64,000 bases of DNA from Nitrospirales bacterium LBB_01. Lineage in GTDB: Bacteria > Nitrospirota > Thermodesulfovibrionia > Thermodesulfovibrionales > Magnetobacteriaceae. This document shows positions 1 to 64,000 of this stretch, one piece after another. A program made the translations under genes and the position numbers. The notes below the pieces were generated by a model. That model saw only the letters and a program-made list of their open reading frames with translations, searched no databases and had not been told where the DNA came from. Location of the stretch: positions 1,302,001-1,366,000 of the forward strand of contig CP049016.1 of the NCBI GenBank assembly GCA_004376055.2, read 5' to 3'. Positions within the stretch are counted from its first letter, which is position 1. Every line of letters begins with the position of its first letter.

Positions 1-689
1 CCGTAGCGTCGGTTATGAGCGAGATTAAGTACAACATAGAACACTACGGATGCGAGTCTATTGCATTTTTGGATGAAACCTTTATTCTGCAAAGCGGCTG
101 GGCTAATGAGTTTTTCTCGGAAATGAAAAAGACGGGAATTAACAAAAAAGTGTCATGGTCGTGTTCAATCAGAGTGAGCAATGCGTCCTTTTCTCTGTTG
201 TCACAGATGAAAGAAGCGGGCTGCTATTATATTTTCTTTGGAATAGAGAGCGCCGATGACAATATCTTAAAAATAATGAAAAAAGGCATTACGGTCAGAC
301 AAATCAAAGACGCCGTGGAAAACGCCAAAAAAGCCGGCATAATTCCTGTGGGGCCGTTTATTATAGGAATGCCCGGGGATACTGTGGAGACTACCTACAA
401 GGCGATAGAGTTAGGCAAAGAGCTGGACCTGTATTCTATTACATTTCCTATAGCAACCCCGTTTCCTAAAACCGAGCTCAGGGAGATGGCCTTAAGAAAC
501 GAATATGGAATGCGCATTCTTTCCAACGATTGGGCGCTCTACGGCAAGCAAATTACACCCGTGCTTGAGTCAGACGATTTCTCCGCCCAAAAAAGGCTTG
601 ACATGCAAAAGACAGCCTACGATCACTTTCCGAAAAAGAGAATGGACGACTATTTAAAACATCTGCGGGATGCCGGCTACCCTTTTTAA
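1..689 (+). CDS. Radical SAM protein, C-terminal part (truncated by the window edge)
   Basis: The reading frame is open to the left edge, so the ATG at 15 is internal. What remains is the second half of a radical SAM barrel: a core strand FLDETFIL, then FGIESADD, the motif FIIGMPGDT, and the late strand ATPFPKTEL. These match cobalamin-binding (B12-type) radical SAM enzymes of the Elp3/MiaB/NifB fold. The CxxxCxxC cluster motif and any B12 domain would lie upstream, outside the window. The next gene is a DegT aminotransferase 74 bp downstream on the same strand, so a role in unusual sugar or lipid-head synthesis is inferred. Substrate unknown. Confidence 0.85.
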   Translation, partial: VASVMSEIKYNIEHYGCESIAFLDETFILQSGWANEFFSEMKKTGINKKVSWSCSIRVSNASFSLLSQMKEAGCYYIFFGIESADDNILKIMKKGITVRQIKDAVENAKKAGIIPVGPFIIGMPGDTVETTYKAIELGKELDLYSITFPIATPFPKTELREMALRNEYGMRILSNDWALYGKQITPVLESDDFSAQKRLDMQKTAYDHFPKKRMDDYLKHLRDAGYPF

Positions 690-763
690 CTTGCAGCTTT
701 GACATGTCCGCACTCACATTTACCCCACAGCTTGTCGTGGAAAACAACAAGGAAATATAAGAT

Positions 764-1966
764 ATGAATGAAAAAGATATAAAAGACATTCTTAAAAGAG
801 GAAAACCGTGGCCAGAGGGAACTACCCTATGGGGAGTGGCTAACCTTGGAGCATGGTACACAGAGAGGGAGGTTGAGGCGGTAGTGAGCTCAATCCGCGA
901 CTCTATGGACTGGCTGACGGGCTTTGGCCCAAACCCCAAAGAGATAGAAGAGTTTGAAAACGCCTTTGCCGCCTATATTGGCTGCCAGTATGCCGTAGCC
1001 CTTAACAGCTGCGGTACGGGACTGGATATCTCTGTAATGAGCCTAAATCTGGAGCCGGGAGACGAAATTATCTGCCCTGCCGTAAACTACAAAGCCGCAC
1101 ATCTATCCATCATAGGCTTTGGCGGCAAAGTAGTCTTTTGCGACATTGACCCCACAACGCTTAACGCAGACCCCGAAGACATTGAACGAAGAATTACCCC
1201 TAAAACCCGAGCGATTATGCCGGTTCACATGAACGGACTACCGGCCGATATTGACTCCATAATGGACGTCGCAGAGCGCCATCCACATCCTAAACACGGG
1301 CCTCTAAAGGTAATATTTGACGCAGCACGGTGCTGTGGAGCATCGTATAAGGACTCAAAAATAGGCGATAAGGGTTGGATGTCTGTCTTTAGCTTTCAAA
1401 CCCAAAAGTTCATTACAACCCTTGGCGAGGGCGGAATGCTCACCACAAACGATCCGCAAATAATAGAAAAGGTCAGAGAACTAAGACACTTTGGAGGAGA
1501 GGACGGCTGGGGCAGTAACTATAAAATGACAAAGGTTCAGGCTGCCGTAGGACTTGTGCAATTGGAGCGGCTTGATGAGATGAACGCACGGCGCAAAGAG
1601 GTTGCCCGCTATAGAACGGAGCTGCTTAAAGACAGCTCTGACCTGATTTTGCCTGCTGAGCCCCCGGGTTATGAGCACCTTTACTACCTATACAGCATGT
1701 TGACGCCAAAAGGGGACCAGCTGCGCGATAAACTGATGGAGGCGCTGGCTCAAAAGTATGGCATCATGTGCAGCGTTACAAACCCTCCTACGTATCAGAG
1801 GTGGTCCTACATCAGGCAGATGTGCGGCGACCCAAAACTCCCTGTCTCCGATGACGTCGGAGCACGGCTTATCTGTCTTCCCATACATCCTCTGATGAGC
1901 ACAGAGATGAACGAATACGTCTGCGCTGCGCTCTTAAACGAATATCATGCGCTTAGACGGTTATGA
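764..1966 (+). CDS. DegT/DnrJ/EryC1/StrS aminotransferase
   Basis: This 400-residue PLP enzyme is the usual length for the sugar aminotransferase family. The PLP lysine is in SFQTQKFITTLGEGG, and VIFDAARCCGASY is the conserved aspartate strand that contacts the pyridine nitrogen. Family members transaminate keto-sugar nucleotides in O-antigen, capsule or secondary-metabolite pathways. The ribosome binding site AAGGA lies 8-9 nt before ATG. The gene overlaps the following acetyltransferase by ATGA, a transaminase plus N-acetyltransferase order typical of acetamido-deoxy sugar synthesis. Exact substrate unknown. Confidence 0.9.
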   Translation: MNEKDIKDILKRGKPWPEGTTLWGVANLGAWYTEREVEAVVSSIRDSMDWLTGFGPNPKEIEEFENAFAAYIGCQYAVALNSCGTGLDISVMSLNLEPGDEIICPAVNYKAAHLSIIGFGGKVVFCDIDPTTLNADPEDIERRITPKTRAIMPVHMNGLPADIDSIMDVAERHPHPKHGPLKVIFDAARCCGASYKDSKIGDKGWMSVFSFQTQKFITTLGEGGMLTTNDPQIIEKVRELRHFGGEDGWGSNYKMTKVQAAVGLVQLERLDEMNARRKEVARYRTELLKDSSDLILPAEPPGYEHLYYLYSMLTPKGDQLRDKLMEALAQKYGIMCSVTNPPTYQRWSYIRQMCGDPKLPVSDDVGARLICLPIHPLMSTEMNEYVCAALLNEYHALRRL

Positions 1967-2580
1967 CCACAGATGAGTTAAAAGATTATCTGCAAAACGG
2001 CGCTCGTTTTAAAATTAAAGAGCTCAACGTTAAAAACGGCACAATTGAATATATCGCCTTTGACACGATGACGATAACCAATCTTGCCGATGATGATTTT
2101 CAGGAGCTTTACAATTTCTTTTACGAAGGTCTTTCTGAACAATCAAGGGTGTATTTTCCCTTTTATCCACTTTTAAGGCCGCAGCCGGAAACTCCACAAA
2201 CTGTTAGAGAACGCATAGTGCAGTGGAGAGTGGAAAGCGACTGGTTTTTTTACGTACTAAAAGACGGCGTGCACATAATAGGGGTATCGCTTTTAAAAAG
2301 AATCTCTACCGGCCATCCTGTAGCCGGCATAGCCATCGCAGACAAGTACCATAAAAGAGGGTTAGGCACAGTTATGTTAAAAGCGGCGATAGCTCAGGCA
2401 AAGCTGTTAAATCTTTATACGATATACTCCGGTGTGGCTCCCGACAACGACGCCTCCTATGCGTTACATACAAAGTGCGGGTTTGTGCTTACAGGGCAGA
2501 CAATGCCATACTTTGTAACCAAAAATGGAGAAAACATTATCGCCCGCCACGATAAAGAACTGATTCTGCAAGTTTCTTAA
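1963..2580 (+). CDS. GNAT family N-acetyltransferase
   Basis: A 205-residue protein whose C-terminal half has the GNAT fold: AGIAIADKYHKRGLGTVML is the acetyl-CoA pyrophosphate-binding loop (motif A), followed by the GVAPDNDASYALHTKCGF strand. The N-terminal 60 residues are not recognised. It starts inside the stop codon of the aminotransferase (ATGA), so the two are translationally coupled. The likely role is acetylating the amino group installed by the upstream enzyme. It converges with the next gene with a 4-bp overlap and no room for a terminator. Confidence 0.85.
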   Translation: MTTDELKDYLQNGARFKIKELNVKNGTIEYIAFDTMTITNLADDDFQELYNFFYEGLSEQSRVYFPFYPLLRPQPETPQTVRERIVQWRVESDWFFYVLKDGVHIIGVSLLKRISTGHPVAGIAIADKYHKRGLGTVMLKAAIAQAKLLNLYTIYSGVAPDNDASYALHTKCGFVLTGQTMPYFVTKNGENIIARHDKELILQVS

Positions 2581-4112
2581 CCGCGGTTTGCTTTGGGGCG
2601 CAGCAGCTTGTGCAGCGGATGTATAAAAGGATATAGCTTAGGGAATTCTTTATTCAGATAACGGAAGAGCATGTTTCTTTCATATATGTTCCTTCCATCA
2701 AAAAACATTCTAATCAAATGCGGAATAATCACGCTTATGAAAAAATTACTGATTTTAACCCTCTTATACAGCTTGAGTCTCAACACAAATTTAACCATCC
2801 ATCGGGGCATAAACGGAATATAATTCAGCAGAAACGATATGCCAAAGTAGGGCTCAGGGTCTTTCAGAGTTCCCTTCTTATATCCAAACACAAGGCCCTC
2901 ATTCATCTTTTCAATGTCGCTGTTAGTTAAAATCCCCTGTTCTTTAGCAATATCAACAATTGCGGTTTTGGGATAGTATTGCAGCCAAAACGTGGCTATC
3001 ACAAGGGGCCTGAATTGATTGTAAAACTCTACCGCCTCCTCCTGAAACTGAAGCGTATCGCCGGGTATTCCCAAGATGTGGTCTAACTGAACCAATATCC
3101 CTGCCTCTGTTAAGGTTTTAACTGCACCGGCTATCACGTTATTGTTGGATTTTCTGTTTAATACCTTTTGGCATATCTCCACCTCAGAGACAGACTGCAC
3201 TCCCATATTGACATAACAGGCCCCGGCACCGCTTAACGCCTCCGCTATCTCCTTATTGACAAACCGCGGAATAGATTGACACATAAAGGGAAGATGTACC
3301 TGTTCTTTATATTTTTTACAGAACTCTAACACCCACTCCTTATTTGTTGTAAAGTTATCGTCTGTGAAAATCACCTCTTTGATGGAATACTTCTTTTTTG
3401 CCATAACCAGCTCATCAATCACATTATCCACAGAGCGCCTCCGTATGCCGCCCGCTCCACCCTGCTCACGGCTGTAGGAGTTAAAACAGTAGGTACATTT
3501 GTAGGGGCATCCACGGCTTGTCATAATCATATATTCAATAGAAAACGCTTTACAGTGCTTATAAAAAATGCTTTTATCGGGAAACGGCAGCGCATTTAGA
3601 TCAGCCATCTCTCCCTGTTCAAAAGCGCCAACAATGTTGCTGTCTTTTTTATAGACAATTCCTCGCACGGGAGTGTCAGGCAGAGTAAATGTGCCCGATG
3701 CTGCACAGGCAGATAAAAACAACGGCAAAGACACCTCCCCCTCTCCAATAGCAACAGAGTCAACAACTTCGTTTTTAAGCACACTTTCCGGCACAGCAGT
3801 TATATGCACACCGCCAAAAATATTTAACAACTCCGGCTTTTTTTGCTTTAACACTCTTGCACACTGAAGTTGAAACTGATAGTTTTTGGTTACACACGAA
3901 AATGCAACTATATCAGGGTTGGTTTTTAATACCTCATCGACAGTTTTATCATAAGGGATATTTGACAGCGCTCTATATACACTGCTATCCATAGCCTCAT
4001 AATATACGAGTTCAGCCTCATGACCGGCTTGCTGACAAACCGCCATTAAATACTGCACTCCCAGAGATGGAACATCTGGATAGACAAACGTTATCTTACA
4101 TTTTTTCCCCAT
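2577..4112 (-). CDS. Cobalamin-type radical SAM protein
   Basis: A 511-residue protein. Residues 1-140 form a Rossmann-like B12-binding domain (ITFVYPDVPSLG, then GGVHITAVPE and GEGE). The radical SAM core starts at SRGCPYKCTYCF, the [4Fe-4S]/SAM site with three cysteines, and later has FTDDNF and ILGIPGDT. About 100 basic and hydrophobic residues follow at the C-terminus. Such enzymes methylate or rearrange unactivated carbons in lipids, antibiotics and cofactors. The classical DxHxxG base-off cobalamin motif is not evident, as in many members. It stands alone on the minus strand beside the DegT/GNAT pair. Confidence 0.88.
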   Translation of the reverse strand: MGKKCKITFVYPDVPSLGVQYLMAVCQQAGHEAELVYYEAMDSSVYRALSNIPYDKTVDEVLKTNPDIVAFSCVTKNYQFQLQCARVLKQKKPELLNIFGGVHITAVPESVLKNEVVDSVAIGEGEVSLPLFLSACAASGTFTLPDTPVRGIVYKKDSNIVGAFEQGEMADLNALPFPDKSIFYKHCKAFSIEYMIMTSRGCPYKCTYCFNSYSREQGGAGGIRRRSVDNVIDELVMAKKKYSIKEVIFTDDNFTTNKEWVLEFCKKYKEQVHLPFMCQSIPRFVNKEIAEALSGAGACYVNMGVQSVSEVEICQKVLNRKSNNNVIAGAVKTLTEAGILVQLDHILGIPGDTLQFQEEAVEFYNQFRPLVIATFWLQYYPKTAIVDIAKEQGILTNSDIEKMNEGLVFGYKKGTLKDPEPYFGISFLLNYIPFMPRWMVKFVLRLKLYKRVKISNFFISVIIPHLIRMFFDGRNIYERNMLFRYLNKEFPKLYPFIHPLHKLLRPKANRG

Positions 4113-4153
4113 ACCTGATACCCCCTCATTTTAGCAACAACCCTTGCAGTAAA

Positions 4154-5455
4154 TCAAGTTGACGAATTGTCCTCTTTCGGCGTCATATAGAAATCCTCTA
4201 TGTAGTCTCTGAGACATATGTTCATTGGGGAGTCTTGCATTTTTTTAATGGTCATGCCTGGTTCATAGAAAGTTGTATATAAATACATTGCGTTTTCTTG
4301 CAGGTATGGCAAAAACCCTGCAATCACTTTGTCCTCAGGCAGAGTGCTCATAAGCTTATCTATCCGGCTGAACCGCTCCAAACGCTCTTCAATTTCTTTT
4401 TCATCCTTAAGCCGTTTCTCTCTTACATCTATCTGTTGCTGCTCTGTTTTGAGCTTTTTTTCCTTCTCAAACAACGACGGCTGCGTGTGCCAACCCTCTT
4501 TGAATGCGCTTATTGTCACTGCCCCAAGCTGACACTCCACTCCCGTATTTCTCTTCCTTTCATGGTACTTACGACAGTATGAGAGCACCGATATTACGTA
4601 CTCCCGCCCCCTTTCAGGCAGCACCTCTGTCATTATATCATACGCTTGCTCACGCGACAATTGATAATGACTCTGCATTTTTTCAAACATCTTTTTGTCG
4701 TCATCACCCATTGACGCTATTACGCTGTCCATCACAGTCATCTTTACAACGTTCATGTCCAGCTGCTGAGCTTCTTTGCCCTTGTTGGCTACTATTATAA
4801 ACTCTATTGCGGTCACCTTACGGCCTGTCTTTATCTCTTTGATTTCAAAGGATATATCCGTAATGTACTCCAACTCCCTTTTAGCAGCCGACAAAACCCT
4901 GCTCTTAAAATGATTATAGACATCGTACTCATCCGGCTTAATTCCTAAAATCTGCTTTAACTCTTCTACTTCAAAAGTTCTCCGCCCTATTCTTTCATAC
5001 TGTTTCAACAGTTCATAAATTCTGATAGCATAGGAGCTTTTTAACTTAATTACATTTCTGAGGTTATACCTTACAAAACACTCCTTTAGCCCAAGCAGGT
5101 ATGGTTTAAGCTTTGGATCAAAACAGAGCTCCACATAACCCTCGCCGTCAAAATACTCCGCCGAGGAAAACCACGACAGTTGAAGCTCCGACTTCGGCTT
5201 TTTAATTATCAGCACTTTTTCAATCAGCCCTTTGGTCAGCTTTTTTATCTCAGAGTACATTTGTTGGTTTTTAATTCCAAGAAGTTCCAGAAAATCTGAG
5301 ACTTTGATTCTGTAAATATGGAAATCATCATCGCCGGGCTGAATCATGGAAACCATCATAAGTATTATCCTCTGTTCTGAGGTAGTCAGCCTGTAGTGTG
5401 CTTCGTTTAGATCATTTGATTTTACAACTAAGTGATTTGCTTTCTCCAAGCGCAC
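4154..5455 (-). CDS. Rep_3-type plasmid replication initiator
   Basis: The first winged helix of the Rep_3 (PF01051, RepB/RepE/Pi) initiators is clear: NDLNEAHYRLTTSEQRIILM, then LKSSYAIRIYELLKQYE and the second wing helix. This protein binds iterons and opens the origin. The frame extends upstream to an ATG at 5656, but those codons are the iteron DNA itself. A consensus promoter at 5511-5539 would start RNA near 5504, downstream of that ATG. The first canonical start in the transcript is GTG at 5455 (433 aa), although it has no well-spaced ribosome site. The C-terminal 130 residues are charged and helical. A plasmid-type replicon gene, here on a contig with his and glg genes. Confidence 0.85.
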   Translation of the reverse strand: MRLEKANHLVVKSNDLNEAHYRLTTSEQRIILMMVSMIQPGDDDFHIYRIKVSDFLELLGIKNQQMYSEIKKLTKGLIEKVLIIKKPKSELQLSWFSSAEYFDGEGYVELCFDPKLKPYLLGLKECFVRYNLRNVIKLKSSYAIRIYELLKQYERIGRRTFEVEELKQILGIKPDEYDVYNHFKSRVLSAAKRELEYITDISFEIKEIKTGRKVTAIEFIIVANKGKEAQQLDMNVVKMTVMDSVIASMGDDDKKMFEKMQSHYQLSREQAYDIMTEVLPERGREYVISVLSYCRKYHERKRNTGVECQLGAVTISAFKEGWHTQPSLFEKEKKLKTEQQQIDVREKRLKDEKEIEERLERFSRIDKLMSTLPEDKVIAGFLPYLQENAMYLYTTFYEPGMTIKKMQDSPMNICLRDYIEDFYMTPKEDNSST

Positions 5456-5510
5456 CTCTTTATAGATTTTTTTAGAGTTAATTTCCTCATTCTCGTTATC
5501 CTCGTTTTTA

Positions 5511-5539
5511 ATTGTATCATAATGCCACAGAAATTTCAA
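5511..5539 (-). promoter_or_regulatory. Promoter of the replication initiator gene
   Basis: On the minus strand, TTGAAA (5539-5534) is followed by a 17-nt spacer and TACAAT (5516-5511). The -35 box lies in a degenerate iteron copy, so initiator bound to the iterons would cover its own promoter. This is inferred from the sequence. Confidence 0.7.
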
Positions 5540-5658
5540 CACGTGGCATTTCACTATGAAAGTGTGGCATTTAGCTATGAAAGTGTGGCATTTAGCTATG
5601 AATTTGTGGTATTTCACTATGAAAGTGTGGCTGTTCACTATGAAACTGTGGCACATAC
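5533..5658. repeat. Iteron array, 21-bp direct repeats (putative origin)
   Basis: Five head-to-tail copies start at CTATG positions 5554, 5575, 5596, 5617 and 5638, exactly 21 bp apart. The consensus is CTATGAAAGTGTGGCATTT plus two bases. A sixth degenerate copy (CACGTGGCATTT) lies at 5533-5553. A 21-bp period is about two helical turns, as in iteron-regulated plasmids. The adjoining 5660-5740 stretch is AT-rich and could be the unwinding element. No DnaA box of the TTATCCACA type was seen nearby. Confidence 0.85.
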
Positions 5659-5750
5659 AGTACCTAATACGTTGTAAAATATGAGTAATTTGACGCCGAA
5701 AAGCTTTAAAGTATTTAAATCAGTAAAAATAATAACAACCGGTGTTTTCA

Positions 5751-5769
5751 CTATGAAACTGTGGCATTT
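5751..5769. repeat. Isolated iteron copy
   Basis: CTATGAAACTGTGGCATTT matches the array consensus, is out of 21-bp phase with it, and lies across the AT-rich segment. Confidence 0.75.
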
Positions 5770-5823
5770 GTAATTTTTGGGATTCGTTGTTGTTTTTTTT
5801 AAGAGTATGACACGGTGTAACTC

Positions 5824-5852
5824 TTGACTAAATGACAAATTATTGCTATCAT
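5824..5852 (+). promoter_or_regulatory. Promoter of the coiled-coil gene
   Basis: TTGACT (5824-5829), a 17-nt spacer and TATCAT (5847-5852). RNA would begin at about 5859, which coincides with an in-frame ATG, so the message is probably leaderless. It also excludes the upstream in-frame ATG at 5832. Confidence 0.7.
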
Positions 5853-5858
5853 ATGTCT

Positions 5859-6371
5859 ATGATGACACAGAAAAACGACATGATCATCCCAGAAGAGCCG
5901 ATTACCAAAAAAGACGTAATTGAGGCAATGAGAGAAGTTATTACACCTTTGGTCAGAGATGTTGAAGCTATAAAAAAAGATTTAAACGAAGTAAAAACCG
6001 ATGTAGCAATACTAAAAACTGATGTAGCAGTGTTAAAAACTGATGTAGCAGTGTTAAAAACTGATGTAGCAGTGTTAAAAACTGATGTAGAGTCGATAAA
6101 AGTTGAGCAAAAGAGTATGCGCGAAGAACAAAGGAGCATTCGTGAAGAGCAAAAGCGAATGTCTGAAGAGCTTAAAGAGGTTAAACACGAGTTAGCAAAG
6201 AAACCAGACAGAGACGAGGTGCGTCTTATTGTACGAGATGAGATCAAAAGCAATACAGCTCTTTATATTTTTGACAGAGGCAGCCTTGAAGGACTAATTA
6301 TCGATTGGCTTGAAAAAAACCTTGAAGTTAAAATAAATGAAGTTTTAAAGAAAAAGAAGCTTATTAAATAA
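5859..6371 (+). CDS. Coiled-coil protein with heptapeptide tandem repeats
   Basis: About 170 residues. Residues 30-100 are an uninterrupted coiled coil built on LKTDVAV heptads, with four nearly identical DNA copies of 21 bp between 5991 and 6090. A charged KxEQ/REEQ coil follows, then a C-terminal domain around LIVRDEIKSNTALYIFDRG. I do not recognise a catalytic motif. The start is set by the promoter at 5824-5852. The gene lies between the iteron array and an isolated iteron at 6436, so it may serve replication or partition, but that is only positional inference. Confidence 0.6.
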   Translation: MMTQKNDMIIPEEPITKKDVIEAMREVITPLVRDVEAIKKDLNEVKTDVAILKTDVAVLKTDVAVLKTDVAVLKTDVESIKVEQKSMREEQRSIREEQKRMSEELKEVKHELAKKPDRDEVRLIVRDEIKSNTALYIFDRGSLEGLIIDWLEKNLEVKINEVLKKKKLIK

Positions 6372-6435
6372 TATATAGTGCAATTCTTTTCAGTAACACT
6401 TCTGTAGGTAGGTTCTAAAACAAAGTCATTTTTCA

Positions 6436-6450
6436 CTATGAAAGTGTGGG
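6436..6450. repeat. Isolated iteron-like copy
   Basis: CTATGAAAGTGTGGG is identical to the first 14 bases of the array unit. It lies 60 bp upstream of the peroxiredoxin gene. Confidence 0.6.
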
Positions 6451-6508
6451 TTTTCATATGTTTTCTGGTAATATAAGCAATTAATATTAATAACTCAGGG
6501 GGATGGTT

Positions 6509-6979
6509 ATGACAATAAATTCCGAAGATAAAGCGCCTGATTTCTGTCTTTTTGGGATAGATGAGAGTGAAGTGGAAAAGGAATTCTGTCTGTCAGAGCT
6601 TTTAAAGCAGGAAAAGCAGCTAATCTTGTACTTTTATCCTAAAGACAACACACCGGGATGCACTCAGGAGTCTTGTGACTTTAGAGATAATTACGCAAGG
6701 TTAACATTGAAAGCTTTGGTTTTTGGGATAAGCCGCGACAGCATAGCAAGTCACATTAAGTTTAAGGAAAAACATGGACTGAACTTTCCTTTGCTTTCTG
6801 ACCCAGACCATAAGGTTTTAGAACTCTACGGGGCATGGGGTGAAAAGAAGATGTACGGAAAGTCTATTATAAGCACTATCAGGACTACTGTGTTAATCAA
6901 TAAAGACGGTAAAATCAAGAAAATTTGGAACAATGTCAAAGTAAAAGGACATGTTGATGAGGTTTTATCGGAACTGTGA
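6509..6979 (+). CDS. bcp: Peroxiredoxin, Bcp/PrxQ type
   Basis: A 156-residue thiol peroxidase of standard length. It reduces hydrogen peroxide and organic hydroperoxides using thioredoxin. The motif TPGCTQESCDF holds the peroxidatic Cys51 and the resolving Cys56 five residues later, as in the atypical two-cysteine PrxQ group. The sequence AGGGGG directly abuts an ATG at 6503, which is too close, and is 6-7 nt before the ATG at 6509, so 6509 is chosen. It is a single-gene unit just beyond the origin region. Confidence 0.93.
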   Translation: MTINSEDKAPDFCLFGIDESEVEKEFCLSELLKQEKQLILYFYPKDNTPGCTQESCDFRDNYARLTLKALVFGISRDSIASHIKFKEKHGLNFPLLSDPDHKVLELYGAWGEKKMYGKSIISTIRTTVLINKDGKIKKIWNNVKVKGHVDEVLSEL

Positions 6980-7008
6980 CGCCGGGGTTTATCTGAAATG
7001 GTCGCAGG

Positions 7009-7422
7009 TTATCTCTTAAAGGCCGGCAGACGCCGCTCATTTAGTTCATACGCAATGGTGTCGGAGGAGCTTCTGTAGCCAAAGGTGCCTTGCCTGAACG
7101 GGTGCTTATACTCATAAATCTTAACGTTGAGCGAATTTACGAGCATGTGCAGATTATATGTAAAACGGTTGTGACCAAACGTATTAATCAGCTTATGAAT
7201 ACTCTCAATGTGTTCAAGCAGCTGACGCTTTAAAGGGTTAATGACATTTTCCCTTAAAATGAGATCGGTAACGGTGATGCCGAGGTAGTCGTTTATATAA
7301 TCGATGTCTTTTTTTAACCTGTAAAAAGGGATAAACTTAAAAAATCTTGAATATACAGGCTTTGGCAGTCCTATCTCATCAATATCGTGTTCTATCTTTT
7401 CAATTGCCATCACACAAATCAT
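7009..7422 (-). CDS. Hypothetical protein
   Basis: A 137-residue predicted soluble protein, mostly helical, ending in a basic stretch (ELNERRLPAFKR). No family is recognised. The start is well supported: AAAGGAGGACACACGAT precedes ATG with good spacing. No membrane segment or cysteine motif is visible. It converges on the peroxiredoxin gene with 29 bp between, and its upstream side is the repeat-filled gap before parA. Confidence 0.6.
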   Translation of the reverse strand: MICVMAIEKIEHDIDEIGLPKPVYSRFFKFIPFYRLKKDIDYINDYLGITVTDLILRENVINPLKRQLLEHIESIHKLINTFGHNRFTYNLHMLVNSLNVKIYEYKHPFRQGTFGYRSSSDTIAYELNERRLPAFKR

Positions 7423-7519
7423 ATCGTGTGTCCTCCTTTGAGCTGCTTAAATATATTATAACATATAATTACAATTATTACAAATATAATTATTGTAATT
7501 ATAAGATAAATGTTTATTG

Positions 7520-7530
7520 AGTTAACTCCG
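7520..7530. repeat. Solo terminal inverted repeat of the AGTTAACTCCG element
   Basis: AGTTAACTCCG followed by GCAGA matches the left end of the elements at 22861 and 31074. No right end is seen nearby. A copy of the CGCAGATT-type repeat follows at 7540-7575. Confidence 0.55.
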
Positions 7531-7602
7531 GCAGAAGGATACAGAGAAAAGATTTATCCGCAGATTGCGCAGATTTTTTCAATAGAATAGATATTTTAAG
7601 AC

Positions 7603-7817
7603 AGGGGAAACGCATTAGAGAAAAAAGCAGCAAAAGACTTCTCTGTTGCAAGGCAGAATTTTTAGAGAAAAGGACTGGATTCCCGCTCGGAGGCGGGAAT
7701 GACAAGGAAGGATATGTCTTTTTTTTGTCATTCCTGCGCAGGCAGGAATCCAGTTTTTTACCGAAGCTACACTGCATTGGCAATATATTATTATTTCCTG
7801 TGAAATGCGTTTGCCCT
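7603..7817. repeat. MITE-like element (AGGGCAAACGCATT ends) with a nested repeat
   Basis: The left end is AGGGGAAACGCATT and the right end AATGCGTTTGCCCT, an inverted pair. Its interior is nearly identical to the copy at 25388-25515 (CAGCAAAAGACTTCTCTGTT on one side, GAAGCTACACTGCATTGG on the other). A palindromic GGATTCC...GGAATCC repeat is inserted at about 7666-7760. This fills most of the gap before parA. Confidence 0.8.
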
Positions 7818-7889
7818 GTATTTTAAGATAAGTTTATCGTTAATCACTGTGGTTTTATGTTATCATAGTGAGGATGCGTCTTATATAAA

Positions 7890-8732
7890 ATGGCAATGAT
7901 ACTAACGGTAATCAATCAAAAGGGCGGAGTGGGGAAGACCACGGTAGCGGTAAATCTCTCCAGTTTCATGTCGGAGTATTTTCAAAAAATTCTGCTTTTG
8001 GACTTTGATCCGCAATCGGACGCCTCCGTGTGGCTGTGTAAAGACTATGGGGATTCGGTGGGTCAGCTTAACGCTCAACATCAGAGGCCAAAAATAGAGG
8101 ATATTTTACAGTTTGGCTTAAAAAACGATCTTGACGACAGTGCCGTAAAACAAGAGCTTAAAGCGCTCTCTCTTGCCGCTGTGTCAGGGATTACTCCGGC
8201 TGTCATAACCACATCCCTAAACCTTGACCGCATTGACAGGGAGATGACTGGAATTGGGGAGCGTAAGGCAGCCGCAAAGCTGATTGAAACCATTAAAATC
8301 ATATCCGAGGACTATGACCTTGTGTTAATTGATACGGCGCCCTATATATCAAATCTTCACTATATAGTTGTCAGCGCCTCAGACTACATCTTAATTCCTA
8401 TAACGCTTGACGCAACGGCAATTGGCGGCGGCGGTAACGTGATAAATCTGATACTCTCTGACGTCAGAAAATACTACAATAACCCAGACGTCTCGGTGAT
8501 AGGGGTGCTGATAAATAACTATGAAAAAGTGTCAAACATATCTAAAGCGATGGAGGATATGGCTCTTGAGGTGTTTGGCGATTTGATATTTAAAACTCGC
8601 ATAAAATCGGCAGTAAAGCTCCGTGAGCTGCCCATATTGAATTCCACGCTGGATAAAGTCTATCCGAAACTCCCCCTGTCTCAGGACTTTAAAGACCTTG
8701 CCCTTGAGATATTCAGCCGGATGCAGACTTAA
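7890..8732 (+). CDS. parA: ParA/Soj-type partition ATPase
   Basis: A 280-residue Walker-type ATPase that segregates DNA with a ParB partner. The deviant Walker A motif QKGGVGKTT lies at residues 10-18, the A' motif is LLDFDPQSDAS, and Walker B is LVLIDTAPY. There is no N-terminal helix-turn-helix, so it is of the short ParA (chromosomal or type Ib) size class. ATG at 7890 or 7896 is possible; GAGGA lies about 15 nt upstream, and a TATCAT -10-like box is at 7861. It is not adjacent to parB, which is 6.3 kb away on the other strand. Confidence 0.92.
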   Translation: MAMILTVINQKGGVGKTTVAVNLSSFMSEYFQKILLLDFDPQSDASVWLCKDYGDSVGQLNAQHQRPKIEDILQFGLKNDLDDSAVKQELKALSLAAVSGITPAVITTSLNLDRIDREMTGIGERKAAAKLIETIKIISEDYDLVLIDTAPYISNLHYIVVSASDYILIPITLDATAIGGGGNVINLILSDVRKYYNNPDVSVIGVLINNYEKVSNISKAMEDMALEVFGDLIFKTRIKSAVKLRELPILNSTLDKVYPKLPLSQDFKDLALEIFSRMQT

Positions 8733-8928
8733 GCCTCCCCCTCCGTAGCTCAAACATTGTCTGAACTATCATCTGCGGATAGAATCTTTTCTCTGTTATG
8801 ATTTTTTGATGTTATAGAAAAACTTTTGAAATACTATAAAATTTGAACGCCAATATCAGTATTACTTAAACAGCCCCGTCACTGTCTTTTTTTAGCCAAT
8901 TTAATGATACAATATAGATACTTAGGCT

Positions 8929-9219
8929 ATGGATAAGAAGACGATACTGGAGACAATCCTTACTAACCGTCAGCTGTTGAGCCGCTATCAGGTCAGATCA
9001 ATAGCGCTCTTTGGCTCCTATGTCCGTGATGAGCAAAGAGACAACAGTGATATTGATTTTCTGGTGGAGTTTAATGAAGGGGCAAAAAACTTTGACAATT
9101 TTATGGATCTCAAGTTTTTTCTTGAAGACCTTTTCGGCAGAAAGGTGGATTTGGTAACGGTTCAAGCGTTAAGACCACAACTTAAAGAAAGCATCCTAAG
9201 AGAAATAACATATGTATAG
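8929..9219 (+). CDS. mntA: MntA-type antitoxin nucleotidyltransferase
   Basis: A 96-residue minimal nucleotidyltransferase with GSYVRDEQRDNSDIDFLVEF, the GSx10DxD signature. In this TA type it inactivates the HEPN partner by AMPylation. A TACAAT/TATAGAT box lies 8-15 nt upstream and no ribosome site is visible, so the mRNA leader is short or absent. It overlaps hepT by 8 nt. Its promoter and first 43 codons are duplicated at 9858-10042. Confidence 0.92.
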   Translation: MDKKTILETILTNRQLLSRYQVRSIALFGSYVRDEQRDNSDIDFLVEFNEGAKNFDNFMDLKFFLEDLFGRKVDLVTVQALRPQLKESILREITYV

Positions 9220-9556
9220 AAATTATAGGCTATACCTTGAAGATATACTTGCGGCAAGCAATAAAATCATAACATATGTCGGAGATATTTCTTATGAAAA
9301 CCTTTTACAGGACGAAATGCGTATAGACGCAATCATTCGGAATTTTGAGATAGTAGGAGAGGCAGCAAGCAAAGTACCTTCAGACATAGTAGAGAAATAC
9401 CCCTTCATTTCATGGCGTAAAATAATTGACTTCAGGAACATACTTACTCACGAGTATTTCGGAATAGATTATGAGATTATGTGGGAGATTATCAAAGATA
9501 AATGTCCTGCACTTCAAAGCGGCATTATGAATATCTTAGAGGCTGAACATAAATAG
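9212..9556 (+). CDS. hepT: HepT-type HEPN RNase toxin (DUF86)
   Basis: A 114-residue helical HEPN protein. RNILTH is the RxxxxH ribonuclease motif, intact here, followed by EYFGIDYEIMW. It is the toxin of the MntA/HepT pair and overlaps mntA by 8 nt. The RNase acts on cellular RNA, tRNA in studied cases. There is no sign of damage. A MITE-like element begins 37 bp after the stop. Confidence 0.92.
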   Translation: MYRNYRLYLEDILAASNKIITYVGDISYENLLQDEMRIDAIIRNFEIVGEAASKVPSDIVEKYPFISWRKIIDFRNILTHEYFGIDYEIMWEIIKDKCPALQSGIMNILEAEHK

Positions 9557-9593
9557 AAAGATACCCTGGCGTTATTGAGCAGCCGAGACAGCC

Positions 9594-9847
9594 AGGGCAA
9601 ACGCATTAGAAAAAATATTGTAGTTAACGCTGGGTTTCTTAGGTGAGATTGCCACGTCGCTATCGCTCCTCGCAATGACAGATAAGAAAACAGCCAAGTT
9701 TGTCATTGCGAGCGTAGCGAAGCAATCTCGTCAAACCTACAAAACGTTAAAATTCAACCTCCTTCTCATCAAAAGTACCTTATTTTAAGAATGTGTATTA
9801 ATCGCTCGTAAGCTGTTTAATCTTTTCCAATGAAATGCGTTTGCCCT
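9594..9847. repeat. MITE-like element with perfect 14-bp ends and nested repeat
   Basis: The ends AGGGCAAACGCATT and AATGCGTTTGCCCT are perfect inverted repeats. The interior differs from the 7603 and 25388 copies. An inverted TGTCATTGCGAG-type palindromic repeat is nested at about 9648-9735. The flanks carry CCGAGACA on both sides (9582 and 9849), a possible target duplication. Confidence 0.75.
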
Positions 9848-9857
9848 ACCGAGACAC

Positions 9858-10042
9858 CCTGTCGCTGTCTTTTTTTAGCCAATTTAATGATACAATATAG
9901 ATACTTAGGCTATGGATAAGATAGACGATACGGGAGACAATCTGTGCTAACCGTCAGCTGTTGAGCCGCTATCAGGTCAGATCAATAGCGCTCTTTGGCT
10001 CCTATGTCCGTGATGAGCAAAGAGACAACAGTGATATTGATT
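9858..10042 (+). pseudogene. Duplicated promoter and 5' fragment of mntA
   Basis: A direct duplicate of 8877-9058, including the -10 region, the ATG (9913) and the GSx10D codons, ending abruptly after the codons for SDID. A one-base insertion shortly after the start shifts the frame, so it would give about 12 residues. It is a promoter-bearing gene fragment upstream of the DUF433 pair. Confidence 0.88.
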
Positions 10043-10141
10043 ATCTTATCACCCCAGTTTAACTATTTATGAATGATAGCGTGATATAATATAAATATAG
10101 TTCAACGTACCAGAGACTATAACTATTATAAGGCGGGGGAT

Positions 10142-10372
10142 ATGAGAGAAAGAATAGAAGTCAATCCTAACATTCACTTTGGCAAACCTTGTGTTGCCGG
10201 AACAAGAATAACATTACAAAGCGTGCTGGAATTGATAAGAGAAGGGTTGACATTTAATGAGATCCGACGTGATTATTACCCTGATCTTCAACCAGAGGAT
10301 ATTCGTGCCTGCATTCAGTATGCTATTGACTTAGTGACCTCTGAAGATATCCATATAACAGCAACGGTATGA
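10142..10372 (+). CDS. DUF433 antitoxin
   Basis: A 76-residue DUF433 (PF04255) protein with a helix-turn-helix fold: FGKPCVAGTRITLQSVLELI, then LTFNEIRRDYYPDLQPEDIRACIQYA split over two helices. These proteins bind DNA and neutralise the PIN-like partner encoded next. The ribosome site GGCGGGGG is close to the ATG. A TATAAT box is at about 10085. ATGA overlap with the next gene. Confidence 0.88.
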   Translation: MRERIEVNPNIHFGKPCVAGTRITLQSVLELIREGLTFNEIRRDYYPDLQPEDIRACIQYAIDLVTSEDIHITATV

Positions 10373-10734
10373 GGTTTCTTTTAGACCATGATGTGTATGC
10401 TGTTACCGGCAGATTCCTTAAAGAGCTAAAACATGATGTTATTACTGTTGCAGACATAAACCTATTTAGTGCATCCGATGTCTATTTGTTAAAAATATCT
10501 CAGGAACAAAGAAGGATTTTTATAACAAGGGATAGAGATTTTGGCGGGCTTGTTTTTGTAGAAGAATTGGGTTGTGGAATTCTTTATCTTCGGGTTTTAC
10601 CTCTAACTATCAATGCAGTTCATAAAGAGCTTGAAACAGTGTTAAGCTCTTATTCTGAAGAGGATTTAAAGTCAGCATTTGTTGTGATAGAGCCTGGAAG
10701 ACATAGAATCAGAAGAATTAGAAAAACGGAATAA
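10369..10734 (+). CDS. DUF5615 PIN-like toxin
   Basis: A 121-residue protein of the DUF5615 (PF18480) PIN-like nuclease family. MRFLLDHDV carries the first acidic residues, DVYLLKISQEQRRIFITRDRDF the central TRDxDF motif. It is the probable RNase toxin partner of the DUF433 protein and starts in its stop codon (ATGA). The gene appears intact. Confidence 0.88.
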   Translation: MRFLLDHDVYAVTGRFLKELKHDVITVADINLFSASDVYLLKISQEQRRIFITRDRDFGGLVFVEELGCGILYLRVLPLTINAVHKELETVLSSYSEEDLKSAFVVIEPGRHRIRRIRKTE

Positions 10735-10820
10735 TCGGGAGGACAATTAAATTATCAGTATTTCTTGAATGCCTACAAATGCAGATTATTTTGTTACTAC
10801 CGGCTCAAAGGAGGCAGTAT

Positions 10821-11033
10821 ATGAATGAAATTATATTTATAGTTGAGAAGAGTATTGAAGGCGGTTTTTGCGCTCATGCTCTCAATCACTCCATAATGAC
10901 AGAAGCCGAAGATTTGGCTGAATTGAAAGTGAATATTAAGGATGCTGTTAAATGTCATTTTGACAATGATAATGACACTCCAAAAGTAATCAGGCTGCAT
11001 ATGGTTATAGATGAAGTGTTTTCGTATGCCTAA
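10821..11033 (+). CDS. HicB-like antitoxin
   Basis: A 70-residue ferredoxin-fold HicB-like protein (EGGFCAHALNHSIMTEAEDL pattern), often misannotated as a 2-oxoisovalerate dehydrogenase fragment. The strong ribosome site AAAGGAGGCAGTAT sets the start at 10821, not the ATG at 10779. Its last 8 nt overlap the start of a frameshifted HicA-like toxin, so the antitoxin outlives a dead partner. Confidence 0.8.
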   Translation: MNEIIFIVEKSIEGGFCAHALNHSIMTEAEDLAELKVNIKDAVKCHFDNDNDTPKVIRLHMVIDEVFSYA

Positions 11034-11276
11034 AATTCCAAGAGATTTGTCTGGCAGAGACTTTGCAACGCTTCTGAGTAGATATATGAGATAACCAGAC
11101 AAAGCGGCAGCCACATTCGATTGACATCAACTTTTGGAAATGTAAAGCATCATATAACCATTCCTGCCCACTCATCATTAAAAATCGGCACTATAGGCAA
11201 TATCCTTTGTGACCTTGCAGAAGGACTTAACCGTGACAAGGACTCATTAGTAAAAGAACTGTTTATGGACTACTGA
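11026..11276 (+). pseudogene. HicA-like toxin, frameshifted
   Basis: Translation from ATG 11026 gives MPKIPRDLSGRDFATLLSRY and stops at 11092. A second frame then continues the family pattern with YEITRQSGSHIRL, PAHSSLKIGTI and LVKELF, ending at TGA 11274-11276. Both halves belong to one HicA/YcfA-like double-stranded RNA-binding domain containing the functional histidine (GSH). The frame change sits at about 11083-11090. The toxin is inactive as written. Confidence 0.82.
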
Positions 11277-11305
11277 AATACAAATTAAATGAACCATCTC
11301 CCGTT

Positions 11306-11704
11306 CTAACTCGTGATACAGGCTGCGTTTAGTATTCCGGTTAGGATAGATATGACCCCAAGGAACAGTCCTGTTGAAACATTGTTGGATGAGATGTCAT
11401 TAACCAGTGTCGGAAACACCAGTCTCACCGCTAAAAACGAAATCACCTGAACTGCCAGTGCCACGCCTGCCCAGATAAACATATCAAATAGGCTTGCGCT
11501 ATGCGCTATGGCACTTGCCATTGGCAGCACAAACCCTATCAACACCCCGCTAAAACTCAACGCAGCCGCAGTGTTTCCCTCATGTATCAGTTTAAACTCG
11601 TTGTATGGAGTTATCCACTTGTAGATAATGCTAAAAAGAACCAAAAAAACTACTGATGAGATAAAATAAGCCATAAATGCTGTCAGTCCGTGAATTAATA
11701 CCAT
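11306..11704 (-). CDS. DUF350 membrane protein (YjfL-like)
   Basis: A 132-residue integral membrane protein with about four hydrophobic helices, matching DUF350 (COG3766; E. coli YjfL). AALSFSGVLIGFVLPMASAI is the conserved helix. Function unknown. It is the last gene of the ABC / DUF1190 / synthetase / DUF350 operon, 31 bp after the synthetase. E. coli has the same three-family set in yjfL-yjfM-yjfC. Confidence 0.85.
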   Translation of the reverse strand: MVLIHGLTAFMAYFISSVVFLVLFSIIYKWITPYNEFKLIHEGNTAAALSFSGVLIGFVLPMASAIAHSASLFDMFIWAGVALAVQVISFLAVRLVFPTLVNDISSNNVSTGLFLGVISILTGILNAACITS

Positions 11705-11735
11705 CGTTGTTTTCTCCTTGTTTTAGCGTAAATTG

Positions 11736-12872
11736 TCATGGTTTAAAGTAATGGGGAACAAATCTGCTTGTGTTTTTGGTTACAGCGGAGTTATCCTCTC
11801 TGACTCCAATACCAGCCGGCTGTCCGTTTATGACCCATGAGCCTACTACGGCATGATTGCCTGAAAACTCAGGAAGCGCCCTGATTTCCTGATACACAAA
11901 TCCCTCCTGTCCATACGTGCCCTCTGTGGCGTCAATCATATCGCCATCCCGAAATATTGACACGTTGGCGCCTTCTCGGGAAAATATCGGTTTCTTTACA
12001 TAGTTTCCTCTTAAGCTCCGTGCGCCATGATACGTGGGGATTAGATTAGGGTGGTTTGGATACATTTCCCAAAGAATTGCAAGTATTGCCTTGTTGGAAA
12101 GAATCATCTTCCAGGGCGGCTCATACAGCCGCATAGCGCCCTTTAACACGTGGGAGCCAAACGCATCGGCAAGCAGCCATTCCCACGGATAGAGTTTAAA
12201 CATCTGCTCAATGACCTCGCCGTGTAAATCGTAAAACTTTCCACCTTCGGCGTTATATCCAATATCCTCTATGAATACGTGCCTGCCGTCAAGGCCCGCC
12301 TGAATTGCCACATCCTGAAGGTACTGCACTGTTACGAGATCCTCCTCGTAATCCTTCACACAGCTAAAGTACATCGGCACACCGGATGCAGTCTCTCTTG
12401 CAATAGCGCTAAAAGCCTCAAGCAGTTTTTCGTGAATTGAATTAAATTGATCATACTTTGGAAACATCTCTTCAAGCCACACCCACTGCACCACACTTGA
12501 TTCAAGCAAAGACGTAGGCGTATCGGCATTGTACTCAAGCAAGCAGGGATTGCCGTTGTTATCAAAAGAGAAATCAAACCTCCCGTATATGGAAAGCTGC
12601 TGCTGCTTTAAAGTGTTCCTTATATAGTGTTCGTAACTCTCAGGGATATGGAGTCTCCGAAACAGGTTGTTGTTCAGTACGGCTTTTACCGCCTCAATGC
12701 ACATCTCATGCAGAAGTTGTGTAACGCGCTCTATTTCGTCTATTTCCTGTGCGCTAAACTCATAACAGACGCCCTCGTTCCAGTATGTGTCATCAGTGGT
12801 GTGAAACGTAAATCCGAGTTCCTCCATGTGAGACTGCCATTGGTCTCGTTTTTTTACGATTAACCGCTTCAT
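11736..12872 (-). CDS. Glutathionylspermidine-synthase-like ATP-grasp protein (YjfC/YgiC family)
   Basis: A 378-residue protein homologous to the synthetase half of glutathionylspermidine synthase (PF03738), with no amidase domain. RFDFSFDNNGNPCLLEYNAD is the ATP-grasp strand with its metal-binding EYN, and KPIFSREGANVSIF forms the late loop. YjfC/YgiC homologues have no proven glutathionylspermidine activity, so the substrate is uncertain; a peptide or polyamine ligation is inferred. It overlaps the upstream lipoprotein gene by ATGA. Confidence 0.9.
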   Translation of the reverse strand: MKRLIVKKRDQWQSHMEELGFTFHTTDDTYWNEGVCYEFSAQEIDEIERVTQLLHEMCIEAVKAVLNNNLFRRLHIPESYEHYIRNTLKQQQLSIYGRFDFSFDNNGNPCLLEYNADTPTSLLESSVVQWVWLEEMFPKYDQFNSIHEKLLEAFSAIARETASGVPMYFSCVKDYEEDLVTVQYLQDVAIQAGLDGRHVFIEDIGYNAEGGKFYDLHGEVIEQMFKLYPWEWLLADAFGSHVLKGAMRLYEPPWKMILSNKAILAILWEMYPNHPNLIPTYHGARSLRGNYVKKPIFSREGANVSIFRDGDMIDATEGTYGQEGFVYQEIRALPEFSGNHAVVGSWVINGQPAGIGVREDNSAVTKNTSRFVPHYFKP

Positions 12873-13255
12873 GACACCGATGAGTGATGCGACGATGAGG
12901 CGCCAAAGCCGCCGCGCACAACGCTGGATGACTTTACGGTGGAGGTTGAATGAGTAGGACGCACGCCAAGACTTGACTGTGAAAAAACCATAGAGTTGCT
13001 CATTGGGCGTGGTTTATCGGTGCTATGAGGGATGTAGTATGAGTTTCCACCGTAAAAGAAATAGCTTGGCCCTAAGTAACCGCCTCCAGTAGGGCGCAGT
13101 TGGCAATTGTCATTGCCATCCCAATCTCTGGCGCAATCCTCTTTCGTCTTATAAACCTCTCGCCGTGTGTCAAGTGTGCCTATATCGTCTCCACAGGAGG
13201 AGACAAGTGTCGCTGAGGTAATCAGCACCAATGATATTAGCTTAGACCTTTTCAT
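12869..13255 (-). CDS. DUF1190 (YgiB/YjfM-like) lipoprotein
   Basis: A 128-residue protein with a lipobox signal peptide: basic MKRSK, hydrophobic run, then VSSCGDD with the acylated cysteine. A conserved segment REVYKTKEDCARDW resembles DUF1190. The tail is Gly/Ser/His-rich (SSSHHSSVS). It is expected at the cell envelope. It partners the ATP-grasp synthetase in many genomes. It begins 5 bp after the ABC transporter gene and overlaps the next gene by 4 bp. Confidence 0.82.
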   Translation of the reverse strand: MKRSKLISLVLITSATLVSSCGDDIGTLDTRREVYKTKEDCARDWDGNDNCQLRPTGGGYLGPSYFFYGGNSYYIPHSTDKPRPMSNSMVFSQSSLGVRPTHSTSTVKSSSVVRGGFGASSSHHSSVS

Positions 13256-13260
13256 AGCCG

Positions 13261-14907
13261 TTACAACTCTATAATCCGAGTGGCGTGCTGTCTCATAGAG
13301 GCTCGGTGAGAGACGGCAAGCGTCAGCAGGCGTGGGAATTTTGTTTTTATGCCGGTAATGATTTTCTCTTCTGTTTCCTCGTCGATGTTGGCTGTGGCCT
13401 CATCAAGAATGAGAATTTCCGGGCTTCTTAGAATTGCACGGGCAATGGAAAGACGCTGCTTTTGTCCGGCCGATATCCCCTCTCCACTTTCATAGAGAAC
13501 CGAATTAAGCCCCTCCGGCATCTCCTCCATAACAAAGCCACAGTGGGCAAGTTTGAGAGCCTCAATAAGTTCCACATCGCTGTGAGCAGCCTTTGTGCCA
13601 AAAAGAAGATTTGCCCTTATCGTGTCATCCAACAAAAATGGCTCAGGCCCGGAAAAAGCCAATTTCTCCCGAAATTTCAGAAAATTTATATCGCTCACTT
13701 CATAACCGTTTATGGTAACAGTCCCTGACTTGTGCGGAATTACGCCAATAAGTGTCATAAGCAATGTCGTTTTCCCTATGCCGGACTTACCCGATATACA
13801 GAGAAAATCACCAGGGTTTGCGCAAAAAGATATATCGGTCAAGATGGTTGTATCGCGCCCGATAGAGAGGTTTGACACCTCAAGAGAGCTTATCGTGTCC
13901 ACTTCAAATTTCCCAGCTTCTGCGTTGTAATCCTGCCGGTTTAGTTTTGCACGGCTTAAGATACCGGTAAGTTCTATGAAAGACGGCCTGCTGAATTGGA
14001 TATTGCCGTTCGCTGTAAACAGTTTTCCCACGTTGGTGTTAACCTGCATTAAAAGATATACAAAGGGCAGAAGCACCGAGTTATGCACAAAGCCGTATTT
14101 TTGGTTTGCCATGATTATTGCCAGAGCAACAAAAATTGCAAGACCATACGGCAGCGATCCATTTATCATGTAACAGAGCTCTAATTTTATACCAGAGGTC
14201 AAAATGCTGTAGTTTATCGCAATAAGTGACTTAAACTCGCTTAACAGTTTTCCGATAATCTGTAAGAAATATATATTTTTTAAATCTATGGTTATTTTCT
14301 TAAAAAAATTATTACCCTGTGCTGTATAGATGTTTCCGTATTTACGACGGATGTCTCTGGTCAAAATTACCGGGATACCAGCTAAAAGCACCGTTATAAC
14401 AGTTACAACGGCAAGTTTAAACGATAATAAAAAAAGACTTGAAAACAGAAAAACAATTGTAAAAGCAGCCGTTAAAAAACTCAAAACAGAACTGATAAAC
14501 GTTGAGGATATCGGCAGCAGATGAGAAAAAAAATTGTTAAGGTCCGACAGGGAAAACGTCTGTGACGGGGTTTTGCTTAACAGTATAGATTCAACAACAT
14601 TGTTCCTTACCTTTAAAAGAAACCCCATAGAACTTGTGTTGTTAAAGGTAATAGAGAAGAAATTCATAAACACCCTGAAGAGCCCCATAGAAATAAAGGC
14701 TGCAGTTGGTCCTAAGTAGTCTTTTATAATAAACCACCTCGGCAGTCCTTTATAGGAAATCAAATCGACACTGCTAAAGAAATACATAAGGGTCATACCA
14801 AACATAAGCTCGGCAAGCCCCACTATTACTCCCAATGGAACAGAGCAAAGCGATAGTATCAGCACCCGTCCAAGCCTAAGCTCACGTATAACACGTATCA
14901 GCTGCAT
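13261..14907 (-). CDS. ABC exporter, fused permease and ATPase
   Basis: A 548-residue half-transporter. The N-terminal 310 residues hold about six membrane helices (ABC_membrane type). The nucleotide-binding domain has Walker A GKSGIGKTT, signature SAGQKQRL (a variant of LSGGQ), Walker B ILILDEATANID and an SHR switch histidine. It acts as a dimer in the inner membrane; the cargo is unknown. It leads a tight four-gene operon with the lipoprotein, the synthetase and DUF350, which points to envelope traffic of a polyamine, peptide or lipid. Confidence 0.9.
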   Translation of the reverse strand: MQLIRVIRELRLGRVLILSLCSVPLGVIVGLAELMFGMTLMYFFSSVDLISYKGLPRWFIIKDYLGPTAAFISMGLFRVFMNFFSITFNNTSSMGFLLKVRNNVVESILLSKTPSQTFSLSDLNNFFSHLLPISSTFISSVLSFLTAAFTIVFLFSSLFLLSFKLAVVTVITVLLAGIPVILTRDIRRKYGNIYTAQGNNFFKKITIDLKNIYFLQIIGKLLSEFKSLIAINYSILTSGIKLELCYMINGSLPYGLAIFVALAIIMANQKYGFVHNSVLLPFVYLLMQVNTNVGKLFTANGNIQFSRPSFIELTGILSRAKLNRQDYNAEAGKFEVDTISSLEVSNLSIGRDTTILTDISFCANPGDFLCISGKSGIGKTTLLMTLIGVIPHKSGTVTINGYEVSDINFLKFREKLAFSGPEPFLLDDTIRANLLFGTKAAHSDVELIEALKLAHCGFVMEEMPEGLNSVLYESGEGISAGQKQRLSIARAILRSPEILILDEATANIDEETEEKIITGIKTKFPRLLTLAVSHRASMRQHATRIIEL

Positions 14908-14924
14908 TTGTTGTCTCTCATCTG

Positions 14925-15045
14925 TGAAAATCTGCGCAATCTGCGGATGAATCTTTTAAAAACTTTTTTCTCCGCAGATGACGCAGATTAACGCAGATAA
15001 AAATTAAATAATCATCATCCGTGTTTATCTGTGGTTTCTCTTTCT
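14925..15045. repeat. CGCAGATTACGCAGAT-type repeat cluster
   Basis: Inverted and direct copies of AATCTGCGGAT, CCGCAGATGACGCAGAT and TTTATCTGTGGTTTC fill the gap between the ABC gene and parB. The same family recurs at about ten other gaps in this window. Confidence 0.75.
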
Positions 15046-15944
15046 CATCTATATTCTAACACTTTAAGCACAGTCTTAAGCTCTTTCCGTAAGTCTTTTT
15101 TCTCAGCATCAGACAAGTCGTCAACATTGCTCTCTACGGCTCTTAGCGCCTCTCTTAGTTTAGTGCACAAGCGGTTATGTTCAGGTGTGTGTGGAGTGTC
15201 GCTGAATAGCTCTGCCGCCTCCTGTTTGGTTAGTTTAGAGTGCAGCGCCCTTTCAAACACTGCATCAAATGCCGGATGTTCCACGTTTGAAGCAAGCGCA
15301 TATCCAACAGTAAGACTGATGGTTTTCTCTCTCAGGGCGTCCTTAACCTTTTGCGGAAGCCGCAGAAGTGTCAGAAGTCTTTGCAGGGTTCTGCCGGATT
15401 TTCCCGATATTTTTAAAATTGCGGACACAGTGTCCGCAAGCTCAGGGCTCAGTCGTTCCGGCGCTCTGCCGTACGTTACGAAAGCGTTAATTACATCGTT
15501 TTCGGTAGAGTTACCGGCTTTGCTTGTAAAATAACGAAAATACCCCAGAGCCTCATCCAGAAAGTTTAAATCCTGCCGGATGATGTTTTCAATCAGCTGT
15601 ATTTCAACAATGTCTGACTCTGAAAGATTCCGCAGGATGCGTGCCGGGATTGTATCAAACCCAAGTGTTTTAGCTGCGCGGAGCCGTCTCTCTCCGGCAA
15701 TAAGGACATATTGCCCGTCAAGTTCAGCTAAAAGTATGGGCTGCAAGACTCCCTGTCTGCGGACTGACTCCAGAAGCTGCTGAAAGTGCTTATCCTCACG
15801 GAACTCCTGCCTGACCTGCGGCCTTACAACGATTTCGGACACACGCACTGTCACATCAGAGGCATTTGACATCACAGACATAAACCGCGACGAAATGTAG
15901 CCATCAGCTCCCTTTTTCAGAAGCTCTTTTGTTATCTTAGGCAC
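15045..15944 (-). CDS. parB: ParB/Spo0J-type partition protein
   Basis: A 299-residue protein. The ParB N-terminal CTPase/nuclease-like domain is at residues 30-125 (VRPQVRQEF, QGVLQPILL, and GERRLRAAKTLG with the CTP-binding GERR box). ENIIRQDLNFLDEALGY follows, then a helix-turn-helix region, KISGKSGRTLQRLLTLLRLP. The C-terminal 60 residues are a charged dimerisation tail. The start is GTG at 15944, 9 nt after a TATAAT box with no ribosome site, so probably leaderless. The partner ParA is at 7890. No canonical parS (TGTTTCACGTGAAACA) was seen. Confidence 0.92.
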   Translation of the reverse strand: MPKITKELLKKGADGYISSRFMSVMSNASDVTVRVSEIVVRPQVRQEFREDKHFQQLLESVRRQGVLQPILLAELDGQYVLIAGERRLRAAKTLGFDTIPARILRNLSESDIVEIQLIENIIRQDLNFLDEALGYFRYFTSKAGNSTENDVINAFVTYGRAPERLSPELADTVSAILKISGKSGRTLQRLLTLLRLPQKVKDALREKTISLTVGYALASNVEHPAFDAVFERALHSKLTKQEAAELFSDTPHTPEHNRLCTKLREALRAVESNVDDLSDAEKKDLRKELKTVLKVLEYR

Positions 15945-15953
15945 TCTACAGTC

Positions 15954-15982
15954 ATTATAGTTAATACTGGAGTTTTAATCAA
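15954..15982 (-). promoter_or_regulatory. Promoter of parB
   Basis: On the minus strand, TTGATT (15982-15977), a 17-nt spacer, then TATAAT (15959-15954). Transcription would start about 2-3 nt before the GTG start codon. Confidence 0.75.
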
Positions 15983-16019
15983 GAAGCATTGTGGTTTGAA
16001 GGGGTTTACTTGCGGCTCT

Positions 16020-18611
16020 TTACAGAGTATGAGGCTTAGCAAACAACCCCATTTGGCTTAAACATTTCCCTGTGGCTGTATCCCAAACCGACACTGTGCC
16101 GTTCCATGACCCCGCTGCCACCGATTTTCCATCCGGTGTTAGCGATAGTGACGAGACATGTCTTGAGTCCTCAGAAAAAACCACCGCCTCAGAGCCTGAC
16201 TCTATGTTCCAAACCCTGATAAGACCTGTGGCTCCACCAGATACGGCATATAAGTCATCCGGTGTGATTACTATTGAGGACACAGGCGCCTTGTGTCCCA
16301 TAAGCGCCCTGACCTCACGCCCAAGCTCTATGTCCCAAACTCTAACCGCTCCGTCATACCCGCCCCCTGTCAGCATAAACCGACCAGATTTACTTATCGC
16401 TATCGTCTTTATGTCCTTAGTGTTGCCGACAAAGGTTTTTACCTCGGTCCCTGATTTAATATCCCAGAGTTTTAAGCGATTATCCGTTCCGGCAGAGACT
16501 GCATAGCGCCCGTCGGAGGTTACAGCTATTGCTGTAATATTACTCTTTGCGCCGGCAAATACCGAAAGCTCCTTGCCTGAGGTTATATCCCACAATTTTA
16601 ACCTGTCGTTTTTTGCGGCGCTTAACAGCTGATTGCCGCCTGGCACTAATGCTATCGCGTTTATCTGGTCTTTATGTCCGGCAAAGGTTTTTCTCTTTTT
16701 GCCGGTGTCAATGTCCCATCGTTTAACCGTGTTGCCGACTATGCCGATTATTGATTTCCCATCCGGCGTTAGAAACGCCGATTTAATCGGATGAATATTG
16801 CTTGAAATTTCATGAACCACAGCGCCAGTTTTTATGTCTATGATTTTGACCTGACCAGAGCTGTCTATCATCCTGTTATGGCTCCCTGCAGCCACAATGA
16901 ACCTGCCGTCTGACGATACCTTGACAGATATAACGTTGCCCTGAAATCCTACCGGTTTAAAAATAGTTTTTTCATTTGTTATATCAATAGCTGCTCCGAA
17001 ATTAAGCCTAAAGATCGTCACCTGACTTATTCCCTGTTGTGATGTAAACTGCCCATAAATGTCAGGAACCGGCATGTTTCCAATTACCGGACCATCGTGA
17101 ATAGCAAATGTGACCGGAGTGTAGTACTGTGCGTACTTTAACGGAGGATAGAGAGGCTCCACAGAGGTATCCTCTGATATGCACTCAGGGAATATCCACT
17201 CCGGCAGAGTTTTCAAATCAACTGTCTCTAAAAATCTCGCATTAACCACACGCATACCGGTATAAAATATCAGGGCAAATTCCGGGCAAGACGAAAGCAC
17301 AGTGTCGGTGGGTTTACTTTCTTTTTTCATGAAATTGACCGTATCCTCTAACTGATTGGTGGAGTCGGCCAGAGTGTTTTTAATCAGATGATATATTGTT
17401 ACTTTTGGGGAGTGCACGACAAGCAAGGGTTCGTTTAAAGACTTAAACGGATATGCGGCTGCATAGGAGATATAATTTGTAAAACACATGAGGCATATCA
17501 GAGTCAGCCGCAGCCACACCGGGCGCACATAGTTGGTTAAAAGAAACACTGTCAAAAGCACAAAAACCGGTATAAGATGCACCACATATCTTATGTAGAT
17601 TTCAGGAGCAAGTGAGACAATAACCAGGGTAAAAGGAATGGTAAGTATTAGAAACGAAATAATATCTCTTTGAATGGCAGGCACTTTTTGAAAGACCGCA
17701 CCCCTTGAATTTGGAAACAGCCACCGAAACAGATAGTAGGCAGGCGGAATAAAAATCAAAATAAGAGGGAAAATATTGAAATGAATCTCAGAAATATAGA
17801 ACTGCAACTTAGAAACAATATCCCCCCTGCCTACAAAACCAGACTGAACCCATGGTTTTGCATAAATAAGCCACGGAGCCGCAATAATTGAAAAAGCGCT
17901 CATACTGACTACAAAGGAGGATAAAAACCCTTTATTTCTTTTGCGGGTCAAAAGAGCCAAAATCCCTAACGCAAAAATACTGCCTCCCATTACGATGTAG
18001 TTTGTGTAAAACTGCAGGGCAAGACTTGCGGTTAAAATAATAATTCCGGATTTTTTCTTACCGGTTAAAAGGTTATATAGGGCAAGGATGAGAGCAATCT
18101 CTGCAAATATCACTACAGAGTAGTACCTGCACTGTCTGACGTGCAAAACAAACAGTTCTGATGCTGCAACAAGAACTGTAGCCGATATAGCCGCACTGTG
18201 TGATTTAAATATTCGGTAAGACAATAGCGCCATCAAAAACACGGCGGCAGCGCCAAACGTCACAAATGGGATGCGTCCAGCGGTAGTTGTGTGTCCAAAG
18301 GCTTTGAAAGACGCTGCGGCAAGGTACTCATCAAGCCACGGCCGCCATGTTACAATGTTGGACTTGTTTTCAAATATGGAGGGGCCGTAAAGCGAGATGT
18401 AATTTTTACCGTCATAGGCTCTGGGCAGACCAAACCTCGTTATGTTTACGGCAAGGTCAGCAGTTTCCGCCTCATCAGCCCAAAAATACCGATCGCTAAG
18501 ATTGTAAAACAGTATAAAGACCGTATATACACAGAGAGCCGCATACATAAGCGCATTAAACGGCGTTAGGGTCTTTAGTGGTCTTGTTGGATTTTTGTAC
18601 AAATCGCTCAC
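16020..18611 (-). CDS. GT-C membrane glycosyltransferase fused to a seven-bladed WD40 propeller
   Basis: An 863-residue fusion. Residues 1-400 have about ten to eleven membrane helices with the GT-C/PMT_2 entry motif YFWADEAETADL, the acidic pair that binds the polyprenyl-phosphate sugar. Residues 400-560 are soluble. Residues 565-860 carry seven WD repeats, ending VKIIDI, VKRWDI, LKLWDI, LKLWDI, VRVWDI, IRVWNI and VSVWDT, a complete propeller. After an ArnT-like membrane domain the propeller is probably periplasmic and may bind the acceptor. The gene starts inside the stop codon of the HEPN gene (4-bp overlap). Confidence 0.88.
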   Translation of the reverse strand: MSDLYKNPTRPLKTLTPFNALMYAALCVYTVFILFYNLSDRYFWADEAETADLAVNITRFGLPRAYDGKNYISLYGPSIFENKSNIVTWRPWLDEYLAAASFKAFGHTTTAGRIPFVTFGAAAVFLMALLSYRIFKSHSAAISATVLVAASELFVLHVRQCRYYSVVIFAEIALILALYNLLTGKKKSGIIILTASLALQFYTNYIVMGGSIFALGILALLTRKRNKGFLSSFVVSMSAFSIIAAPWLIYAKPWVQSGFVGRGDIVSKLQFYISEIHFNIFPLILIFIPPAYYLFRWLFPNSRGAVFQKVPAIQRDIISFLILTIPFTLVIVSLAPEIYIRYVVHLIPVFVLLTVFLLTNYVRPVWLRLTLICLMCFTNYISYAAAYPFKSLNEPLLVVHSPKVTIYHLIKNTLADSTNQLEDTVNFMKKESKPTDTVLSSCPEFALIFYTGMRVVNARFLETVDLKTLPEWIFPECISEDTSVEPLYPPLKYAQYYTPVTFAIHDGPVIGNMPVPDIYGQFTSQQGISQVTIFRLNFGAAIDITNEKTIFKPVGFQGNVISVKVSSDGRFIVAAGSHNRMIDSSGQVKIIDIKTGAVVHEISSNIHPIKSAFLTPDGKSIIGIVGNTVKRWDIDTGKKRKTFAGHKDQINAIALVPGGNQLLSAAKNDRLKLWDITSGKELSVFAGAKSNITAIAVTSDGRYAVSAGTDNRLKLWDIKSGTEVKTFVGNTKDIKTIAISKSGRFMLTGGGYDGAVRVWDIELGREVRALMGHKAPVSSIVITPDDLYAVSGGATGLIRVWNIESGSEAVVFSEDSRHVSSLSLTPDGKSVAAGSWNGTVSVWDTATGKCLSQMGLFAKPHTL

Positions 18612-19021
18612 TCTGAATCACCCGCCGGTTTTGGAGGAGTTTTTATTAAATCGGTAATAAGCGCTACAAACTGTTTGCTTGTATCAACAGAAGCGGTCGC
18701 CCGTTCTAAAGAAATTTCAGAGTTTTGGCTGGTCTCGTAATCGGCAATAGCTTTGAGATTGTAAGCCTGAGATAAAAAAATCCGAAGATCAGCCGGGACG
18801 TTGGGGTCCCCACGGGTTAAACGCAAAAACTCCATTTGAACACCTTTATGGGTTTTGCATGTTTTTCCCATACGCTCAAAGATAAGGGCAAGTGCTGCGT
18901 GGAATCCGGCAAGATAGGCTGTACGTCCGGCATCGTCGTTAAGACCGACACTCAGCATAGTGTCTGCGTGCACAAGAAGCTTTCGGGCTTTTTCTATAAA
19001 ACGCTCCGCTTCTGGCTTCAA
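18608..19021 (-). CDS. HEPN domain protein
   Basis: A 137-residue helical HEPN protein of the PF05168 type: LNDDAGRTAYLAGFHAALAL is the core helix, and THKGVQMEFLRL the second. The RxxxxH catalytic motif of HepT is not evident, so it may be a non-nuclease partner. It overlaps the nucleotidyltransferase gene upstream (4 bp) and the glycosyltransferase gene downstream (4 bp), making a three-gene translationally coupled operon. Confidence 0.85.
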   Translation of the reverse strand: MKPEAERFIEKARKLLVHADTMLSVGLNDDAGRTAYLAGFHAALALIFERMGKTCKTHKGVQMEFLRLTRGDPNVPADLRIFLSQAYNLKAIADYETSQNSEISLERATASVDTSKQFVALITDLIKTPPKPAGDSE

Positions 19022-19332
19022 AGCTCAACTCCCTCCCCTCGTATCTCATGCATAAGCGGTGAACGTTCCTGATAGGCTGTGTCGGAATAAGGCAATACAT
19101 CAAAAAAAGCGCCTGTATCATCAATGAAAGCAACACGAAGCAATGCCAACCTGTCCAGTTCAGCCCACCTGTCCGAAAGTGATTTCAGAAATACAGCAAT
19201 GTCGTAATCGGAATCTTCACGTGCATCCCCTCGTGCTCGTGACCCAAACAACACCACGCGCGCAAGACGCTGCCCATACATCGCAACAAGCTCTGCCTTA
19301 AACTGTAAAAGCACCGGCTCGGTAGTTTTCAT
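19018..19332 (-). CDS. Minimal nucleotidyltransferase (MNT-type)
   Basis: A 104-residue protein with VVLFGSRARGDAREDSDYDIAV, split here as GSRARGD and DSDYDI: the GSx10DxD signature of Pol-beta-like nucleotidyltransferases. It pairs with the HEPN gene, in antitoxin-first order as in mntA/hepT. It is the first gene of the operon ending in the glycosyltransferase-WD40 fusion. No clear ribosome site was noted before its ATG. Confidence 0.87.
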   Translation of the reverse strand: MKTTEPVLLQFKAELVAMYGQRLARVVLFGSRARGDAREDSDYDIAVFLKSLSDRWAELDRLALLRVAFIDDTGAFFDVLPYSDTAYQERSPLMHEIRGEGVEL

Positions 19333-19484
19333 CTGAATATCTTAGCACAAACTTGCCGCTTTTTCTCCCCCCCCTATCCATGGTGCCCTGGTTCAGCCTG
19401 AGATTTCCCCAATTAAATCTTTCCCTAAAGATTTTGGATGTTTATTCCGATGTAATATTAATAATCGCAGCAAGGAGGCTCAAA

Positions 19485-19748
19485 ATGGTTAATAGTGTGT
19501 CAAATGCAACAACATCTCAGCAGGTAAATACAGCGCAATCTAAGCCAAAATCTGCCGCAGCAGATACAGAACAGGCAAAGCCTAAGACGACTCCCAGCGC
19601 TACTGTTAGTATAAGTGCCGCAGCCGCAGCGTTACAAGAAGCTACCGAGACCCCTAATCAGACCGCTAAAGAGGCACGAGGCGGCGATCAGCAGGCTAAA
19701 AGGCTGCTTGCCAAAGAGGCCGCACAACAAGCCGCCGCAAACGGATAA
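19485..19748 (+). CDS. Small Ala/Gln/Thr-rich protein
   Basis: An 87-residue low-complexity protein. The N-terminal half is disordered (Ser, Thr, Gln, Lys, Pro); the second half is a short conserved-looking helix region with TVSISAAAAALQ and KEARGGDQQAKRLLAKEAA. Similar tails occur in uncharacterised proteobacterial proteins. A strong ribosome site GCAAGGAGGCTCAAA sets the start at 19485. No signal peptide and no cysteines. Function unknown. Confidence 0.65.
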   Translation: MVNSVSNATTSQQVNTAQSKPKSAAADTEQAKPKTTPSATVSISAAAAALQEATETPNQTAKEARGGDQQAKRLLAKEAAQQAAANG

Positions 19749-20145
19749 CTCATACTAAGTAGCCGTTAAAGAGGTAAGTAACTCTTGTTAAAAAAAGATT
19801 GAATTTTAAGGTTTTATTGGTTTGCTGAGATTGCCACACCCCCTCGCGGGGGTTCGCAATGACGGCAATGTGCTGTTTTTATCTGTCATTGCGAGGAGCG
19901 ATAGCGACGTGGCAATCTCAACCCAACGTATAAGCTCTCAAATTCTCTCCTTTTCAAGAGTTTCTTAACTTTAGTAAAGCCCTTACTTTTTTGGACGCAA
20001 CTCGGTATCAACTCAGAGACGGTGCTTTTGCCGGTTGTTTTAAGGCAGCTGCGCTGTCAATGACTTTCTGTTAGTATCCGATCGTTTTACCATGATAGAC
20101 TCGCTTTTTAGATACGCAACTGCGGACACTGTGTCCGCACGGCGG
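19749..20145. other. Non-coding gap with palindromes
   Basis: It contains the TGTCATTGCGAG-type repeat at 19832-19922 and a perfect palindrome GCGGACACTGTGTCCGC at 20125-20141. The same palindrome, with A for the central T, occurs in parB at 15421-15437. I see no gene in it. Confidence 0.6.
19832..19922. repeat. Palindromic repeat, GAGATTGCCAC / TGTCATTGCGAG family
   Basis: The left arm GAGATTGCCACACCC and the right arm GACGTGGCAATCTC are inverted; the internal halves GTTCGCAATGAC and GTCATTGCGAGGAGCG pair as well. The same family is nested in the element at 9594-9847. It resembles a dispersed repeat known from many bacterial genomes. Confidence 0.8.
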
Positions 20146-20679
20146 TTACTCGAAAATGTCTTTAATATTGACCGTGAGGCCGTCTATGATTTTAGAAGTG
20201 ACTACGCCCTCAAGCTCTGCAAAAGAGTGTTTTTTGTACCTGTCATTTTCTATTATAAAAATCTCAACTATCTGGAACTCTGGAATGACTATCCAATACT
20301 CCGGCACTTTGTATCTCTCATAAATGGATTTCTTTACCTCGGTATCCATTTCATAGCTGCCTTGAGATATTATCTCACACACCATATCGGGCACGCCTCG
20401 TATCCAATCCTGAAAAATAGACATATTGTCATTGCGTATAAATAATACATCAGGCTGCAGTCTGTTTTCACCCTCTTCAAATATAACGTCAAGCGGGGCA
20501 AGGTACACATTGCCAATGTTATTTTTCTTAACATACTGCCGCACAAGAGCGTATAAGTTGCCAACTATATGCTGATGTTTTCCAAATGGACTTGGCGCCA
20601 CGATTTCCTCCCCGTTGATGATCTCAGTTAAATCAAAATCTCTCTCGATAGTTCCAACAGTCATGTAGTATTTTAACAT
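20146..20679 (-). CDS. Uma2 family (DUF820) putative PD-(D/E)XK nuclease
   Basis: A 177-residue protein of the DUF820 family, with the restriction-endonuclease fold: GKHQHIVGNLYALV, then LQPDVLFI (acidic residue), VPDMVCEIIS (the E-X-I/K strand), and YKVPEYWIVIP. Family members are often multi-copy and mobile; the biological role is unknown. The ATG may instead be at 20664, since neither has a ribosome site. A degraded paralogue lies at 22448-22655. Confidence 0.85.
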   Translation of the reverse strand: MLKYYMTVGTIERDFDLTEIINGEEIVAPSPFGKHQHIVGNLYALVRQYVKKNNIGNVYLAPLDVIFEEGENRLQPDVLFIRNDNMSIFQDWIRGVPDMVCEIISQGSYEMDTEVKKSIYERYKVPEYWIVIPEFQIVEIFIIENDRYKKHSFAELEGVVTSKIIDGLTVNIKDIFE

Positions 20680-20699
20680 AACAGAAGATAAAGAATAAG

Positions 20700-20800
20700 G
20701 ATTCTCTCCGCAGATTGCACAGATTTTCGCAGATGAGAAGATTAATTTCTTTATCTGCGTTCATCTGCGTCATCTGCGGATAAATTCTTTAAAAACTTTT
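20700..20800. repeat. CGCAGATT-type repeat copy
   Basis: CCGCAGATTGCACAGATT and TCATCTGCGTCATCTGCGG form an inverted pair with the centre at about 20745. Confidence 0.7.
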
Positions 20801-20834
20801 TTTCTGTGGATTAAGCTTTTTTTGTCAGTGGCAT

Positions 20835-20908
20835 AAATTACCCCTTCACCCTTAGAATAATCCATGAGTGCTGACTCCTCACAGGCTGCTGCCGATAGCG
20901 CCACGCCG
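20835..20908 (+). pseudogene. Duplicated 5' end of the DHA2 exporter gene
   Basis: The sequence around ATG 20864 (MSADSSQAAADSAT) and about 25 bp upstream, including CCCTTCAC and a TAGAAT box, matches 23625-23707, the start of the MFS gene. Similarity ends after about 15 codons. It is a fragment without any membrane segment. Confidence 0.75.
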
Positions 20909-21017
20909 GCATTTTTGTCAAAAAAACCCTGCAGGACATTGGGTAGATTAACTGTCCGTGACAAACCACATGCGTCAGTGTTATAATACTCCCAAAGAAA
21001 AAAAAGGAGTTTTACTA

Positions 21018-21818
21018 ATGAAAAAAGTCCTCTATATAATTTTCGTGCTTTTGTTGACCTCATCACCTGCATACTCTGCTAAGGCGTCCCCCTCCTCTAT
21101 ATATTCTAAAACAATAGACTACAAGGACGGCAATACGGTTTTAGAGGGTTACGTGGCGTATGACAAAAGCATAAAGGGCAAACGCCCGGCCGTGTTGATA
21201 GTTCACGATTGGATGGGGCATGGGGAATTTGTGGAGGAAAAAGCGCGGCAATTGGCAAAGCTTGGCTATGTCGCTTTTGCCGCCGATATTTATGGCAAAA
21301 ACATTCGTCCTAAAAACAACGATGAGGCTGCTAAGCTTGCCGGCATGTACAAAAATGACCGTAATCTTCTGCGCCGGCGCATTAAAACTGCTCTGCATTA
21401 TTTACACTCCATTCAACACACAGACCCGCAGCGTATAGCGGCGATAGGCTATTGTTTTGGCGGGATGACAGTGTTGGAGCTTGCCCGCTCTGGCGAGGAG
21501 ATTGCCGGTGTGGTCAGCATTCACGGCTCTTTGGATACGCCAGAGTCTTCAAACAGCAATATAAAAACAAAAGTGCTTGTTTTGCATGGCGCCGATGATC
21601 CCTTTACGCCTCCAGAGATAATGAGCGCATTTGAGGATGAGATGCGGCATGACAGTGTGGACTGGCAAATGGTGCTCTATGGTAACGCAGTGCATTCTTT
21701 TACAAACCCGGCGGCAGGAAATGACAACTCCAAAGGTGTCGCTTATAACGAAAAAGCCGACAAACGTTCGTGGACCGCTCTGATGGATTTTTTCAAGGAG
21801 ATATTTTCTACTAAATAA
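21018..21818 (+). CDS. Dienelactone hydrolase family protein, secreted
   Basis: A 266-residue alpha/beta hydrolase. A signal peptide covers residues 1-22 (MKKVLYIIFVLLLTSSPAYS, A). The nucleophile is the cysteine of GYCFGG, typical of dienelactone hydrolases, with the acid in LHGADDPFTP and the histidine in NAVHSFTNP. An AAGGAG ribosome site fixes the start at 21018 rather than further upstream. The export signal suggests a periplasmic esterase rather than the cytoplasmic chlorocatechol enzyme. Monocistronic. Confidence 0.9.
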   Translation: MKKVLYIIFVLLLTSSPAYSAKASPSSIYSKTIDYKDGNTVLEGYVAYDKSIKGKRPAVLIVHDWMGHGEFVEEKARQLAKLGYVAFAADIYGKNIRPKNNDEAAKLAGMYKNDRNLLRRRIKTALHYLHSIQHTDPQRIAAIGYCFGGMTVLELARSGEEIAGVVSIHGSLDTPESSNSNIKTKVLVLHGADDPFTPPEIMSAFEDEMRHDSVDWQMVLYGNAVHSFTNPAAGNDNSKGVAYNEKADKRSWTALMDFFKEIFSTK

Positions 21819-21907
21819 GCGGTTGCTTTCAAAAGAGGAAACGCAGCGGAGCACCGGTATTGACTTATAATTTACCGCACAAGTAAACTATTGCCAGGAG
21901 GCGGTAT

Positions 21908-22261
21908 ATGTCAGAAACTATAATGATTCCAGAGGATAAGCAAGAGACACTCGGTGTCATAGCAAATATCGAAAAGCGCAATATCAATGAAATCCTCTCA
22001 GAACTTATAGATGATTACATTGAGCGGCACAAAGAAACGCTGGAAATCCTCTCACAGCCTGAGTGGGTTAATGCAATCAGCGAGGGTTTAAATGCTTCAG
22101 AGAGAAAAGAGACTGTCAGGTGGCGGACAAAGAACTCTGGGATGAGTTCTCACAAGACCTTCAGAGAATGTCTTGTGACAAAACCTCTGCCGGCATTAGA
22201 AAACGATTTGATGAGTGCTTCAAATCTCTTGAGTGCAATCCCCTGCATGGCAATAACATAA
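21908..22261 (+). CDS. Antitoxin of a RelE-type pair (C-terminally extended)
   Basis: Residues 1-75 are a helical ribbon-helix-helix-like antitoxin (IPEDKQETLGVIANIEKRN, then ERHKETLEIL). The ribosome site GGAGG is 7 nt upstream. The frame continues for about 45 codons over the toxin gene, so its C-terminus is an out-of-frame reading of the toxin. A normal antitoxin would end near 22120, so a stop was probably lost. Function inferred from position. Confidence 0.7.
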   Translation: MSETIMIPEDKQETLGVIANIEKRNINEILSELIDDYIERHKETLEILSQPEWVNAISEGLNASERKETVRWRTKNSGMSSHKTFRECLVTKPLPALENDLMSASNLLSAIPCMAIT

Positions 22262-22395
22262 AGGCGCTTACCGGCAAGCTCAAGGGGTTATATCGTTATA
22301 GAGTTGGAGACTGGCGGATTATCTATCGGCTGGGTACAGAGCAGCGAATAGTGGAAATAATAGCGATACTCTCACGGAGTGGTGCCTACAGGTAA
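22120..22395 (+). CDS. RelE/ParE family toxin
   Basis: A 91-residue RelE-fold ribosome-dependent RNase or gyrase toxin: LTGKLKGLYRYRVGDWRIIY is the beta-sheet core, with the RVGDWRIIY strand conserved. The start is GTG at 22120 inside the preceding frame, giving a 142-nt overlap, much longer than usual. It is intact. Confidence 0.85.
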   Translation: MADKELWDEFSQDLQRMSCDKTSAGIRKRFDECFKSLECNPLHGNNIKALTGKLKGLYRYRVGDWRIIYRLGTEQRIVEIIAILSRSGAYR

Positions 22396-22447
22396 TCATC
22401 TTATGCCGCAGTGTGGAGCGCTATAGCGGACTACCTGAAATCAACCG

Positions 22448-22655
22448 GCTACTCAAGAAATATATCCTTAACGTTGACCGTGAAGTCCGTCAATCACTGT
22501 GGAATTAACCACGCCCTCAAGCTCTGTAAAAGAATGGTACCTGTCGTTTTCTATTATAAAAATCTCAACTGTCAGAAGCTCAGGGATAACAATCCAATAC
22601 TCCGGCACTTTGTATTTTTCATAGACGACCTTTTTTACCTTATACCGAGTTGCGT
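22448..22655 (-). pseudogene. Uma2 (DUF820) remnant
   Basis: The minus-strand sequence encodes VKKVVYEKYKVPEYWIVIPE, VEIFIIENDRY and ELEGVV, closely matching the C-terminal third of the Uma2 gene at 20146. The end is frameshifted and the N-terminal two thirds are missing, replaced by a GGATTCC palindromic repeat. Confidence 0.82.
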
Positions 22656-22664
22656 TCAAAGACA

Positions 22665-22785
22665 TAAATAAAAAGATGGATTCCTGCCTTCGCAGGAATG
22701 ACAAGAAAAAAAAGGAATAACAGAAAGAGAAAAGCATTCTTTCCTTTTGTCATTTCCGCCTACGAGCGGGAATCCAGTTTTTTCT
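22665..22785. repeat. Palindromic repeat, GGATTCCTGC family
   Basis: GGATTCCTGCCTTCGCAGG and CCTACGAGCGGGAATCC bracket GTCATTCC-type halves. Family members also occur inside the elements at 7603, 22861 and 31074, and as a half copy at 37803. Confidence 0.75.
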
Positions 22786-22860
22786 GTATTGCTAATAGTT
22801 TTTTTTAGTAGATACCCCGTTGCTTGCGGTGGGGAGGTTCATTTAGTAAATTGCCTATGC

Positions 22861-23014
22861 AGTTAGCTCCGGCAGATGTTATTTTGTCAGCTAAGGATAT
22901 GTAAAAAAAGACTGGGTTCCAGCTCGGAGGCTGGAATGACATATGAAAGCGTGGTTCCCAGTCTTGTCATTCCTGCGAAGGCAGGAATCCAGTTTCTTGT
23001 TAGCGGAGTTAACT
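22861..23014. repeat. MITE-like element with AGTTAACTCCG ends
   Basis: AGTTAGCTCCG at the left and CGGAGTTAACT at the right are inverted ends; the interior is a GGTTCC/GGAATCC palindromic repeat. The right end truncates the PIN toxin reading frame. A second full copy is at 31074-31232. Confidence 0.75.
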
Positions 23015-23172
23015 CAATAAGCATTTTTAGTAATGGTCTCTAAGTATTCATCTACAATATGTTGTGAAAGAAATATTTGGTGGCTGTTTACGGCTTTTCT
23101 AAATACTTGCCGACAAGTGCCGTCATTTACAGAAGCCGAAATGAGGACATTACAATCAATAACGATTTTCAT
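23014..23172 (-). pseudogene. PIN domain toxin, truncated
   Basis: From ATG 23172 the protein begins MKIVIDCNVLISA, the PIN strand with the first catalytic aspartate, and continues to QHIVDEYLETITKNAY, then stops exactly at the inverted end of the adjoining MITE-like element. Only about 52 of the usual 130-150 residues remain, and the later acidic residues are lost. It follows the AbrB-type antitoxin by 16 bp. Confidence 0.85.
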
Positions 23173-23188
23173 AGTGGAATTATTTGCT

Positions 23189-23497
23189 TTACTCTTGCTG
23201 CGCTTTTCTTTCTGCCCGTACTTCCGCAATTGCTTTATTTACAATTTTCATTACCTCCTCCTCCTCCGGCAAGTTGGCATAAGGGTTGTCAGAGGTTTTA
23301 GCAAATATCTCATCCAATTGTTTCAGTAGTTGTTTTCTTGCCGCTTGCGTTGCCACAGGTCGGAGAGTAAGACTTGTTTCCTCCTCAGTCACTTCTACAT
23401 AGTCACCTTCATGCAGCCCAAACCTTTCCCTGAAATCCGGTGGTAGTGTGATTTGAAAGTTCCGGTTAATTTTTCTTATGGTCGTTTTTTCGTTCAT
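23189..23497 (-). CDS. AbrB/MazE-type antitoxin
   Basis: A 102-residue protein. Residues 1-50 form a swapped-hairpin AbrB DNA-binding domain (NRNFQITLPPDFRERFGLHEGD). The C-terminal half is an acidic and basic helix that would bind the PIN toxin. The toxin has been truncated, leaving an orphan regulator. A palindromic TTTGTAA...TTACAAA site lies just before its start. Confidence 0.88.
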   Translation of the reverse strand: MNEKTTIRKINRNFQITLPPDFRERFGLHEGDYVEVTEEETSLTLRPVATQAARKQLLKQLDEIFAKTSDNPYANLPEEEEVMKIVNKAIAEVRAERKAQQE

Positions 23498-23503
23498 AGT
23501 TAT

Positions 23504-23526
23504 TTGTAAATTAGTAAATTACAAAC
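23504..23526. promoter_or_regulatory. Inverted repeat operator before the AbrB-type gene
   Basis: TTTGTAA (23504-23510) and TTACAAA (23520-23526) are perfect 7-bp arms 9 bp apart, 7 bp upstream of the antitoxin start. It is a likely autoregulatory site. Confidence 0.55.
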
Positions 23527-23566
23527 TTATTTTAAGCAATTGAAACTAAAAAAATCAAGCCCCAGG

Positions 23567-23585
23567 GCAAACGCATTTCAGCGGG
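23567..23585. repeat. Solo end of the AGGGCAAACGCATT element
   Basis: AGGGCAAACGCATTTCA matches the reverse complement of the right ends at 9834 and 25502. No partner end is visible nearby. It lies between the antitoxin and the exporter gene. Confidence 0.65.
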
Positions 23586-23659
23586 AAAGAATATACTGCT
23601 TAGGAGCTAATGGCATAAGCAATTTGCATTATTTCCCCCTTCACACTTACAATAATCTT

Positions 23660-25246
23660 ATGAGTGCCGATGCCTCACAGGCTGCTGCCGATAGCGGCAA
23701 AGACAAAGTCAATCTGCAAACGTGGCTGATTGCGCTTAGCGTGATTTTGCCGACTTTCATTGAAGTGGTTGACACAACTGTCGTTAACGTGTCATTAGAC
23801 CACATTCGGGGCAGCCTGTCAGCGGGGATGGATGAGGTTACGTGGACTCTGACCTCGTATCTGGTCTCTAATGCCATCATAATCCCTCTGACAGGGTGGT
23901 TTTGTAAACTCTTCGGACGGAAACGGTATCTGATTTTCTCTGTGGCGTTGTTTACATTTAGCTCGTTTATGTGCGGGGTAGCGTGGAATCTGGAGAGCCT
24001 CATATTTTTCCGGGTGATGCAGGGAATTGGAGGAGGGGCCCTTCAGCCGCTTTCTCATGCGATTCTCTTTGAGACATTTCCTCCGCGGCTTCATGGGCTT
24101 GCAATGTCCGTCTTTGGGCTTGGCGTTGTGTTTGCTCCGATAATAGGGCCGCTTCTGGGTGGGTGGGTCTCCGATAACTGGTCGTGGCGGTGGATTTTCT
24201 ATATAAACGTTCCTGTTGGGATAATTGCCATTATTTTAAATTCCATATTTATCAAAGACCCTCCGTATATGAAAAAAACTAAGATGCGGATAGACTACGC
24301 CGGGCTTGCGCTCCTTGTTGTGGGGCTTGGCTGTCTTCAGATAGTGCTTGACAAGGGTCAGCAGGAGGACTGGTTTGCCTCGGATTTCATAACCGTACTG
24401 ACTGCAATTTCAGCAATTTCGTTGATTATTTTCGTTGTAGTTGAAAATTTTATAAAGCAGCCCGTTGTTGACTTTAGCGTGTTTAAGGATATTACCTTTA
24501 GCACTGGGTGCACTGTGATGTTTGCGATGTACTTTAGTTTTATGGCAACAATTGTGCTTTTGCCGCTCTATCTTCAAATGCTTATGGGCTATAACTCAAC
24601 ACTGGCAGGCAAGGTGGTTGGACTGGGGGGGCTTCCTATGCTTATAACTATGCCCGTTGTCGGGGTGCTGGTGCAAAAGATAAACCCAAAGTATGTGCTT
24701 GCCGTGGGGGTGTGCCTAACAAGCGCCGCAGCGTACATATTTTCGGAACTCAACCTGTATGCCGATTTTAATGCGGTACTCATACCAAGAATTATTCTTG
24801 GTGTTGGAGCCGGATGTTTCTTTATTCCCCTTATGACTCTCACCATGTCTCACATCAGGCGGGAACAGATGTCAAACGCCTCCGGTATGTTTAATCTCTT
24901 AAGAAACACCGGAGGCAGCATCGGCATATCGCTTTCTATGACCATACTTGCCCGCAGCACTCAGACAACGCAGTTTGATCTAATCGGGCGGCTTAATCCG
25001 TTTAACCTTAACTATCAAAACGCCGTCAACTCGGCTGTTGCATTCTTTAGTACGAAGGGTATTGTAGGGGCTGCAGCTAAACATGCGGCAGAGTCCTCTA
25101 TTTACATGGAACTGCAAAGACAAGCCTCAATGCTGTCGTTTAATAAGGTATCAATGATAACCTTCTTTGCACTGATTCTCAATCTGCCGCTGATACTAAT
25201 CATGAGACACAAAAAAGGCGGCGAACATGTTGACAGTGTACATTGA
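23660..25246 (+). CDS. MFS exporter, DHA2 (EmrB/QacA) family
   Basis: A 528-residue inner-membrane drug:proton antiporter with about 14 helices. Helix 1 has the DHA2 motif IEVVDTTVVNVSLDHI, motif A is GWFCKLFGRKRY, and motif C is in GLGVVFAPIIGPLLGG. There is no EmrA or TolC partner adjacent. ATG 23660 is chosen because TACAAT lies 6 nt before it with no ribosome site, implying a leaderless mRNA; upstream codons include a repeat end. Its first codons are duplicated at 20864. Confidence 0.9.
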   Translation: MSADASQAAADSGKDKVNLQTWLIALSVILPTFIEVVDTTVVNVSLDHIRGSLSAGMDEVTWTLTSYLVSNAIIIPLTGWFCKLFGRKRYLIFSVALFTFSSFMCGVAWNLESLIFFRVMQGIGGGALQPLSHAILFETFPPRLHGLAMSVFGLGVVFAPIIGPLLGGWVSDNWSWRWIFYINVPVGIIAIILNSIFIKDPPYMKKTKMRIDYAGLALLVVGLGCLQIVLDKGQQEDWFASDFITVLTAISAISLIIFVVVENFIKQPVVDFSVFKDITFSTGCTVMFAMYFSFMATIVLLPLYLQMLMGYNSTLAGKVVGLGGLPMLITMPVVGVLVQKINPKYVLAVGVCLTSAAAYIFSELNLYADFNAVLIPRIILGVGAGCFFIPLMTLTMSHIRREQMSNASGMFNLLRNTGGSIGISLSMTILARSTQTTQFDLIGRLNPFNLNYQNAVNSAVAFFSTKGIVGAAAKHAAESSIYMELQRQASMLSFNKVSMITFFALILNLPLILIMRHKKGGEHVDSVH

Positions 25247-25261
25247 GAAGATGAGTTAAAA

Positions 25262-25380
25262 GAGAAAGGAATAATCCGCAGATTACGCAACAGAGAAAAG
25301 AATTTTATCCGCAGATGAGAGATAAAGATGAAGGGATTTTATCCGCAGATTACGCAGATGTACGCAGATGAAAGAATAGA
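25262..25380. repeat. CGCAGATTACGCA repeat cluster
   Basis: Three copies of ATCCGCAGATTACGCA or close variants in direct orientation within 120 bp. Confidence 0.75.
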
Positions 25381-25387
25381 AACCACC

Positions 25388-25515
25388 AGTGCAAACGCAT
25401 TAGAGAAAATAGAGAAAAAAGCAGCAAAAGACTTCTCTGTTGCAAGGCAGAATTTTTAGCGAAGCTACACTGCATTGGCAATATATTATTATTTCCTGTG
25501 AAATGCGTTTGCCCT
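25388..25515. repeat. MITE-like element without nested repeat
   Basis: Ends AGTGCAAACGCATT and AATGCGTTTGCCCT. The interior is the uninterrupted version of the element at 7603-7817 (AATTTTTAGCGAAGCTACAC is the undisturbed site). It is followed by a TA module. Confidence 0.8.
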
Positions 25516-25588
25516 ATAGAAACCACGACATTTCATATCAATTTGTGCTAAGATATAGTATCAGCCGCAAGGAGGTTTTTTAGAGGCA

Positions 25589-25780
25589 ATGCTTACAATA
25601 AGCCATGAACAGCTGAAGGCTATAGTGAAGGAGTCTGTGAAAGAGGCATTAGAGGAGGAGCTGATAAAGATGCGCCTGATGTTCTTTCCAGAGACATCCG
25701 ATAAAGAAATGCTGGACATCTCAAACCGTTATGGAAAGCCAGAGGAAACCTCAGTTTATAAAGAAACGCTTTATGTATGA
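25589..25780 (+). CDS. Small antitoxin-like protein
   Basis: A 63-residue helical protein (HEQLKAIVKESVKEALEEE) preceding a RelE-type reading frame and overlapping it by ATGA. AAGGAGG is about 15 nt upstream. The family is not certain. Its toxin partner is broken by an amber codon. Confidence 0.7.
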   Translation: MLTISHEQLKAIVKESVKEALEEELIKMRLMFFPETSDKEMLDISNRYGKPEETSVYKETLYV

Positions 25781-26043
25781 AGTGGAGCATTGAATATTCA
25801 AAAAGAGCATTTGAGTTTATCAAAAAGCACAACATAGAAGACGGAATCAGGGATTCGCTAAAAGATTTCATCCTCAAAATAACCGGCGCCACAATAAATA
25901 TAGACATTGTTAAATTGAAAGGGCAGTAGGCGGATTATTTTCGTATCCGCAAGGGTAAGATACGCATCATCTTCAAACCAAACACCAAAACAGAAACAAT
26001 TTTTGTTGATGCCGTTGATTTCAGAGGAAAAGTATATAAGTAG
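25777..26043 (+). pseudogene. RelE-type toxin with in-frame amber codon
   Basis: ATG 25777 overlaps the antitoxin stop. The frame reads MKWSIEYSKRAFEFIKKH and IDIVKLKGQ, then TAG at 25927-25929, and resumes in the same frame with ADYFRIRKGKIRIIF and VDAVDFRGKVYK to TAG 26041. The R-I-R-x-G-K-x-R-I-I-F core is intact after the stop. This is one point mutation in an otherwise complete 88-residue RelE fold. Confidence 0.85.
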
Positions 26044-26074
26044 CTGACAAGCATGATTAAAAGACAACGGCACT

Positions 26075-26112
26075 ATCCGCAGATTACGCAGATGAACGCA
26101 GATAAAAGAATT
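26075..26112. repeat. CGCAGATTACGCAGAT repeat copy
   Basis: ATCCGCAGATTACGCAGATG followed by AACGCAGATAAAAG, the family consensus form. Confidence 0.75.
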
Positions 26113-26146
26113 ACCAAGCAGGCATGTAATCAAGAAAATCATTGGT

Positions 26147-27217
26147 TCAGATAAAATTAACGTGTTCGGGCGGATGGTTAAGTTCCCACAGATATGCGTT
26201 AACGGCGTCCATCCGGCAGTTTAATCGGCACTCATTAATATCAAGCTCGGCGTTGACCATTTTTAATACGTCCTTTCGCCGCTCACTGTGCCACACTTCT
26301 TTAAACGTCTGCTCTATGACGTTACCGTAGTAAAACCTGTTGTCTTTCAGATGCTCAAGACAGCTCCAGAGAAGTCCTGCGGAGTCAATATAGGACCAAA
26401 AGGGCAGGGCGTTACATCGGTCGTAGGGTCTCACTCCCGCATCCCACTTTTTCATCGTATTGACACGGAATATGACACTGAAACTTTCCGTGTTGTAACT
26501 TTTAAGCTCATCGGCAAGGTGCAGATAATCTGCGTATCGGATATCTTTGTATTTTTTATGCGTACTGTGCGGGTGGTGCGAATACGGTTTTATTACAAGA
26601 TAGTCCATCCCGATTTCTGAGGCGATTTTAGTAAGCGTCACGGCTTCATTGTGATTTTCCGGAAGACAAAGCATCTGCATACCGAGGGTGCATTTATAGT
26701 TATTGCGCTTTTTAATAGCGGCGGCCTCTGTCATGTTAGCGATAACGGCGTCAAAATCGCTCTCTTTGGTGCGGTGAATTTTAGCGTACGTCTCCTTTGT
26801 GCCTGCTGCAATGCTGACCTTTATCCATTCGGTATTAGGCAGGACTTTAGAGGCAATATCGGGAGTAAAGAGCGCTCCGTTTGTAGTCAGTGCTACATCT
26901 ATGCCGGAGGTTTTTGTGTGGGCTATGATTTTTGGCATATCCGGGTGCAGAAACGGCTCCCCTTCTCCAGCATAATTTATGCTTTTAACGCCGCAAGCCG
27001 CCATCTCAGTTACTCGCTCAATAAGGACGGAGGTGTTGATAAACTGCCGGTTTTTGCGCATAAAATCCAGCCCGCAAAACGTGCACCTATGATTGCACGT
27101 GCCGGAGGGACTAATCTCCAGATATATCGGATAGACGTCCTCTCCACGCAGCCAACCGTTAACTCTGTCAACGTGATAAATCAGCTTATGACTGTCTATC
27201 CGGTACTTGTCTGTCAT
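26147..27217 (-). CDS. Radical SAM protein with SPASM-like C-terminus
   Basis: A 356-residue enzyme. The cluster motif CNHRCTFC is at residues 38-45, followed by YAGEGEPFLHP and TTNGAL of the SAM site. The C-terminal CNALPFWSY, CLEHL, C and C motifs suggest auxiliary Fe-S clusters of the SPASM/twitch type. The start is ATG 27217, 7 nt after TACAAT on the minus strand with no ribosome site; the frame upstream is open but out of pattern. It lies near the GmhA-like isomerase gene, which has the same promoter arrangement. Substrate unknown. Confidence 0.88.
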   Translation of the reverse strand: MTDKYRIDSHKLIYHVDRVNGWLRGEDVYPIYLEISPSGTCNHRCTFCGLDFMRKNRQFINTSVLIERVTEMAACGVKSINYAGEGEPFLHPDMPKIIAHTKTSGIDVALTTNGALFTPDIASKVLPNTEWIKVSIAAGTKETYAKIHRTKESDFDAVIANMTEAAAIKKRNNYKCTLGMQMLCLPENHNEAVTLTKIASEIGMDYLVIKPYSHHPHSTHKKYKDIRYADYLHLADELKSYNTESFSVIFRVNTMKKWDAGVRPYDRCNALPFWSYIDSAGLLWSCLEHLKDNRFYYGNVIEQTFKEVWHSERRKDVLKMVNAELDINECRLNCRMDAVNAYLWELNHPPEHVNFI

Positions 27218-27224
27218 GGAGAGT

Positions 27225-27235
27225 ATTGTAACATG
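27225..27235 (-). promoter_or_regulatory. -10 element shared with the GmhA-like gene
   Basis: On the minus strand GTTACAATACTC sits 7 nt upstream of the ATG; the identical motif at the same distance precedes the gene at 27911-28507. Confidence 0.5.
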
Positions 27236-27254
27236 TGAGGAGGGTTTCTTAAAT

Positions 27255-27578
27255 CTATACAAACCCAAGCCAGACAGCGAGAGCTTTGTTAATTGCCAAC
27301 ATCGTTGAATCGTCCAGATGTCCAAAAACAGGGCCGAGTTTATCACAAGGGACGGTCACAGCTTTATCTATCATTACCTGAGATATTTTTCTAAGTCCAT
27401 TTTCTGTAGTTGGTTTGACTTCTATCCGAAATAACGGGGCATCTCTCAATTCACTCGTTATGAGAAGGATGGTCATGGAGGTGTGTTTCATAAAAAGGTC
27501 TGATTGAATAACGAGTGCTGGACGAGGCTTGCCGTAATCGCCAAGCCCAATGGTTGTAACTATATCACCGCGTCTCAT
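27255..27578 (-). CDS. mazF: MazF/PemK-type endoribonuclease toxin
   Basis: A 107-residue MazF fold: MRRGDIVTTIGLGDYGKPRPALVIQSD, given here as RGDIV and GKPRPALVI, is the N-terminal barrel, then RKISQVMIDKAVTVP. It cleaves mRNA at short sites. It starts in the stop codon of the antitoxin (ATGA). It appears complete. Confidence 0.92.
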   Translation of the reverse strand: MRRGDIVTTIGLGDYGKPRPALVIQSDLFMKHTSMTILLITSELRDAPLFRIEVKPTTENGLRKISQVMIDKAVTVPCDKLGPVFGHLDDSTMLAINKALAVWLGFV

Positions 27579-27790
27579 GGCTGCCAGCCGCTAAAATCCG
27601 CTACCTCCCCTATAAACTGTAAGACTTCTTTTTCCTGTGGGTCGTTTCTAAGCTGCGCCAATTGACGCTCAGCCTCCTTTACAAACTTACGGCTGTGGGT
27701 GTCAGGTACCCACATCTGCAAGAGCTTCATCCCCCTGTGGGCATTGTCCCGTCTCCGTTCGTCAAGGGCTCCGAGGTGATTATTGGCCAT
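27575..27790 (-). CDS. MazE-like antitoxin, DUF3018
   Basis: A 71-residue DUF3018 (PF11455) antitoxin: RGMKLLQMWVPDTHSRKFVKEA, split as KLLQMWVPDT and KFVKEAERQ, a ribbon-helix-helix fold. The AGGAGG site 8 nt upstream supports ATG 27790 rather than the earlier ATG in the same frame. The cognate toxin MazF follows. Confidence 0.88.
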   Translation of the reverse strand: MANNHLGALDERRRDNAHRGMKLLQMWVPDTHSRKFVKEAERQLAQLRNDPQEKEVLQFIGEVADFSGWQP

Positions 27791-27910
27791 AAGCTGTCCT
27801 CCTGTGCTATTGATATTCTGTATGCTACCATAATCCAATCGATTTTTCAAATACTCTGCGTGGGTGTCGTTGAGCCCTGTCTGCCGACCGATGAGACTGC
27901 AAATTGGCGG

Positions 27911-28507
27911 CTAACTCTGTACGTCACAGGCACCGCCGTCCATTATCGTATCCAGAATCAGATGACAGATATACTGATGAACGACCTCCACGACTCCATA
28001 GATGTTTGACGGCACATAGAAATTTATAACGCCTTTTTTTCGCAGCGGATTATCCGGTTTAAACCCTGAAAGTGTAATCACATCACAGGTCTTTTTTACC
28101 GCCATATCTGCCCCGTTTAGGATGTTTTTAGAGCTGCCGGAGCTGCTGATAGCTATCAGGACGTCTCCATTATCTGCAAACATCTCGATTGGCTTTTCAA
28201 ACACGTACTCATAACCGTAGTCGTTAGCGATACAGGTAAGCAGGGAGGAATCGTTAAATGCGGTAGCCTTGATGCGGCCGTTTTTCCAGAAATCTATCGC
28301 CATGTGGCTGGCTATTGCAGCCGAGCCGCCATTGCCAATAAACATTACCTTGTTGTTAGCTTTATGATGAGAGGCAATCACTTTACACGCATCTGCGACA
28401 GCTGCAATGAAATCTAACGGCACACCATCGGCATCCGTCACTATAACGGCGTCAAGCGCTGCCTTAAAATCGGCGAGGCATTTTTGAGCAGTTTGAGCGT
28501 ACGTCAT
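27911..28507 (-). CDS. SIS-domain phosphosugar isomerase, GmhA-like
   Basis: A 198-residue protein of the phosphoheptose isomerase (GmhA) type: MFIGNGGSAAIASHMAIDF is the phosphate-binding loop, ISSSGSSKNIL the second, and HQYICHLILD the C-terminal helix. GmhA converts sedoheptulose-7-phosphate to D-glycero-D-manno-heptose-7-phosphate, the entry to LPS heptose. The start 28507 has a TACAAT box 7 nt upstream and no ribosome site. The HldE-like fusion at 31295 supplies plausible next steps, so a heptose or heptose-like nucleotide sugar is inferred. Confidence 0.87.
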   Translation of the reverse strand: MTYAQTAQKCLADFKAALDAVIVTDADGVPLDFIAAVADACKVIASHHKANNKVMFIGNGGSAAIASHMAIDFWKNGRIKATAFNDSSLLTCIANDYGYEYVFEKPIEMFADNGDVLIAISSSGSSKNILNGADMAVKKTCDVITLSGFKPDNPLRKKGVINFYVPSNIYGVVEVVHQYICHLILDTIMDGGACDVQS

Positions 28508-28556
28508 TAGGAGTATTGTAACACGTGTTGAGAGAATTTTTCCGCAGATTGCTATT

Positions 28557-29378
28557 CTAATTGGTATTTCCGAAAGATGAGCTGCCGCTGTTTGATTCAT
28601 TTGAAGGAATTTTTCTATAGATCTTTCTCGATAAATCATCAAAGGCATCTAGTGAGACCATTTCACCCCCGACATTTGATAATCTGGCGAGAGCATTGCG
28701 TGGGATTAAAGTTTGATCGGCAAAAATCAGCAAGCTGTCAAAGTTTACTTTTCCACGTAATAATCGTTCAATAACTATAGTGGTTAACTGAGCCTTATCT
28801 TTGCCGGGAATTCCAAACAGGAACAAAGGAGCATCTTTCCCATCTATCTTGTAATCAATGGGATAATCTTTTGCTTGTTCAATCTCTGTGCAAAAATACT
28901 CTTCAGTGATTTTATCCTCAGGAACTATTTTCAACAATTGTTCCCGTAAATCCTCATAAAAAGTAGATTCTGCTCTTGCACGATTCAAAAATGTAACATC
29001 AACGATTTTAGTTAATGCCTGCCCTAATCTGAAGATATTAAAAGCAATATGTTCTAACGGAGTGTCAATAAAGAACTCTCCATTATCTTCTTCAACAGAA
29101 GTCTCAGCTTTTATCTGGTTAAGAATATTTCCACGTGTTCCTTTTTTAAATTTATCTATGTCATTTTCATAACTTAAGTGAATCATTGTGTGTCCCATAT
29201 CCGTCAACCGTAGGATTCCTCCAGACATTTCTCTGATATAAATCTGATATATATCACCGTCGGCAAAGTAAAACGGCGTTTCTACAACCAGTAATTTTTC
29301 ATTCCTGGGTTTAATGGTTACCTCAGCGCACATCAGCTCACACAGTTTTTTTTGTAATTTATCAATGTCAAAATTCAT
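28557..29378 (-). CDS. DUF1828/DUF1829 protein
   Basis: A 273-residue protein. The N-terminal 95 residues match DUF1828 (LRLTDMGHTM is the conserved core); the C-terminal half fits DUF1829 (ERLLRGKVNFDSLLIF). Family biology is unknown; it is often seen in accessory regions. It follows the DUF6978-like gene by 2 bp, so the two form a module. A shared palindrome precedes the pair. It interrupts the sugar genes on both sides. Confidence 0.75.
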   Translation of the reverse strand: MNFDIDKLQKKLCELMCAEVTIKPRNEKLLVVETPFYFADGDIYQIYIREMSGGILRLTDMGHTMIHLSYENDIDKFKKGTRGNILNQIKAETSVEEDNGEFFIDTPLEHIAFNIFRLGQALTKIVDVTFLNRARAESTFYEDLREQLLKIVPEDKITEEYFCTEIEQAKDYPIDYKIDGKDAPLFLFGIPGKDKAQLTTIVIERLLRGKVNFDSLLIFADQTLIPRNALARLSNVGGEMVSLDAFDDLSRKIYRKIPSNESNSGSSSFGNTN

Positions 29379-29380
29379 TC

Positions 29381-29866
29381 TTAAAATAACCTGCTTTCAT
29401 CTGGAGTTGTTTGTATGTTTTTGACATTACACGCTTTAACAAGGCAGTGTAATGCGCCTTCTACGGTTATGTAGCAGGATGTTTTTTCTGCAAATCCTTC
29501 TGCTTTTTTGTTAGCCCTGATATACCTTTCAGTAGCAATATGCACATGGGCTCCATCTGTTAGAGAGTCGTTTTCAAGGTGATTTTTGTGTTTATGATTG
29601 GGGCCGTTATATCTTTTCAATGTTAACATCTCACCGCTTGGTGCAATCCAAATGATGCCGCATGAAAAATCATCCTCCATTCCCTCTCTCTTGTTCTGTC
29701 GTTTGTAAATCATAAATTTATATTTATTTGTATCCAAAGATATTGCGTCATAATTGTATTGTTCGTGTTCTGCCTTTATTTTACTTTTTATACCAGGGTT
29801 AATAACTCTTTTTTCGCAAAGAATCAACTCCTCTATTTTGCTGTCTGTAATGCTTTCAAATGCCAT
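29381..29866 (-). CDS. DUF6978-like protein
   Basis: A 161-residue predicted soluble protein, with KYKFMIYKRQNKREGMEDDF, split as KYKFMIYKRQ, and HKHKNHLENDSLTDGAHVHI, rich in histidine. It pairs with the DUF1828 gene (2-bp spacing), a two-gene arrangement recurring in accessory DNA. The function is unknown; a toxin-antitoxin or defence role is only inferred. Confidence 0.6.
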   Translation of the reverse strand: MAFESITDSKIEELILCEKRVINPGIKSKIKAEHEQYNYDAISLDTNKYKFMIYKRQNKREGMEDDFSCGIIWIAPSGEMLTLKRYNGPNHKHKNHLENDSLTDGAHVHIATERYIRANKKAEGFAEKTSCYITVEGALHCLVKACNVKNIQTTPDESRLF

Positions 29867-29997
29867 AACAGATTATACCCGGCTTATATCAAATGATTCA
29901 ATACCCAGCGTCAGCTCTTGCAATCACAGAAACACTCGGAGTTACAATCTGGACACAATATTTTCATGTTACATCAGAGTCATTTTAAGATATTTTT

Positions 29998-30020
29998 CAT
30001 TGACAATGCTATTGTCAATG
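29998..30020. promoter_or_regulatory. Perfect palindrome between divergent genes
   Basis: CATTGACAAT, GCT, ATTGTCAATG: 10-bp arms with a 3-bp centre, each arm including TTGACA in its own direction. It lies between the DUF6978-like gene and the transketolase gene and could be an operator for either. Confidence 0.55.
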
Positions 30021-30087
30021 AGTTAGCCTATTAGTGGATTTAAAGAAACCCTTAGACGCAAATTAGTCTTAATAGAAACACCACCCT

Positions 30088-31017
30088 ATGAGAAACGCAT
30101 ACATTAAAGCGCTCTATGAGCTTTCAGAAATTGACAGCCGCATAGTCTCTCTGATTGCCGATAACGGGGCTATCGTGTTTGACAAGTACCGGGAGGCGTT
30201 CCCAGAGCGCCTCATTAACGCAGGAATTGCCGAAGCTAATATGATTGGTATGGCTGCCGGAATGGCTTCCACGGGGCTTATTCCGTTTGCTTACACAATC
30301 TCAAATTTTATAACGTTTCGCGCTTATGAACAGGTGCGAAACGACGTCTGTCTGCAAAATATGAACGTCAAACTTGTCGGTATCGGAGTTGGATTTGCTT
30401 ACAGTAACCTTGGGCCCACCCACCACAACACAGAGGACATCACCGTGATGCGGGTGCTGCCCGGGCTCACCATTTTCTCCCCCTCTGACCCCCTTGAGAC
30501 GTATAATGCAACCGTTGCAGCAGCTAAAATAGAGGGCCCCGTATATCTTAGAATCACAACGGGAGGCACCCCTAAAATTTACGACGCCCCGTACGAATTT
30601 AAACTGGGATACGGCGTCACATTAACCGAGGGCAGCGATATTACCATAATTGCCACAGGCTCCATTGTTTACGAAACTCTGCAAGCTGTGGACATACTTA
30701 AAAAGTGCGGCATAAACGCAAGACTAATCAATATCCACACGATAAAACCATTTGATACGGAAATTATTCTGAAAGCGATAAACGAGACCGGAGCACTGCT
30801 TTCTGTTGAGGAACACTCAGTAATCGGCGGTCTTGGCAGCTGCATTTCTGAAATAATCGCAGAATCTGGACACAGCGTTAAATTCAAACGCATGGGCTTA
30901 AACGACACTTTCCCAGTGGGTTACGGCACGTACGATGAGATGAGAAAAATCAACGGCCTTGATAAAGACAGTATCGTCAATGAGGCTAAAACGCTGATAC
31001 ATAGAGGGAAATATTAA
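30088..31017 (+). CDS. Transketolase C-terminal half
   Basis: A 309-residue protein containing only the pyrimidine-binding and C-terminal domains of transketolase (NAGIAEANMIGMAAGMA, GPTHHNTEDI, GPVYLRITTGG). The thiamine-pyrophosphate-binding N-terminal half is not in this window, so a separate partner must be encoded elsewhere or the enzyme is incomplete. Split transketolases occur in archaea and in sugar clusters. It lies between the GmhA-like gene and the HldE-like gene, consistent with making a sedoheptulose or other aldose precursor. Confidence 0.88.
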   Translation: MRNAYIKALYELSEIDSRIVSLIADNGAIVFDKYREAFPERLINAGIAEANMIGMAAGMASTGLIPFAYTISNFITFRAYEQVRNDVCLQNMNVKLVGIGVGFAYSNLGPTHHNTEDITVMRVLPGLTIFSPSDPLETYNATVAAAKIEGPVYLRITTGGTPKIYDAPYEFKLGYGVTLTEGSDITIIATGSIVYETLQAVDILKKCGINARLINIHTIKPFDTEIILKAINETGALLSVEEHSVIGGLGSCISEIIAESGHSVKFKRMGLNDTFPVGYGTYDEMRKINGLDKDSIVNEAKTLIHRGKY

Positions 31018-31073
31018 GCGCTAATAATATCAAGCAGGTTTATATTTTAATTAATGATTATGCAGTTAACTCC

Positions 31074-31232
31074 GGCAGAGGATTTATACCAAGTAGCTTC
31101 TAAAAAGGTAATGTAATAGAGGAGAGAAAGGACTGGATTCCCGCTCGTAGGCGGGAATGACAAAGAAGTGACTTCTTTTTCTTGTCATTCCTGCGAAAGC
31201 AGGAATCCAGCTTTTTATTAGCGGAGTTAACT
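31074..31232. repeat. MITE-like element with AGTTAACTCCG ends
   Basis: AGTTAACTCCG at the left and CGGAGTTAACT at the right, 159 bp apart, with an internal GGATTCCCGCTC / GGAATCCAGC palindromic repeat. A sibling of 22861-23014. Confidence 0.78.
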
Positions 31233-31294
31233 GTATAGAAATTTTTAGTTTCATCTGCGTCATCTATGGATTAATCTTTTCTGGTAGTAATCTT

Positions 31295-32818
31295 CTATTG
31301 CAGCACGTTTTGAATAAACTCCAGCACTTCGTATTTTTCAACGGGTCTTTTGTTGCCGATAATTGCTACGGCAAGCGCTCCTACAGCGTTACTGATAAAA
31401 GACACAAGCTCTACCGGCATCCCGAGGGCCATGCACGGCGCGGCATACGAAAAGAACGCATCCCCTGCCCCTATCACGTCTATCACTTTTGTAGCAAACG
31501 CAGGCGTTCTGTTAATGCTCCCGCCGCGGCTTATACACAGTGAGCCGGCACTTCCCGCTGTGATAATTAACCGCTCCGTATTAACCATTGCCATAAGCTC
31601 TACGGCTACGTCCTCAAAATCCTCATACTTCATCTGCGTAGCAAGGCGCGCCTCGTAACCGTCCAGACAGATAAAATCGGTGCGCCCGTATTTTGTTATC
31701 AGATTAAGACCTGCATTGGCCCCGTTTGTCTGCGTGTTTACGGCAACCATGTTGGCTTGTGCTTCTATAAATCCGATTAATCTCTTTGTTATCAGTCCGT
31801 GCCCAAAATCTGAAACCAGCACAAGGTCGTAGTCTTTGATTATTTTATTTAAGAAGTCGATCATCTGGTTTTCAAGGGGTTCGTTTATAGATGTATCGTT
31901 TATGTAGTTAACCTCAAACACTTTTGTGTTATGGGTGTTTATGTACCGTTTTTTTATGATTGTAGGGGCGTCGTCTCTGTAAAAAAACGTTGCCTTTATG
32001 TTAGGTCTCAGGGAGCTCTTTACAAAATCCTCACGTGTGTCCTCAAGTCCCAGGACACTGACAAGGTGCACGTGATTACATAGACCCGAGACATGATTAG
32101 CTATGGCAAATGCCCCGCCCGCAAACACATCGACACTGAGAAACCTGTTTACGATTACATCTGCCTTAGGCGATTTCCCCATAGTCTCACAGTAGCAGTA
32201 CTCATCCACTATGCCGTCCCCTATGATGAGCACCTTATATCCTTTAAGACAATCCAATTTGTCTTTTATGTAATCAAACGGATAGACTTTGGAAAACTCC
32301 CGCAGGTAGGTCTTTATGTGTTCGGGGTAGATGTCAAGGAAATTGTTGATAATCTTAGAAGACGTAATGGAAAACCCGGAGGTCTCCATGATTTTACTAA
32401 GTCCAAAGTATAAGTCCTTTTCCTCGGCATAGATTTTATCGCGGATTTGGTTGTCGTTTTCCTTATGCTGCCGGCCTTTAGCGAATATGTCGGGTTTGAG
32501 GCGTTTTATACACTGAAAGGGTACAGTGTCGTCCACAATGGAGACGTAGTCAACCATGGAAAGCGAGGCGACATTTTCGGCGCGCTGAGTGTCGTGAAAA
32601 ATCGGTCTTCCCGGGCCCTTTCTGACATCAGAGTCCTGTATGACAGTTACAATGAGGATGTCTCCCATGTTTTTAGCGTCTTTGAGGTGGCGTATTGTGC
32701 CGGGATGAATCAGGTCAAACACCCCGTGAGACTGAACAACCTTTTTGCCTGATTTCTTTAACGCATCAACTTTGGCAGCAAGGTCGTCAATAAATAGTAT
32801 CTTTGTGTCAGTGTATAT
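31295..32818 (-). CDS. Nucleotidyltransferase-PfkB kinase fusion (HldE-like, domains reversed)
   Basis: About 508 residues. The N-terminal cytidylyltransferase-like domain (residues 25-165) has HGVFDLIHPGTIRHL, where HxGH is replaced by HPGT, plus ITSSKI. The C-terminal ribokinase/PfkB domain has the catalytic VIDVIGAGDAFFS. HldE normally has the kinase first. Conserved similarity extends about 32 codons upstream of the only canonical start (GTG 32722), yet no ATG, GTG or TTG lies in that stretch. AAGGAGG at 32829-32835 points to a rare start such as ATA at 32818. It presumably makes a nucleotide-activated sugar. Confidence 0.85.
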   Translation of the reverse strand: MYTDTKILFIDDLAAKVDALKKSGKKVVQSHGVFDLIHPGTIRHLKDAKNMGDILIVTVIQDSDVRKGPGRPIFHDTQRAENVASLSMVDYVSIVDDTVPFQCIKRLKPDIFAKGRQHKENDNQIRDKIYAEEKDLYFGLSKIMETSGFSITSSKIINNFLDIYPEHIKTYLREFSKVYPFDYIKDKLDCLKGYKVLIIGDGIVDEYCYCETMGKSPKADVIVNRFLSVDVFAGGAFAIANHVSGLCNHVHLVSVLGLEDTREDFVKSSLRPNIKATFFYRDDAPTIIKKRYINTHNTKVFEVNYINDTSINEPLENQMIDFLNKIIKDYDLVLVSDFGHGLITKRLIGFIEAQANMVAVNTQTNGANAGLNLITKYGRTDFICLDGYEARLATQMKYEDFEDVAVELMAMVNTERLIITAGSAGSLCISRGGSINRTPAFATKVIDVIGAGDAFFSYAAPCMALGMPVELVSFISNAVGALAVAIIGNKRPVEKYEVLEFIQNVLQ

Positions 32819-32848
32819 GTCCGTGATTCCTCCTTTTTTACGTCTTTT

Positions 32849-33457
32849 TTAAGTTGATTTAATTCTGTTAGCCAAAGATAATGGTTTTGACTTACGGATT
32901 ACTCCTTTGTCATCGTCAAGAAATGTTATGCTTTCGTAATAATCCTCAAGACGAATAAAAGTACCAAACTCTTGAGCCCATTTTTTCAACCTCGAATTGC
33001 AAGTTTTCTCCCATGCGATGATTTCAATCCCCCAGCCTTTATTGTGCATTCTTTCTAAATCGGCATGAAAATCTACTCCATCATGAAAACCATGGCCATC
33101 TCCTGTTAACATTATAACTATTCCGGGGGTTCCATTATAGTCAATAGTCTTCCTGAGCATATGCACTTGGAGGGCTTGATCCACAGCTTGCTCTTTATTT
33201 GAATCTGAACCTCTTTCAAGTAATTCAATCTTTATTCCGCATTGTTCCATTTTGTTCCAAACGTGACGCAATTCGGGAGGAACGGAGCCGACCGCTATTG
33301 CATATTCTATCTCACGGCCGGCGCTTGCAAGGTCCAAAATTCTATTAAATTGGAGCCTTAATTGATAACGCGCATCTTGCCCTTCATTCTCAGAAGCTAC
33401 CGTTTTTCCGCTTATAAAAATGTTTGAGTTATCCCAAAAAATAAAAACTTTTTTCAT
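32849..33457 (-). CDS. NYN domain (LabA/DUF88-like) putative nuclease
   Basis: A 202-residue PIN-like NYN protein: MKKVFIFWDNSNIFI holds the first Asp and Asn, KEQAVDQALQVHML the central acidic site, and MLTGDGHGFHDG the last acidic motif. These are RNA-processing nucleases; the biological role here is unknown. The ribosome site and start are tandemly duplicated (ATG at 33475 and 33457), the first opening a two-codon frame, ATG GAA TGA, before the main start. Confidence 0.8.
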   Translation of the reverse strand: MKKVFIFWDNSNIFISGKTVASENEGQDARYQLRLQFNRILDLASAGREIEYAIAVGSVPPELRHVWNKMEQCGIKIELLERGSDSNKEQAVDQALQVHMLRKTIDYNGTPGIVIMLTGDGHGFHDGVDFHADLERMHNKGWGIEIIAWEKTCNSRLKKWAQEFGTFIRLEDYYESITFLDDDKGVIRKSKPLSLANRIKST

Positions 33458-33540
33458 ATGTTCTCCTCATTCCATATGTTCTCCTAAAAAAAAGCATTTC
33501 TTAGTGTAACTCAAGTGAGATATGTATTTCAACTTCTTTT

Positions 33541-33580
33541 TCTTATCTGCGTTCATCTGCGTCATCTGCGGATAAAGTTC
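33541..33580. repeat. CTGCGTTCATCTGCGTCAT repeat copy
   Basis: One copy of the CGCAGAT family, CTGCGTTCATCTGCG followed by GATAAAGTT. Confidence 0.65.
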
Positions 33581-33648
33581 TCAAAATCACAACAAAAACG
33601 TTCCTTTTCACTTTGAATTAATCGCAATGAAAACAACATTTTAATTTT

Positions 33649-33680
33649 GATATAATCTATAATATAATAGATATTATATC
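33649..33680. promoter_or_regulatory. Near-palindromic operator/promoter before the recombinase gene
   Basis: GATATAAT ... ATTATATC arms with an inner CTAT...ATAG pair and two TATAAT boxes (33651, 33662). Transcription control of the recombinase is inferred. Confidence 0.5.
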
Positions 33681-33703
33681 TTTTTACTGAGAGGAGCGGT
33701 TAA

Positions 33704-34315
33704 ATGGCAAAAACCATCGGATATATCAGAGTGTCCACGGATGAGCAGGACTATAGAAACCAAAAGTTTGAGATTTTAAATTATTGCGATAAAGAGCACA
33801 TCAAAGTGGATACGTGGATAGAGCTTGAGGTATCAACCCGTAAGTCTTTAAAGGAGCGCTCAATAGACAAGCTGATGTCTTCTTTAGAGTCCGGCGACAG
33901 GTTGATAGTGACAGAGCTTTCACGATTAGGGCGGAGCACCGGCGAGGTTATTCAACTGATAAAGAAACTGGCGGCACTTAAGGTAGAGTTCATCTCGGTC
34001 AAACAGGGGCTTAAAATCAACGCATCAAACGATAACGATATGACCTCTAAGATAATGGTCACGATTTTCTCGCTGCTTGCCGAACTTGAACGGGATTTAC
34101 TCTCTCACCGCACCAAAACGGCGCTGCAACGGGCAAGGGCAGACGGTAGAACGCTTGGCCGCCCTAAGGGCCCCGGCAAATCAAAATTAGACGGCAAAGA
34201 GGGAGAGATTAGGGGGCTTTTGAATAAACGGGTTACAAAGGCGAATATTGCTAAGATTTTGGATGTATCATGGGGCACTGTTGATAATTTCATAAAGCGT
34301 AAGATGTCATTTTGA
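33704..34315 (+). CDS. Serine recombinase (resolvase/invertase)
   Basis: A 203-residue small serine recombinase. The catalytic serine is in YIRVSTDEQDY (Ser12 region), and other active-site residues are in LIVTELSRLGRS. The E-helix reaches LERDLLSHRTKTAL, and a C-terminal helix-turn-helix follows (VTKANIAKILDVSWGTVDNF). The ribosome site GAGAGGAG is 8 nt before the ATG. No target crossover sites were identified nearby. It may belong to the plasmid-like or mobile content of the region. Confidence 0.92.
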   Translation: MAKTIGYIRVSTDEQDYRNQKFEILNYCDKEHIKVDTWIELEVSTRKSLKERSIDKLMSSLESGDRLIVTELSRLGRSTGEVIQLIKKLAALKVEFISVKQGLKINASNDNDMTSKIMVTIFSLLAELERDLLSHRTKTALQRARADGRTLGRPKGPGKSKLDGKEGEIRGLLNKRVTKANIAKILDVSWGTVDNFIKRKMSF

Positions 34316-34370
34316 GATGGTTTTGTGTTATGATATAACATCGATAACGGGGGAGGAGTGTATAGGAATT

Positions 34371-34640
34371 ATGGTGACAATAGTTTTAGAACATATAAAA
34401 GGAACTGATTTGCCTGCGGAGTGGATAGAGAAATATAGGCTGCCGACAGAACGGAGTTTTACGGTTAAAATAGAGCCTGATACTTTGGATGGCTTACCGC
34501 CAGCGCCGGTTGGAGACGAAAGAATGAGAATTCTGGAGTCAATCAGAGCTTTAGGCGGCGGCAATGAGGACTCCGAGGAGTGGATACGAATAATTAAGAC
34601 TGCCAGGACAATCTCTAAACGAAGGGTTGATATTATTTAA
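34371..34640 (+). CDS. Putative antitoxin of the VapC pair
   Basis: An 89-residue protein with an N-terminal beta-hairpin-like part and an acidic helix (ERMRILESIRALGG). GGAGGAG, 12-14 nt upstream, supports the ATG at 34371. It overlaps the next gene (TAATG). No known family; its role is inferred from the neighbour. Confidence 0.65.
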   Translation: MVTIVLEHIKGTDLPAEWIEKYRLPTERSFTVKIEPDTLDGLPPAPVGDERMRILESIRALGGGNEDSEEWIRIIKTARTISKRRVDII

Positions 34641-35080
34641 TGCCTTACCTGTTGGATACCAACCACTGTATTTACCTGATGAATGGCTCAGAGAAAACAG
34701 AAAACGACCTTTCAACCTTTGAACATAATACGATAGAAATGGTGCATATTTTTAGAAACGAGCCTTGCTATATGTCAGAAGTCAGTTTAGGAGAGCTATA
34801 TTACGGAGTGGCTTTTTCTAACATGAAAGAACATAATTTTAACAAGATAGCACTTTTTAGGGAGTCTGTTTTAACACTGTCATTAGATACAAATATTTGG
34901 ATGTTATTTGGTGAAACAAAAGCTTATTTACGAAAGCAAGGTAAAACTATAACTGATTTTGATTTACTAATCGCTTGCACTGCAAAGACGTATAATTTAA
35001 TTCTTGTGACAAATGATTCAGATTTTGAGGTTTTACCGGAATCTTTTGAACGAGTGAATTGGGCCGGAAAGGAGAGATAA
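34640..35080 (+). CDS. vapC: VapC-type PIN ribonuclease toxin
   Basis: A 146-residue PIN protein: YLLDTNHCIYLM (first Asp), MSEVSLGELYYG (Glu), TITDFDLLIACTAKTYNLILVTND, split as DFDLLIACTA and LVTNDSDF, holding the last acids. All four acidic positions are present. It starts at the antitoxin stop (TAATG) and is followed by cysC after 4 bp. Confidence 0.92.
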   Translation: MPYLLDTNHCIYLMNGSEKTENDLSTFEHNTIEMVHIFRNEPCYMSEVSLGELYYGVAFSNMKEHNFNKIALFRESVLTLSLDTNIWMLFGETKAYLRKQGKTITDFDLLIACTAKTYNLILVTNDSDFEVLPESFERVNWAGKER

Positions 35081-35084
35081 TAAA

Positions 35085-35693
35085 ATGGTACAGGAAAATT
35101 TGGTGTGGCATGAGGTGTTAGTAAGCCGCCGGATGAAAGAGGCTCAAAACGGGCACAGGAGCGCAGTGCTTTGGTTTACAGGGCTGCCCAGCTCCGGGAA
35201 ATCTACGATTGCGCTTTCGGTTGAAAAGCGGCTCTATGACATGGGAGTAAAAACAATGGTGCTTGACGGAGATAACGTCCGCCACGGACTGTGTTCCAAT
35301 TTGGGATTTACAATGGATGACCGCAAAGAAAATATCCGCAGAATCGGGGAGGTTGCAAAGCTCTTTATAGAGGCCGGTGTGATAACAATGACTGCGTTCA
35401 TATCGCCGCTTAGGGAATATCGTGATGCGGTACGCGCACTTGTTGGCAATTATGATTTTATAGAGATATACTGTGACTGTTCTATTGACGTGTGTGAACA
35501 GAGGGATGTTAAGGGTCACTATAAAAAGGCAAGGGCTGGAGAAATTAAGGAATTTACCGGCGTGTCCTCACCATATGAGGCGCCTGAGCTCCCTGAGATA
35601 GTTCTTAAAACCGATACGCTTACAATTGAGCAGTGCTCAGAGCAGGTGGTGCAGTATCTGAAAAGCGCAGGCATATTAAGCAACACCGCCTAA
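35085..35693 (+). CDS. cysC: Adenylylsulfate kinase
   Basis: A 202-residue APS kinase. Walker A is GLPSSGKST, then DGDNVRHGLCSNLGF, the APS-binding stretch, given in part. It phosphorylates APS to PAPS. Sulfate activation genes (cysD, cysN) are absent around it, so it may feed sulfation of a surface sugar, or phosphorylate a related nucleotide sugar. It follows vapC by only 4 bp, with GGAGAG as ribosome site, an odd operon partner. Confidence 0.9.
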   Translation: MVQENLVWHEVLVSRRMKEAQNGHRSAVLWFTGLPSSGKSTIALSVEKRLYDMGVKTMVLDGDNVRHGLCSNLGFTMDDRKENIRRIGEVAKLFIEAGVITMTAFISPLREYRDAVRALVGNYDFIEIYCDCSIDVCEQRDVKGHYKKARAGEIKEFTGVSSPYEAPELPEIVLKTDTLTIEQCSEQVVQYLKSAGILSNTA

Positions 35694-35800
35694 ACAACTA
35701 CGGTACCTTTCCTTTAATGTTGACAATTGAATTTCTGTCGTGTTAACATCCCCTGTATTTACCTTTACAGACGTTTAGAATAATCACACTGGAGAACGTA

Positions 35801-37270
35801 ATGGGAAAGATAAGAAAGGTGTTGCTGACACAACCCAGCACCAGCTGGGCTAATAACAGGCCGTGGTCTATTCACCCCTATACACTTGCGCTTTTGTGCG
35901 CTATTATGCCCGACGACTACGAGTGCCAAGCATTGGACCCTAATCTGAATGCTCTTACTAAAGAAGATGTAAAGGCTGTTATTTCCGCTTTTGCCCCTGA
36001 TGTTGTCGGAATAAGTTGTATTTCTCTTGAATTTGCCAGAAGCGCCGGCATGTTGACCGCCATTATAAAAGAGATTAACCCCGAAACTGTTATTGTGCTG
36101 GGCGGCGTTTATCCTACCACTACGCCGGATATCGCTCTTGAGGACCCGAATGTGGATTATCTGATTTTGGGTGAGGGAGAACACCGTCTGCCGAAATTCC
36201 TGGAAATGTTAAATAAAAATGACTATAACTTCAGTAATTTTGATGGTATTGCATACAAAGATTCCTCCGGCAAAGTTGTTGTTAATCCCATGACGACATA
36301 TATTCAAGATCTGGACACGCTGCCCTTTCCAGCATGGGATAAGCTTGATTTCTTGAAATATGCCAACAAAGTCGACAGATTTTCAAACATCTTTCTCCCA
36401 TTAAAATATCCCTACACCATAATGTCAACCTCACGCGGATGCCCGCACCACTGTATTTATTGCAGCGCTCATTCAGTCTCCGGACGTGCTATACGGTTTA
36501 AATCTGCAGAACGTGTGCTTGAGGAAATAGACTGGCTGGTTAACGACTACGGGATAAAAGAGATAGTGTTTTTGGATGACAGTCTTATACAAAGCAGAAA
36601 AAGATTTGAAACCATCCTTAAAGGATTAATCAAGAGAGATTACGATCTACACTGGAAAAGCGGCAACCTGTCAACGTTTCTACTGGATGACGCACTGTTG
36701 GAGTTAATGAAAGAAAGCAAAACATATCAATTGATACTACCCATAGAGTCTGGTAATCAGGACGTGCTTACACGGCTGATAAAAAAACCCCTTAACCTGA
36801 AACAAGTGCCTGGGATAATGAAAAAAGCACGGGAGCTCGGGTTAGAAGTAATTGCTGATTTTATTATCGGCATACCCGGCGAGACGTGGGACCAAATCAG
36901 AGACACCGTCACTTTTGCCGATGAGATGAATGCCGACATTGTCAATTTCCATATAGCAACACCTGTTCCCACCACAGAGCTATATTCTATGGCAAAGGAA
37001 CAAAATGTCCTTATAGACGGCTTTGATTTCAGAAAGTTTGAGTTTTTCGGTTTTGCTCACGGCTGTATAAAAACCAATGAGTTCAGTCCCGAAATCCTAC
37101 ACTCTTTGAGAGCGTTTGAGTGGGACAGGATAAATTTCAAAACGCAAGCAAAAAGAGAAACGTTTGCACGCATAAATGGCATAACAATAGAGGAGCTCAA
37201 TGCCTGGAGTAAAAAAACTATTCAAAATGCCGGGCTCTACTGGCCTGAAACAGACAAGGCCCTGAAATAG
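35801..37270 (+). CDS. Cobalamin-type radical SAM protein
   Basis: A 489-residue enzyme. Residues 1-150: B12-binding-like domain (LDPNLNALTKEDV, GGVYPTTTPDIAL, LGEGEHRL). Radical SAM core with SRGCPHHCIYCSAH, then VFLDDSLIQ, LPIESGNQD, and FIIGIPGETW. The ribosome site GGAG is present. It lies in the glycan region, between cysC and a DegT aminotransferase. Role: probable C-methylation or dehydration of a sugar or lipid; unproven. Confidence 0.9.
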   Translation: MGKIRKVLLTQPSTSWANNRPWSIHPYTLALLCAIMPDDYECQALDPNLNALTKEDVKAVISAFAPDVVGISCISLEFARSAGMLTAIIKEINPETVIVLGGVYPTTTPDIALEDPNVDYLILGEGEHRLPKFLEMLNKNDYNFSNFDGIAYKDSSGKVVVNPMTTYIQDLDTLPFPAWDKLDFLKYANKVDRFSNIFLPLKYPYTIMSTSRGCPHHCIYCSAHSVSGRAIRFKSAERVLEEIDWLVNDYGIKEIVFLDDSLIQSRKRFETILKGLIKRDYDLHWKSGNLSTFLLDDALLELMKESKTYQLILPIESGNQDVLTRLIKKPLNLKQVPGIMKKARELGLEVIADFIIGIPGETWDQIRDTVTFADEMNADIVNFHIATPVPTTELYSMAKEQNVLIDGFDFRKFEFFGFAHGCIKTNEFSPEILHSLRAFEWDRINFKTQAKRETFARINGITIEELNAWSKKTIQNAGLYWPETDKALK

Positions 37271-37334
37271 ATCTGCCTGTCAGATTACATGGGACATGCG
37301 GGCTTACAGGGAATTACAACTGTGCGTACAAATG

Positions 37335-37565
37335 CTATTTCAAAAGTTCTTTGAATTTCTCCACATTTAACTCAGCATCATTTAAAATGCTGGATAAAGT
37401 TTTTGGATGCAAGATTTTCCCTGAATGATATGGAACTGTTACCCTCCTGCGTTCACTATTTTTGTATATCTTGTGGCTTCCGCTTTGCCGTGAGAAAACA
37501 AATCCTACTCTTTCCAATACTTTAATTGCATTGTCAGCAGTCACTCTTGGAAATTTCTCGCTCAC
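37335..37565 (-). CDS. hicA: HicA toxin
   Basis: A 76-residue double-stranded RNA-binding-like HicA: AIKVLERVGFVFSRQSGSHKIY holds the catalytic histidine of SGSHKIY, with VPYHSGKILHPKTL. It starts with GTG overlapping the hicB stop (GTGA). Intact. Confidence 0.92.
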   Translation of the reverse strand: MSEKFPRVTADNAIKVLERVGFVFSRQSGSHKIYKNSERRRVTVPYHSGKILHPKTLSSILNDAELNVEKFKELLK

Positions 37566-37786
37566 ACTGCCACATCCATCAGAGTTAGACTTACTGATTC
37601 AGACTGTGGAATTTCCTCCGAGTTTTCTATTCTATCGTCTATGTGAAGACGAATTGCATCCTTAATATTTCCCAGCACCTCTTCATACGTATCACCCTGT
37701 GTATAGCAGCCTTGAAGCTCGGGACAGAAAGCAAAATACCCATCGCTATCCTTTTCGGTTACTACTGAGAACCTATATACGCTCAT
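37562..37786 (-). CDS. hicB: HicB antitoxin
   Basis: A 74-residue HicB: YFAFCPELQGCYTQGDTYEEVL, shown in part, is the ferredoxin-fold signature. GAGGAGG precedes ATG 37786 by 7 nt, which supports this start over the earlier one. The C-terminus lacks a clear helix-turn-helix. It is 17 bp from a GGAATCC half repeat. Confidence 0.9.
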   Translation of the reverse strand: MSVYRFSVVTEKDSDGYFAFCPELQGCYTQGDTYEEVLGNIKDAIRLHIDDRIENSEEIPQSESVSLTLMDVAV

Positions 37787-37802
37787 TATGCAGCCTCCTC
37801 TT

Positions 37803-37836
37803 TTTTTTGTCATTCCTGCGAAAGCAGGAATCCAGT
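37803..37836. repeat. Half copy of the GGATTCC palindromic repeat
   Basis: TTTGTCATTCCTGCGAAAGC followed by AGGAATCCAG. It lies between hicB and the aminotransferase stop. Confidence 0.65.
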
Positions 37837-37843
37837 CCTTTTA

Positions 37844-38920
37844 TTAGCTGTAGTCCTTAAGCGCCTCAATTAAGCGCTCCACGTTTTCCATAGGCTGGTC
37901 AGGGCCGCATGGCAGCACCAGTTCCTGTTGAGCAAACAGCTCTGAGTTGGGATAGATATTGTTGTCTTTAAAATACGCCGCCGTGTTTAGGTTTGGATGT
38001 GTTGGTCTTGCTTGAATTCCTCTGTCTGCCAGAAACTTTATCAACTTGTCTCTTTCAGCACACAGCACTTCAACATATATCGGCAGCTCGCCGTGTTCGG
38101 TATCCACTGGAATCAACTTTAGAAACGGAAACTCACTCAGTGCGGTTTCGTATTTTTTGTATATCGCCTTAACCCGCTCTATCCGTCCCGGCATATGTTC
38201 TAATCCAACAACTCCTATAGAAGCTGCAATATCGGTAAACTTGAAATTAAATCCTCTTGAAGTATATTTGACGTTAATAATGTCGTTTAAACCGTGAGTG
38301 CGAAGCATTCGTAATTTATTGTACGTGTCCGTATCTTTGGTCACGACAAAGCCGCCCTGTCCGGTTGAGAGAAGTTTCCCCATGGACATAGAAAAACAAC
38401 CGGCAAACGACTCTGTGCCGAGGGAAACGTTATTATGTTTTGAACAAAACGCCTGTGCAGCGTCTTCTATCACAATTAGACCGTGCTTGTCGGCAATTGT
38501 ATTTATCTCTTTCATGTTTACAGCCCGTCCGTTCATATGCACCGGCATTATGGCTTTAGTGGCAGGTTGAATTATCTTTTCAAGCTGTGTTACATCCATT
38601 ACCGGGCGCTCAGTCTCAACGTCTATAAAGGTAACCTCGGCTCCTGCCATCAGCACGGCATGGGCTGATGCGATCCACGTCCGGTTTGGTACGATTACCT
38701 TATCGCCGGGGCCAATGCCTGCTGCCATCAAAGACATCAAAAGCGCCATACTCCCGCTTGTAGTTGCCGCCACATACGGCACATTAAGCATTGCAGACAC
38801 TCCCCGCTCAAACTCCTCCGTAACCGGACCCTGGCTGAAACATTCTCTTTTGACGGATTCAGAAATTTTCCCTATTTCGTTGTCGCCAAAATTAACCCGC
38901 CACCACGAAATTTTATACAT
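37844..38920 (-). CDS. DegT/DnrJ/EryC1/StrS aminotransferase
   Basis: A 358-residue PLP enzyme. The catalytic lysine is in CFSMSMGKLLSTGQGG, with IVIEDAAQAF and IMPVHMNG before it. The N-terminus NEIGKISESVKRE is typical of sugar 3- or 4-aminotransferases. It transaminates a keto-sugar nucleotide. It stands among the glycan genes on the minus strand, 100 bp from the methyltransferase gene that lies upstream of it. Confidence 0.9.
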   Translation of the reverse strand: MYKISWWRVNFGDNEIGKISESVKRECFSQGPVTEEFERGVSAMLNVPYVAATTSGSMALLMSLMAAGIGPGDKVIVPNRTWIASAHAVLMAGAEVTFIDVETERPVMDVTQLEKIIQPATKAIMPVHMNGRAVNMKEINTIADKHGLIVIEDAAQAFCSKHNNVSLGTESFAGCFSMSMGKLLSTGQGGFVVTKDTDTYNKLRMLRTHGLNDIINVKYTSRGFNFKFTDIAASIGVVGLEHMPGRIERVKAIYKKYETALSEFPFLKLIPVDTEHGELPIYVEVLCAERDKLIKFLADRGIQARPTHPNLNTAAYFKDNNIYPNSELFAQQELVLPCGPDQPMENVERLIEALKDYS

Positions 38921-39022
38921 CCGTCACTCAGTCCTCCAAAACGTATCTTTGTCCGCAGCCAAATGCGGCGGCATAGTTTTTTTTCTATAGTAACTTATAG
39001 GGGAACTCAGAAGCAATTTTAA

Positions 39023-40159
39023 TTAGCCCGGAGGCGGCTGTATAAATTTTATTGAGGGATAGGATACTGATAATCGATCAAAGAGCGGTTTTGCAACAAA
39101 CCACGGAAAAGCCAGATAGACCACGGCGTCATCAAAGGGGATACGGTCAGGGTTAAATATGGGCAGTCCCATATGCACTTTCCCCTGTTTTAGCGGATCC
39201 TCATCTACAAAGAAATTAACGGAGGGTCTTATCATATTTGCCAGCCATGTGCCTGCGATAGCCGTGCCAAATATGCCAAATGCGCCGGAGTCGGAGGTCT
39301 CTGCCGCATGTTGCGCCACTTTGTGAAGCCATGAAAAAGACCTTTCAGCTAAGTCCACACCTCCGGTATTTTTAAAAACAAAGGTGGTGCCCGTATTGCC
39401 GGATTTCTTTGCCAGTATTCCTATCTCTTTTGCAATCCAGTCTTTGCTCTGAACCCCTACGCTAAAACCTGAAGCCCCTGCAGCACTGACAAGTGTGTCG
39501 GGATAAAAATGGGAACAATGGTCTGCAACCGTTAAATCAAACGGGGTTTTTATAAAACTCGGCACCTGAATAAACAACATGCCCCCCGGAGCCATAATAC
39601 CATGAAGCTTTTTTAAAAACCCCACCGGATCAAAAAGATGCTCTAACACGTATATCATAGTAACAATATCATAGCAGCCCTCTATCGTATCCACAGAGCC
39701 GGAGTATATCTCTGTAACCCCTGGAATTGCCTCTATAGCGCTCTGTTCAAAACCAAATAAACTCCACTGTGGGTATGCCTTGCCAAATGTCTTTAAAAAC
39801 GCACCGTTGCCGCATCCTATATCAAGCACTCTGCCCTGTTTAGGTATGTTAATGGTTTCCACAAGCCGTGTTAAAATCTCCTGCGTACGGGGCTTACTTA
39901 CAGAGCCGGGGAAAATCAGTTGTTCATTGCCATCGCTTAAAAAGTATATCTCATAACCGGAATATATCGTTTTAATGTCATCTAACAGAGCCGTAGTAAG
40001 CCGTTTCTGGATATGTCCACATCTCTGACAGTAAGCAAAATCACCCAAACGGGGCCACGGTTTACAGTCTGACGTAACTGCGGCAATACCGGTGGAAAAT
40101 TGTATGGCTGCTAAGTCCTTTTCCCCGCATAAAATACACCTGTCATCATTGACGCCCAT
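39023..40159 (-). CDS. Class I SAM methyltransferase with N-terminal zinc ribbon
   Basis: A 378-residue protein. Cysteines in CILCG and CQRCGH form a zinc site. The SAM motif is RVLDIGCGNGAFL. The C-terminal third (FGIFGTAIAGTWLANM, FFVDEDPLKQG) resembles the Rossmann-like tail of sugar C-methyltransferases (Methyltransf_14). Probable C-methylation of a keto-sugar nucleotide. It is on the opposite strand to the rSAM gene at 40314 and shares a divergent promoter gap. Confidence 0.82.
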   Translation of the reverse strand: MGVNDDRCILCGEKDLAAIQFSTGIAAVTSDCKPWPRLGDFAYCQRCGHIQKRLTTALLDDIKTIYSGYEIYFLSDGNEQLIFPGSVSKPRTQEILTRLVETINIPKQGRVLDIGCGNGAFLKTFGKAYPQWSLFGFEQSAIEAIPGVTEIYSGSVDTIEGCYDIVTMIYVLEHLFDPVGFLKKLHGIMAPGGMLFIQVPSFIKTPFDLTVADHCSHFYPDTLVSAAGASGFSVGVQSKDWIAKEIGILAKKSGNTGTTFVFKNTGGVDLAERSFSWLHKVAQHAAETSDSGAFGIFGTAIAGTWLANMIRPSVNFFVDEDPLKQGKVHMGLPIFNPDRIPFDDAVVYLAFPWFVAKPLFDRLSVSYPSIKFIQPPPG

Positions 40160-40244
40160 TAACGACTCTCCTCTGTTACCGCTTTTCTCTTAAAGAATCC
40201 TTTTTCTATCATTTTCCTCCCATGTATGTCAAGGACGTTTTGAT

Positions 40245-40274
40245 TTGACAAAATTCAGTTTCCAGTGATACTAT
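40245..40274 (+). promoter_or_regulatory. Promoter of the 40314 radical SAM gene
   Basis: TTGACA (40245-40250), 18-nt spacer, TACTAT (40269-40274). The gene has a GGAGG site 9 nt before ATG. Confidence 0.65.
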
Positions 40275-40313
40275 GCTAAAACAGCATCTGACCGTATAAA
40301 GGAGGTTATACTT

Positions 40314-42059
40314 ATGGAAAATCCCGTGAATGAAGCGGGAGGATTGCTATCGGTTGCTATCGTTACGGTAGTGCCCCGCAGTCCGGGTGGACTCAAAGTA
40401 CTCTCGCCCAGTCCTTTTGTCCTAAAGTCCTATGTAATGTGGCGTGCACGCAAGGACGGTTTTACCGCTCCTGATATAGATACCTTTGTTTTTGACCTGG
40501 GCATTACCACAGGAGAGATGATTGCCAACCTCGGCACCAAACATTACGATGTTGTTGCATGTTCAGTGTATATATGGAATTGTAACGATATTATTGAGTT
40601 TGCCGATAATTATAAGAGACAGAATCCGGAGGTTGTTATTGTTTTTGGCGGCCCCCAGGTTTCTCCGGTGGCAGATGAGATAATCGTTGATTATCCGTTT
40701 GTAGATATTATTCCTTACGTTACAGCTCCCGGCGAGACGATATTCTACTACCTGCTGCGCGCACTTGCGAAACGGCAGCCCTTGTCCGAGGTGTCAAACA
40801 TCTTATACAGGTCGCAGAATGGAACTATTAACAAGACCGGCAAGAATATCGAAAAGATTGATATTTCTCAGTTACCGTCTCCATTCCTGGATGGAACTGT
40901 GCACATAGAGGCTGACCAAAATTATATGGCAATCATTGAATCATCTCGAGGATGCCCGTTCGGTTGCGCTTATTGTTTCTGGGGAAGCGGTGACAAAGGC
41001 GTTGAATATTTCACAGACGACCGCATTATTGCGGAAATCGCTATGATTTACAGCCATCCTTCTGTAAAACATGTTTTTTTCACGGATTCCGACTTTTTAC
41101 TGAAAGTCAATCGGGCTAACCAGTTCATAGATACCATAATGCACTACGGTGGCGAAAGGGTAAAGACAGAGGTCGAAATTGACGCCCGTGGAATCAATGA
41201 GACGAAAAAGGACGCTGTCTTGAAGCTGATGAGACTCTCTAATGGATATATACTGTTTGCCGTTCAGACGACGACCCCTGAGGCGTTGAAATTGATTGGT
41301 AAGCGTGCTGGTCCAGAGGTTTTCCGAAATCGAGCTAGTTTGCTGCGCTCGTGGCTGCCTGATGTAAAGATCGTTGTTGACGTCATGCTGCCCTTGCCGG
41401 GCGATACCCTGTCCGGTTACTTGGAGACCCTTGATTTTGTTTTAAATTTGGAGCCAGTTCGCATGATACTCAATCCAGTAATATTGCTTCCCGGCACTGC
41501 TTACTATGAACAGCGTGACAGCATGGGACTGCGTTACAGCGGCAAACCGACGAATATACTTATCGAAACGCCAACTTTTCCCAAAACGGATGTTGAGACA
41601 GCCTTGCAAATCAGTATCTGGTTTGAGGTACTCACCTACTACCATCCGGCTACGGCTGCCTTCTTCTACGCCACATGCAGCCGGGATGGTCGCCGGCGAA
41701 TAGACAGGTTACGGCAATGGATTGACGCTATCGAGGGGCAGCTCCGCCTGTTCAGTCCCTACCATGATCTGGTTGATCGCGTCACGTCGTCCATCAAAGA
41801 GCTAAACGCCGTCAAAGGATCAGTTATGCGCCATGCGGTGTCACCCAGGGAAAGTACAATCATATTTGAAACTATTCTAGCGCTGGAGGGTGAGCGTTAT
41901 GCCGATCTGACAGGAGACCTTATCGTGGGCAAGGAGATATTTCGGTCTCTGGCCGCCTCTTCAGAGCAGCCGGTAGATCCCTATGTTTCGCTTCGTGGTG
42001 AGACAAACGCCTTCAAAACCGATGTAAGCCGGATCATTCCACGGTTTTCGTTCTATTGA
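40314..42059 (+). CDS. Cobalamin-type radical SAM protein
   Basis: A 581-residue enzyme, longer than its relatives. The B12-binding-like N-terminus ends with VIVFGGPQVSPVADEII. The core motif SRGCPFGCAYCFWG follows, then FFTDSDFLL and MLPLPGDTL. The C-terminal 180 residues are helical and specific to this protein. It overlaps the convergent methyltransferase gene by 26 nt. A substrate in surface-sugar or lipid chemistry is inferred from the neighbours. Confidence 0.9.
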   Translation: MENPVNEAGGLLSVAIVTVVPRSPGGLKVLSPSPFVLKSYVMWRARKDGFTAPDIDTFVFDLGITTGEMIANLGTKHYDVVACSVYIWNCNDIIEFADNYKRQNPEVVIVFGGPQVSPVADEIIVDYPFVDIIPYVTAPGETIFYYLLRALAKRQPLSEVSNILYRSQNGTINKTGKNIEKIDISQLPSPFLDGTVHIEADQNYMAIIESSRGCPFGCAYCFWGSGDKGVEYFTDDRIIAEIAMIYSHPSVKHVFFTDSDFLLKVNRANQFIDTIMHYGGERVKTEVEIDARGINETKKDAVLKLMRLSNGYILFAVQTTTPEALKLIGKRAGPEVFRNRASLLRSWLPDVKIVVDVMLPLPGDTLSGYLETLDFVLNLEPVRMILNPVILLPGTAYYEQRDSMGLRYSGKPTNILIETPTFPKTDVETALQISIWFEVLTYYHPATAAFFYATCSRDGRRRIDRLRQWIDAIEGQLRLFSPYHDLVDRVTSSIKELNAVKGSVMRHAVSPRESTIIFETILALEGERYADLTGDLIVGKEIFRSLAASSEQPVDPYVSLRGETNAFKTDVSRIIPRFSFY

Positions 42060-43320
42060 GGCCGCCGGCAAAAATTGGAGTCGTCGTCACCACTATCTCA
42101 GGCAGCGGCAAAATAAACCTGCCGCCCATTTGGGTAAATTGCGTATTGTGTTTCATTATCGTATCGGCATATCGCCATGCCAGAATTACTACATAATCGG
42201 GCTTTTTTTCATAAATTACTGCCGGAGCATAGACAGGTATATGGTGCCCGGGAGAGTATAAACCATGCCGCTTTGGATTGTCGTCAACAATGTAATCTAC
42301 AATACCGGCAAACTCTAAATTATAAATCAGCGTTGTTGACGTCACTGATGCGCCATAGGCGGCTATTGTCTTCCCCTCTGCTTTCAAACCCCAAAGCAGT
42401 TGAAGGAGTTGTGTTTTTATGTGTTTTATCATTTCCCGGAGCTTTTCATACACCACAGGACTATGTATCTGATCTTTCTCCTCTTGTTGAATCATCTCAT
42501 CGACGCAAGGCTCAGGCGGTGTGCCTTTAAACTTCACAAACCCTCTGATTGTGCCGCTTTTAAACGGTAATCGCTGCGCTCTAACAAGTTCCATGCCGTG
42601 TTTTTTGAATAATTGCTTAAGAGGTTTTACAGAAAAATAATTTAAGTGCTCGTGGTAAATAAGCTCAAAGAGGTTTTTCTCAAGGAGGTCTGAAACATAT
42701 ACGGCTTCAAATACAAATACCCCGTCGGGTGATAGAAGCGTCTTTACACTATCCATTAAGCCGTCAAGATTGTCAAAATTGGCAAACTTGTTGCAAACTA
42801 CAATTGTTGCCGCTCCTTTTTCTATTTTAATTTTTTTAGCTAACTCAACGGAAAAAAATTCATTTAGTATTTCTATTGCGTTTTCCTTACCCTTTTGTGA
42901 CACCACAGTGGAGGGTTCAGTGCCCAGCACCCTCATTTTTAAGTTTCTAAATGCACCAAGCATAGTTGCATCGTTACAGTTTATATCCACCGCAAGGGCA
43001 TCAGCCGGAGGTTTTATAAAATCCACCACCTCAGCCGCATACGCTGTAAAATGCTCTGTAAGACCGACAGAGACAGACATTTCATGTATGCTGTGCTCTA
43101 CAAATAGAAGCTCAGGAGAAACAACGTATATGAGTTGAGACAATGAGCAATCTGTGCATAAACATACCTCTACAGGGTACAATTGTTGGAACTGCCGGAG
43201 CTTATCCTTTGGGATATAAGCATCCCCTATAGGGGTCGGTGAGAGCTGTAAGACCTCCTCCATATTTACAGAGCCGCACACCCTGCAAACCTCTCTTTTA
43301 TAACAAGAATATTTCTCCAT
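42034..43320 (-). CDS. SAM methyltransferase with zinc ribbon and C-terminal Rossmann tail
   Basis: A 428-residue protein of the TylC3/NovU sugar C-methyltransferase type. The N-terminal CRVCGS and CLCTDCSLSQ coordinate zinc, LAVDINCNDATML is the SAM strand, and IAAYGASVTSTTLIY starts the C-terminal domain, with YIVDDNPKRHG. It would methylate a keto-sugar nucleotide. It converges on the radical SAM gene with a 26-nt overlap. The 3' end of both is shared DNA. Confidence 0.85.
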   Translation of the reverse strand: MEKYSCYKREVCRVCGSVNMEEVLQLSPTPIGDAYIPKDKLRQFQQLYPVEVCLCTDCSLSQLIYVVSPELLFVEHSIHEMSVSVGLTEHFTAYAAEVVDFIKPPADALAVDINCNDATMLGAFRNLKMRVLGTEPSTVVSQKGKENAIEILNEFFSVELAKKIKIEKGAATIVVCNKFANFDNLDGLMDSVKTLLSPDGVFVFEAVYVSDLLEKNLFELIYHEHLNYFSVKPLKQLFKKHGMELVRAQRLPFKSGTIRGFVKFKGTPPEPCVDEMIQQEEKDQIHSPVVYEKLREMIKHIKTQLLQLLWGLKAEGKTIAAYGASVTSTTLIYNLEFAGIVDYIVDDNPKRHGLYSPGHHIPVYAPAVIYEKKPDYVVILAWRYADTIMKHNTQFTQMGGRFILPLPEIVVTTTPIFAGGLNRTKTVE

Positions 43321-43389
43321 TTAATCCCAATCTAAAGAATAAGACTATGCCACATTGTACAATTTTCACTTGGGGGTGTCAAATGGTAT

Positions 43390-43417
43390 TTGACATACGC
43401 ATTATTGATTTTATAGA
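43390..43417 (+). promoter_or_regulatory. Promoter of the cupin gene
   Basis: TTGACA (43390-43395), 16-nt spacer, TATAGA (43412-43417). The start codon is 9 nt further, so the message is nearly leaderless. Confidence 0.65.
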
Positions 43418-43426
43418 ATCTATAGC

Positions 43427-43981
43427 ATGGCAATAGTCAGCAGGGTTTCTGCAGGGGTGGATTTAGCTTCGCGGTTTCAGTATGTTAATGACGAGGTGTT
43501 TTATGCTCCCGAGAGGATTGTCAGCGTTGACAGAGCCGATGTTGAAGCGCTCAAAGCGCAGGCGCTGAAAAACCCAAGAAGACGCGCAAGGCTTTGCGCT
43601 CACCACAGCGTTGATGATACCCTTCATGAGATGTTGATAGCACACGCTAAAGACATATATGTCAGACCGCATAAACATATAAATAAAAGCGAGTCGTTTC
43701 ACATAATAGAGGGCGAGCTGAGTGTTATGCTTTTCAATGAAGAGGGTGGCATTGTAAGCGTAATTGAGATGAGTCCGCAAAACTGTTTCTTTTACAGATT
43801 GTCGGAAAGCGCTTTTCATACTGTTGTTCCGACATCTGACATGGTAGTGTTTCATGAAACTACAAATGGCCCTTTTAATCGCAGCGATACCATGTTTGCG
43901 CCATGGTCGCCGGAGGAAAACGATGTGCAAGGCCAAAAGACCTATATGGAAACTCTAAGGGCAATGCGCAATGAAGTTTAA
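43427..43981 (+). CDS. wbuC: WbuC family cupin
   Basis: A 184-residue cupin of the WbuC type found in O-antigen clusters. The metal-binding residues are in VRPHKHINKSESFHIIEGEL, given as RPHKH and ESFHIIEGEL, and the second histidine in FHTVVPTS. Its function in polysaccharide synthesis is unproven; epimerase-like chemistry is suspected. It is followed by a truncated gene 9 bp later, probably one unit. Confidence 0.87.
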   Translation: MAIVSRVSAGVDLASRFQYVNDEVFYAPERIVSVDRADVEALKAQALKNPRRRARLCAHHSVDDTLHEMLIAHAKDIYVRPHKHINKSESFHIIEGELSVMLFNEEGGIVSVIEMSPQNCFFYRLSESAFHTVVPTSDMVVFHETTNGPFNRSDTMFAPWSPEENDVQGQKTYMETLRAMRNEV

Positions 43982-43990
43982 GACAACACA

Positions 43991-44674
43991 ATGAAGCATT
44001 TATTGCTGAAAATAATTGTGTTTTTGGCTAAAAATTTTATCGTTTTATTAGGAATCATAGAAATACCGTTTTTTTTAATCAAAAACAGAAAATTATTTGC
44101 AAACGCAACAATCTGTCCGTATCACATGTATAGTTTTGGCAATGATATTCTGTATTTAGACAGCATCTCAAGGCTTTTTTACCCAAATCGGGTATCTCTG
44201 ATATATTTTATGACCCCGCGTTCCAACAGGTATTTGCCGTTTTGCTTTGTCCATAACATAGATGTGTTTGTATATGACGGGCTTGTGTACAAGATTGTGG
44301 ATTTAGTAAAAACCTCTAAACTTAATATGCCAGACAGCATAGCGTTTTCGATGTGCGAAACCAATTATCTGTTTTTACGTGCGGTACTTCTTGTAATAAG
44401 CGCCTTTATAAGTAAGTATCATGTGCTGACTTTTTACATTACATCCAAAGTGTTGCCTATAAATAAAGTATATTATGTCTCTGATACATCGGGCGACGTC
44501 TATGGCTATGGTTATCTCTACCTGTTGAAAAATAAAATAGGACTTAATCCAAAACTCCCTGATGATGTAGCCCAAATAGTCCAAAAAGCTATACATGCAG
44601 TGTATCCTGAGTTCTTTACCAAACCCTTTGTTACGTTGTTACTAGTGGACCCCATTGTCAAGACCACTTTTTAG
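43991..44674 (+). CDS. Putative surface-glycan protein, probably truncated
   Basis: A 227-residue protein with one N-terminal hydrophobic helix and a second internal one. Motifs YSFGNDILYLDSISRLFYP and PRSNRYLPFCF suggest a glycosyltransferase-like family of polysaccharide clusters. It breaks off at KPFVTLLLVDPIVKTTF; the last ten codons are the sequence AGTGGACCCC..., which looks like a foreign end. I do not recognise the family with certainty. It follows the WbuC gene by 9 bp. Confidence 0.55.
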   Translation: MKHLLLKIIVFLAKNFIVLLGIIEIPFFLIKNRKLFANATICPYHMYSFGNDILYLDSISRLFYPNRVSLIYFMTPRSNRYLPFCFVHNIDVFVYDGLVYKIVDLVKTSKLNMPDSIAFSMCETNYLFLRAVLLVISAFISKYHVLTFYITSKVLPINKVYYVSDTSGDVYGYGYLYLLKNKIGLNPKLPDDVAQIVQKAIHAVYPEFFTKPFVTLLLVDPIVKTTF

Positions 44675-44703
44675 TGGACTTAAGGTATAGCCCTCTAAGA
44701 GGG
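44646..44703. repeat. Insertion or deletion scar with inverted repeats
   Basis: AGTGGACCCCATTGTCAAGA, then CCACTTTTTAGTGG, and a CCCTCT A AGAGGG stem (44691-44703). It separates two apparently incomplete reading frames. An insertion-sequence end is possible, but no transposase is seen. Confidence 0.4.
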
Positions 44704-44740
44704 TATTTAGTCTGTTAGTATAAGGGTAAGGGATAGGGTA

Positions 44741-45067
44741 ATGCATCCTTACGCCGCCATCGCAAAAGATAGAGACCCTCTCAGAGATAGAAACCTACAT
44801 ATTACATGTTCAGTAAGAACAGATGTTGGTAGTGAGCATCATTTAGTTTTTTTAATAAAAGAAATGCTACCAGATAATAATTACTGGGGAGGAATCTTCT
44901 TAAAACAGCAAATATGTAAAATTACTAATACTGAATGGAAAGAAATAGAAGTATTTTTAAAAGTTAAGGCAAATGTAGATTGCTTTTTACGTATATCTGA
45001 TCAAGACGTTTCTAAAGCACCATCTACACTGCAGATCAAAAATTTAATATTAAGGGAAGTAAGATAG
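44741..45067 (+). CDS. Beta-rich fragment, probably a gene remnant
   Basis: A 108-residue reading frame with a beta-sandwich-like pattern (HHLVFLIKE, NYWGGIFLKQ, CFLRISDQDV). It looks like the C-terminal soluble domain of a larger protein whose N-terminus was removed at the scar before 44741. No ribosome site is visible. It might be pseudogenic. Confidence 0.4.
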   Translation: MHPYAAIAKDRDPLRDRNLHITCSVRTDVGSEHHLVFLIKEMLPDNNYWGGIFLKQQICKITNTEWKEIEVFLKVKANVDCFLRISDQDVSKAPSTLQIKNLILREVR

Positions 45068-45174
45068 TATTTTTTATAGACTCACTTTGTATTATATGTG
45101 ATAGTCACTTAAAGCTCTGCCACAGTGGCGCTTTGTGCCTTGTTTTGATTCTGTCTGTATGTCTCTGTTGTGCA

Positions 45175-45438
45175 TTATCCCTTATAAATATCTTTCCTGA
45201 ATCCCACTCTTAAAACTGTAACAATTTCTGTCTCGATATTAACCTCATATATAACTCTGCACTTACCTACGCGATATCTATAGAAACCCTCAAATGATCC
45301 CTTTAGTGATTCACCAAGTTTTAAAGGATTTTGAGAAAGATAATTTTCCACCTTGTCAACAACTGTTTCTGCATTCACCCTGCCTATTGCACTAAGCTCT
45401 TTGACAGTCCCCTCATCCCACAAAACTTTAAAAACCAA
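45175..45438 (-). CDS. RelE/ParE-type toxin
   Basis: An 87-residue RelE fold: LKGSFEGFYRYRVGKCRVIYEV, given as FYRYRVGKCRVIY, is the core sheet. The start is TTG (45438) within the antitoxin's last codons, an 11-nt overlap. It targets ribosome-bound mRNA or gyrase. Intact. Confidence 0.88.
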   Translation of the reverse strand: MVFKVLWDEGTVKELSAIGRVNAETVVDKVENYLSQNPLKLGESLKGSFEGFYRYRVGKCRVIYEVNIETEIVTVLRVGFRKDIYKG

Positions 45439-45607
45439 GCTGTTCCTTTATCTCCTGTGTTGTGAACCGTTTCCGCCCTGTAGTCTTGTACCTATCTAAT
45501 GCGACCATATAATCTTCAATATCGAAGAAAAAATCATTTAGTTTTTCATTAAATTTTTTATCGATAAGATCCTCCAGTTGTTCAACAGTCATGTCTTTAA
45601 GCAACAT
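45428..45607 (-). CDS. RelB-like antitoxin, 59 residues
   Basis: A 59-residue acidic helical protein starting MLLKDMTVEQLEDLIDKK and ending TTQEIKEQLGF. The ribosome site GGAGG is 6 nt before ATG 45607. It ends overlapping the toxin start by 11 nt. The small size and order identify it as the antitoxin. Confidence 0.82.
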   Translation of the reverse strand: MLLKDMTVEQLEDLIDKKFNEKLNDFFFDIEDYMVALDRYKTTGRKRFTTQEIKEQLGF

Positions 45608-45709
45608 ATTTTACCTCCACAAATTCACTTATAATCTCACCGTGATATTATTGTAACAAATTCTGAGGCATGACGTCACAATCGTGACCTACCGCATTCC
45701 TAACACTCC

Positions 45710-46294
45710 CTACAAACTCCCCTTAGTTGAGGGGACGCCCTTTATGCGCGGGTCTATGCGTACGGCCTCACTTAGCGCTCTGCCAAAGGCTTTGAATATG
45801 GATTCAAGTATGTGATGACTGTCCCTGCCATAGTGTAGCCGCACGTGGAGATTGAACAGACCATTGTTAGTTAGTCCTCTGAAAAAGTCCTCAAAAAGCG
45901 ACACCTGTAGGTCTTTCACTGTGGGGTCAGTAAATGGCACGTTATAAACGAGATACGGTCTGCCGCTTAAGTCAATAATAACTTCAGACAGGGTCTCATC
46001 CATAGGCACTCTGGCGCTGCCAAATCTGGTTATCCCCTCTTTCGTGCCCAACGCCTGAGCTATAGCCGTGCCCATTGTAAGCCCAACATCTTCCATCAAG
46101 TGGTGATAATCAACTTCAATATCTCCTGTTGCATCAATAGTTAAATCAAACAGCCCGTGTCTGCCCATTAGATCAAGCATATGGTTTAAAAACGGTATCT
46201 GCGTGTTTACCGATGTGATACCAGAGCCGTCAAGGACTATTTCCACTGTTACATCAGTCTCTTTTGTCTTTCTTGTTACTTTTCCTTTTCTCAT
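45710..46294 (-). CDS. hisB: Imidazoleglycerol-phosphate dehydratase
   Basis: A 194-residue monofunctional HisB. It dehydrates imidazole glycerol phosphate to imidazole acetol phosphate (histidine step 6). Manganese-binding motifs: DYHHLMEDVG and DSHHILES. ATG 46294 overlaps the hisC stop by ATGA, so it is translationally coupled; the longer start at 46330 has no support. Last gene of hisG-hisC-hisB. Confidence 0.95.
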   Translation of the reverse strand: MRKGKVTRKTKETDVTVEIVLDGSGITSVNTQIPFLNHMLDLMGRHGLFDLTIDATGDIEVDYHHLMEDVGLTMGTAIAQALGTKEGITRFGSARVPMDETLSEVIIDLSGRPYLVYNVPFTDPTVKDLQVSLFEDFFRGLTNNGLFNLHVRLHYGRDSHHILESIFKAFGRALSEAVRIDPRIKGVPSTKGSL

Positions 46295-47352
46295 GTTGTC
46301 CTTTTGGTGTTCAAAATCTTTTCCATACACTCTAAAAAGAATGTGTTTTCATCAGGATTTCCAACCGTTACCCTGAGACAGTCATCAAGAGCAGGTACAG
46401 CCGCTCCAAAACTCTTAACGGCAACTCCCATCTCTAACAATTTACCGTAAAGCTCAGCGCCCTTCATATCCACGGGTTTTATTAAAAAGAAGTTTGAATC
46501 CGATGGATAAATTTTTAATTCGCCAAGTGCGCTAAGTTTTTCAATTAGCCGATTTCTTTCAAAAATGATTGTCTGTATATTTTCATTTAGTTCGTTCTGT
46601 TTTTTAGACAGCAGATCAACTGCAATTGCCTGAGAAAAAGAGTTTAAGTTATAGGGAAGCCTGAGCTTATTGATTTCCCTTATGATGTCCTCTCTGCCAA
46701 TAATAAACCCAAGCCTAAGAGCTGCAAACCCGACTTTACTTAACGTCTTCATGACCAAAAGATTGTCATAGCTTCCAATGTGAGACATAAACGATGGTTT
46801 ATCTGAAAATGCGTGATAAGCCTCATCAACCACAACAAGCCCTTTGGACTCTTTTATAATCCGATGGATTTGTTCAACGTCAAACGCATTACCGGTTGGA
46901 TTATTCGGAGAGCTTATGAAAATTATACGCGGGTTTTTCTCATGTATTGTTTTAATTATAGCATCAATATCCAGGTCAAAATCCTTGTTAAGGGCGATAG
47001 GGTAGGTGGCTTCAGAAAGAGATTCGGCGATTATTCCGTACATCACAAATGTTGGCGTTGGATAGAGCACAGGGCCGCCTGTTGCAGTGATACAATAATA
47101 AATGAGTTCATCAGAGCCGTTACCGTGCAAGATGTTTTCAGGCGCAACATCCCACATTTTTGAAAGAATAGCTCTTAGCTCTCTTGCCTCAGGGTCTGGG
47201 TATTTGTTGGTTTGTATAGTTTTAATCGCCTCAGGGCTAATATCAAAGCCAAACGGGCTTTCATTGGCGTCAAGTCTGACTTTGCAGGCAAAATCATTAA
47301 CCTTGTAGGCGCTAAGTTTGAGAATATTTTGTTTTATCAAGCGTTCAGGCAT
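46291..47352 (-). CDS. hisC: Histidinol-phosphate aminotransferase
   Basis: A 353-residue PLP aminotransferase, standard length. The lysine is in MKTLSKVGFAALRLGF, the phosphate loop in NGSDELIYY, and SPNNPTGNAF and VVDEAYHAF are present. It converts imidazole acetol phosphate to histidinol phosphate. It starts 7 bp after hisG and ends overlapping hisB. Confidence 0.95.
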   Translation of the reverse strand: MPERLIKQNILKLSAYKVNDFACKVRLDANESPFGFDISPEAIKTIQTNKYPDPEARELRAILSKMWDVAPENILHGNGSDELIYYCITATGGPVLYPTPTFVMYGIIAESLSEATYPIALNKDFDLDIDAIIKTIHEKNPRIIFISSPNNPTGNAFDVEQIHRIIKESKGLVVVDEAYHAFSDKPSFMSHIGSYDNLLVMKTLSKVGFAALRLGFIIGREDIIREINKLRLPYNLNSFSQAIAVDLLSKKQNELNENIQTIIFERNRLIEKLSALGELKIYPSDSNFFLIKPVDMKGAELYGKLLEMGVAVKSFGAAVPALDDCLRVTVGNPDENTFFLECMEKILNTKRTT

Positions 47353-47359
47353 ATTTTAT

Positions 47360-48247
47360 TTAAGGAATCACCTTATTAAGCGGATATTCAACAATACCTG
47401 TGGCGCCGGAACTTTTTAGTTTTGGAATCAACTCCCTGACAGTGCTTTCCTCTACTATAACCTCAAGAGCAAGCCATCCTTTGTCGGTAAGGTGAGATAC
47501 AGTTGGAGAGTGAAGTCCGGTGAGCACACCCAGAACATCTTTGAGACCCTGTTCCTGTATATTCATCTTAAGTCCGACTTTTTCCTCAGCGGCAAGCGCT
47601 CCCTTTAGAAGCATCACCATGTCCTCAATCTTCTGCCGTTTCCACGGGTCAGCCCATGCTTTTTTGTTAGCTATAAATCTGGTGGTTGAGGTAAGTACAG
47701 TCTCTACAATTCTCAGATTATTTGCCCGCAAAGAAGACCCTGTCTCGGTGAGTTCTACAATGGCATCGGCAAGCTGCGGGGGTTTGACTTCAGTCGCTCC
47801 CCATGAAAAATCAACCTCAGCAGTAATATTGTGCTCAGCTAAGTATCTTTTGGTAAACCCAACCAACTCGGTAGCAATCCGTTTTCCGTTTAAATCAGCT
47901 ACTGAGTTAATGCTTGAGTTATTTGGAACGGCTACAACCCATCTAACCGGCCTCAGTCCCTCTTTGGCATAGTTTAATTCGGCTACTTCATAAATATCCG
48001 CCCCTTGCTCAAGTATCCAATCATAACCGGTCAGTCCGCAGTCAAGGATTCCCTTTTCCACGTATCGCGCCATCTCCTGCGCCCTAATCAGCATGGCCTC
48101 TACCTCGGGGTCGTTGATGGAGGGATAGTATGAGCGCGATGAGACACTGACATGATACCCCGCTTTTCTGAATAATTTAAAAGTTGACTCTTGAAGGCTG
48201 CCCTTAGGCATTCCCAGTTTTAACACTTGCTTTTGCAGTTCTGTCAT
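47360..48247 (-). CDS. hisG: ATP phosphoribosyltransferase, long form
   Basis: A 295-residue HisG of the long type. Residues 1-210 form the periplasmic-binding-like catalytic domain ([15 protein letters not shown] is the PRPP loop). The C-terminal 75 residues ([17 protein letters not shown]) are the PII-like regulatory domain that binds histidine for feedback. It catalyses the committed step. First gene of the operon, with a consensus promoter at 48288-48317. Confidence 0.95.
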
Positions 48248-48287
48248 AAAGATTTTCCCTTCCTAAAAGATTAATTTATTCAATACA

Positions 48288-48317
48288 ATTATACACCTCA
48301 GCGATGTGTTTTGTTAA
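48288..48317 (-). promoter_or_regulatory. Promoter of hisG-hisC-hisB
   Basis: On the minus strand, TTAACA (48317-48312), an 18-nt spacer, TATAAT (48293-48288). The -35 region lies inside the tail of the hicB remnant. The leader is about 35 nt, too short for a his attenuator peptide. Confidence 0.7.
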
Positions 48318-48509
48318 ATTCTCTGTGCAGTCGGTATTGAATTTCCTCAGAAGAGGCAGTTTCAAAAAAAAACTCCGGAGCTTCTTTCAGATTATCACGG
48401 GCGGACTCTATGCTCCCCCCCTGAGTCATATAATCCGGATATCTTTCCAAATATCCAAGCCACACCCCTCATTCTGCCAATAGACGTATCTCTCCATCTC
48501 AGCTATCAT
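48298..48509 (-). pseudogene. HicB-like antitoxin, frameshifted
   Basis: From ATG 48509 the frame reads MERYVYWQNEG, then shifts by one base in a run of Gs, and the HicB pattern resumes as VWLGYLERYPDYMTQGGS and SARDNLKEAPEFFFETAS, ending at TGA 48298-48300. Its upstream leader resembles that of the intact hicB at 49448, which marks them as paralogues. No hicA neighbour remains. Confidence 0.82.
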
Positions 48510-48630
48510 CGTGCTGTATAGTAATACTTTTTACGGCGTCTGTGCAACACGACCTCTGAGCGAATATCGAAGACCGGTCTATAATTTTCTTATAGCCATT
48601 AAAACCTCCCTTATGCTACTATAAATTACA

Positions 48631-48864
48631 ATGAGTGTAGCGACGCCGGACATAGAACATATCATAGAGGTATTGCCTGAGCTGCCTCCTGAGCGTGTTA
48701 AAGAGGCCGCTGATTTTATAGATTATCTTGCCGACAGAGAGCGTAAGCATAAAACATTTGTTGAAGAGACGCTGGCTGCCGCTGCCAACCCTGAAAAGGT
48801 TACCTTTGAAAATTCCAAAGCCTTGATTAAAGCTGCTATGGAGTCTGTCTCTGAAGATTCGTAA
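48631..48864 (+). CDS. DUF2281-type antitoxin
   Basis: A 77-residue protein with the DUF2281 pattern LPPERVKEAADFIDYLADRE. It pairs with the RelE/YafQ-like frame that overlaps its 3' end. The start is ATG 48631. It is intact. Confidence 0.85.
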   Translation: MSVATPDIEHIIEVLPELPPERVKEAADFIDYLADRERKHKTFVEETLAAAANPEKVTFENSKALIKAAMESVSEDS

Positions 48865-49123
48865 CCTTGACGCTGACAAACCATTCCTTAAAAAACTTGG
48901 GAAAACATTAAAAAACTCTACTGAATTAAGCGGCAAAACAGCTGCGGTTTTAGATTTGCTGCAGGAAAATCCTTTTTCACACTCTTTGAAAACACATCCT
49001 TTAACCGGCTCTTTAAAAGGCAAATATGCCTGTTCGGTTACTAAAGACATCCGTATCATATTTGAGCTCTCAGACGACACAATCCACCTGCTCAACATAG
49101 GCTCTCATGACGAGGTTTATTGA
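48851..49123 (+). CDS. RelE/YafQ-like toxin with no canonical start codon
   Basis: A frame of about 90 residues, with KIRNLDADKPFLKKLGKTLK, LTGSLKGKYACSVTKDIRII and LLNIGSHDEVY, the RelE/YafQ fold. The frame is open from 48827 after a stop, but contains no ATG, GTG or TTG before the domain. CTG codons at 48833, 48845 and 48851 are the only likely starts. It overlaps the antitoxin by 14-32 nt. The toxin is either translated from CTG by coupling or is silenced. Confidence 0.72.
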   Translation: MKIRNLDADKPFLKKLGKTLKNSTELSGKTAAVLDLLQENPFSHSLKTHPLTGSLKGKYACSVTKDIRIIFELSDDTIHLLNIGSHDEVY

Positions 49124-49139
49124 TAACAAAGAAAAAAGA

Positions 49140-49180
49140 GATTTCTATCCGCAGATTACGCAGATGTCCGCAGATAAACG
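49140..49180. repeat. CGCAGATTACGCAGAT repeat copy
   Basis: TATCCGCAGATTACGCAGAT followed by GTCCGCAGATAAACG. Confidence 0.75.
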
Positions 49181-49221
49181 ATTTTTGTAAGGGCGAATAA
49201 TTATTCGCCCTTACTTTCTAT

Positions 49222-49446
49222 TTAATACCTTTGCAAAAACTCTTCAATGGATAAACCGATATCCTTTGCTATTTTTCTTAATAAAATTGGTGAAATATCT
49301 CTGCCTTGATGAAAAGGCACAGTGGTAAAGCGTCCGTCGGGATGGCTAAACTGTTTATGTGCGCCACGCTGTCTAATTTCTTTGAACCCGAACCGCTCTA
49401 ATATTGCAGAAACCTCGCGGGGTTTTAAAATCGGACAATTGCCCAT
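49222..49446 (-). CDS. hicA: HicA toxin
   Basis: A 74-residue HicA: LERFGFKEIRQRGAHKQFSH holds the histidine in GAHKQF; VPFHQGRDISPILLRKIAKD follows. Its gene begins 1 bp after the hicB stop. Intact. Confidence 0.92.
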   Translation of the reverse strand: MGNCPILKPREVSAILERFGFKEIRQRGAHKQFSHPDGRFTTVPFHQGRDISPILLRKIAKDIGLSIEEFLQRY

Positions 49447-49447
49447 C

Positions 49448-49657
49448 TCAGGCTAAGACAACATTTTGTGTGCCTATAAACTCAGATTCCAGCTTAGGGT
49501 CGCCATCCTCAAGCAGCATCTCTATTACTTCTTTTAGATTGTTGTTGATCTCATCAAGTGTTTCAGCCTGAGAATGCGCTCCCGGAAAACCAGGCACATA
49601 CCCAACATATAAACCGGTATCCGAACAGCGCTCAATTACCGCCGTGTACGTTTTCAT
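49448..49657 (-). CDS. hicB: HicB antitoxin
   Basis: A 69-residue HicB: LYVGYVPGFPGAHSQAETLD is the core, followed by NLKEVIEMLLEDG. ATG 49657 is preceded by a leader with ACTATATAACAC, matching the leader of the broken hicB at 48509. It is shorter than usual at the C-terminus and lacks a DNA-binding tail. Confidence 0.9.
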   Translation of the reverse strand: MKTYTAVIERCSDTGLYVGYVPGFPGAHSQAETLDEINNNLKEVIEMLLEDGDPKLESEFIGTQNVVLA

Positions 49658-49751
49658 CGTGTTATATAGTAATACATTCACAGGTGTAAGCGCAACGCCC
49701 TTCATGAGTAAGTGCAGTGGTTTTATCTGATAAAGAACGCGGAGGAAAAGC

Positions 49752-49905
49752 TTCGGCAAAGGGGCGGCAGATGAGGTTTTATCGTTATCTATCTGTGTTC
49801 ATCTGTGGTTTCTATTCTTTTATCTGCGAACATCTGCGCAATCTGCGGATAGTTCCTTGTCTGTGTTCATCTGTGGTTAAAAATCATCTGTAATCTGTGG
49901 ACATA
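49752..49905. repeat. Left direct repeat flanking hicAB
   Basis: A ~150-bp composite of GGAAAAGCTTCGGC, TCATCTGTGGTTTC, CATCTGCGCAATCTGCGG and GTCTGTGTTCATCTGTG that recurs at 50377-50518 in the same orientation. Confidence 0.8.
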
Positions 49906-49907
49906 GA

Positions 49908-50096
49908 TTATACAGCGTTAATAACGGTTTTAACTATTTTATGGTGAAGTGTTTTCCCGGCATGGAAAGGAATAACAATTCGCTTTCCTTCTTTAAAATA
50001 AATTCTGTGGCTGCCTTTTGACCTAATCAAAATAAACCCAGCCTTTAACAACATCGCCTCAGCCTCAAACGCAGTCAGCCGAGGCAGCTTAGGCAC
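49908..50096 (-). CDS. hicA: HicA toxin, slightly shortened
   Basis: A 62-residue HicA: GFILIRSKGSHRIYF with its histidine and VIPFHAGKTLHHKIVKTV. GTG 50096, 9 nt after GGAGG, is preferred to TTG 50105. The C-terminus ends at INAV, some ten residues early, where the flanking repeat begins. It may still be active. Confidence 0.87.
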   Translation of the reverse strand: MPKLPRLTAFEAEAMLLKAGFILIRSKGSHRIYFKEGKRIVIPFHAGKTLHHKIVKTVINAV

Positions 50097-50310
50097 TTGT
50101 AGCAACCTCCGTGGTAAGGATTTCCTTGCTTAAATACTCCTGCCGCTCCTCTTCTGATAATGTTTCAATATAAAGCTCTATGGCTTCTTTTATATTTGAC
50201 AACACCTCTTCAAATGAATCGCCCTGACTCTGACAACCGTCTAATGCCGGACAATAAGCATAATAGCCGCTGTCGTCTTTCTCTATCAAAACGCTGACTT
50301 TATGTGACAT
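50089..50310 (-). CDS. hicB: HicB antitoxin
   Basis: A 73-residue HicB: YYAYCPALDGCQSQGDSFEEV, split as YYAYCPALDGC and GDSFEEVLSN, then IKEAIELYIETL. It overlaps hicA by 8 nt. AGGAGGGGC precedes ATG 50310. Intact. Confidence 0.92.
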   Translation of the reverse strand: MSHKVSVLIEKDDSGYYAYCPALDGCQSQGDSFEEVLSNIKEAIELYIETLSEEERQEYLSKEILTTEVATSA

Positions 50311-50376
50311 AGCCCCTCCTTTTCAGTTTTTCTTTCATCGCGCATTTATTATATCACATCTGTGAAAAACAACGGA

Positions 50377-50518
50377 AAAGCTCCGGCAAAGCGGCACGAG
50401 GTGAGGTTTTTATCTATCTACGTTCATCTGTGGTTTCTATTCCCTCATCTGCGAACATCTGCGCAATCTGCGGATAGTTCCTTGTCTGTGTTCATCTGTG
50501 TTTAAAAAGCATCTGTAA
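50377..50518. repeat. Right direct repeat flanking hicAB
   Basis: Second copy of 49752-49905, running into the last codons of hepT. The two bracket one hicAB module. Confidence 0.8.
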
Positions 50519-50843
50519 TTTTTTCAAATTCAACTACAAGAGACGGGACATCCACCGCAACCGTCTGCCAAACAATATCGAGATTAATATCAAAATAGGC
50601 ATGGATGAGCCTGTTTCTCATATTGATTATGCTCTTCCATGGAATATGAGGGTACTTTTGGCGGCACTCATTTGAAATAGCCGTTGCAGCTTCGCCAATA
50701 ATTTCTATGTCTTTGACAAGGGAAAGCGTCAGCATACGGTTTGTATCCAGTGAACTTCTCGTTTTGCCTTGTGCAAAAGAAATGACCTCTTTTGCCGCAT
50801 CAATCAGATGTTGCATCCGAATCTTATCCTCCCTGCTGCACAT
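50502..50843 (-). CDS. hepT: HepT-type HEPN toxin (DUF86)
   Basis: A 113-residue HEPN RNase with [15 protein letters not shown], then [12 protein letters not shown] and the RxxxxH motif [12 protein letters not shown] 50843 overlaps the nucleotidyltransferase stop by 20 nt. The last codons extend into the repeat at 50377-50518. It appears intact. Confidence 0.9.
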
Positions 50844-51120
50844 ACTGCACCTCTGCCAACTCAACCACCTCCTTACGAAAGTAGCGGCTTAAATCCTCCG
50901 GCGTCCTTAAGTCCACTTTGTGCCCGATAATTTCGCTTAACTCCAGCTCCATACTAGACAGTGTTATTAGCCCGGGTATATGTTCAGGCTCAAACTCCAC
51001 AAGAAGGTCAATATCGCTCTGCGGCCTAAAAGTGCCATGCAGGTATGACCCAAATAATGACAGTTTCTTTATATGATGCCGCTTGCAAAATTCGGCAATT
51101 TCCTTTTTTGGTAAAATCAA
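50824..51120 (-). CDS. mntA: MntA-type antitoxin nucleotidyltransferase
   Basis: A 98-residue minimal nucleotidyltransferase: [20 protein letters not shown] is the GSx10DxD site. AGGAGG lies 4 nt before TTG 51120, which is the likely start; an upstream ATG at 51159 lacks a ribosome site. AMPylation of the HepT partner is expected. Confidence 0.9.
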
Positions 51121-51239
51121 ACAACCTCCTAAGTCTAATGTACACTTAAATATAAACACAATGTCGGCTTAAATCGCAAGAATAGTCAAAAAGGACTCCT
51201 CCTTAATATTTACTAACACAATTTATACTGTAATCGTGT

Positions 51240-51245
51240 TACAAT
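51240..51245 (+). promoter_or_regulatory. -10 element of the 51264 radical SAM gene
   Basis: CGTGTTACAATACT here matches CACGTGTTACAATACT before the GmhA-like gene. The gene starts 18 nt later and has no ribosome site. No good -35 box. Confidence 0.45.
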
Positions 51246-51263
51246 ACTTGTGGTTTAAAAATT

Positions 51264-52640
51264 ATGGATATAAAGAGAGTATCGTTTATAGAGGTCAGAT
51301 CGCCTGAGTCCTACATTTTCAGGCGGTTTCCTATTCCACGTGTTGGTAGTGTGCTGCTATCCACTATTTTAAGCAGCATGGGCTGTGAGGTTAAAGTCTT
51401 CATAGAAGACATAGCCCAGCCGGATTGGAATTTTGTAGAAAGCTCGGACGTTGTCTGCATATCCACGATTACATCTACTGTAAGTGCGGCATACACTACT
51501 GTACTGAGACTTAAAAAACTCGGCATCCCTGTGATTATGGGAGGCGCCCACCCATCTTTTGTCCCCGATGAGTGTCTTGGCTTTGCCGATTTTGTGGTGC
51601 GAGGCGAGGGGGATATTGCACTCCCTGAACTTATCAACTACATGAGAACCGGTACGCCTGACATCAGCACAATAGCCGGAGTGTCATATAAAACCCCAGA
51701 TGGCTCAATAAAGCATAATCCCACCGGAGAGTTTATCCAAGACCTGGATTCGCTGCCCGATGTTGATTTCTCGCTTATATATAAGTGGAAACACTCAAAC
51801 ATTCATCCTGTTGCCACAATGAGAGGGTGCGCCTATAATTGCCGCTTTTGTCTGGTCTCTCCGATGTTTGGAAGAAAGTACAGGTTCCGCTCGGTTAAAA
51901 GTGTTACCGATGAGTTAAAGCGGATAGCCTCTGTATCAAGCTCGCCGCTGTTTTTTGTTGACGATAACTTTGCAGCTAACAGAACGCGTACTAAACAGAT
52001 TATCCGCTTTATGCTTGAAGAGAAAATCACCCCGCGATGGTCTGCCATGATGAGACCCAATGTTGTGAAAGATGAGGAGCTGCTTACTCTTATGGCTCAA
52101 GCCGGAAAATTTACTGCCTGTCTTGGGTTTGAATCAATTACTCCGGAAAGTCTAATAGCGTACGAGAAAAAACAAACCCATCAGGACAACATCGCAAGCG
52201 TCAAGGCTCTCAAAGAGCACGGGATAAAGGTTCACGGCATGTTTGTCTTTGGGGCTGATACCGACACGGTTGAAAGCATCAAACGGACAGTGGATTTTGC
52301 CTCCGAATCAGGCATTGATTCGGTTCAGTTTATGATTCTTACGCCGCTTCCCGGAACTGCCGTATATGAGGATTTAATGTCTGCAGGCAGAATCCTTCAC
52401 ACACAGTGGGATAAGTACGACATCCACCACACCGTGTTTAAACCGGCACTGATGACCCCCTCAGAACTTCACATGGAAACCCTCTTTGCGATGAAAAAAT
52501 TCTATTCGTGGAAGTATGTCTTTAAACGCATCATGACGCTTGATCTATTTTATGGCGCCTTCGGTCTTTACAGTAAAAACATAATCCGTCATGCCGTGAA
52601 AGAGTCTGAAAAATACGTAAAAGATTTTAAGTTAGAATAA
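51264..52640 (+). CDS. Cobalamin-type radical SAM protein
   Basis: A 458-residue enzyme. The N-terminal B12-binding-like domain includes MGGAHPSFVPDECL and VRGEGDIALPEL. Radical SAM core motif MRGCAYNCRFC, FFVDDNFAAN, and FVFGADTDTVES. About 70 helical residues follow. No ribosome site; the -10 sequence is shared with the GmhA-like and SPASM genes, so it belongs to the same regulon by inference. Substrate unknown. Confidence 0.9.
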   Translation: MDIKRVSFIEVRSPESYIFRRFPIPRVGSVLLSTILSSMGCEVKVFIEDIAQPDWNFVESSDVVCISTITSTVSAAYTTVLRLKKLGIPVIMGGAHPSFVPDECLGFADFVVRGEGDIALPELINYMRTGTPDISTIAGVSYKTPDGSIKHNPTGEFIQDLDSLPDVDFSLIYKWKHSNIHPVATMRGCAYNCRFCLVSPMFGRKYRFRSVKSVTDELKRIASVSSSPLFFVDDNFAANRTRTKQIIRFMLEEKITPRWSAMMRPNVVKDEELLTLMAQAGKFTACLGFESITPESLIAYEKKQTHQDNIASVKALKEHGIKVHGMFVFGADTDTVESIKRTVDFASESGIDSVQFMILTPLPGTAVYEDLMSAGRILHTQWDKYDIHHTVFKPALMTPSELHMETLFAMKKFYSWKYVFKRIMTLDLFYGAFGLYSKNIIRHAVKESEKYVKDFKLE

Positions 52641-52663
52641 TTTAGGTTTAAATAAAATAGCTG

Positions 52664-52693
52664 TTGACAAACTTGTTTCTTATTGAATATAAT
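52664..52693 (+). promoter_or_regulatory. Consensus promoter of the tandem cNMP-fold genes
   Basis: TTGACA (52664-52669), 18-nt spacer, TATAAT (52688-52693), the best sigma-70 match in the window. Confidence 0.8.
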
Positions 52694-52741
52694 GTTATGG
52701 CAAGGTTAAATTAAGCGGGTGAAAGGAAAATTGGCACAGAC

Positions 52742-53272
52742 ATGTCTTTAGTAGATGACTTAAAAAGGCAGATTCTGCTCGATGGCATTGAGGGCGGCGA
52801 GTTGGAGAAGGTGGCTGGGATGCTGGATGTGCTCAAGGTATCAAAGGGCGATCCGATATTTAGGGAAAATGAGCAGACCCGCGGTATTTATATGATAAAC
52901 AGCGGCGAGGTTGAAATCACAAAGAAGCTTCCCATAGATTTGAAAACGAAAATGCTGATAACGATGCGTAATATGCAAAACTGCTGTCAAATCAGGAAAA
53001 CACCTTTTGGATGGAGGCAGTTGTTTGCATCCCTGATAGAGGGGCAGTATTTTGGAGAGCTATCCGTGGTAGAGGGTAAAAAGAAACACGGAGCGGATGC
53101 CGATGCTGTCACTGATTGTGAGTTTTATATACTAAGTCCTGATAAGTTTGCAGTAATTGAGGCGACAAGCCCTGTGACTATACTTAAAATGCTTAAAACC
53201 ATAGCGAGGGTTTCCTCTAAAAATCTGAGATACCTGGATAGACAGCTTTTGAAATTGCTTATAGGAATTTAA
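52742..53272 (+). CDS. Cyclic-nucleotide-binding-fold protein
   Basis: A 176-residue cNMP jelly roll without a DNA-binding tail. GDPIFRENEQTRGIYMINSG starts the fold, and FGELSVVEGKKKHGADADA is the phosphate-binding cassette. The conserved Arg before the Ser/Thr-Ala is His here, so cAMP or cGMP binding is doubtful. A paralogue follows 13 bp downstream. Probably regulatory; the target is unknown. Confidence 0.82.
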   Translation: MSLVDDLKRQILLDGIEGGELEKVAGMLDVLKVSKGDPIFRENEQTRGIYMINSGEVEITKKLPIDLKTKMLITMRNMQNCCQIRKTPFGWRQLFASLIEGQYFGELSVVEGKKKHGADADAVTDCEFYILSPDKFAVIEATSPVTILKMLKTIARVSSKNLRYLDRQLLKLLIGI

Positions 53273-53285
53273 AAGGAGCGGATAT

Positions 53286-53816
53286 ATGACGCCTCGTCTT
53301 GAGGATTTAAAAAATCAAGTGCTTTTTGAAAGCCTTGATGACAGCGAGTTGCAGGTAGTGTTGGGGATGCTTAAAGTAGTAGAATTTTCAAAAGGCGCTT
53401 TCATCTTTCAGGAAAATGACCCCACAAAAGGCATCTACCTTATTCACTCAGGGAAGATTGAGATCAAACGAAAGCTGCAGCTTGACACCAAAAGCAAGAT
53501 GCTAGTCATGCTTAGAAACATAAAGAGCGATGAGATCAGACACACAGCGCATGGCTGGGAGAACCGTTTTGCCGTGTTAGAAAAAGGGAGTTTTTTCGGA
53601 GAACTTTCTGTGATAGAGAGCAGAAGAAAGCACAGCGCAGAATGTGCAGCTATGGAGGACACTGTCCTGTTGCTTTTGCCATCTGAGGAATATTTAAAAC
53701 TTGAGGAAACACACGTCTATACTGTCGTTAAAATCTTGAAATCAATTGCTAAAGTTACATCTGGCAATGTTCGTCAACTGGACAGAAGGATACTGAAAGC
53801 TTTAATGGGTACATAG
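53286..53816 (+). CDS. Cyclic-nucleotide-binding-fold protein, paralogue
   Basis: A 176-residue paralogue of the preceding gene, of equal length and pattern: GAFIFQENDPTKGIYLIHSG, then FFGELSVIESRRKHSAECAA. Again His replaces the phosphate-binding Arg, although an Arg lies two residues earlier. The ribosome site AAGGAG is good. Tandem duplication followed by divergence. Confidence 0.82.
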   Translation: MTPRLEDLKNQVLFESLDDSELQVVLGMLKVVEFSKGAFIFQENDPTKGIYLIHSGKIEIKRKLQLDTKSKMLVMLRNIKSDEIRHTAHGWENRFAVLEKGSFFGELSVIESRRKHSAECAAMEDTVLLLLPSEEYLKLEETHVYTVVKILKSIAKVTSGNVRQLDRRILKALMGT

Positions 53817-54129
53817 TCAAGCATATTTCCTCCTTGGCACAAATAAACTTAAGAGCGTTGTCGTGATTGTTTAGTGTGAATGCAGAGGTTGAGTGGGTAA
53901 AAAGTTCTTTAAATTTGACTATTGAATAAAAACAAGTAAGTGTGATAAAATCCTTTCTATAAAAGGTAAAATTGGCTTCGGCATGTTAGCTTGTATTATG
54001 TCGGAGTGAGCGCTAAGTAAGTGGGGGATGAAGTTGACAATAACTTTGCAGTTACAGTGTTTAGTAATACCAGTTAGATAAAATAATGATGGAACATAAT
54101 CTTGTGACAGTATCTCTTGGAGGTCAATA
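53817..54129. other. Non-coding gap before glgA
   Basis: AT-rich, with TTGACT at 53917 and TTGACA at 54034 but no -10 at proper spacing. I see no gene or repeat. Confidence 0.5.
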
Positions 54130-55599
54130 ATGTATATTGTAATGATAGCCTCGGAATGTGCACCAGTATCTAAGGTAGGCGGCCTTGCCGATGTTGTTGA
54201 TGGTTTAAGCTGCGAACTTCTTAGAAAGGGCCATAACGTGGAAATAATCCTGCCTTACTATGATTGCATGAATGTTTCACTTGTTGATAATATTCAGAGC
54301 AATTCGGTGGAGGTTTCTGTGCCATTTAAAGGCAAGCAGATTGCTTGTAGTGTTCATACAGGCATAGTGCGAGGTAATACTTGTTATTTTGTTAAATCGC
54401 ACTCTGATGAGAAATATTTTGAAAGGGGCAATTTCTATGGAGCTGCGGATGATGATGAGCGTTTTGCTCTGTTTTCTGTGGCAGCAGTGGAGTTTTTGGG
54501 TAAGGCTGGTAAGCAGCCGGATGTCATTCACTGTCATGACTGGCAAACAGCCCTCATTCCGGTGCTTTTGCGCTACAAATATAAAAACTCGTTTCTCTCT
54601 AAGACGAAACTTTGTTACACAATACACAACATAAAGCATCAGGGTAAGGTCTCACACAAATTGCTTGATATGGCTGGGCTTAGTCTCTCAGCTTTTCCTG
54701 AGCTTGATGCTATGGCAGATGCCTCAGCACCGGGTTACATGAACCTGATGAAAGGCGGCATTGTTTACTCTGACTATGTTACCACCGTTTCCCCAAAGTA
54801 CGCTACGGAGACGAGGACGTCTAATCTAGGTGAGGGCCTAGAGAGCGTGCTCTCAGCACATGCCTCAAAATATGAGGGAATACTTAACGGCATTGAGTAC
54901 GACATATGGAGCCCAGAGAAAGACCATAACATTCCGGTTAATTACAGTGTTGATAACATTGAGGATAAGTATAAGAACAAGGATGAGCTCAGAAAGAAAC
55001 TGTCGCTAAGAAATGTATTTAAACCTATACTGGCCGTTGTTGGACGACTTGATGCTCAGAAAGGCGTTCATCTTATAAGACATTCTCTGCTATATTCTCT
55101 CAATAAGGGTATGCAGTTTGTCCTTCTTGGCTCTTCACCAGATAAGGAAATAGACGAGTACTTTCATCACCTTAAACACTACCTCAGACGAAATTCCGAT
55201 TGCAGTTTGAGTCTTAGTTACGATGAGGAGCTCTCACACCTCATATATGCAGGTTCCGATATGATACTGATACCGAGTCTTTATGAACCCTGCGGCCTTA
55301 CTCAGTTGATAGCTATGAGATACGGCACAGTGCCAATAGTCAGAAACACCGGCGGGTTAAGTGATACCGTGTTTGACATTGAACTGTCTCAAAAGCCGCA
55401 AACGCAGCGAAACGGTTTTGCCTTTGAGGAGTTTAGTTATGAGGCAATAGAATCCGTTCTTACAAGGGCTCAGTTTGTATGGAACGAAAAGCCCTATACA
55501 TTCAGAGAAATTATGACAAACGCAATGAAATCTGACTACTCGTGGACACTATCGGCTGACAGGTACCTTGGCATTTACAGCAAGATGTTAGGCAGATAA
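54130..55599 (+). CDS. glgA: Glycogen synthase, GT5
   Basis: A 489-residue ADP/UDP-glucose-dependent starch or glycogen synthase. The N-terminal KVGGLADVVDGLSCEL motif binds the sugar nucleotide, and HCHDWQTALIPVLL follows. The C-terminal domain has EPCGLTQLIAMRYG and VRNTGGLSD, with the catalytic glutamate in the EPCG loop. GGAGG is 8-9 nt before the ATG. First of three glycogen-related genes. Confidence 0.95.
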   Translation: MYIVMIASECAPVSKVGGLADVVDGLSCELLRKGHNVEIILPYYDCMNVSLVDNIQSNSVEVSVPFKGKQIACSVHTGIVRGNTCYFVKSHSDEKYFERGNFYGAADDDERFALFSVAAVEFLGKAGKQPDVIHCHDWQTALIPVLLRYKYKNSFLSKTKLCYTIHNIKHQGKVSHKLLDMAGLSLSAFPELDAMADASAPGYMNLMKGGIVYSDYVTTVSPKYATETRTSNLGEGLESVLSAHASKYEGILNGIEYDIWSPEKDHNIPVNYSVDNIEDKYKNKDELRKKLSLRNVFKPILAVVGRLDAQKGVHLIRHSLLYSLNKGMQFVLLGSSPDKEIDEYFHHLKHYLRRNSDCSLSLSYDEELSHLIYAGSDMILIPSLYEPCGLTQLIAMRYGTVPIVRNTGGLSDTVFDIELSQKPQTQRNGFAFEEFSYEAIESVLTRAQFVWNEKPYTFREIMTNAMKSDYSWTLSADRYLGIYSKMLGR

Positions 55600-55674
55600 T
55601 TATAAAAATAAGCGAGCCGTGCAGTTATTAAAGATGCACAGCTGTGTAGTAAATACGTTTTAAAAGGAGAGTAT

Positions 55675-56604
55675 ATGGAAGCAAATTCCGTTAAAACAAA
55701 TTTAGGGGATCATAAAAAACCGGAGGACGGTCACGGTATAGGTTTTTTTGTATCCGATTCCATAAAGTATCCAATAGTTGAACAATACGAGATTCCAACA
55801 GAATATAATATTGATACCTTAGTGTTGCTGCCTGTGAATGAGCAGAACATTTTTCTTTATTGGGAATTAACTGACAAACTGTTGGAGGGAAATTCTATAG
55901 ACCCTGATGCGGTACAATTTATGATAAAGGTTTATGAGATAAAAGCCGTACAGAAAAAAGGCTCTGACAAGAAAGAGATTTATTCTGGGGCAGTCAGCGG
56001 GCGGCTGGGTGAGTTACAAGCTTCAGTGGCTGAGGCCTTTAAGCCAATGTCGGCGGCAATAGGGGTTGAAATTGGGGGCACATTTAAGGAGCTGGTTAAA
56101 TCAAATCAGATTAACATTCCATCTTTTGCGGTGTTGGGGCTTAAGGAGGATTTCTTTAGCACAGGGGTAATATCGCTTCAGGCGGAAAAACCTATAGAAG
56201 AGCCTGTCGTAGAAGAGGCAGTGCCTGATGGCGGCGCACAAGGAGAAGTTGCAGTGTTTAATGGACAATCGGATAATTTCAATAAAGAAATGGAAATAGC
56301 CTCTCAACTTTTGGAAATAAGAAATAAAGATACAGAAAGTATAGAACTGCTGTTTGGATTGCTGGAAAGACTTAGGAATTTCTCAAGCGAAGACAGAGCA
56401 CTGCTTGATGTTATAAAGCGGTTTTATGAGGCAAGGGCAGAGGATGTGCGGTTATTGCACCTATTCCTTGAGTTTATAAAAATAATTGGACTAAAGGACG
56501 ATAACAAGAAGGCTATCCTTGAGTACTTTGAGAGACTGAAGGATGCCTCTGCAACCTCTGGTTCAAGTGATTCAATGATTAAGGACAAGGAGGCAAAGCA
56601 GTGA
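55675..56604 (+). CDS. DUF4912 protein
   Basis: A 309-residue protein with a central DUF4912 region (DTLVLLPVNEQNIFLYWELT) near residues 45-110; the rest is acidic and helical. DUF4912 proteins sit next to glgA and GH57 branching enzymes in several phyla and are thought to bind carbohydrate. AAAAGGAG precedes the ATG. It overlaps the next gene. Confidence 0.83.
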   Translation: MEANSVKTNLGDHKKPEDGHGIGFFVSDSIKYPIVEQYEIPTEYNIDTLVLLPVNEQNIFLYWELTDKLLEGNSIDPDAVQFMIKVYEIKAVQKKGSDKKEIYSGAVSGRLGELQASVAEAFKPMSAAIGVEIGGTFKELVKSNQINIPSFAVLGLKEDFFSTGVISLQAEKPIEEPVVEEAVPDGGAQGEVAVFNGQSDNFNKEMEIASQLLEIRNKDTESIELLFGLLERLRNFSSEDRALLDVIKRFYEARAEDVRLLHLFLEFIKIIGLKDDNKKAILEYFERLKDASATSGSSDSMIKDKEAKQ

Positions 56605-58214
56605 TGAAAGGCTACTGGTTACCGGTATTACATTGTCATTTACCATTTGTCAAACATCCGGAATTTGACTATTTCTTAGAGGAGCACTGGCTGTTTGAGG
56701 CTATCTCTGAAACATATATACCGCTTCTAATGAGATTAAAAAGGCTTGAGGCAGAAAATGTGGATTTTCGGCTGACAATGTCGGTATCGCCGCCGCTTGC
56801 CGAGATGTTTGCCGATGAATATCTGACCGAGCAGTACATAAAGTATATGGACAAGCTGATTGAGCTATCACAAAAAGAGATGAGACGTTTGAAAACCGAT
56901 GAGGGACTTCTACCTGTTGCAGAGTATTATAATAAGCGGTTTTTGGAACTTAAGTCGTTTTTTACAGATGTTTTAGACAGCAGTGTGCTAAATGGTTACA
57001 AGTATTTTTCCCAAAGAGGGCAGCTTGAGATAATTACCTGCGGGGCAACTCACGGCTATTTGCCATTGCTCAGGACGTCTGTCAAAGCGGTAGAGGCGCA
57101 GATAGATGTGGCAGTGCAGTGTCACAGTAACAGGTTTGGCAAAGCACCGGATGGTATATGGCTTCCTGAGTGCGCCTACTATGAGGATTTAGATGAGATA
57201 CTGAAAAAGTTTGGCATAAAGTATTTCTTTTTGGAATCACATGGGCTTGCTAACGGTGTGCCAACTCCAAAGGATTCTGTCCATGCTGCAGTGCACACGT
57301 TAAACGGTCTGGCTGCTTTTGCCAGGGACCCTGAGACGTCGCGACAGGTTTGGAGTTCTGAATCAGGGTATCCGGGAGCTCCCGAGTATCGTGATTTTTA
57401 TCGTGACATTGGTTACGATTTGGATAAAGACTACATTGGGCCATACATATCGCCTGATGGCAACAGGGTATTTACCGGAATAAAGTATTATAGAATCACA
57501 GGGGAGACGGAAAACAAGCTGCCATATGATCCACATTCAGCGTTTCATAAAACGAAATTTCATGCCGAGCATTTTTGCATGGCACGGTATAAGCAGGCGG
57601 ATGAGCTTGCCGCAGTGATGGACAGGCCGTCGCTCATCGTCTCACCGTATGACGCCGAACTCTTTGGTCACTGGTGGTTTGAGGGCCCGGACTTTATTTA
57701 TCACGTAATGTCACAGTTTGTAAAAGACGGAACCATAAAGCCGATAACAGCTATTGATTATCTCAACGATTATCCTAAAAACCAGACAGTATCTCCAAGA
57801 CCGTCATCGTGGGGAGAAAACGGCTACTATGAGATATGGCTAAATAAAGACAACGGCTGGATATACAGGCATTTGCACTTTATGGCAGATACGATGGAAA
57901 AGCTTGCCGACGAGCACTACAATATGGATGATGATGAGTCTGAGGAAACGTTACTGAAAGCCAGGGTATTAAATCAATTGGTAAGAGAATTGTTGCTTGC
58001 TCAAAGCAGCGACTGGGCATTTTTGATAACTCAGGGCACAGCAATTGAGTATTCTGAAAAAAGGACAAAAGAACACATATCAAACTTTAACGCACTTCTG
58101 AAAAGTTTTAACGAAAACGCTGTTGACCTTGAGTTTATACAATGGCTTGAATACAAAAATTCAATATTTGAATTTCTTGACTTTAGGGTGTATGCAGATG
58201 TGGTGAACTCTTAA
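56601..58214 (+). CDS. GH57 1,4-alpha-glucan branching enzyme
   Basis: A 537-residue GH57 enzyme with the DUF1957 C-terminal domain. HCHLPFVKHPEF is motif 1. LPECAYYED has the nucleophile glutamate, and SPYDAELFGHWWFEG has the acid/base aspartate. It introduces alpha-1,6 branches into the glucan from GlgA. GTG 56601 or ATG 56604 follows AAGGAGG. It overlaps the DUF4912 stop. Confidence 0.93.
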   Translation: MMKGYWLPVLHCHLPFVKHPEFDYFLEEHWLFEAISETYIPLLMRLKRLEAENVDFRLTMSVSPPLAEMFADEYLTEQYIKYMDKLIELSQKEMRRLKTDEGLLPVAEYYNKRFLELKSFFTDVLDSSVLNGYKYFSQRGQLEIITCGATHGYLPLLRTSVKAVEAQIDVAVQCHSNRFGKAPDGIWLPECAYYEDLDEILKKFGIKYFFLESHGLANGVPTPKDSVHAAVHTLNGLAAFARDPETSRQVWSSESGYPGAPEYRDFYRDIGYDLDKDYIGPYISPDGNRVFTGIKYYRITGETENKLPYDPHSAFHKTKFHAEHFCMARYKQADELAAVMDRPSLIVSPYDAELFGHWWFEGPDFIYHVMSQFVKDGTIKPITAIDYLNDYPKNQTVSPRPSSWGENGYYEIWLNKDNGWIYRHLHFMADTMEKLADEHYNMDDDESEETLLKARVLNQLVRELLLAQSSDWAFLITQGTAIEYSEKRTKEHISNFNALLKSFNENAVDLEFIQWLEYKNSIFEFLDFRVYADVVNS

Positions 58215-58221
58215 AAAATAT

Positions 58222-58305
58222 CTATCCGCAGATGGCACAGATAGATGCAGATGGAAAATACAAATCTGCGAAAATCTGCGCAATCTGCGGAAAAAGTCCT
58301 TTTCC
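58222..58305. repeat. CGCAGATGGCACAGAT repeat copy
   Basis: TATCCGCAGATGGCACAGAT with CTGCGCAATCTGCGG on the other arm, an inverted pair of the CGCAGAT family between two convergent genes. Confidence 0.75.
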
Positions 58306-58318
58306 TACTATCCTTGAC

Positions 58319-58843
58319 TTATAACTCAGGCGGCTCCAGATGATCTTTTATATACGTATCAATGGTGTTATCTAAAGATTTTTTTATCGCCCAATTTCTT
58401 AAACTATCCCTCTCACCACTGTATTGCATGTAGGGCACCGACTGTCCGCAGCTTGTCTCAACTGCATATACCCGGTACCGGATAAATCTCCTTATAACGG
58501 CTGGATTGGTTTCCTTAAAACTTCCTGCTGCATCTAAAAATTCTTTTGTATGTCTCTCTATTAACTCGCCTTTACAAAAAATCCTCAATATTTTTGGAGT
58601 TTCAGTAAAAGACGTAAACATAAGAGTAACCTGACCGTTATCTCTAATATCTCTTGCAGTTCTGTCGCCGCTTCCGGGATAATCCATATATAGCATCGTA
58701 CTGGAGTCTATGATTTTAAGACACTCATACCCCTTAGGTGAAAGATTGACCTCTTTGCCGCTTGATGATGCAACAAAAAACACCTTTTGCTCCTTAATAA
58801 ATTCTATGTCCTCTGCTTTTAACGACTTATACTGTGTGCCCAC
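58319..58843 (-). CDS. Pyridoxamine-phosphate-oxidase-like flavin protein
   Basis: A 174-residue PPOX-like split-barrel protein: [20 protein letters not shown], then [17 protein letters not shown], the FMN-phosphate site. It probably binds FMN or F420/heme. It overlaps the chemoreceptor gene by 17 nt, so the two are co-expressed. The function is unknown. Confidence 0.82.
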
Positions 58844-60371
58844 TACTGATTAGTCTCCTACCGGATATATCCACATTATTGCCGGTTCTGAAAAAAGATA
58901 TAGCATTTTGTAGTTGTTCAGCTTGCGATGTAAGCTCCTCAGAGGTGGATGCCATCTCCTCAGAGGCGGATGCGTTTTGTTGAATCACCTGGTCAAGCTG
59001 AGTAATCGCTTTGTTTATCTGCTCGGCTCCAATATTTTGCTCATTACTTGCCGCAGTTATTTCCTGTACCAGCTCTGCCGTCCTTTGAATATCAGGTACC
59101 AACTGTTTAAGCATATTTCCTGCTTTTTCTGATACTTTTACAGTTGTAGACGATAACTGACTGATTTCTCCTGCAGCTTTTTGACTTCTTTCCGCTAATT
59201 TTCTCACTTCTGATGCTACTACGGCAAAACCCTTACCGTGTTCACCTGCGCGTGCAGCTTCAATGGCAGCATTAAGCGCTAGGAGGTTAGTTTGTCTTGC
59301 GATTTCCTCTATTATGGAGATTTTGCTTGCGATTTCTTTCATGGCTGTCACTGCCTCATCCACAGCCTTTCCGCTTTCTTGAGCGTCCTGGGAGGCTTTA
59401 GCTGACATACGTTCTGTCTGCTGGGAGTTATCTGCATTTTGTTTAATATTGGACGCCATCTCCTGCATTGACGATGATACCTCCTCAACTGCCGCTGCCT
59501 GTTCGGTAGCGCCCTCGGATAGCTGCTGAGCGCTTGTGCTTAACTCCCCGCTGCCAGCAGTTACCTGCCCTGAGGCCTCTCTTACCTCGCTTAAGATGTT
59601 TTTTAATTTTTCAAGCATGGTCTTCATAGCTAAACAAAGCTCTCCTAACTCGTCTTTTGATGTGGCATCAATATCCACAGTTAAATCACCTTGTGCCATT
59701 TGATTTGCAGTATCTACAGCTTTCTTCAAAGGAATTGTAATACTGCGGCTAATCCAAATGGTTATAATGACGGCAATAATTAGAATAATTGCTATAATTG
59801 CCGCCACATTCATAAGTGTAGAGTTCAATACATTTAAGATACCATTTGTATTTTCCTTGATTTCTTTAGTCTGTTCCTCTCTGAAGTTCCCTGCTTTTTC
59901 TTGCAGCTCGGAAGATAGTTTATCAAAATCCTCCATTATTTTGTTTCCTGCGTCTATTCCCTGATTAACGTATGCATCTGCCATTCTCTTACCCTCAGCA
60001 TAGTATCTGGCAAATAAACCTTTTAATTCTTCCATTTTTTGTAGAGACTTAGTATTGTTTTCAGACCTGTACATCCCAATGACTTTATCTATTTCTTCAT
60101 TAAACTTTTTTGCAGCCTCTTCTGCATCTTTATAGCCGTCTGTATTATGTGTTGCAGATACGTCTGTTAAAAATTGCTGCACCTGAGTTATGTTTAAAAC
60201 CATATCGTCTGCAATAAGAGTATATGGCAGGCTCTCATCCTTAACTTGTTTGACGTTTTGTTTTATCTTATTGAATCCAATGTAAACGCCTCCAGCTATA
60301 ACTAATATAAGCAACATAATAATTCCAAAACTACCGCCTATCCTTGTTGCAACTTTCAAATTCCTAAACAT
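58827..60371 (-). CDS. Methyl-accepting chemotaxis protein
   Basis: A 514-residue receptor. A membrane helix at residues 12-32 starts the protein, a four-helix-bundle sensor follows, and a second helix lies at about 185-205. HAMP follows ([19 protein letters not shown]), then the signalling hairpin tip [20 protein letters not shown] with its conserved [16 protein letters not shown] precedes the ATG. It senses an unknown ligand. The PPOX-like protein encoded on its tail may be related. Confidence 0.95.
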
Positions 60372-60516
60372 TCAGCTCTCCTTTGTAATATACTTATTGT
60401 GACTTATGATACATAATCATATATTATAAGAATATAAAAATGCAACAATAAATATATAATGAGAGAAATGATGGAAAAAGAATCTCTTTTTTTGTACTGC
60501 TATGGTTTACATGTAT

Positions 60517-60933
60517 CTATGGCTGTCCGGGCACCTTTGCTAAAAGAGTGGCAAGCATATTGTAGAAAAATAAAGCTATTGATATAAACTCTATAAAACC
60601 AAACACCGGTGCAAGCCCCAGAAACCACTGCCATGAGGATACGTATTGACAAGGTGAGTAGAAAACTGCCATGCCGATAAGTCCAATATTAGCAAGCCAA
60701 AACTGAACCTCGCCAATTTTAACACTTTTAAGCGGCCGCCCTGAAAACCTTGGCAAAATATGATACCCTACGCCGTAAATCATCATTGAGACCCATCCAA
60801 GAACCATGAAGTGGGAATGTGCAAATTTAAACGAATGAAATTTTGGTCCAATAAGCATAAACACTCCCATAAAAGACGATGCACATAAATACACTATACT
60901 CATCACTATAAAATTTCTTACGAATTTATCCAT
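60517..60933 (-). CDS. Small heme-copper-oxidase-like membrane protein
   Basis: A 138-residue protein with four membrane helices. KFAHSHFMVLGWVSMMIYG carries the two histidines typical of subunit I helix II, and YHILPRFSGRPL the loop after. It resembles a truncated cbb3/NorB-type subunit I, as in the NnrS-like or small cbb3 family. The heme-copper site is incomplete. Function unknown. Confidence 0.65.
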   Translation of the reverse strand: MDKFVRNFIVMSIVYLCASSFMGVFMLIGPKFHSFKFAHSHFMVLGWVSMMIYGVGYHILPRFSGRPLKSVKIGEVQFWLANIGLIGMAVFYSPCQYVSSWQWFLGLAPVFGFIEFISIALFFYNMLATLLAKVPGQP

Positions 60934-61016
60934 GTATCCTCCTGTTTTCTTTTTATACTAATACTACCACTTTTTTGCCGGTCTTATCCATGATAGAAAT
61001 CATACTCTGTCAAAGT

Positions 61017-62885
61017 TCAATTGCACAGCATATGGTATTTCTTGAGAATATCCCTGATTTCCTTGTCTTTATGCGGCTGGCTGCTTTGTAGTGTATTTCT
61101 CAATTGTTCTAACATGGCATCGATTTCAGGCTTTGTGCTGTATCCTTCATTCATTATCGTAAGTATTTTTTCATGCGATGTTTTAGAGATTTTCTCTGCA
61201 GTGGTGTAGAGTTCCTCTCTTAGTTTTTCGGCAGGTCTAAGCCCTATAAACTCTATGTCAATGTCTTTATACGGAGTCATGCCGTGAAGCCTGATTAACT
61301 CCTCTGCAAGCTCAAGAATCCTGACCGGTTTTCCCATATCAAGAATCATGATGTCGCCGCTTTGCCCAATCACGCTTGCTTGTAAGACAAGTGACACAGC
61401 TTCAGGGATTGTCATAAAGTAGCGTTCCATGTCCCTGTGTGTTACGGTAAGGGGTCCTCCTTTGCGCAGCTGCTCAAGCATAAGCGGCAACACACTCCCT
61501 CGGCTTCCAAGCACATTGCCAAACCTTACCGATATAAAACTCGTGTTGCCGGCCACCACCCTGCAAAGCTCCTCGGCAGCACGCTTGGTTGCTCCCATTA
61601 TCCCACAGGGGTTAACTGCTTTATCGGTAGAAAGCATTATGAATGTTTTCACCCCAAAACGCTCCGAAAGCTCAGCTATATTGTGTGTACCTAATACGTT
61701 AACCTTGATTGCCTCCGTAGGATTATGCTCCATCATAGGAACGTGCTTATAGGCTGCCGCATGATACACTTTATCCGGTCGGTAACGCATGAAGATTTCC
61801 TCAACTCTTGATGTGTCCGTTATATTGCCTATCACATAACTTATGTTTTGTCTTAGCGCAGGATAATGCTTACTGAGTTTATTTTCTATATTAAACATGG
61901 CCGTCTCATCCATATCAAAAAGCACAAGATGAGATGGTCTCAGAGCACACAACTGGCTGGCAACCTCTGAGCCGATTGACCCGCCTGCTCCAAATACCAC
62001 TACCTTATTACCCGACAAAAAATCCTTTATTTGCCCATAGTCAAGTTTTATTACCTGCCGTCCTATGAGGTCCTCTATTTTTAAATCCTCAAGAGAACTT
62101 ATTGCCACATTGACGTTGTTTTCTCCGTGCATCATGGGGGTGATTTTTATGTTTTTTATCCCCGAGCCGCGTGACATTTCATATATTCTCTTAAGCACGC
62201 CATAATCAAGATTGGTTATTGCTATAATAACCACCTGAATGTTGTATTGATATATGAGGTCTCTGAGTTTATCAATCTTTCCCAGCACCTTAATGCTGTG
62301 CACATAGGCGCCGATTTTATTAGGGTCATCATCAAGAAAACCGATTACGTTAAATTCCGGTACAAGCTGTCTGGATATCTCTCTGACCAGCATTTCAGCA
62401 GAGTTGCCTGCTCCGATTATTATTGTGCTCTTGCCCTCTTTACTCCGTTTCCGGCTTAGTATCTCGTGATAGAGGCGCTTGGAGATTCTTATGGCAGACA
62501 TAAACATTAGCGACAATATCCAGTCTATGACTACTATACTGCGGGGAAACACTATGCCGCCTCCCAACAGCGAACTAAATCGTGCTGTCTCCGGTAAAAA
62601 CATGTAATATATGACTCCTATAAGAACCATCTCAGAGGCTATTAATGAGTTAACAATTTTAATTAAGTCATTTAAGCCAACGTACCGCCATGTAATGCTG
62701 TAGATTCTAAATACGTAAAAAGTTGAGACTTTTACTATCATAAAAATTGGCAGAAAAAAAACTATTAGCTGCAGATATCTGTCCACAAGGTCAGAGGAAA
62801 AATCAAAACGGATGTAGAAGGCCAGGTATAGAGACGCCGCAATGATAAGAGTATCAGATAAGATAAAGTAAAATTTCCGCTTCAC
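61017..62885 (-). CDS. CapD/WbpM-type nucleotide-sugar dehydratase
   Basis: About 622 residues. Four membrane helices at the N-terminus, a CoA-binding-like Rossmann domain (IIIGAGNSAEMLVREI), then the SDR dehydratase domain VVFGAGGSIGSEVASQLCAL, given in part, with STDKAVNP in place of the usual SYK/YxxxK triad region. It makes 4-keto-6-deoxy sugar nucleotides for O-antigen or capsule. GTG 62885 with AAGGTG before it is a better start than ATG 62951. Confidence 0.92.
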   Translation of the reverse strand: MKRKFYFILSDTLIIAASLYLAFYIRFDFSSDLVDRYLQLIVFFLPIFMIVKVSTFYVFRIYSITWRYVGLNDLIKIVNSLIASEMVLIGVIYYMFLPETARFSSLLGGGIVFPRSIVVIDWILSLMFMSAIRISKRLYHEILSRKRSKEGKSTIIIGAGNSAEMLVREISRQLVPEFNVIGFLDDDPNKIGAYVHSIKVLGKIDKLRDLIYQYNIQVVIIAITNLDYGVLKRIYEMSRGSGIKNIKITPMMHGENNVNVAISSLEDLKIEDLIGRQVIKLDYGQIKDFLSGNKVVVFGAGGSIGSEVASQLCALRPSHLVLFDMDETAMFNIENKLSKHYPALRQNISYVIGNITDTSRVEEIFMRYRPDKVYHAAAYKHVPMMEHNPTEAIKVNVLGTHNIAELSERFGVKTFIMLSTDKAVNPCGIMGATKRAAEELCRVVAGNTSFISVRFGNVLGSRGSVLPLMLEQLRKGGPLTVTHRDMERYFMTIPEAVSLVLQASVIGQSGDIMILDMGKPVRILELAEELIRLHGMTPYKDIDIEFIGLRPAEKLREELYTTAEKISKTSHEKILTIMNEGYSTKPEIDAMLEQLRNTLQSSQPHKDKEIRDILKKYHMLCN

Positions 62886-63298
62886 TTTATCACCTTGCCG
62901 CAAAACCTGTTTCCATGCCGCAGACGGCAAGCCCCCAACACAAGGTAACAAGTCTCAAAAAAGACAATATGATTTTGTAATTGCGGCATTGTAATAATTC
63001 TGAAGTTGATTCTACGCTTTTATCAGGTTTTATGTCAAGCACGCATGATGGTTATATTTTTTTCATTTTATTTAGGTAAACACTACCCGTTGCGTAACTT
63101 GTTATATTAATATCTCAAACAAAATGAAAAAATGGTATTCCTTTTAAACTTTCTCTAACGGGTCTGGATTTTAGTGTGAAAAAATTCAAAGTGAGAGTTT
63201 CATAATGCTCATTGATTTATGATAAACTATCAAAGTTTTGGAAAAGATTTGATGTTCGACCATTTAGGAGCTAAGGTAAGAGTCAGCAGGTGATTAGA
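62886..63298. other. Non-coding gap
   Basis: AT-rich. Beyond possible upstream codons of the dehydratase I see no gene, repeat or strong promoter; CAGGTGA near 63290 is the likely ribosome site of the next gene. Confidence 0.5.
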
Positions 63299-64000
63299 AT
63301 GAAATTTAACATAAAGATACTGCTATCGTTTGTTGGGCTTTCACTGGTATCATTGCTTTTTTTTGGCTACATAGTGTGGCATGGCATGACAGAACTTAGT
63401 GACTACATTACTGTTATTAATGCCCGACTTGGAGAACTGGCACGACAAAACAACATTGACAAGCACAGATATGAGGCGGAAAAACACCTTATTGAAACAG
63501 CAGCAAGCGAGGTAGATATCCAGGTGTTGCATGTTAAAAAGATGGTGGCTTCCGCAATTCCTTTTATCCTGCTTATGGTTTTATGTGCGTCAGCCTTAAT
63601 AACAAGAAAAGCAACAAGATCTATAAAGTCTATTATAGAGGGAATAAAGAGTGTAGGACGTGGAAATCTACAATACAGGATGAGCATTACTGTCGGTGAC
63701 GAGTTTGAGGAACTTGCCCATGCCTATAATAAAATGGCTGATGAGCTTCAGGCATACGATTTAAAGCTAAAGGAACAGACTCAACAGCTCATAAATACAA
63801 ACGATGACATGGTTAGAGAAATATTGGTTCGCATGGAAAAAGAGGATATTGAAAATAAAAGAAATGCAGAGCGACTGCGCTTCAGGGACGCCCTTCTTTA
63901 TTTAAGCCGGAGGGATCTTTCAGAGCCAGATGCGGCATTTAAAAAAATAACCCTGTTGGTTTCAGAAACTATTGCAGTAGCGCGTGTAAGCATATGGCTG
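63299..64000 (+). CDS. HAMP/GAF sensor protein, N-terminal part (cut by the window end)
   Basis: The frame from ATG 63299 runs to the window end (234 residues). A membrane helix covers residues 8-26 (LLSFVGLSLVSLLFFGYIV), a sensor segment follows, and a second helix is at about 87-103 (IPFILLMVLCASALI). A HAMP linker follows (ARGNL-type: SVGRGNLQYRMS, GDEFEELAHAYNKMADEL), then a coiled coil and the start of a GAF domain (DAAFKKITLLVSETIAVARV). The output domain, kinase or cyclase, lies beyond the window. Confidence 0.85.
   Translation, partial: MKFNIKILLSFVGLSLVSLLFFGYIVWHGMTELSDYITVINARLGELARQNNIDKHRYEAEKHLIETAASEVDIQVLHVKKMVASAIPFILLMVLCASALITRKATRSIKSIIEGIKSVGRGNLQYRMSITVGDEFEELAHAYNKMADELQAYDLKLKEQTQQLINTNDDMVREILVRMEKEDIENKRNAERLRFRDALLYLSRRDLSEPDAAFKKITLLVSETIAVARVSIWL

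Follow-up and report, generated by a model that had tools for sequence, protein, structure and literature searches.

The DNA analysed here, referred to below as the window, is a stretch of 64,000 nt from Nitrospirales bacterium LBB_01 (CP049016.1, assembly GCA_004376055.2, positions 1,302,001-1,366,000 of the forward strand). Within a group of sugar genes it carries a module of two adjacent genes on the minus strand, the first encoding a DUF6978-like protein and the second a DUF1828 protein. The module and the features around it are arranged as follows.

27255-27850, minus strand: MazE-like/PemK toxin-antitoxin pair, between the SIS and radical-SAM genes (Pfam)
27911-28508, minus strand: SIS-domain sugar isomerase-type gene, the downstream flank (Pfam)
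28557-29378, minus strand: DUF1828 protein of 273 aa, second gene of the module, proposed sensor or holder (PF08861, PDC-M24B, predicted model)
29381-29866, minus strand: DUF6978-like protein of 161 aa, first gene of the module, proposed effector (profile comparison, phrog_27326 match, model with pLDDT 90)
29997-30021, no strand: perfect palindrome with 11-bp arms and a 3-bp centre in the divergent intergenic region, which may be linked to the module (pattern search)
30088-31017, plus strand: transketolase gene (pyrimidine-binding and C-terminal domains), the divergent upstream flank (Pfam)

The gap between the two genes is 2 bp, and the compact pair described in the first-pass annotation was thus borne out by the gene coordinates (29866-29381 and 29378-28557). 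The sugar-gene setting proposed there was also correct: the SIS, transketolase and radical-SAM domains were recognised by Pfam and the other sugar genes by eye. The module together with the transketolase gene separates a kinase gene from the SIS gene, and MazEF separates the SIS gene from the radical-SAM gene. The sister genome G096 has its kinase, SIS and radical-SAM genes in one uninterrupted row, and in G132 the halves of the transketolase adjoin each other, the other half lying upstream of the transketolase orthologue (by eye); in these two genomes the SIS gene and one transketolase half were matched by search and the remaining genes by eye. Other genes were seen near the transketolase gene, namely one for an AAA_15 ATPase upstream in G062 and one for an AbiEii protein downstream in G096. 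The G062 ATPase gene is accompanied by a gene of 157 codons (L153, 6667-8446, minus strand), and the two are possibly a further defence pair. The sugar region of the window also contains, at 32849-35080, genes for an NYN-domain protein, a serine resolvase and a PIN-domain protein, the last preceded by a small gene.

The GC content of the module is 36%, that of the flanking genes 46-47% and the window mean 42%. In G235, a genome of the same family, the pair (L066) again lies between a transketolase gene and a SIS gene (35% and 33% identity to those of the window, respectively) in another arrangement, and the window pair may therefore be an old resident rather than a recent arrival. Either the sugar cluster attracts mobile cargo or it has long carried the pair; the low GC content favours the first option and the gene order in G235 the second.

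The second protein is a member of DUF1828 (PF08861; E 2e-22, 79.5 bits against a Pfam cut-off of 22). The first protein matched zero Pfam families even at E 10, so the cut-off of DUF6978 (PF22398) was not reached, and it matched phrog_27326 at 8e-42. Its profile aligned with that of DUF6978-type partners over 142 columns (hhalign 95%, E 2e-8), which makes the label DUF6978-like the right one. In addition, a phmmer search with this protein found the upstream partners of other DUF1828 genes with E from 1e-6 down, and in a scan of 25 partner proteins, including that of the window, 20 matched PF22398 at E 0.1. The DUF1828 proteins themselves form two branches; their N-terminal 143 columns could be aligned by profile comparison (99%, E 3e-19), and for the C-terminal part no alignment was obtained. 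A reading of DUF6978 as a toxin of the TumE type found no support, with zero such Pfam matches among the 25 partners at E 0.1.

To describe how often the two families occur together we used 295 genomes of the phylum, where DUF1828 matches were found in 38 genomes at 44 places. Ten of these places, all from a single genus and with E of 4e-9 to 8e-7, were left out of the counts of pairing and restriction neighbours. Seven of the ten were fetched (L078-L084) and contain genes of 220-245 residues with no DUF6978 gene directly upstream; several of these weak chromosomal matches have common housekeeping-type neighbours and look like a distant user of the domain. At 30 of the 34 clear places a DUF6978-like frame lies upstream on the same strand, the partner being broken or split at L052, L059, L065, L072 and L077 and a weak match at L074, L075 and L076. 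No DUF6978 was found within 3 kb upstream at L046, L054 and L063, and at L056 we saw just a remnant, a tail fused to a GmrSD gene. At this last locus (7185-8735, minus strand) the DUF6978 tail replaces the end of the GmrSD gene and precedes DUF1828, perhaps as a deletion scar between defence genes. The first protein had matches in 10 genomes, and in all 10 the matching gene adjoins a DUF1828 place.

Similarly, both families were found in 35 of 43 viral loci, the partner lying upstream in 32 and on the opposite strand, convergent, in three (L111, L114 and L124, with a repressor-type gene nearby), although these counts are not independent because L087-L092 are nearly identical. The retention of the pair despite an altered orientation argues for a joint function. 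For 32 intact pairs chosen by hand, the tree of one family agrees with that of the other (Mantel r 0.874, reached in 0 of 2000 permutations). It is clear that the DUF6978-like and DUF1828 genes form a conserved, co-inherited pair. Searches of other records gave five phage records for DUF1828 and four for the partner, and no match to either in plasmid records; a single-protein scan found one locus in genome contigs and no match in viral contigs.

In the intergenic region shared with the divergent transketolase gene, the perfect palindrome reported at first pass was recovered as a single copy in the genome. It reads CATTGACAAT-GCT-ATTGTCAATG at 29998-30020, and extending it to 29997-30021 gives the arms of 11 bp. 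With 3 mismatches allowed it remained the one site in the 3.27-Mb genome (the same site reads on both strands), and 0.01 occurrences of the exact pattern are expected by chance per 64 kb. As a class, perfect palindromes with arms of at least 10 bp and a centre of at most 8 bp are less special than this exact pattern: the window has three, and 10 windows simulated with a Markov model had 0 to 2 each. The two others lie at 49187-49214 (14-bp arms) and 15419-15439 (10-bp arms).

The palindrome is upstream of both neighbouring genes, at 130 bp from the DUF6978-like start codon and 66 bp from the transketolase gene, and could act for either of them. A promoter scan of 29600-30300 gave 2 promoter-like sites, about as many as the 2.1 expected. 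The palindrome may be an operator of the module, but hardly one of conserved sequence: a search of 31 other modules, covering 250 bp upstream of each (31 bp for L069), found no match at up to 5 mismatches with similar spacing, except for one poor 4-mismatch match at L051. Different perfect palindromes with arms of at least 11 bp were found upstream of two of the 31 modules (L085 and L057), compared with a mean of 0.017 in 60 simulations that ignore the terminators and operators of ordinary intergenic DNA. The L085 palindrome (about 6308-6334) has 12-bp arms and a 3-bp centre, a geometry like that in the window, at an almost equal distance; that of L057 has 11-bp arms, lies about 100 bp upstream of the pair and recurs in L062 with one mismatch. 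The palindromes upstream of related modules may be operators or terminators.

The place of the palindrome so close to the transketolase start, and the other perfect palindromes of L085 and L057, could also be taken to mean that the palindrome and the two genes are a regulatory unit, operator and regulator, for the sugar cluster. We consider this extremely improbable, because neither window protein has a Pfam match to a DNA-binding domain and in front of the G062 and G132 transketolase genes the palindrome had no match at up to 4 mismatches; for the G096 gene, just a one-armed match was found far away.

We then looked at the genes next to the pair in other genomes. Type I restriction genes (HSDR_N or Methylase_S) lie within 5 kb of 8 of the 34 DUF1828 places, where 0.33 were expected (P about 5e-10); within 10 kb the number was still 8 of 34, with 0.57 expected. 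This test worked with start positions, rounded genome sizes and draft contigs, and most two-domain genes were entered once. Other restriction types were covered by a Pfam scan of selected neighbours only, in which four more places (L065, L069, L073 and L085) and L005 were found to adjoin type III-like nucleases or other DNA methylases. The neighbouring systems are varied and comprise type I, type III-like and N6_Mtase/Eco57I-type systems. L005 comes from the closest relative, a named member of the Nitrospirae, and its DUF1828 protein is 74% identical to that of the window. The gene order there is methylase, DUF6978, DUF1828 and restriction nuclease, the two junctions measuring 10 and 4 bp, and the DUF6978 frame of this draft contig has an in-frame stop. 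Twelve chromosomal members were aligned with the protein of the window, and six of them have restriction or methylase neighbours; no restriction neighbour was present in the DNA examined for L066, L067, L070 and L071, the last being a contig of 3.2 kb. No type I restriction genes were found near the window copy, the nearest HSDR_N match lying more than 500 kb away. The pair is mobile and linked to restriction loci.

These observations bear on the proposal of the first-pass annotation that the module resembles a toxin-antitoxin or phage-defence unit. Linkage to defence genes in other genomes, the check that this annotation itself had set as a possible refutation, speaks for the proposal, through the type I genes near 8 of 34 places, the further methylase and nuclease neighbours, a match to the PADLOC candidate PDC-M24B and the CI-type neighbours of the phage copies (see below). 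On the operator-like palindrome the observations point both ways, its sequence not being kept in the 31 other modules and two of them having other perfect palindromes upstream.

Linkage of this kind could also be expected of a restriction accessory, a pair that tunes or assists restriction-modification enzymes, for example by restraining the nuclease until the host is methylated. Stand-alone copies would then work on more distant restriction systems of the cell, or serve phages as anti-restriction. The insertion of the L005 pair between methylase and nuclease genes and the type I genes near 8 of 34 places fit such a role, but more than one type of system adjoins the pair, and for many copies, including that of the window, no such gene was found nearby. 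The position of phage copies next to CI would, moreover, suit a function expressed in the lysogen rather than anti-restriction on entry, and on balance we regard an accessory role as unlikely.

In many of the phage loci the pair lies downstream of a repressor gene on the same strand. Sixteen phage regulators, chosen by eye among the neighbouring genes of the 43 viral loci and including three from convergent loci, were scanned; HTH_3 was present in 14 and Peptidase_S24 in 12, as in regulators of the CI type. The phage copies adjoin repressor and integrase genes, and the named phages include those of Pseudomonas and Latilactobacillus. In Pseudomonas phage PACT201 (L003, about 5400-6600) the pair consists of split frames, which may reflect decay or errors in the record. 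In phage lambda, RexAB is a two-gene exclusion system encoded just downstream of cI on the same strand. Several phage pairs sit where rexAB does in lambda, a likeness of position only, for which no sequence relation is claimed.

From the company of repressor and integrase genes it might be argued that the pair is a prophage function in superinfection or lysogeny that was later captured by chromosomes, the bacterial copies being relics, and five of the 30 paired chromosomal copies are indeed broken or split. Most chromosomal copies, however, are intact or truncated by nothing but the end of a contig, and a fair proportion of them lie at restriction loci. Such an origin and fate seem to us very improbable.

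In 8 of the 43 viral loci the DUF1828 N-terminal domain was found with neither the C-terminal domain nor DUF6978 in the DNA searched, which for L115-L117 extended merely 204-859 bp downstream. Four of these free-standing domains, from L116-L118 and L123, are related genes of 125-144 codons; the others are in L112, L115, L126 and L127.

L116, 4953-5387: free-standing DUF1828 N-terminal domain
L117, 2943-3371: free-standing DUF1828 N-terminal domain
L118, 4992-5387: free-standing DUF1828 N-terminal domain
L123, 4992-5369: free-standing DUF1828 N-terminal domain

The L116 gene directly follows D12 and C5 DNA methylase genes and the L118 gene follows a weak, sub-cut-off match to VRR_NUC. In L112 a serine recombinase gene lies just upstream, and this domain may belong to a host gene split by a prophage.

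Sequence searches at E 1 found no relative of solved structure for the DUF1828 or the DUF6978 family. The folds were compared through predicted models. The model of the DUF6978-like protein (pLDDT 90, pTM 0.85) had no clear match among solved structures (best E 0.15 in the PDB, best Z 5.5), which is not in itself proof of a new fold, and matched weakly an uncharacterised viral protein (E 0.007). Across 32 pairs K19, H107 and H109 are invariant, R85 is present in 31, and H93 and N95 in 29. These conserved residues (K, R, H-x-N and H-x-H) may form an active site or a metal site. As the fold is unmatched, a reading of the protein as an enzyme rests on conservation.

The DUF1828 model was predicted with a pLDDT of 83 and a pTM of 0.50. 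Its N-terminal domain (about residues 1-134) resembles 3cxj (Z 10.4, 3.0 Å over 116 residues) and, at Z 8.1-8.9, STM2138, CesT, ExsC and SycE, and is thus predicted to have the type III secretion chaperone or TY-chaperone fold. The best matches of the C-terminal domain (about 135-259) were the PD-(D/E)XK nucleases Can2 (Z 9.4), VC1899 and Cdn1 (9.3) and PspGI (8.9), and with Foldseek the best for the model was VC1899 (E 3e-4); the C-terminal part also resembles receiver domains, whose Z values of up to 8.4 come close to that of the best nuclease. The (D/E)XK motif in the third core strand was found in none of the 14 members of the window's branch and in none of 18 other members, for which the C-terminal alignment is unsupported by profile comparison. 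A DGK or EGK in the preceding turn occurs in three of the 32 members, the window's included. The C-terminal domain is on this prediction nuclease-like but lacks the catalytic motif in the third core strand, and the DUF1828 protein is therefore probably not an active nuclease.

A chaperone-like domain could serve as an antitoxin, and the pair could then be a plain toxin-antitoxin (addiction) module that stabilises islands or prophages and has no role in phage defence. The compact two-gene operon, the MazEF and PIN toxin genes in the region and the perfect palindromes upstream of the pairs in the window, L085 and L057 would all suit such a module. Neither window protein, however, matched a toxin or antitoxin family in Pfam, PADLOC and PHROG-type searches, nor a DNA-binding domain in Pfam, and the linkage to restriction genes also counts against it. 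We find a purely addictive role distinctly unlikely.

The interpretation that we prefer, and to which we would give an about even chance, is that the module is an anti-phage unit of two genes which was gained by horizontal transfer and is divergently related to PDC-M24, with the DUF6978-like protein as effector and the DUF1828 protein as sensor or holder. In its favour are the pairing, the agreement of the trees, the linkage to restriction genes, the PDC-M24B match, the position in phages, the low GC content, the predicted structures and the DarTG2 precedent given below. Against it count the distance of the window copy from type I restriction genes, the relatives that have no restriction neighbour, the gene order in G235, the interrupted DUF6978 gene of L005, the missed PDC-M24A models, the unmatched DUF6978 fold, the four of 34 DUF1828 places that lack a full partner, and the pTM of 0.50 and receiver-domain matches of the DUF1828 model. 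From its conserved K, R, H-x-N and H-x-H residues, the DUF6978-like protein would be an enzyme that does the harm or gives the protection. The DUF1828 protein would bind it and keep it harmless, sense infection, perhaps via phage DNA or DNA ends, and then release or aim it. Behind restriction, the pair would form a second line that works like abortive infection. The division into effector and holder, the toxicity, the trigger and the abortive infection are in this sense suppositions about how such a unit might work.

A more detailed version, which we think quite improbable as a whole, would have a sensor of phage DNA or of restriction products, composed of a chaperone-like domain and a dead PD-(D/E)XK domain, unleash a His-dependent DUF6978 effector of unmatched fold, as an abort switch that backs up restriction, and phages answer with free-standing DUF1828 N-terminal domains. 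The latter could act as decoys that poison the holder protein.

If the pair does defend, it would be a two-gene system found across a phylum and in temperate phages and barely mentioned in the open-licence literature. The predicted architecture leads to a testable division of labour between a His-dependent effector and a chaperone-like, nuclease-dead partner. If true, the preferred interpretation would also help to explain why pairs occur next to genes for methylases and nucleases. The phage domains that stand alone would then be candidate counter-measures.

As a candidate, the combination of the two families is already known: PADLOC lists it as PDC-M24. What is new here is the divergent branch, the convergent arrangement, the reading as chaperone plus dead nuclease and the free-standing phage domains, part of which may be described in the preprint behind the PADLOC candidates. 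In the open-licence full-text literature, preprints excluded, PDC-M24 is not mentioned, while DUF1828 is named in two papers, one of them PMC7970244, and DUF6978 in one; the mentions of DUF6978 and of DUF1828 in the paper other than PMC7970244 stand in tables and are made in passing.

In the phage-defence candidate PDC-M24 the component M24A is of the DUF6978 type and M24B of the DUF1828 type, that is, the same families in the same order as in the window. The window DUF1828 protein matched PDC-M24B (7e-17 and 3e-16) over its N-terminal half, but the first protein missed the PDC-M24A models, with 0 families at E 1. The partners of L066, L073 and L068 likewise matched no PDC-M24A model at E 1, whereas phage sisters did match (L088 at 1e-8 and L086 at 1e-6), and the models were matched by up to 15 of 25 partner proteins. 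The adjacency of the PDC-M24 genes and their linkage to defence loci were found at the level of the families only, and judged by these matches the window pair is a divergent relative of PDC-M24 and no formal member. PADLOC derives its PDC candidates by 'guilt-by-embedding', and most of the candidates treated in PMC12988326 still await validation (see also PMC10855318).

A validated two-gene defence system, HipAD or DS-6, consists of a HipA-like kinase and a DUF3037-DUF1829 protein, according to a section of PMC13092281. The window pair has no adjoining kinase or DUF3037, and the likeness lies in the two-gene build and in a protein with DUF1829, which may or may not be related to DUF1828. At L063 (3203-5641), one of the places that has no DUF6978, HipA_2 kinase, DUF3037 and DUF1828 genes stand in a row, and this arrangement recalls HipAD as described in that section.

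A precedent for a pair embedded in a restriction locus is the phage-active RRDM island, where two-gene DarTG2 lies between hsdS and hsdR of a type I restriction locus; the proteins differ from DUF6978 and DUF1828, and the part of PMC12255303 that describes the island does not give DarTG2's own share in its activity. Domains of the TY-chaperone type (type III secretion chaperone or YbjN fold) have been proposed to take part in conflict and immune systems in a portion of PMC9503650. Compared with other domains of this type, the predicted one in DUF1828 differs in being joined to a nuclease-like domain.
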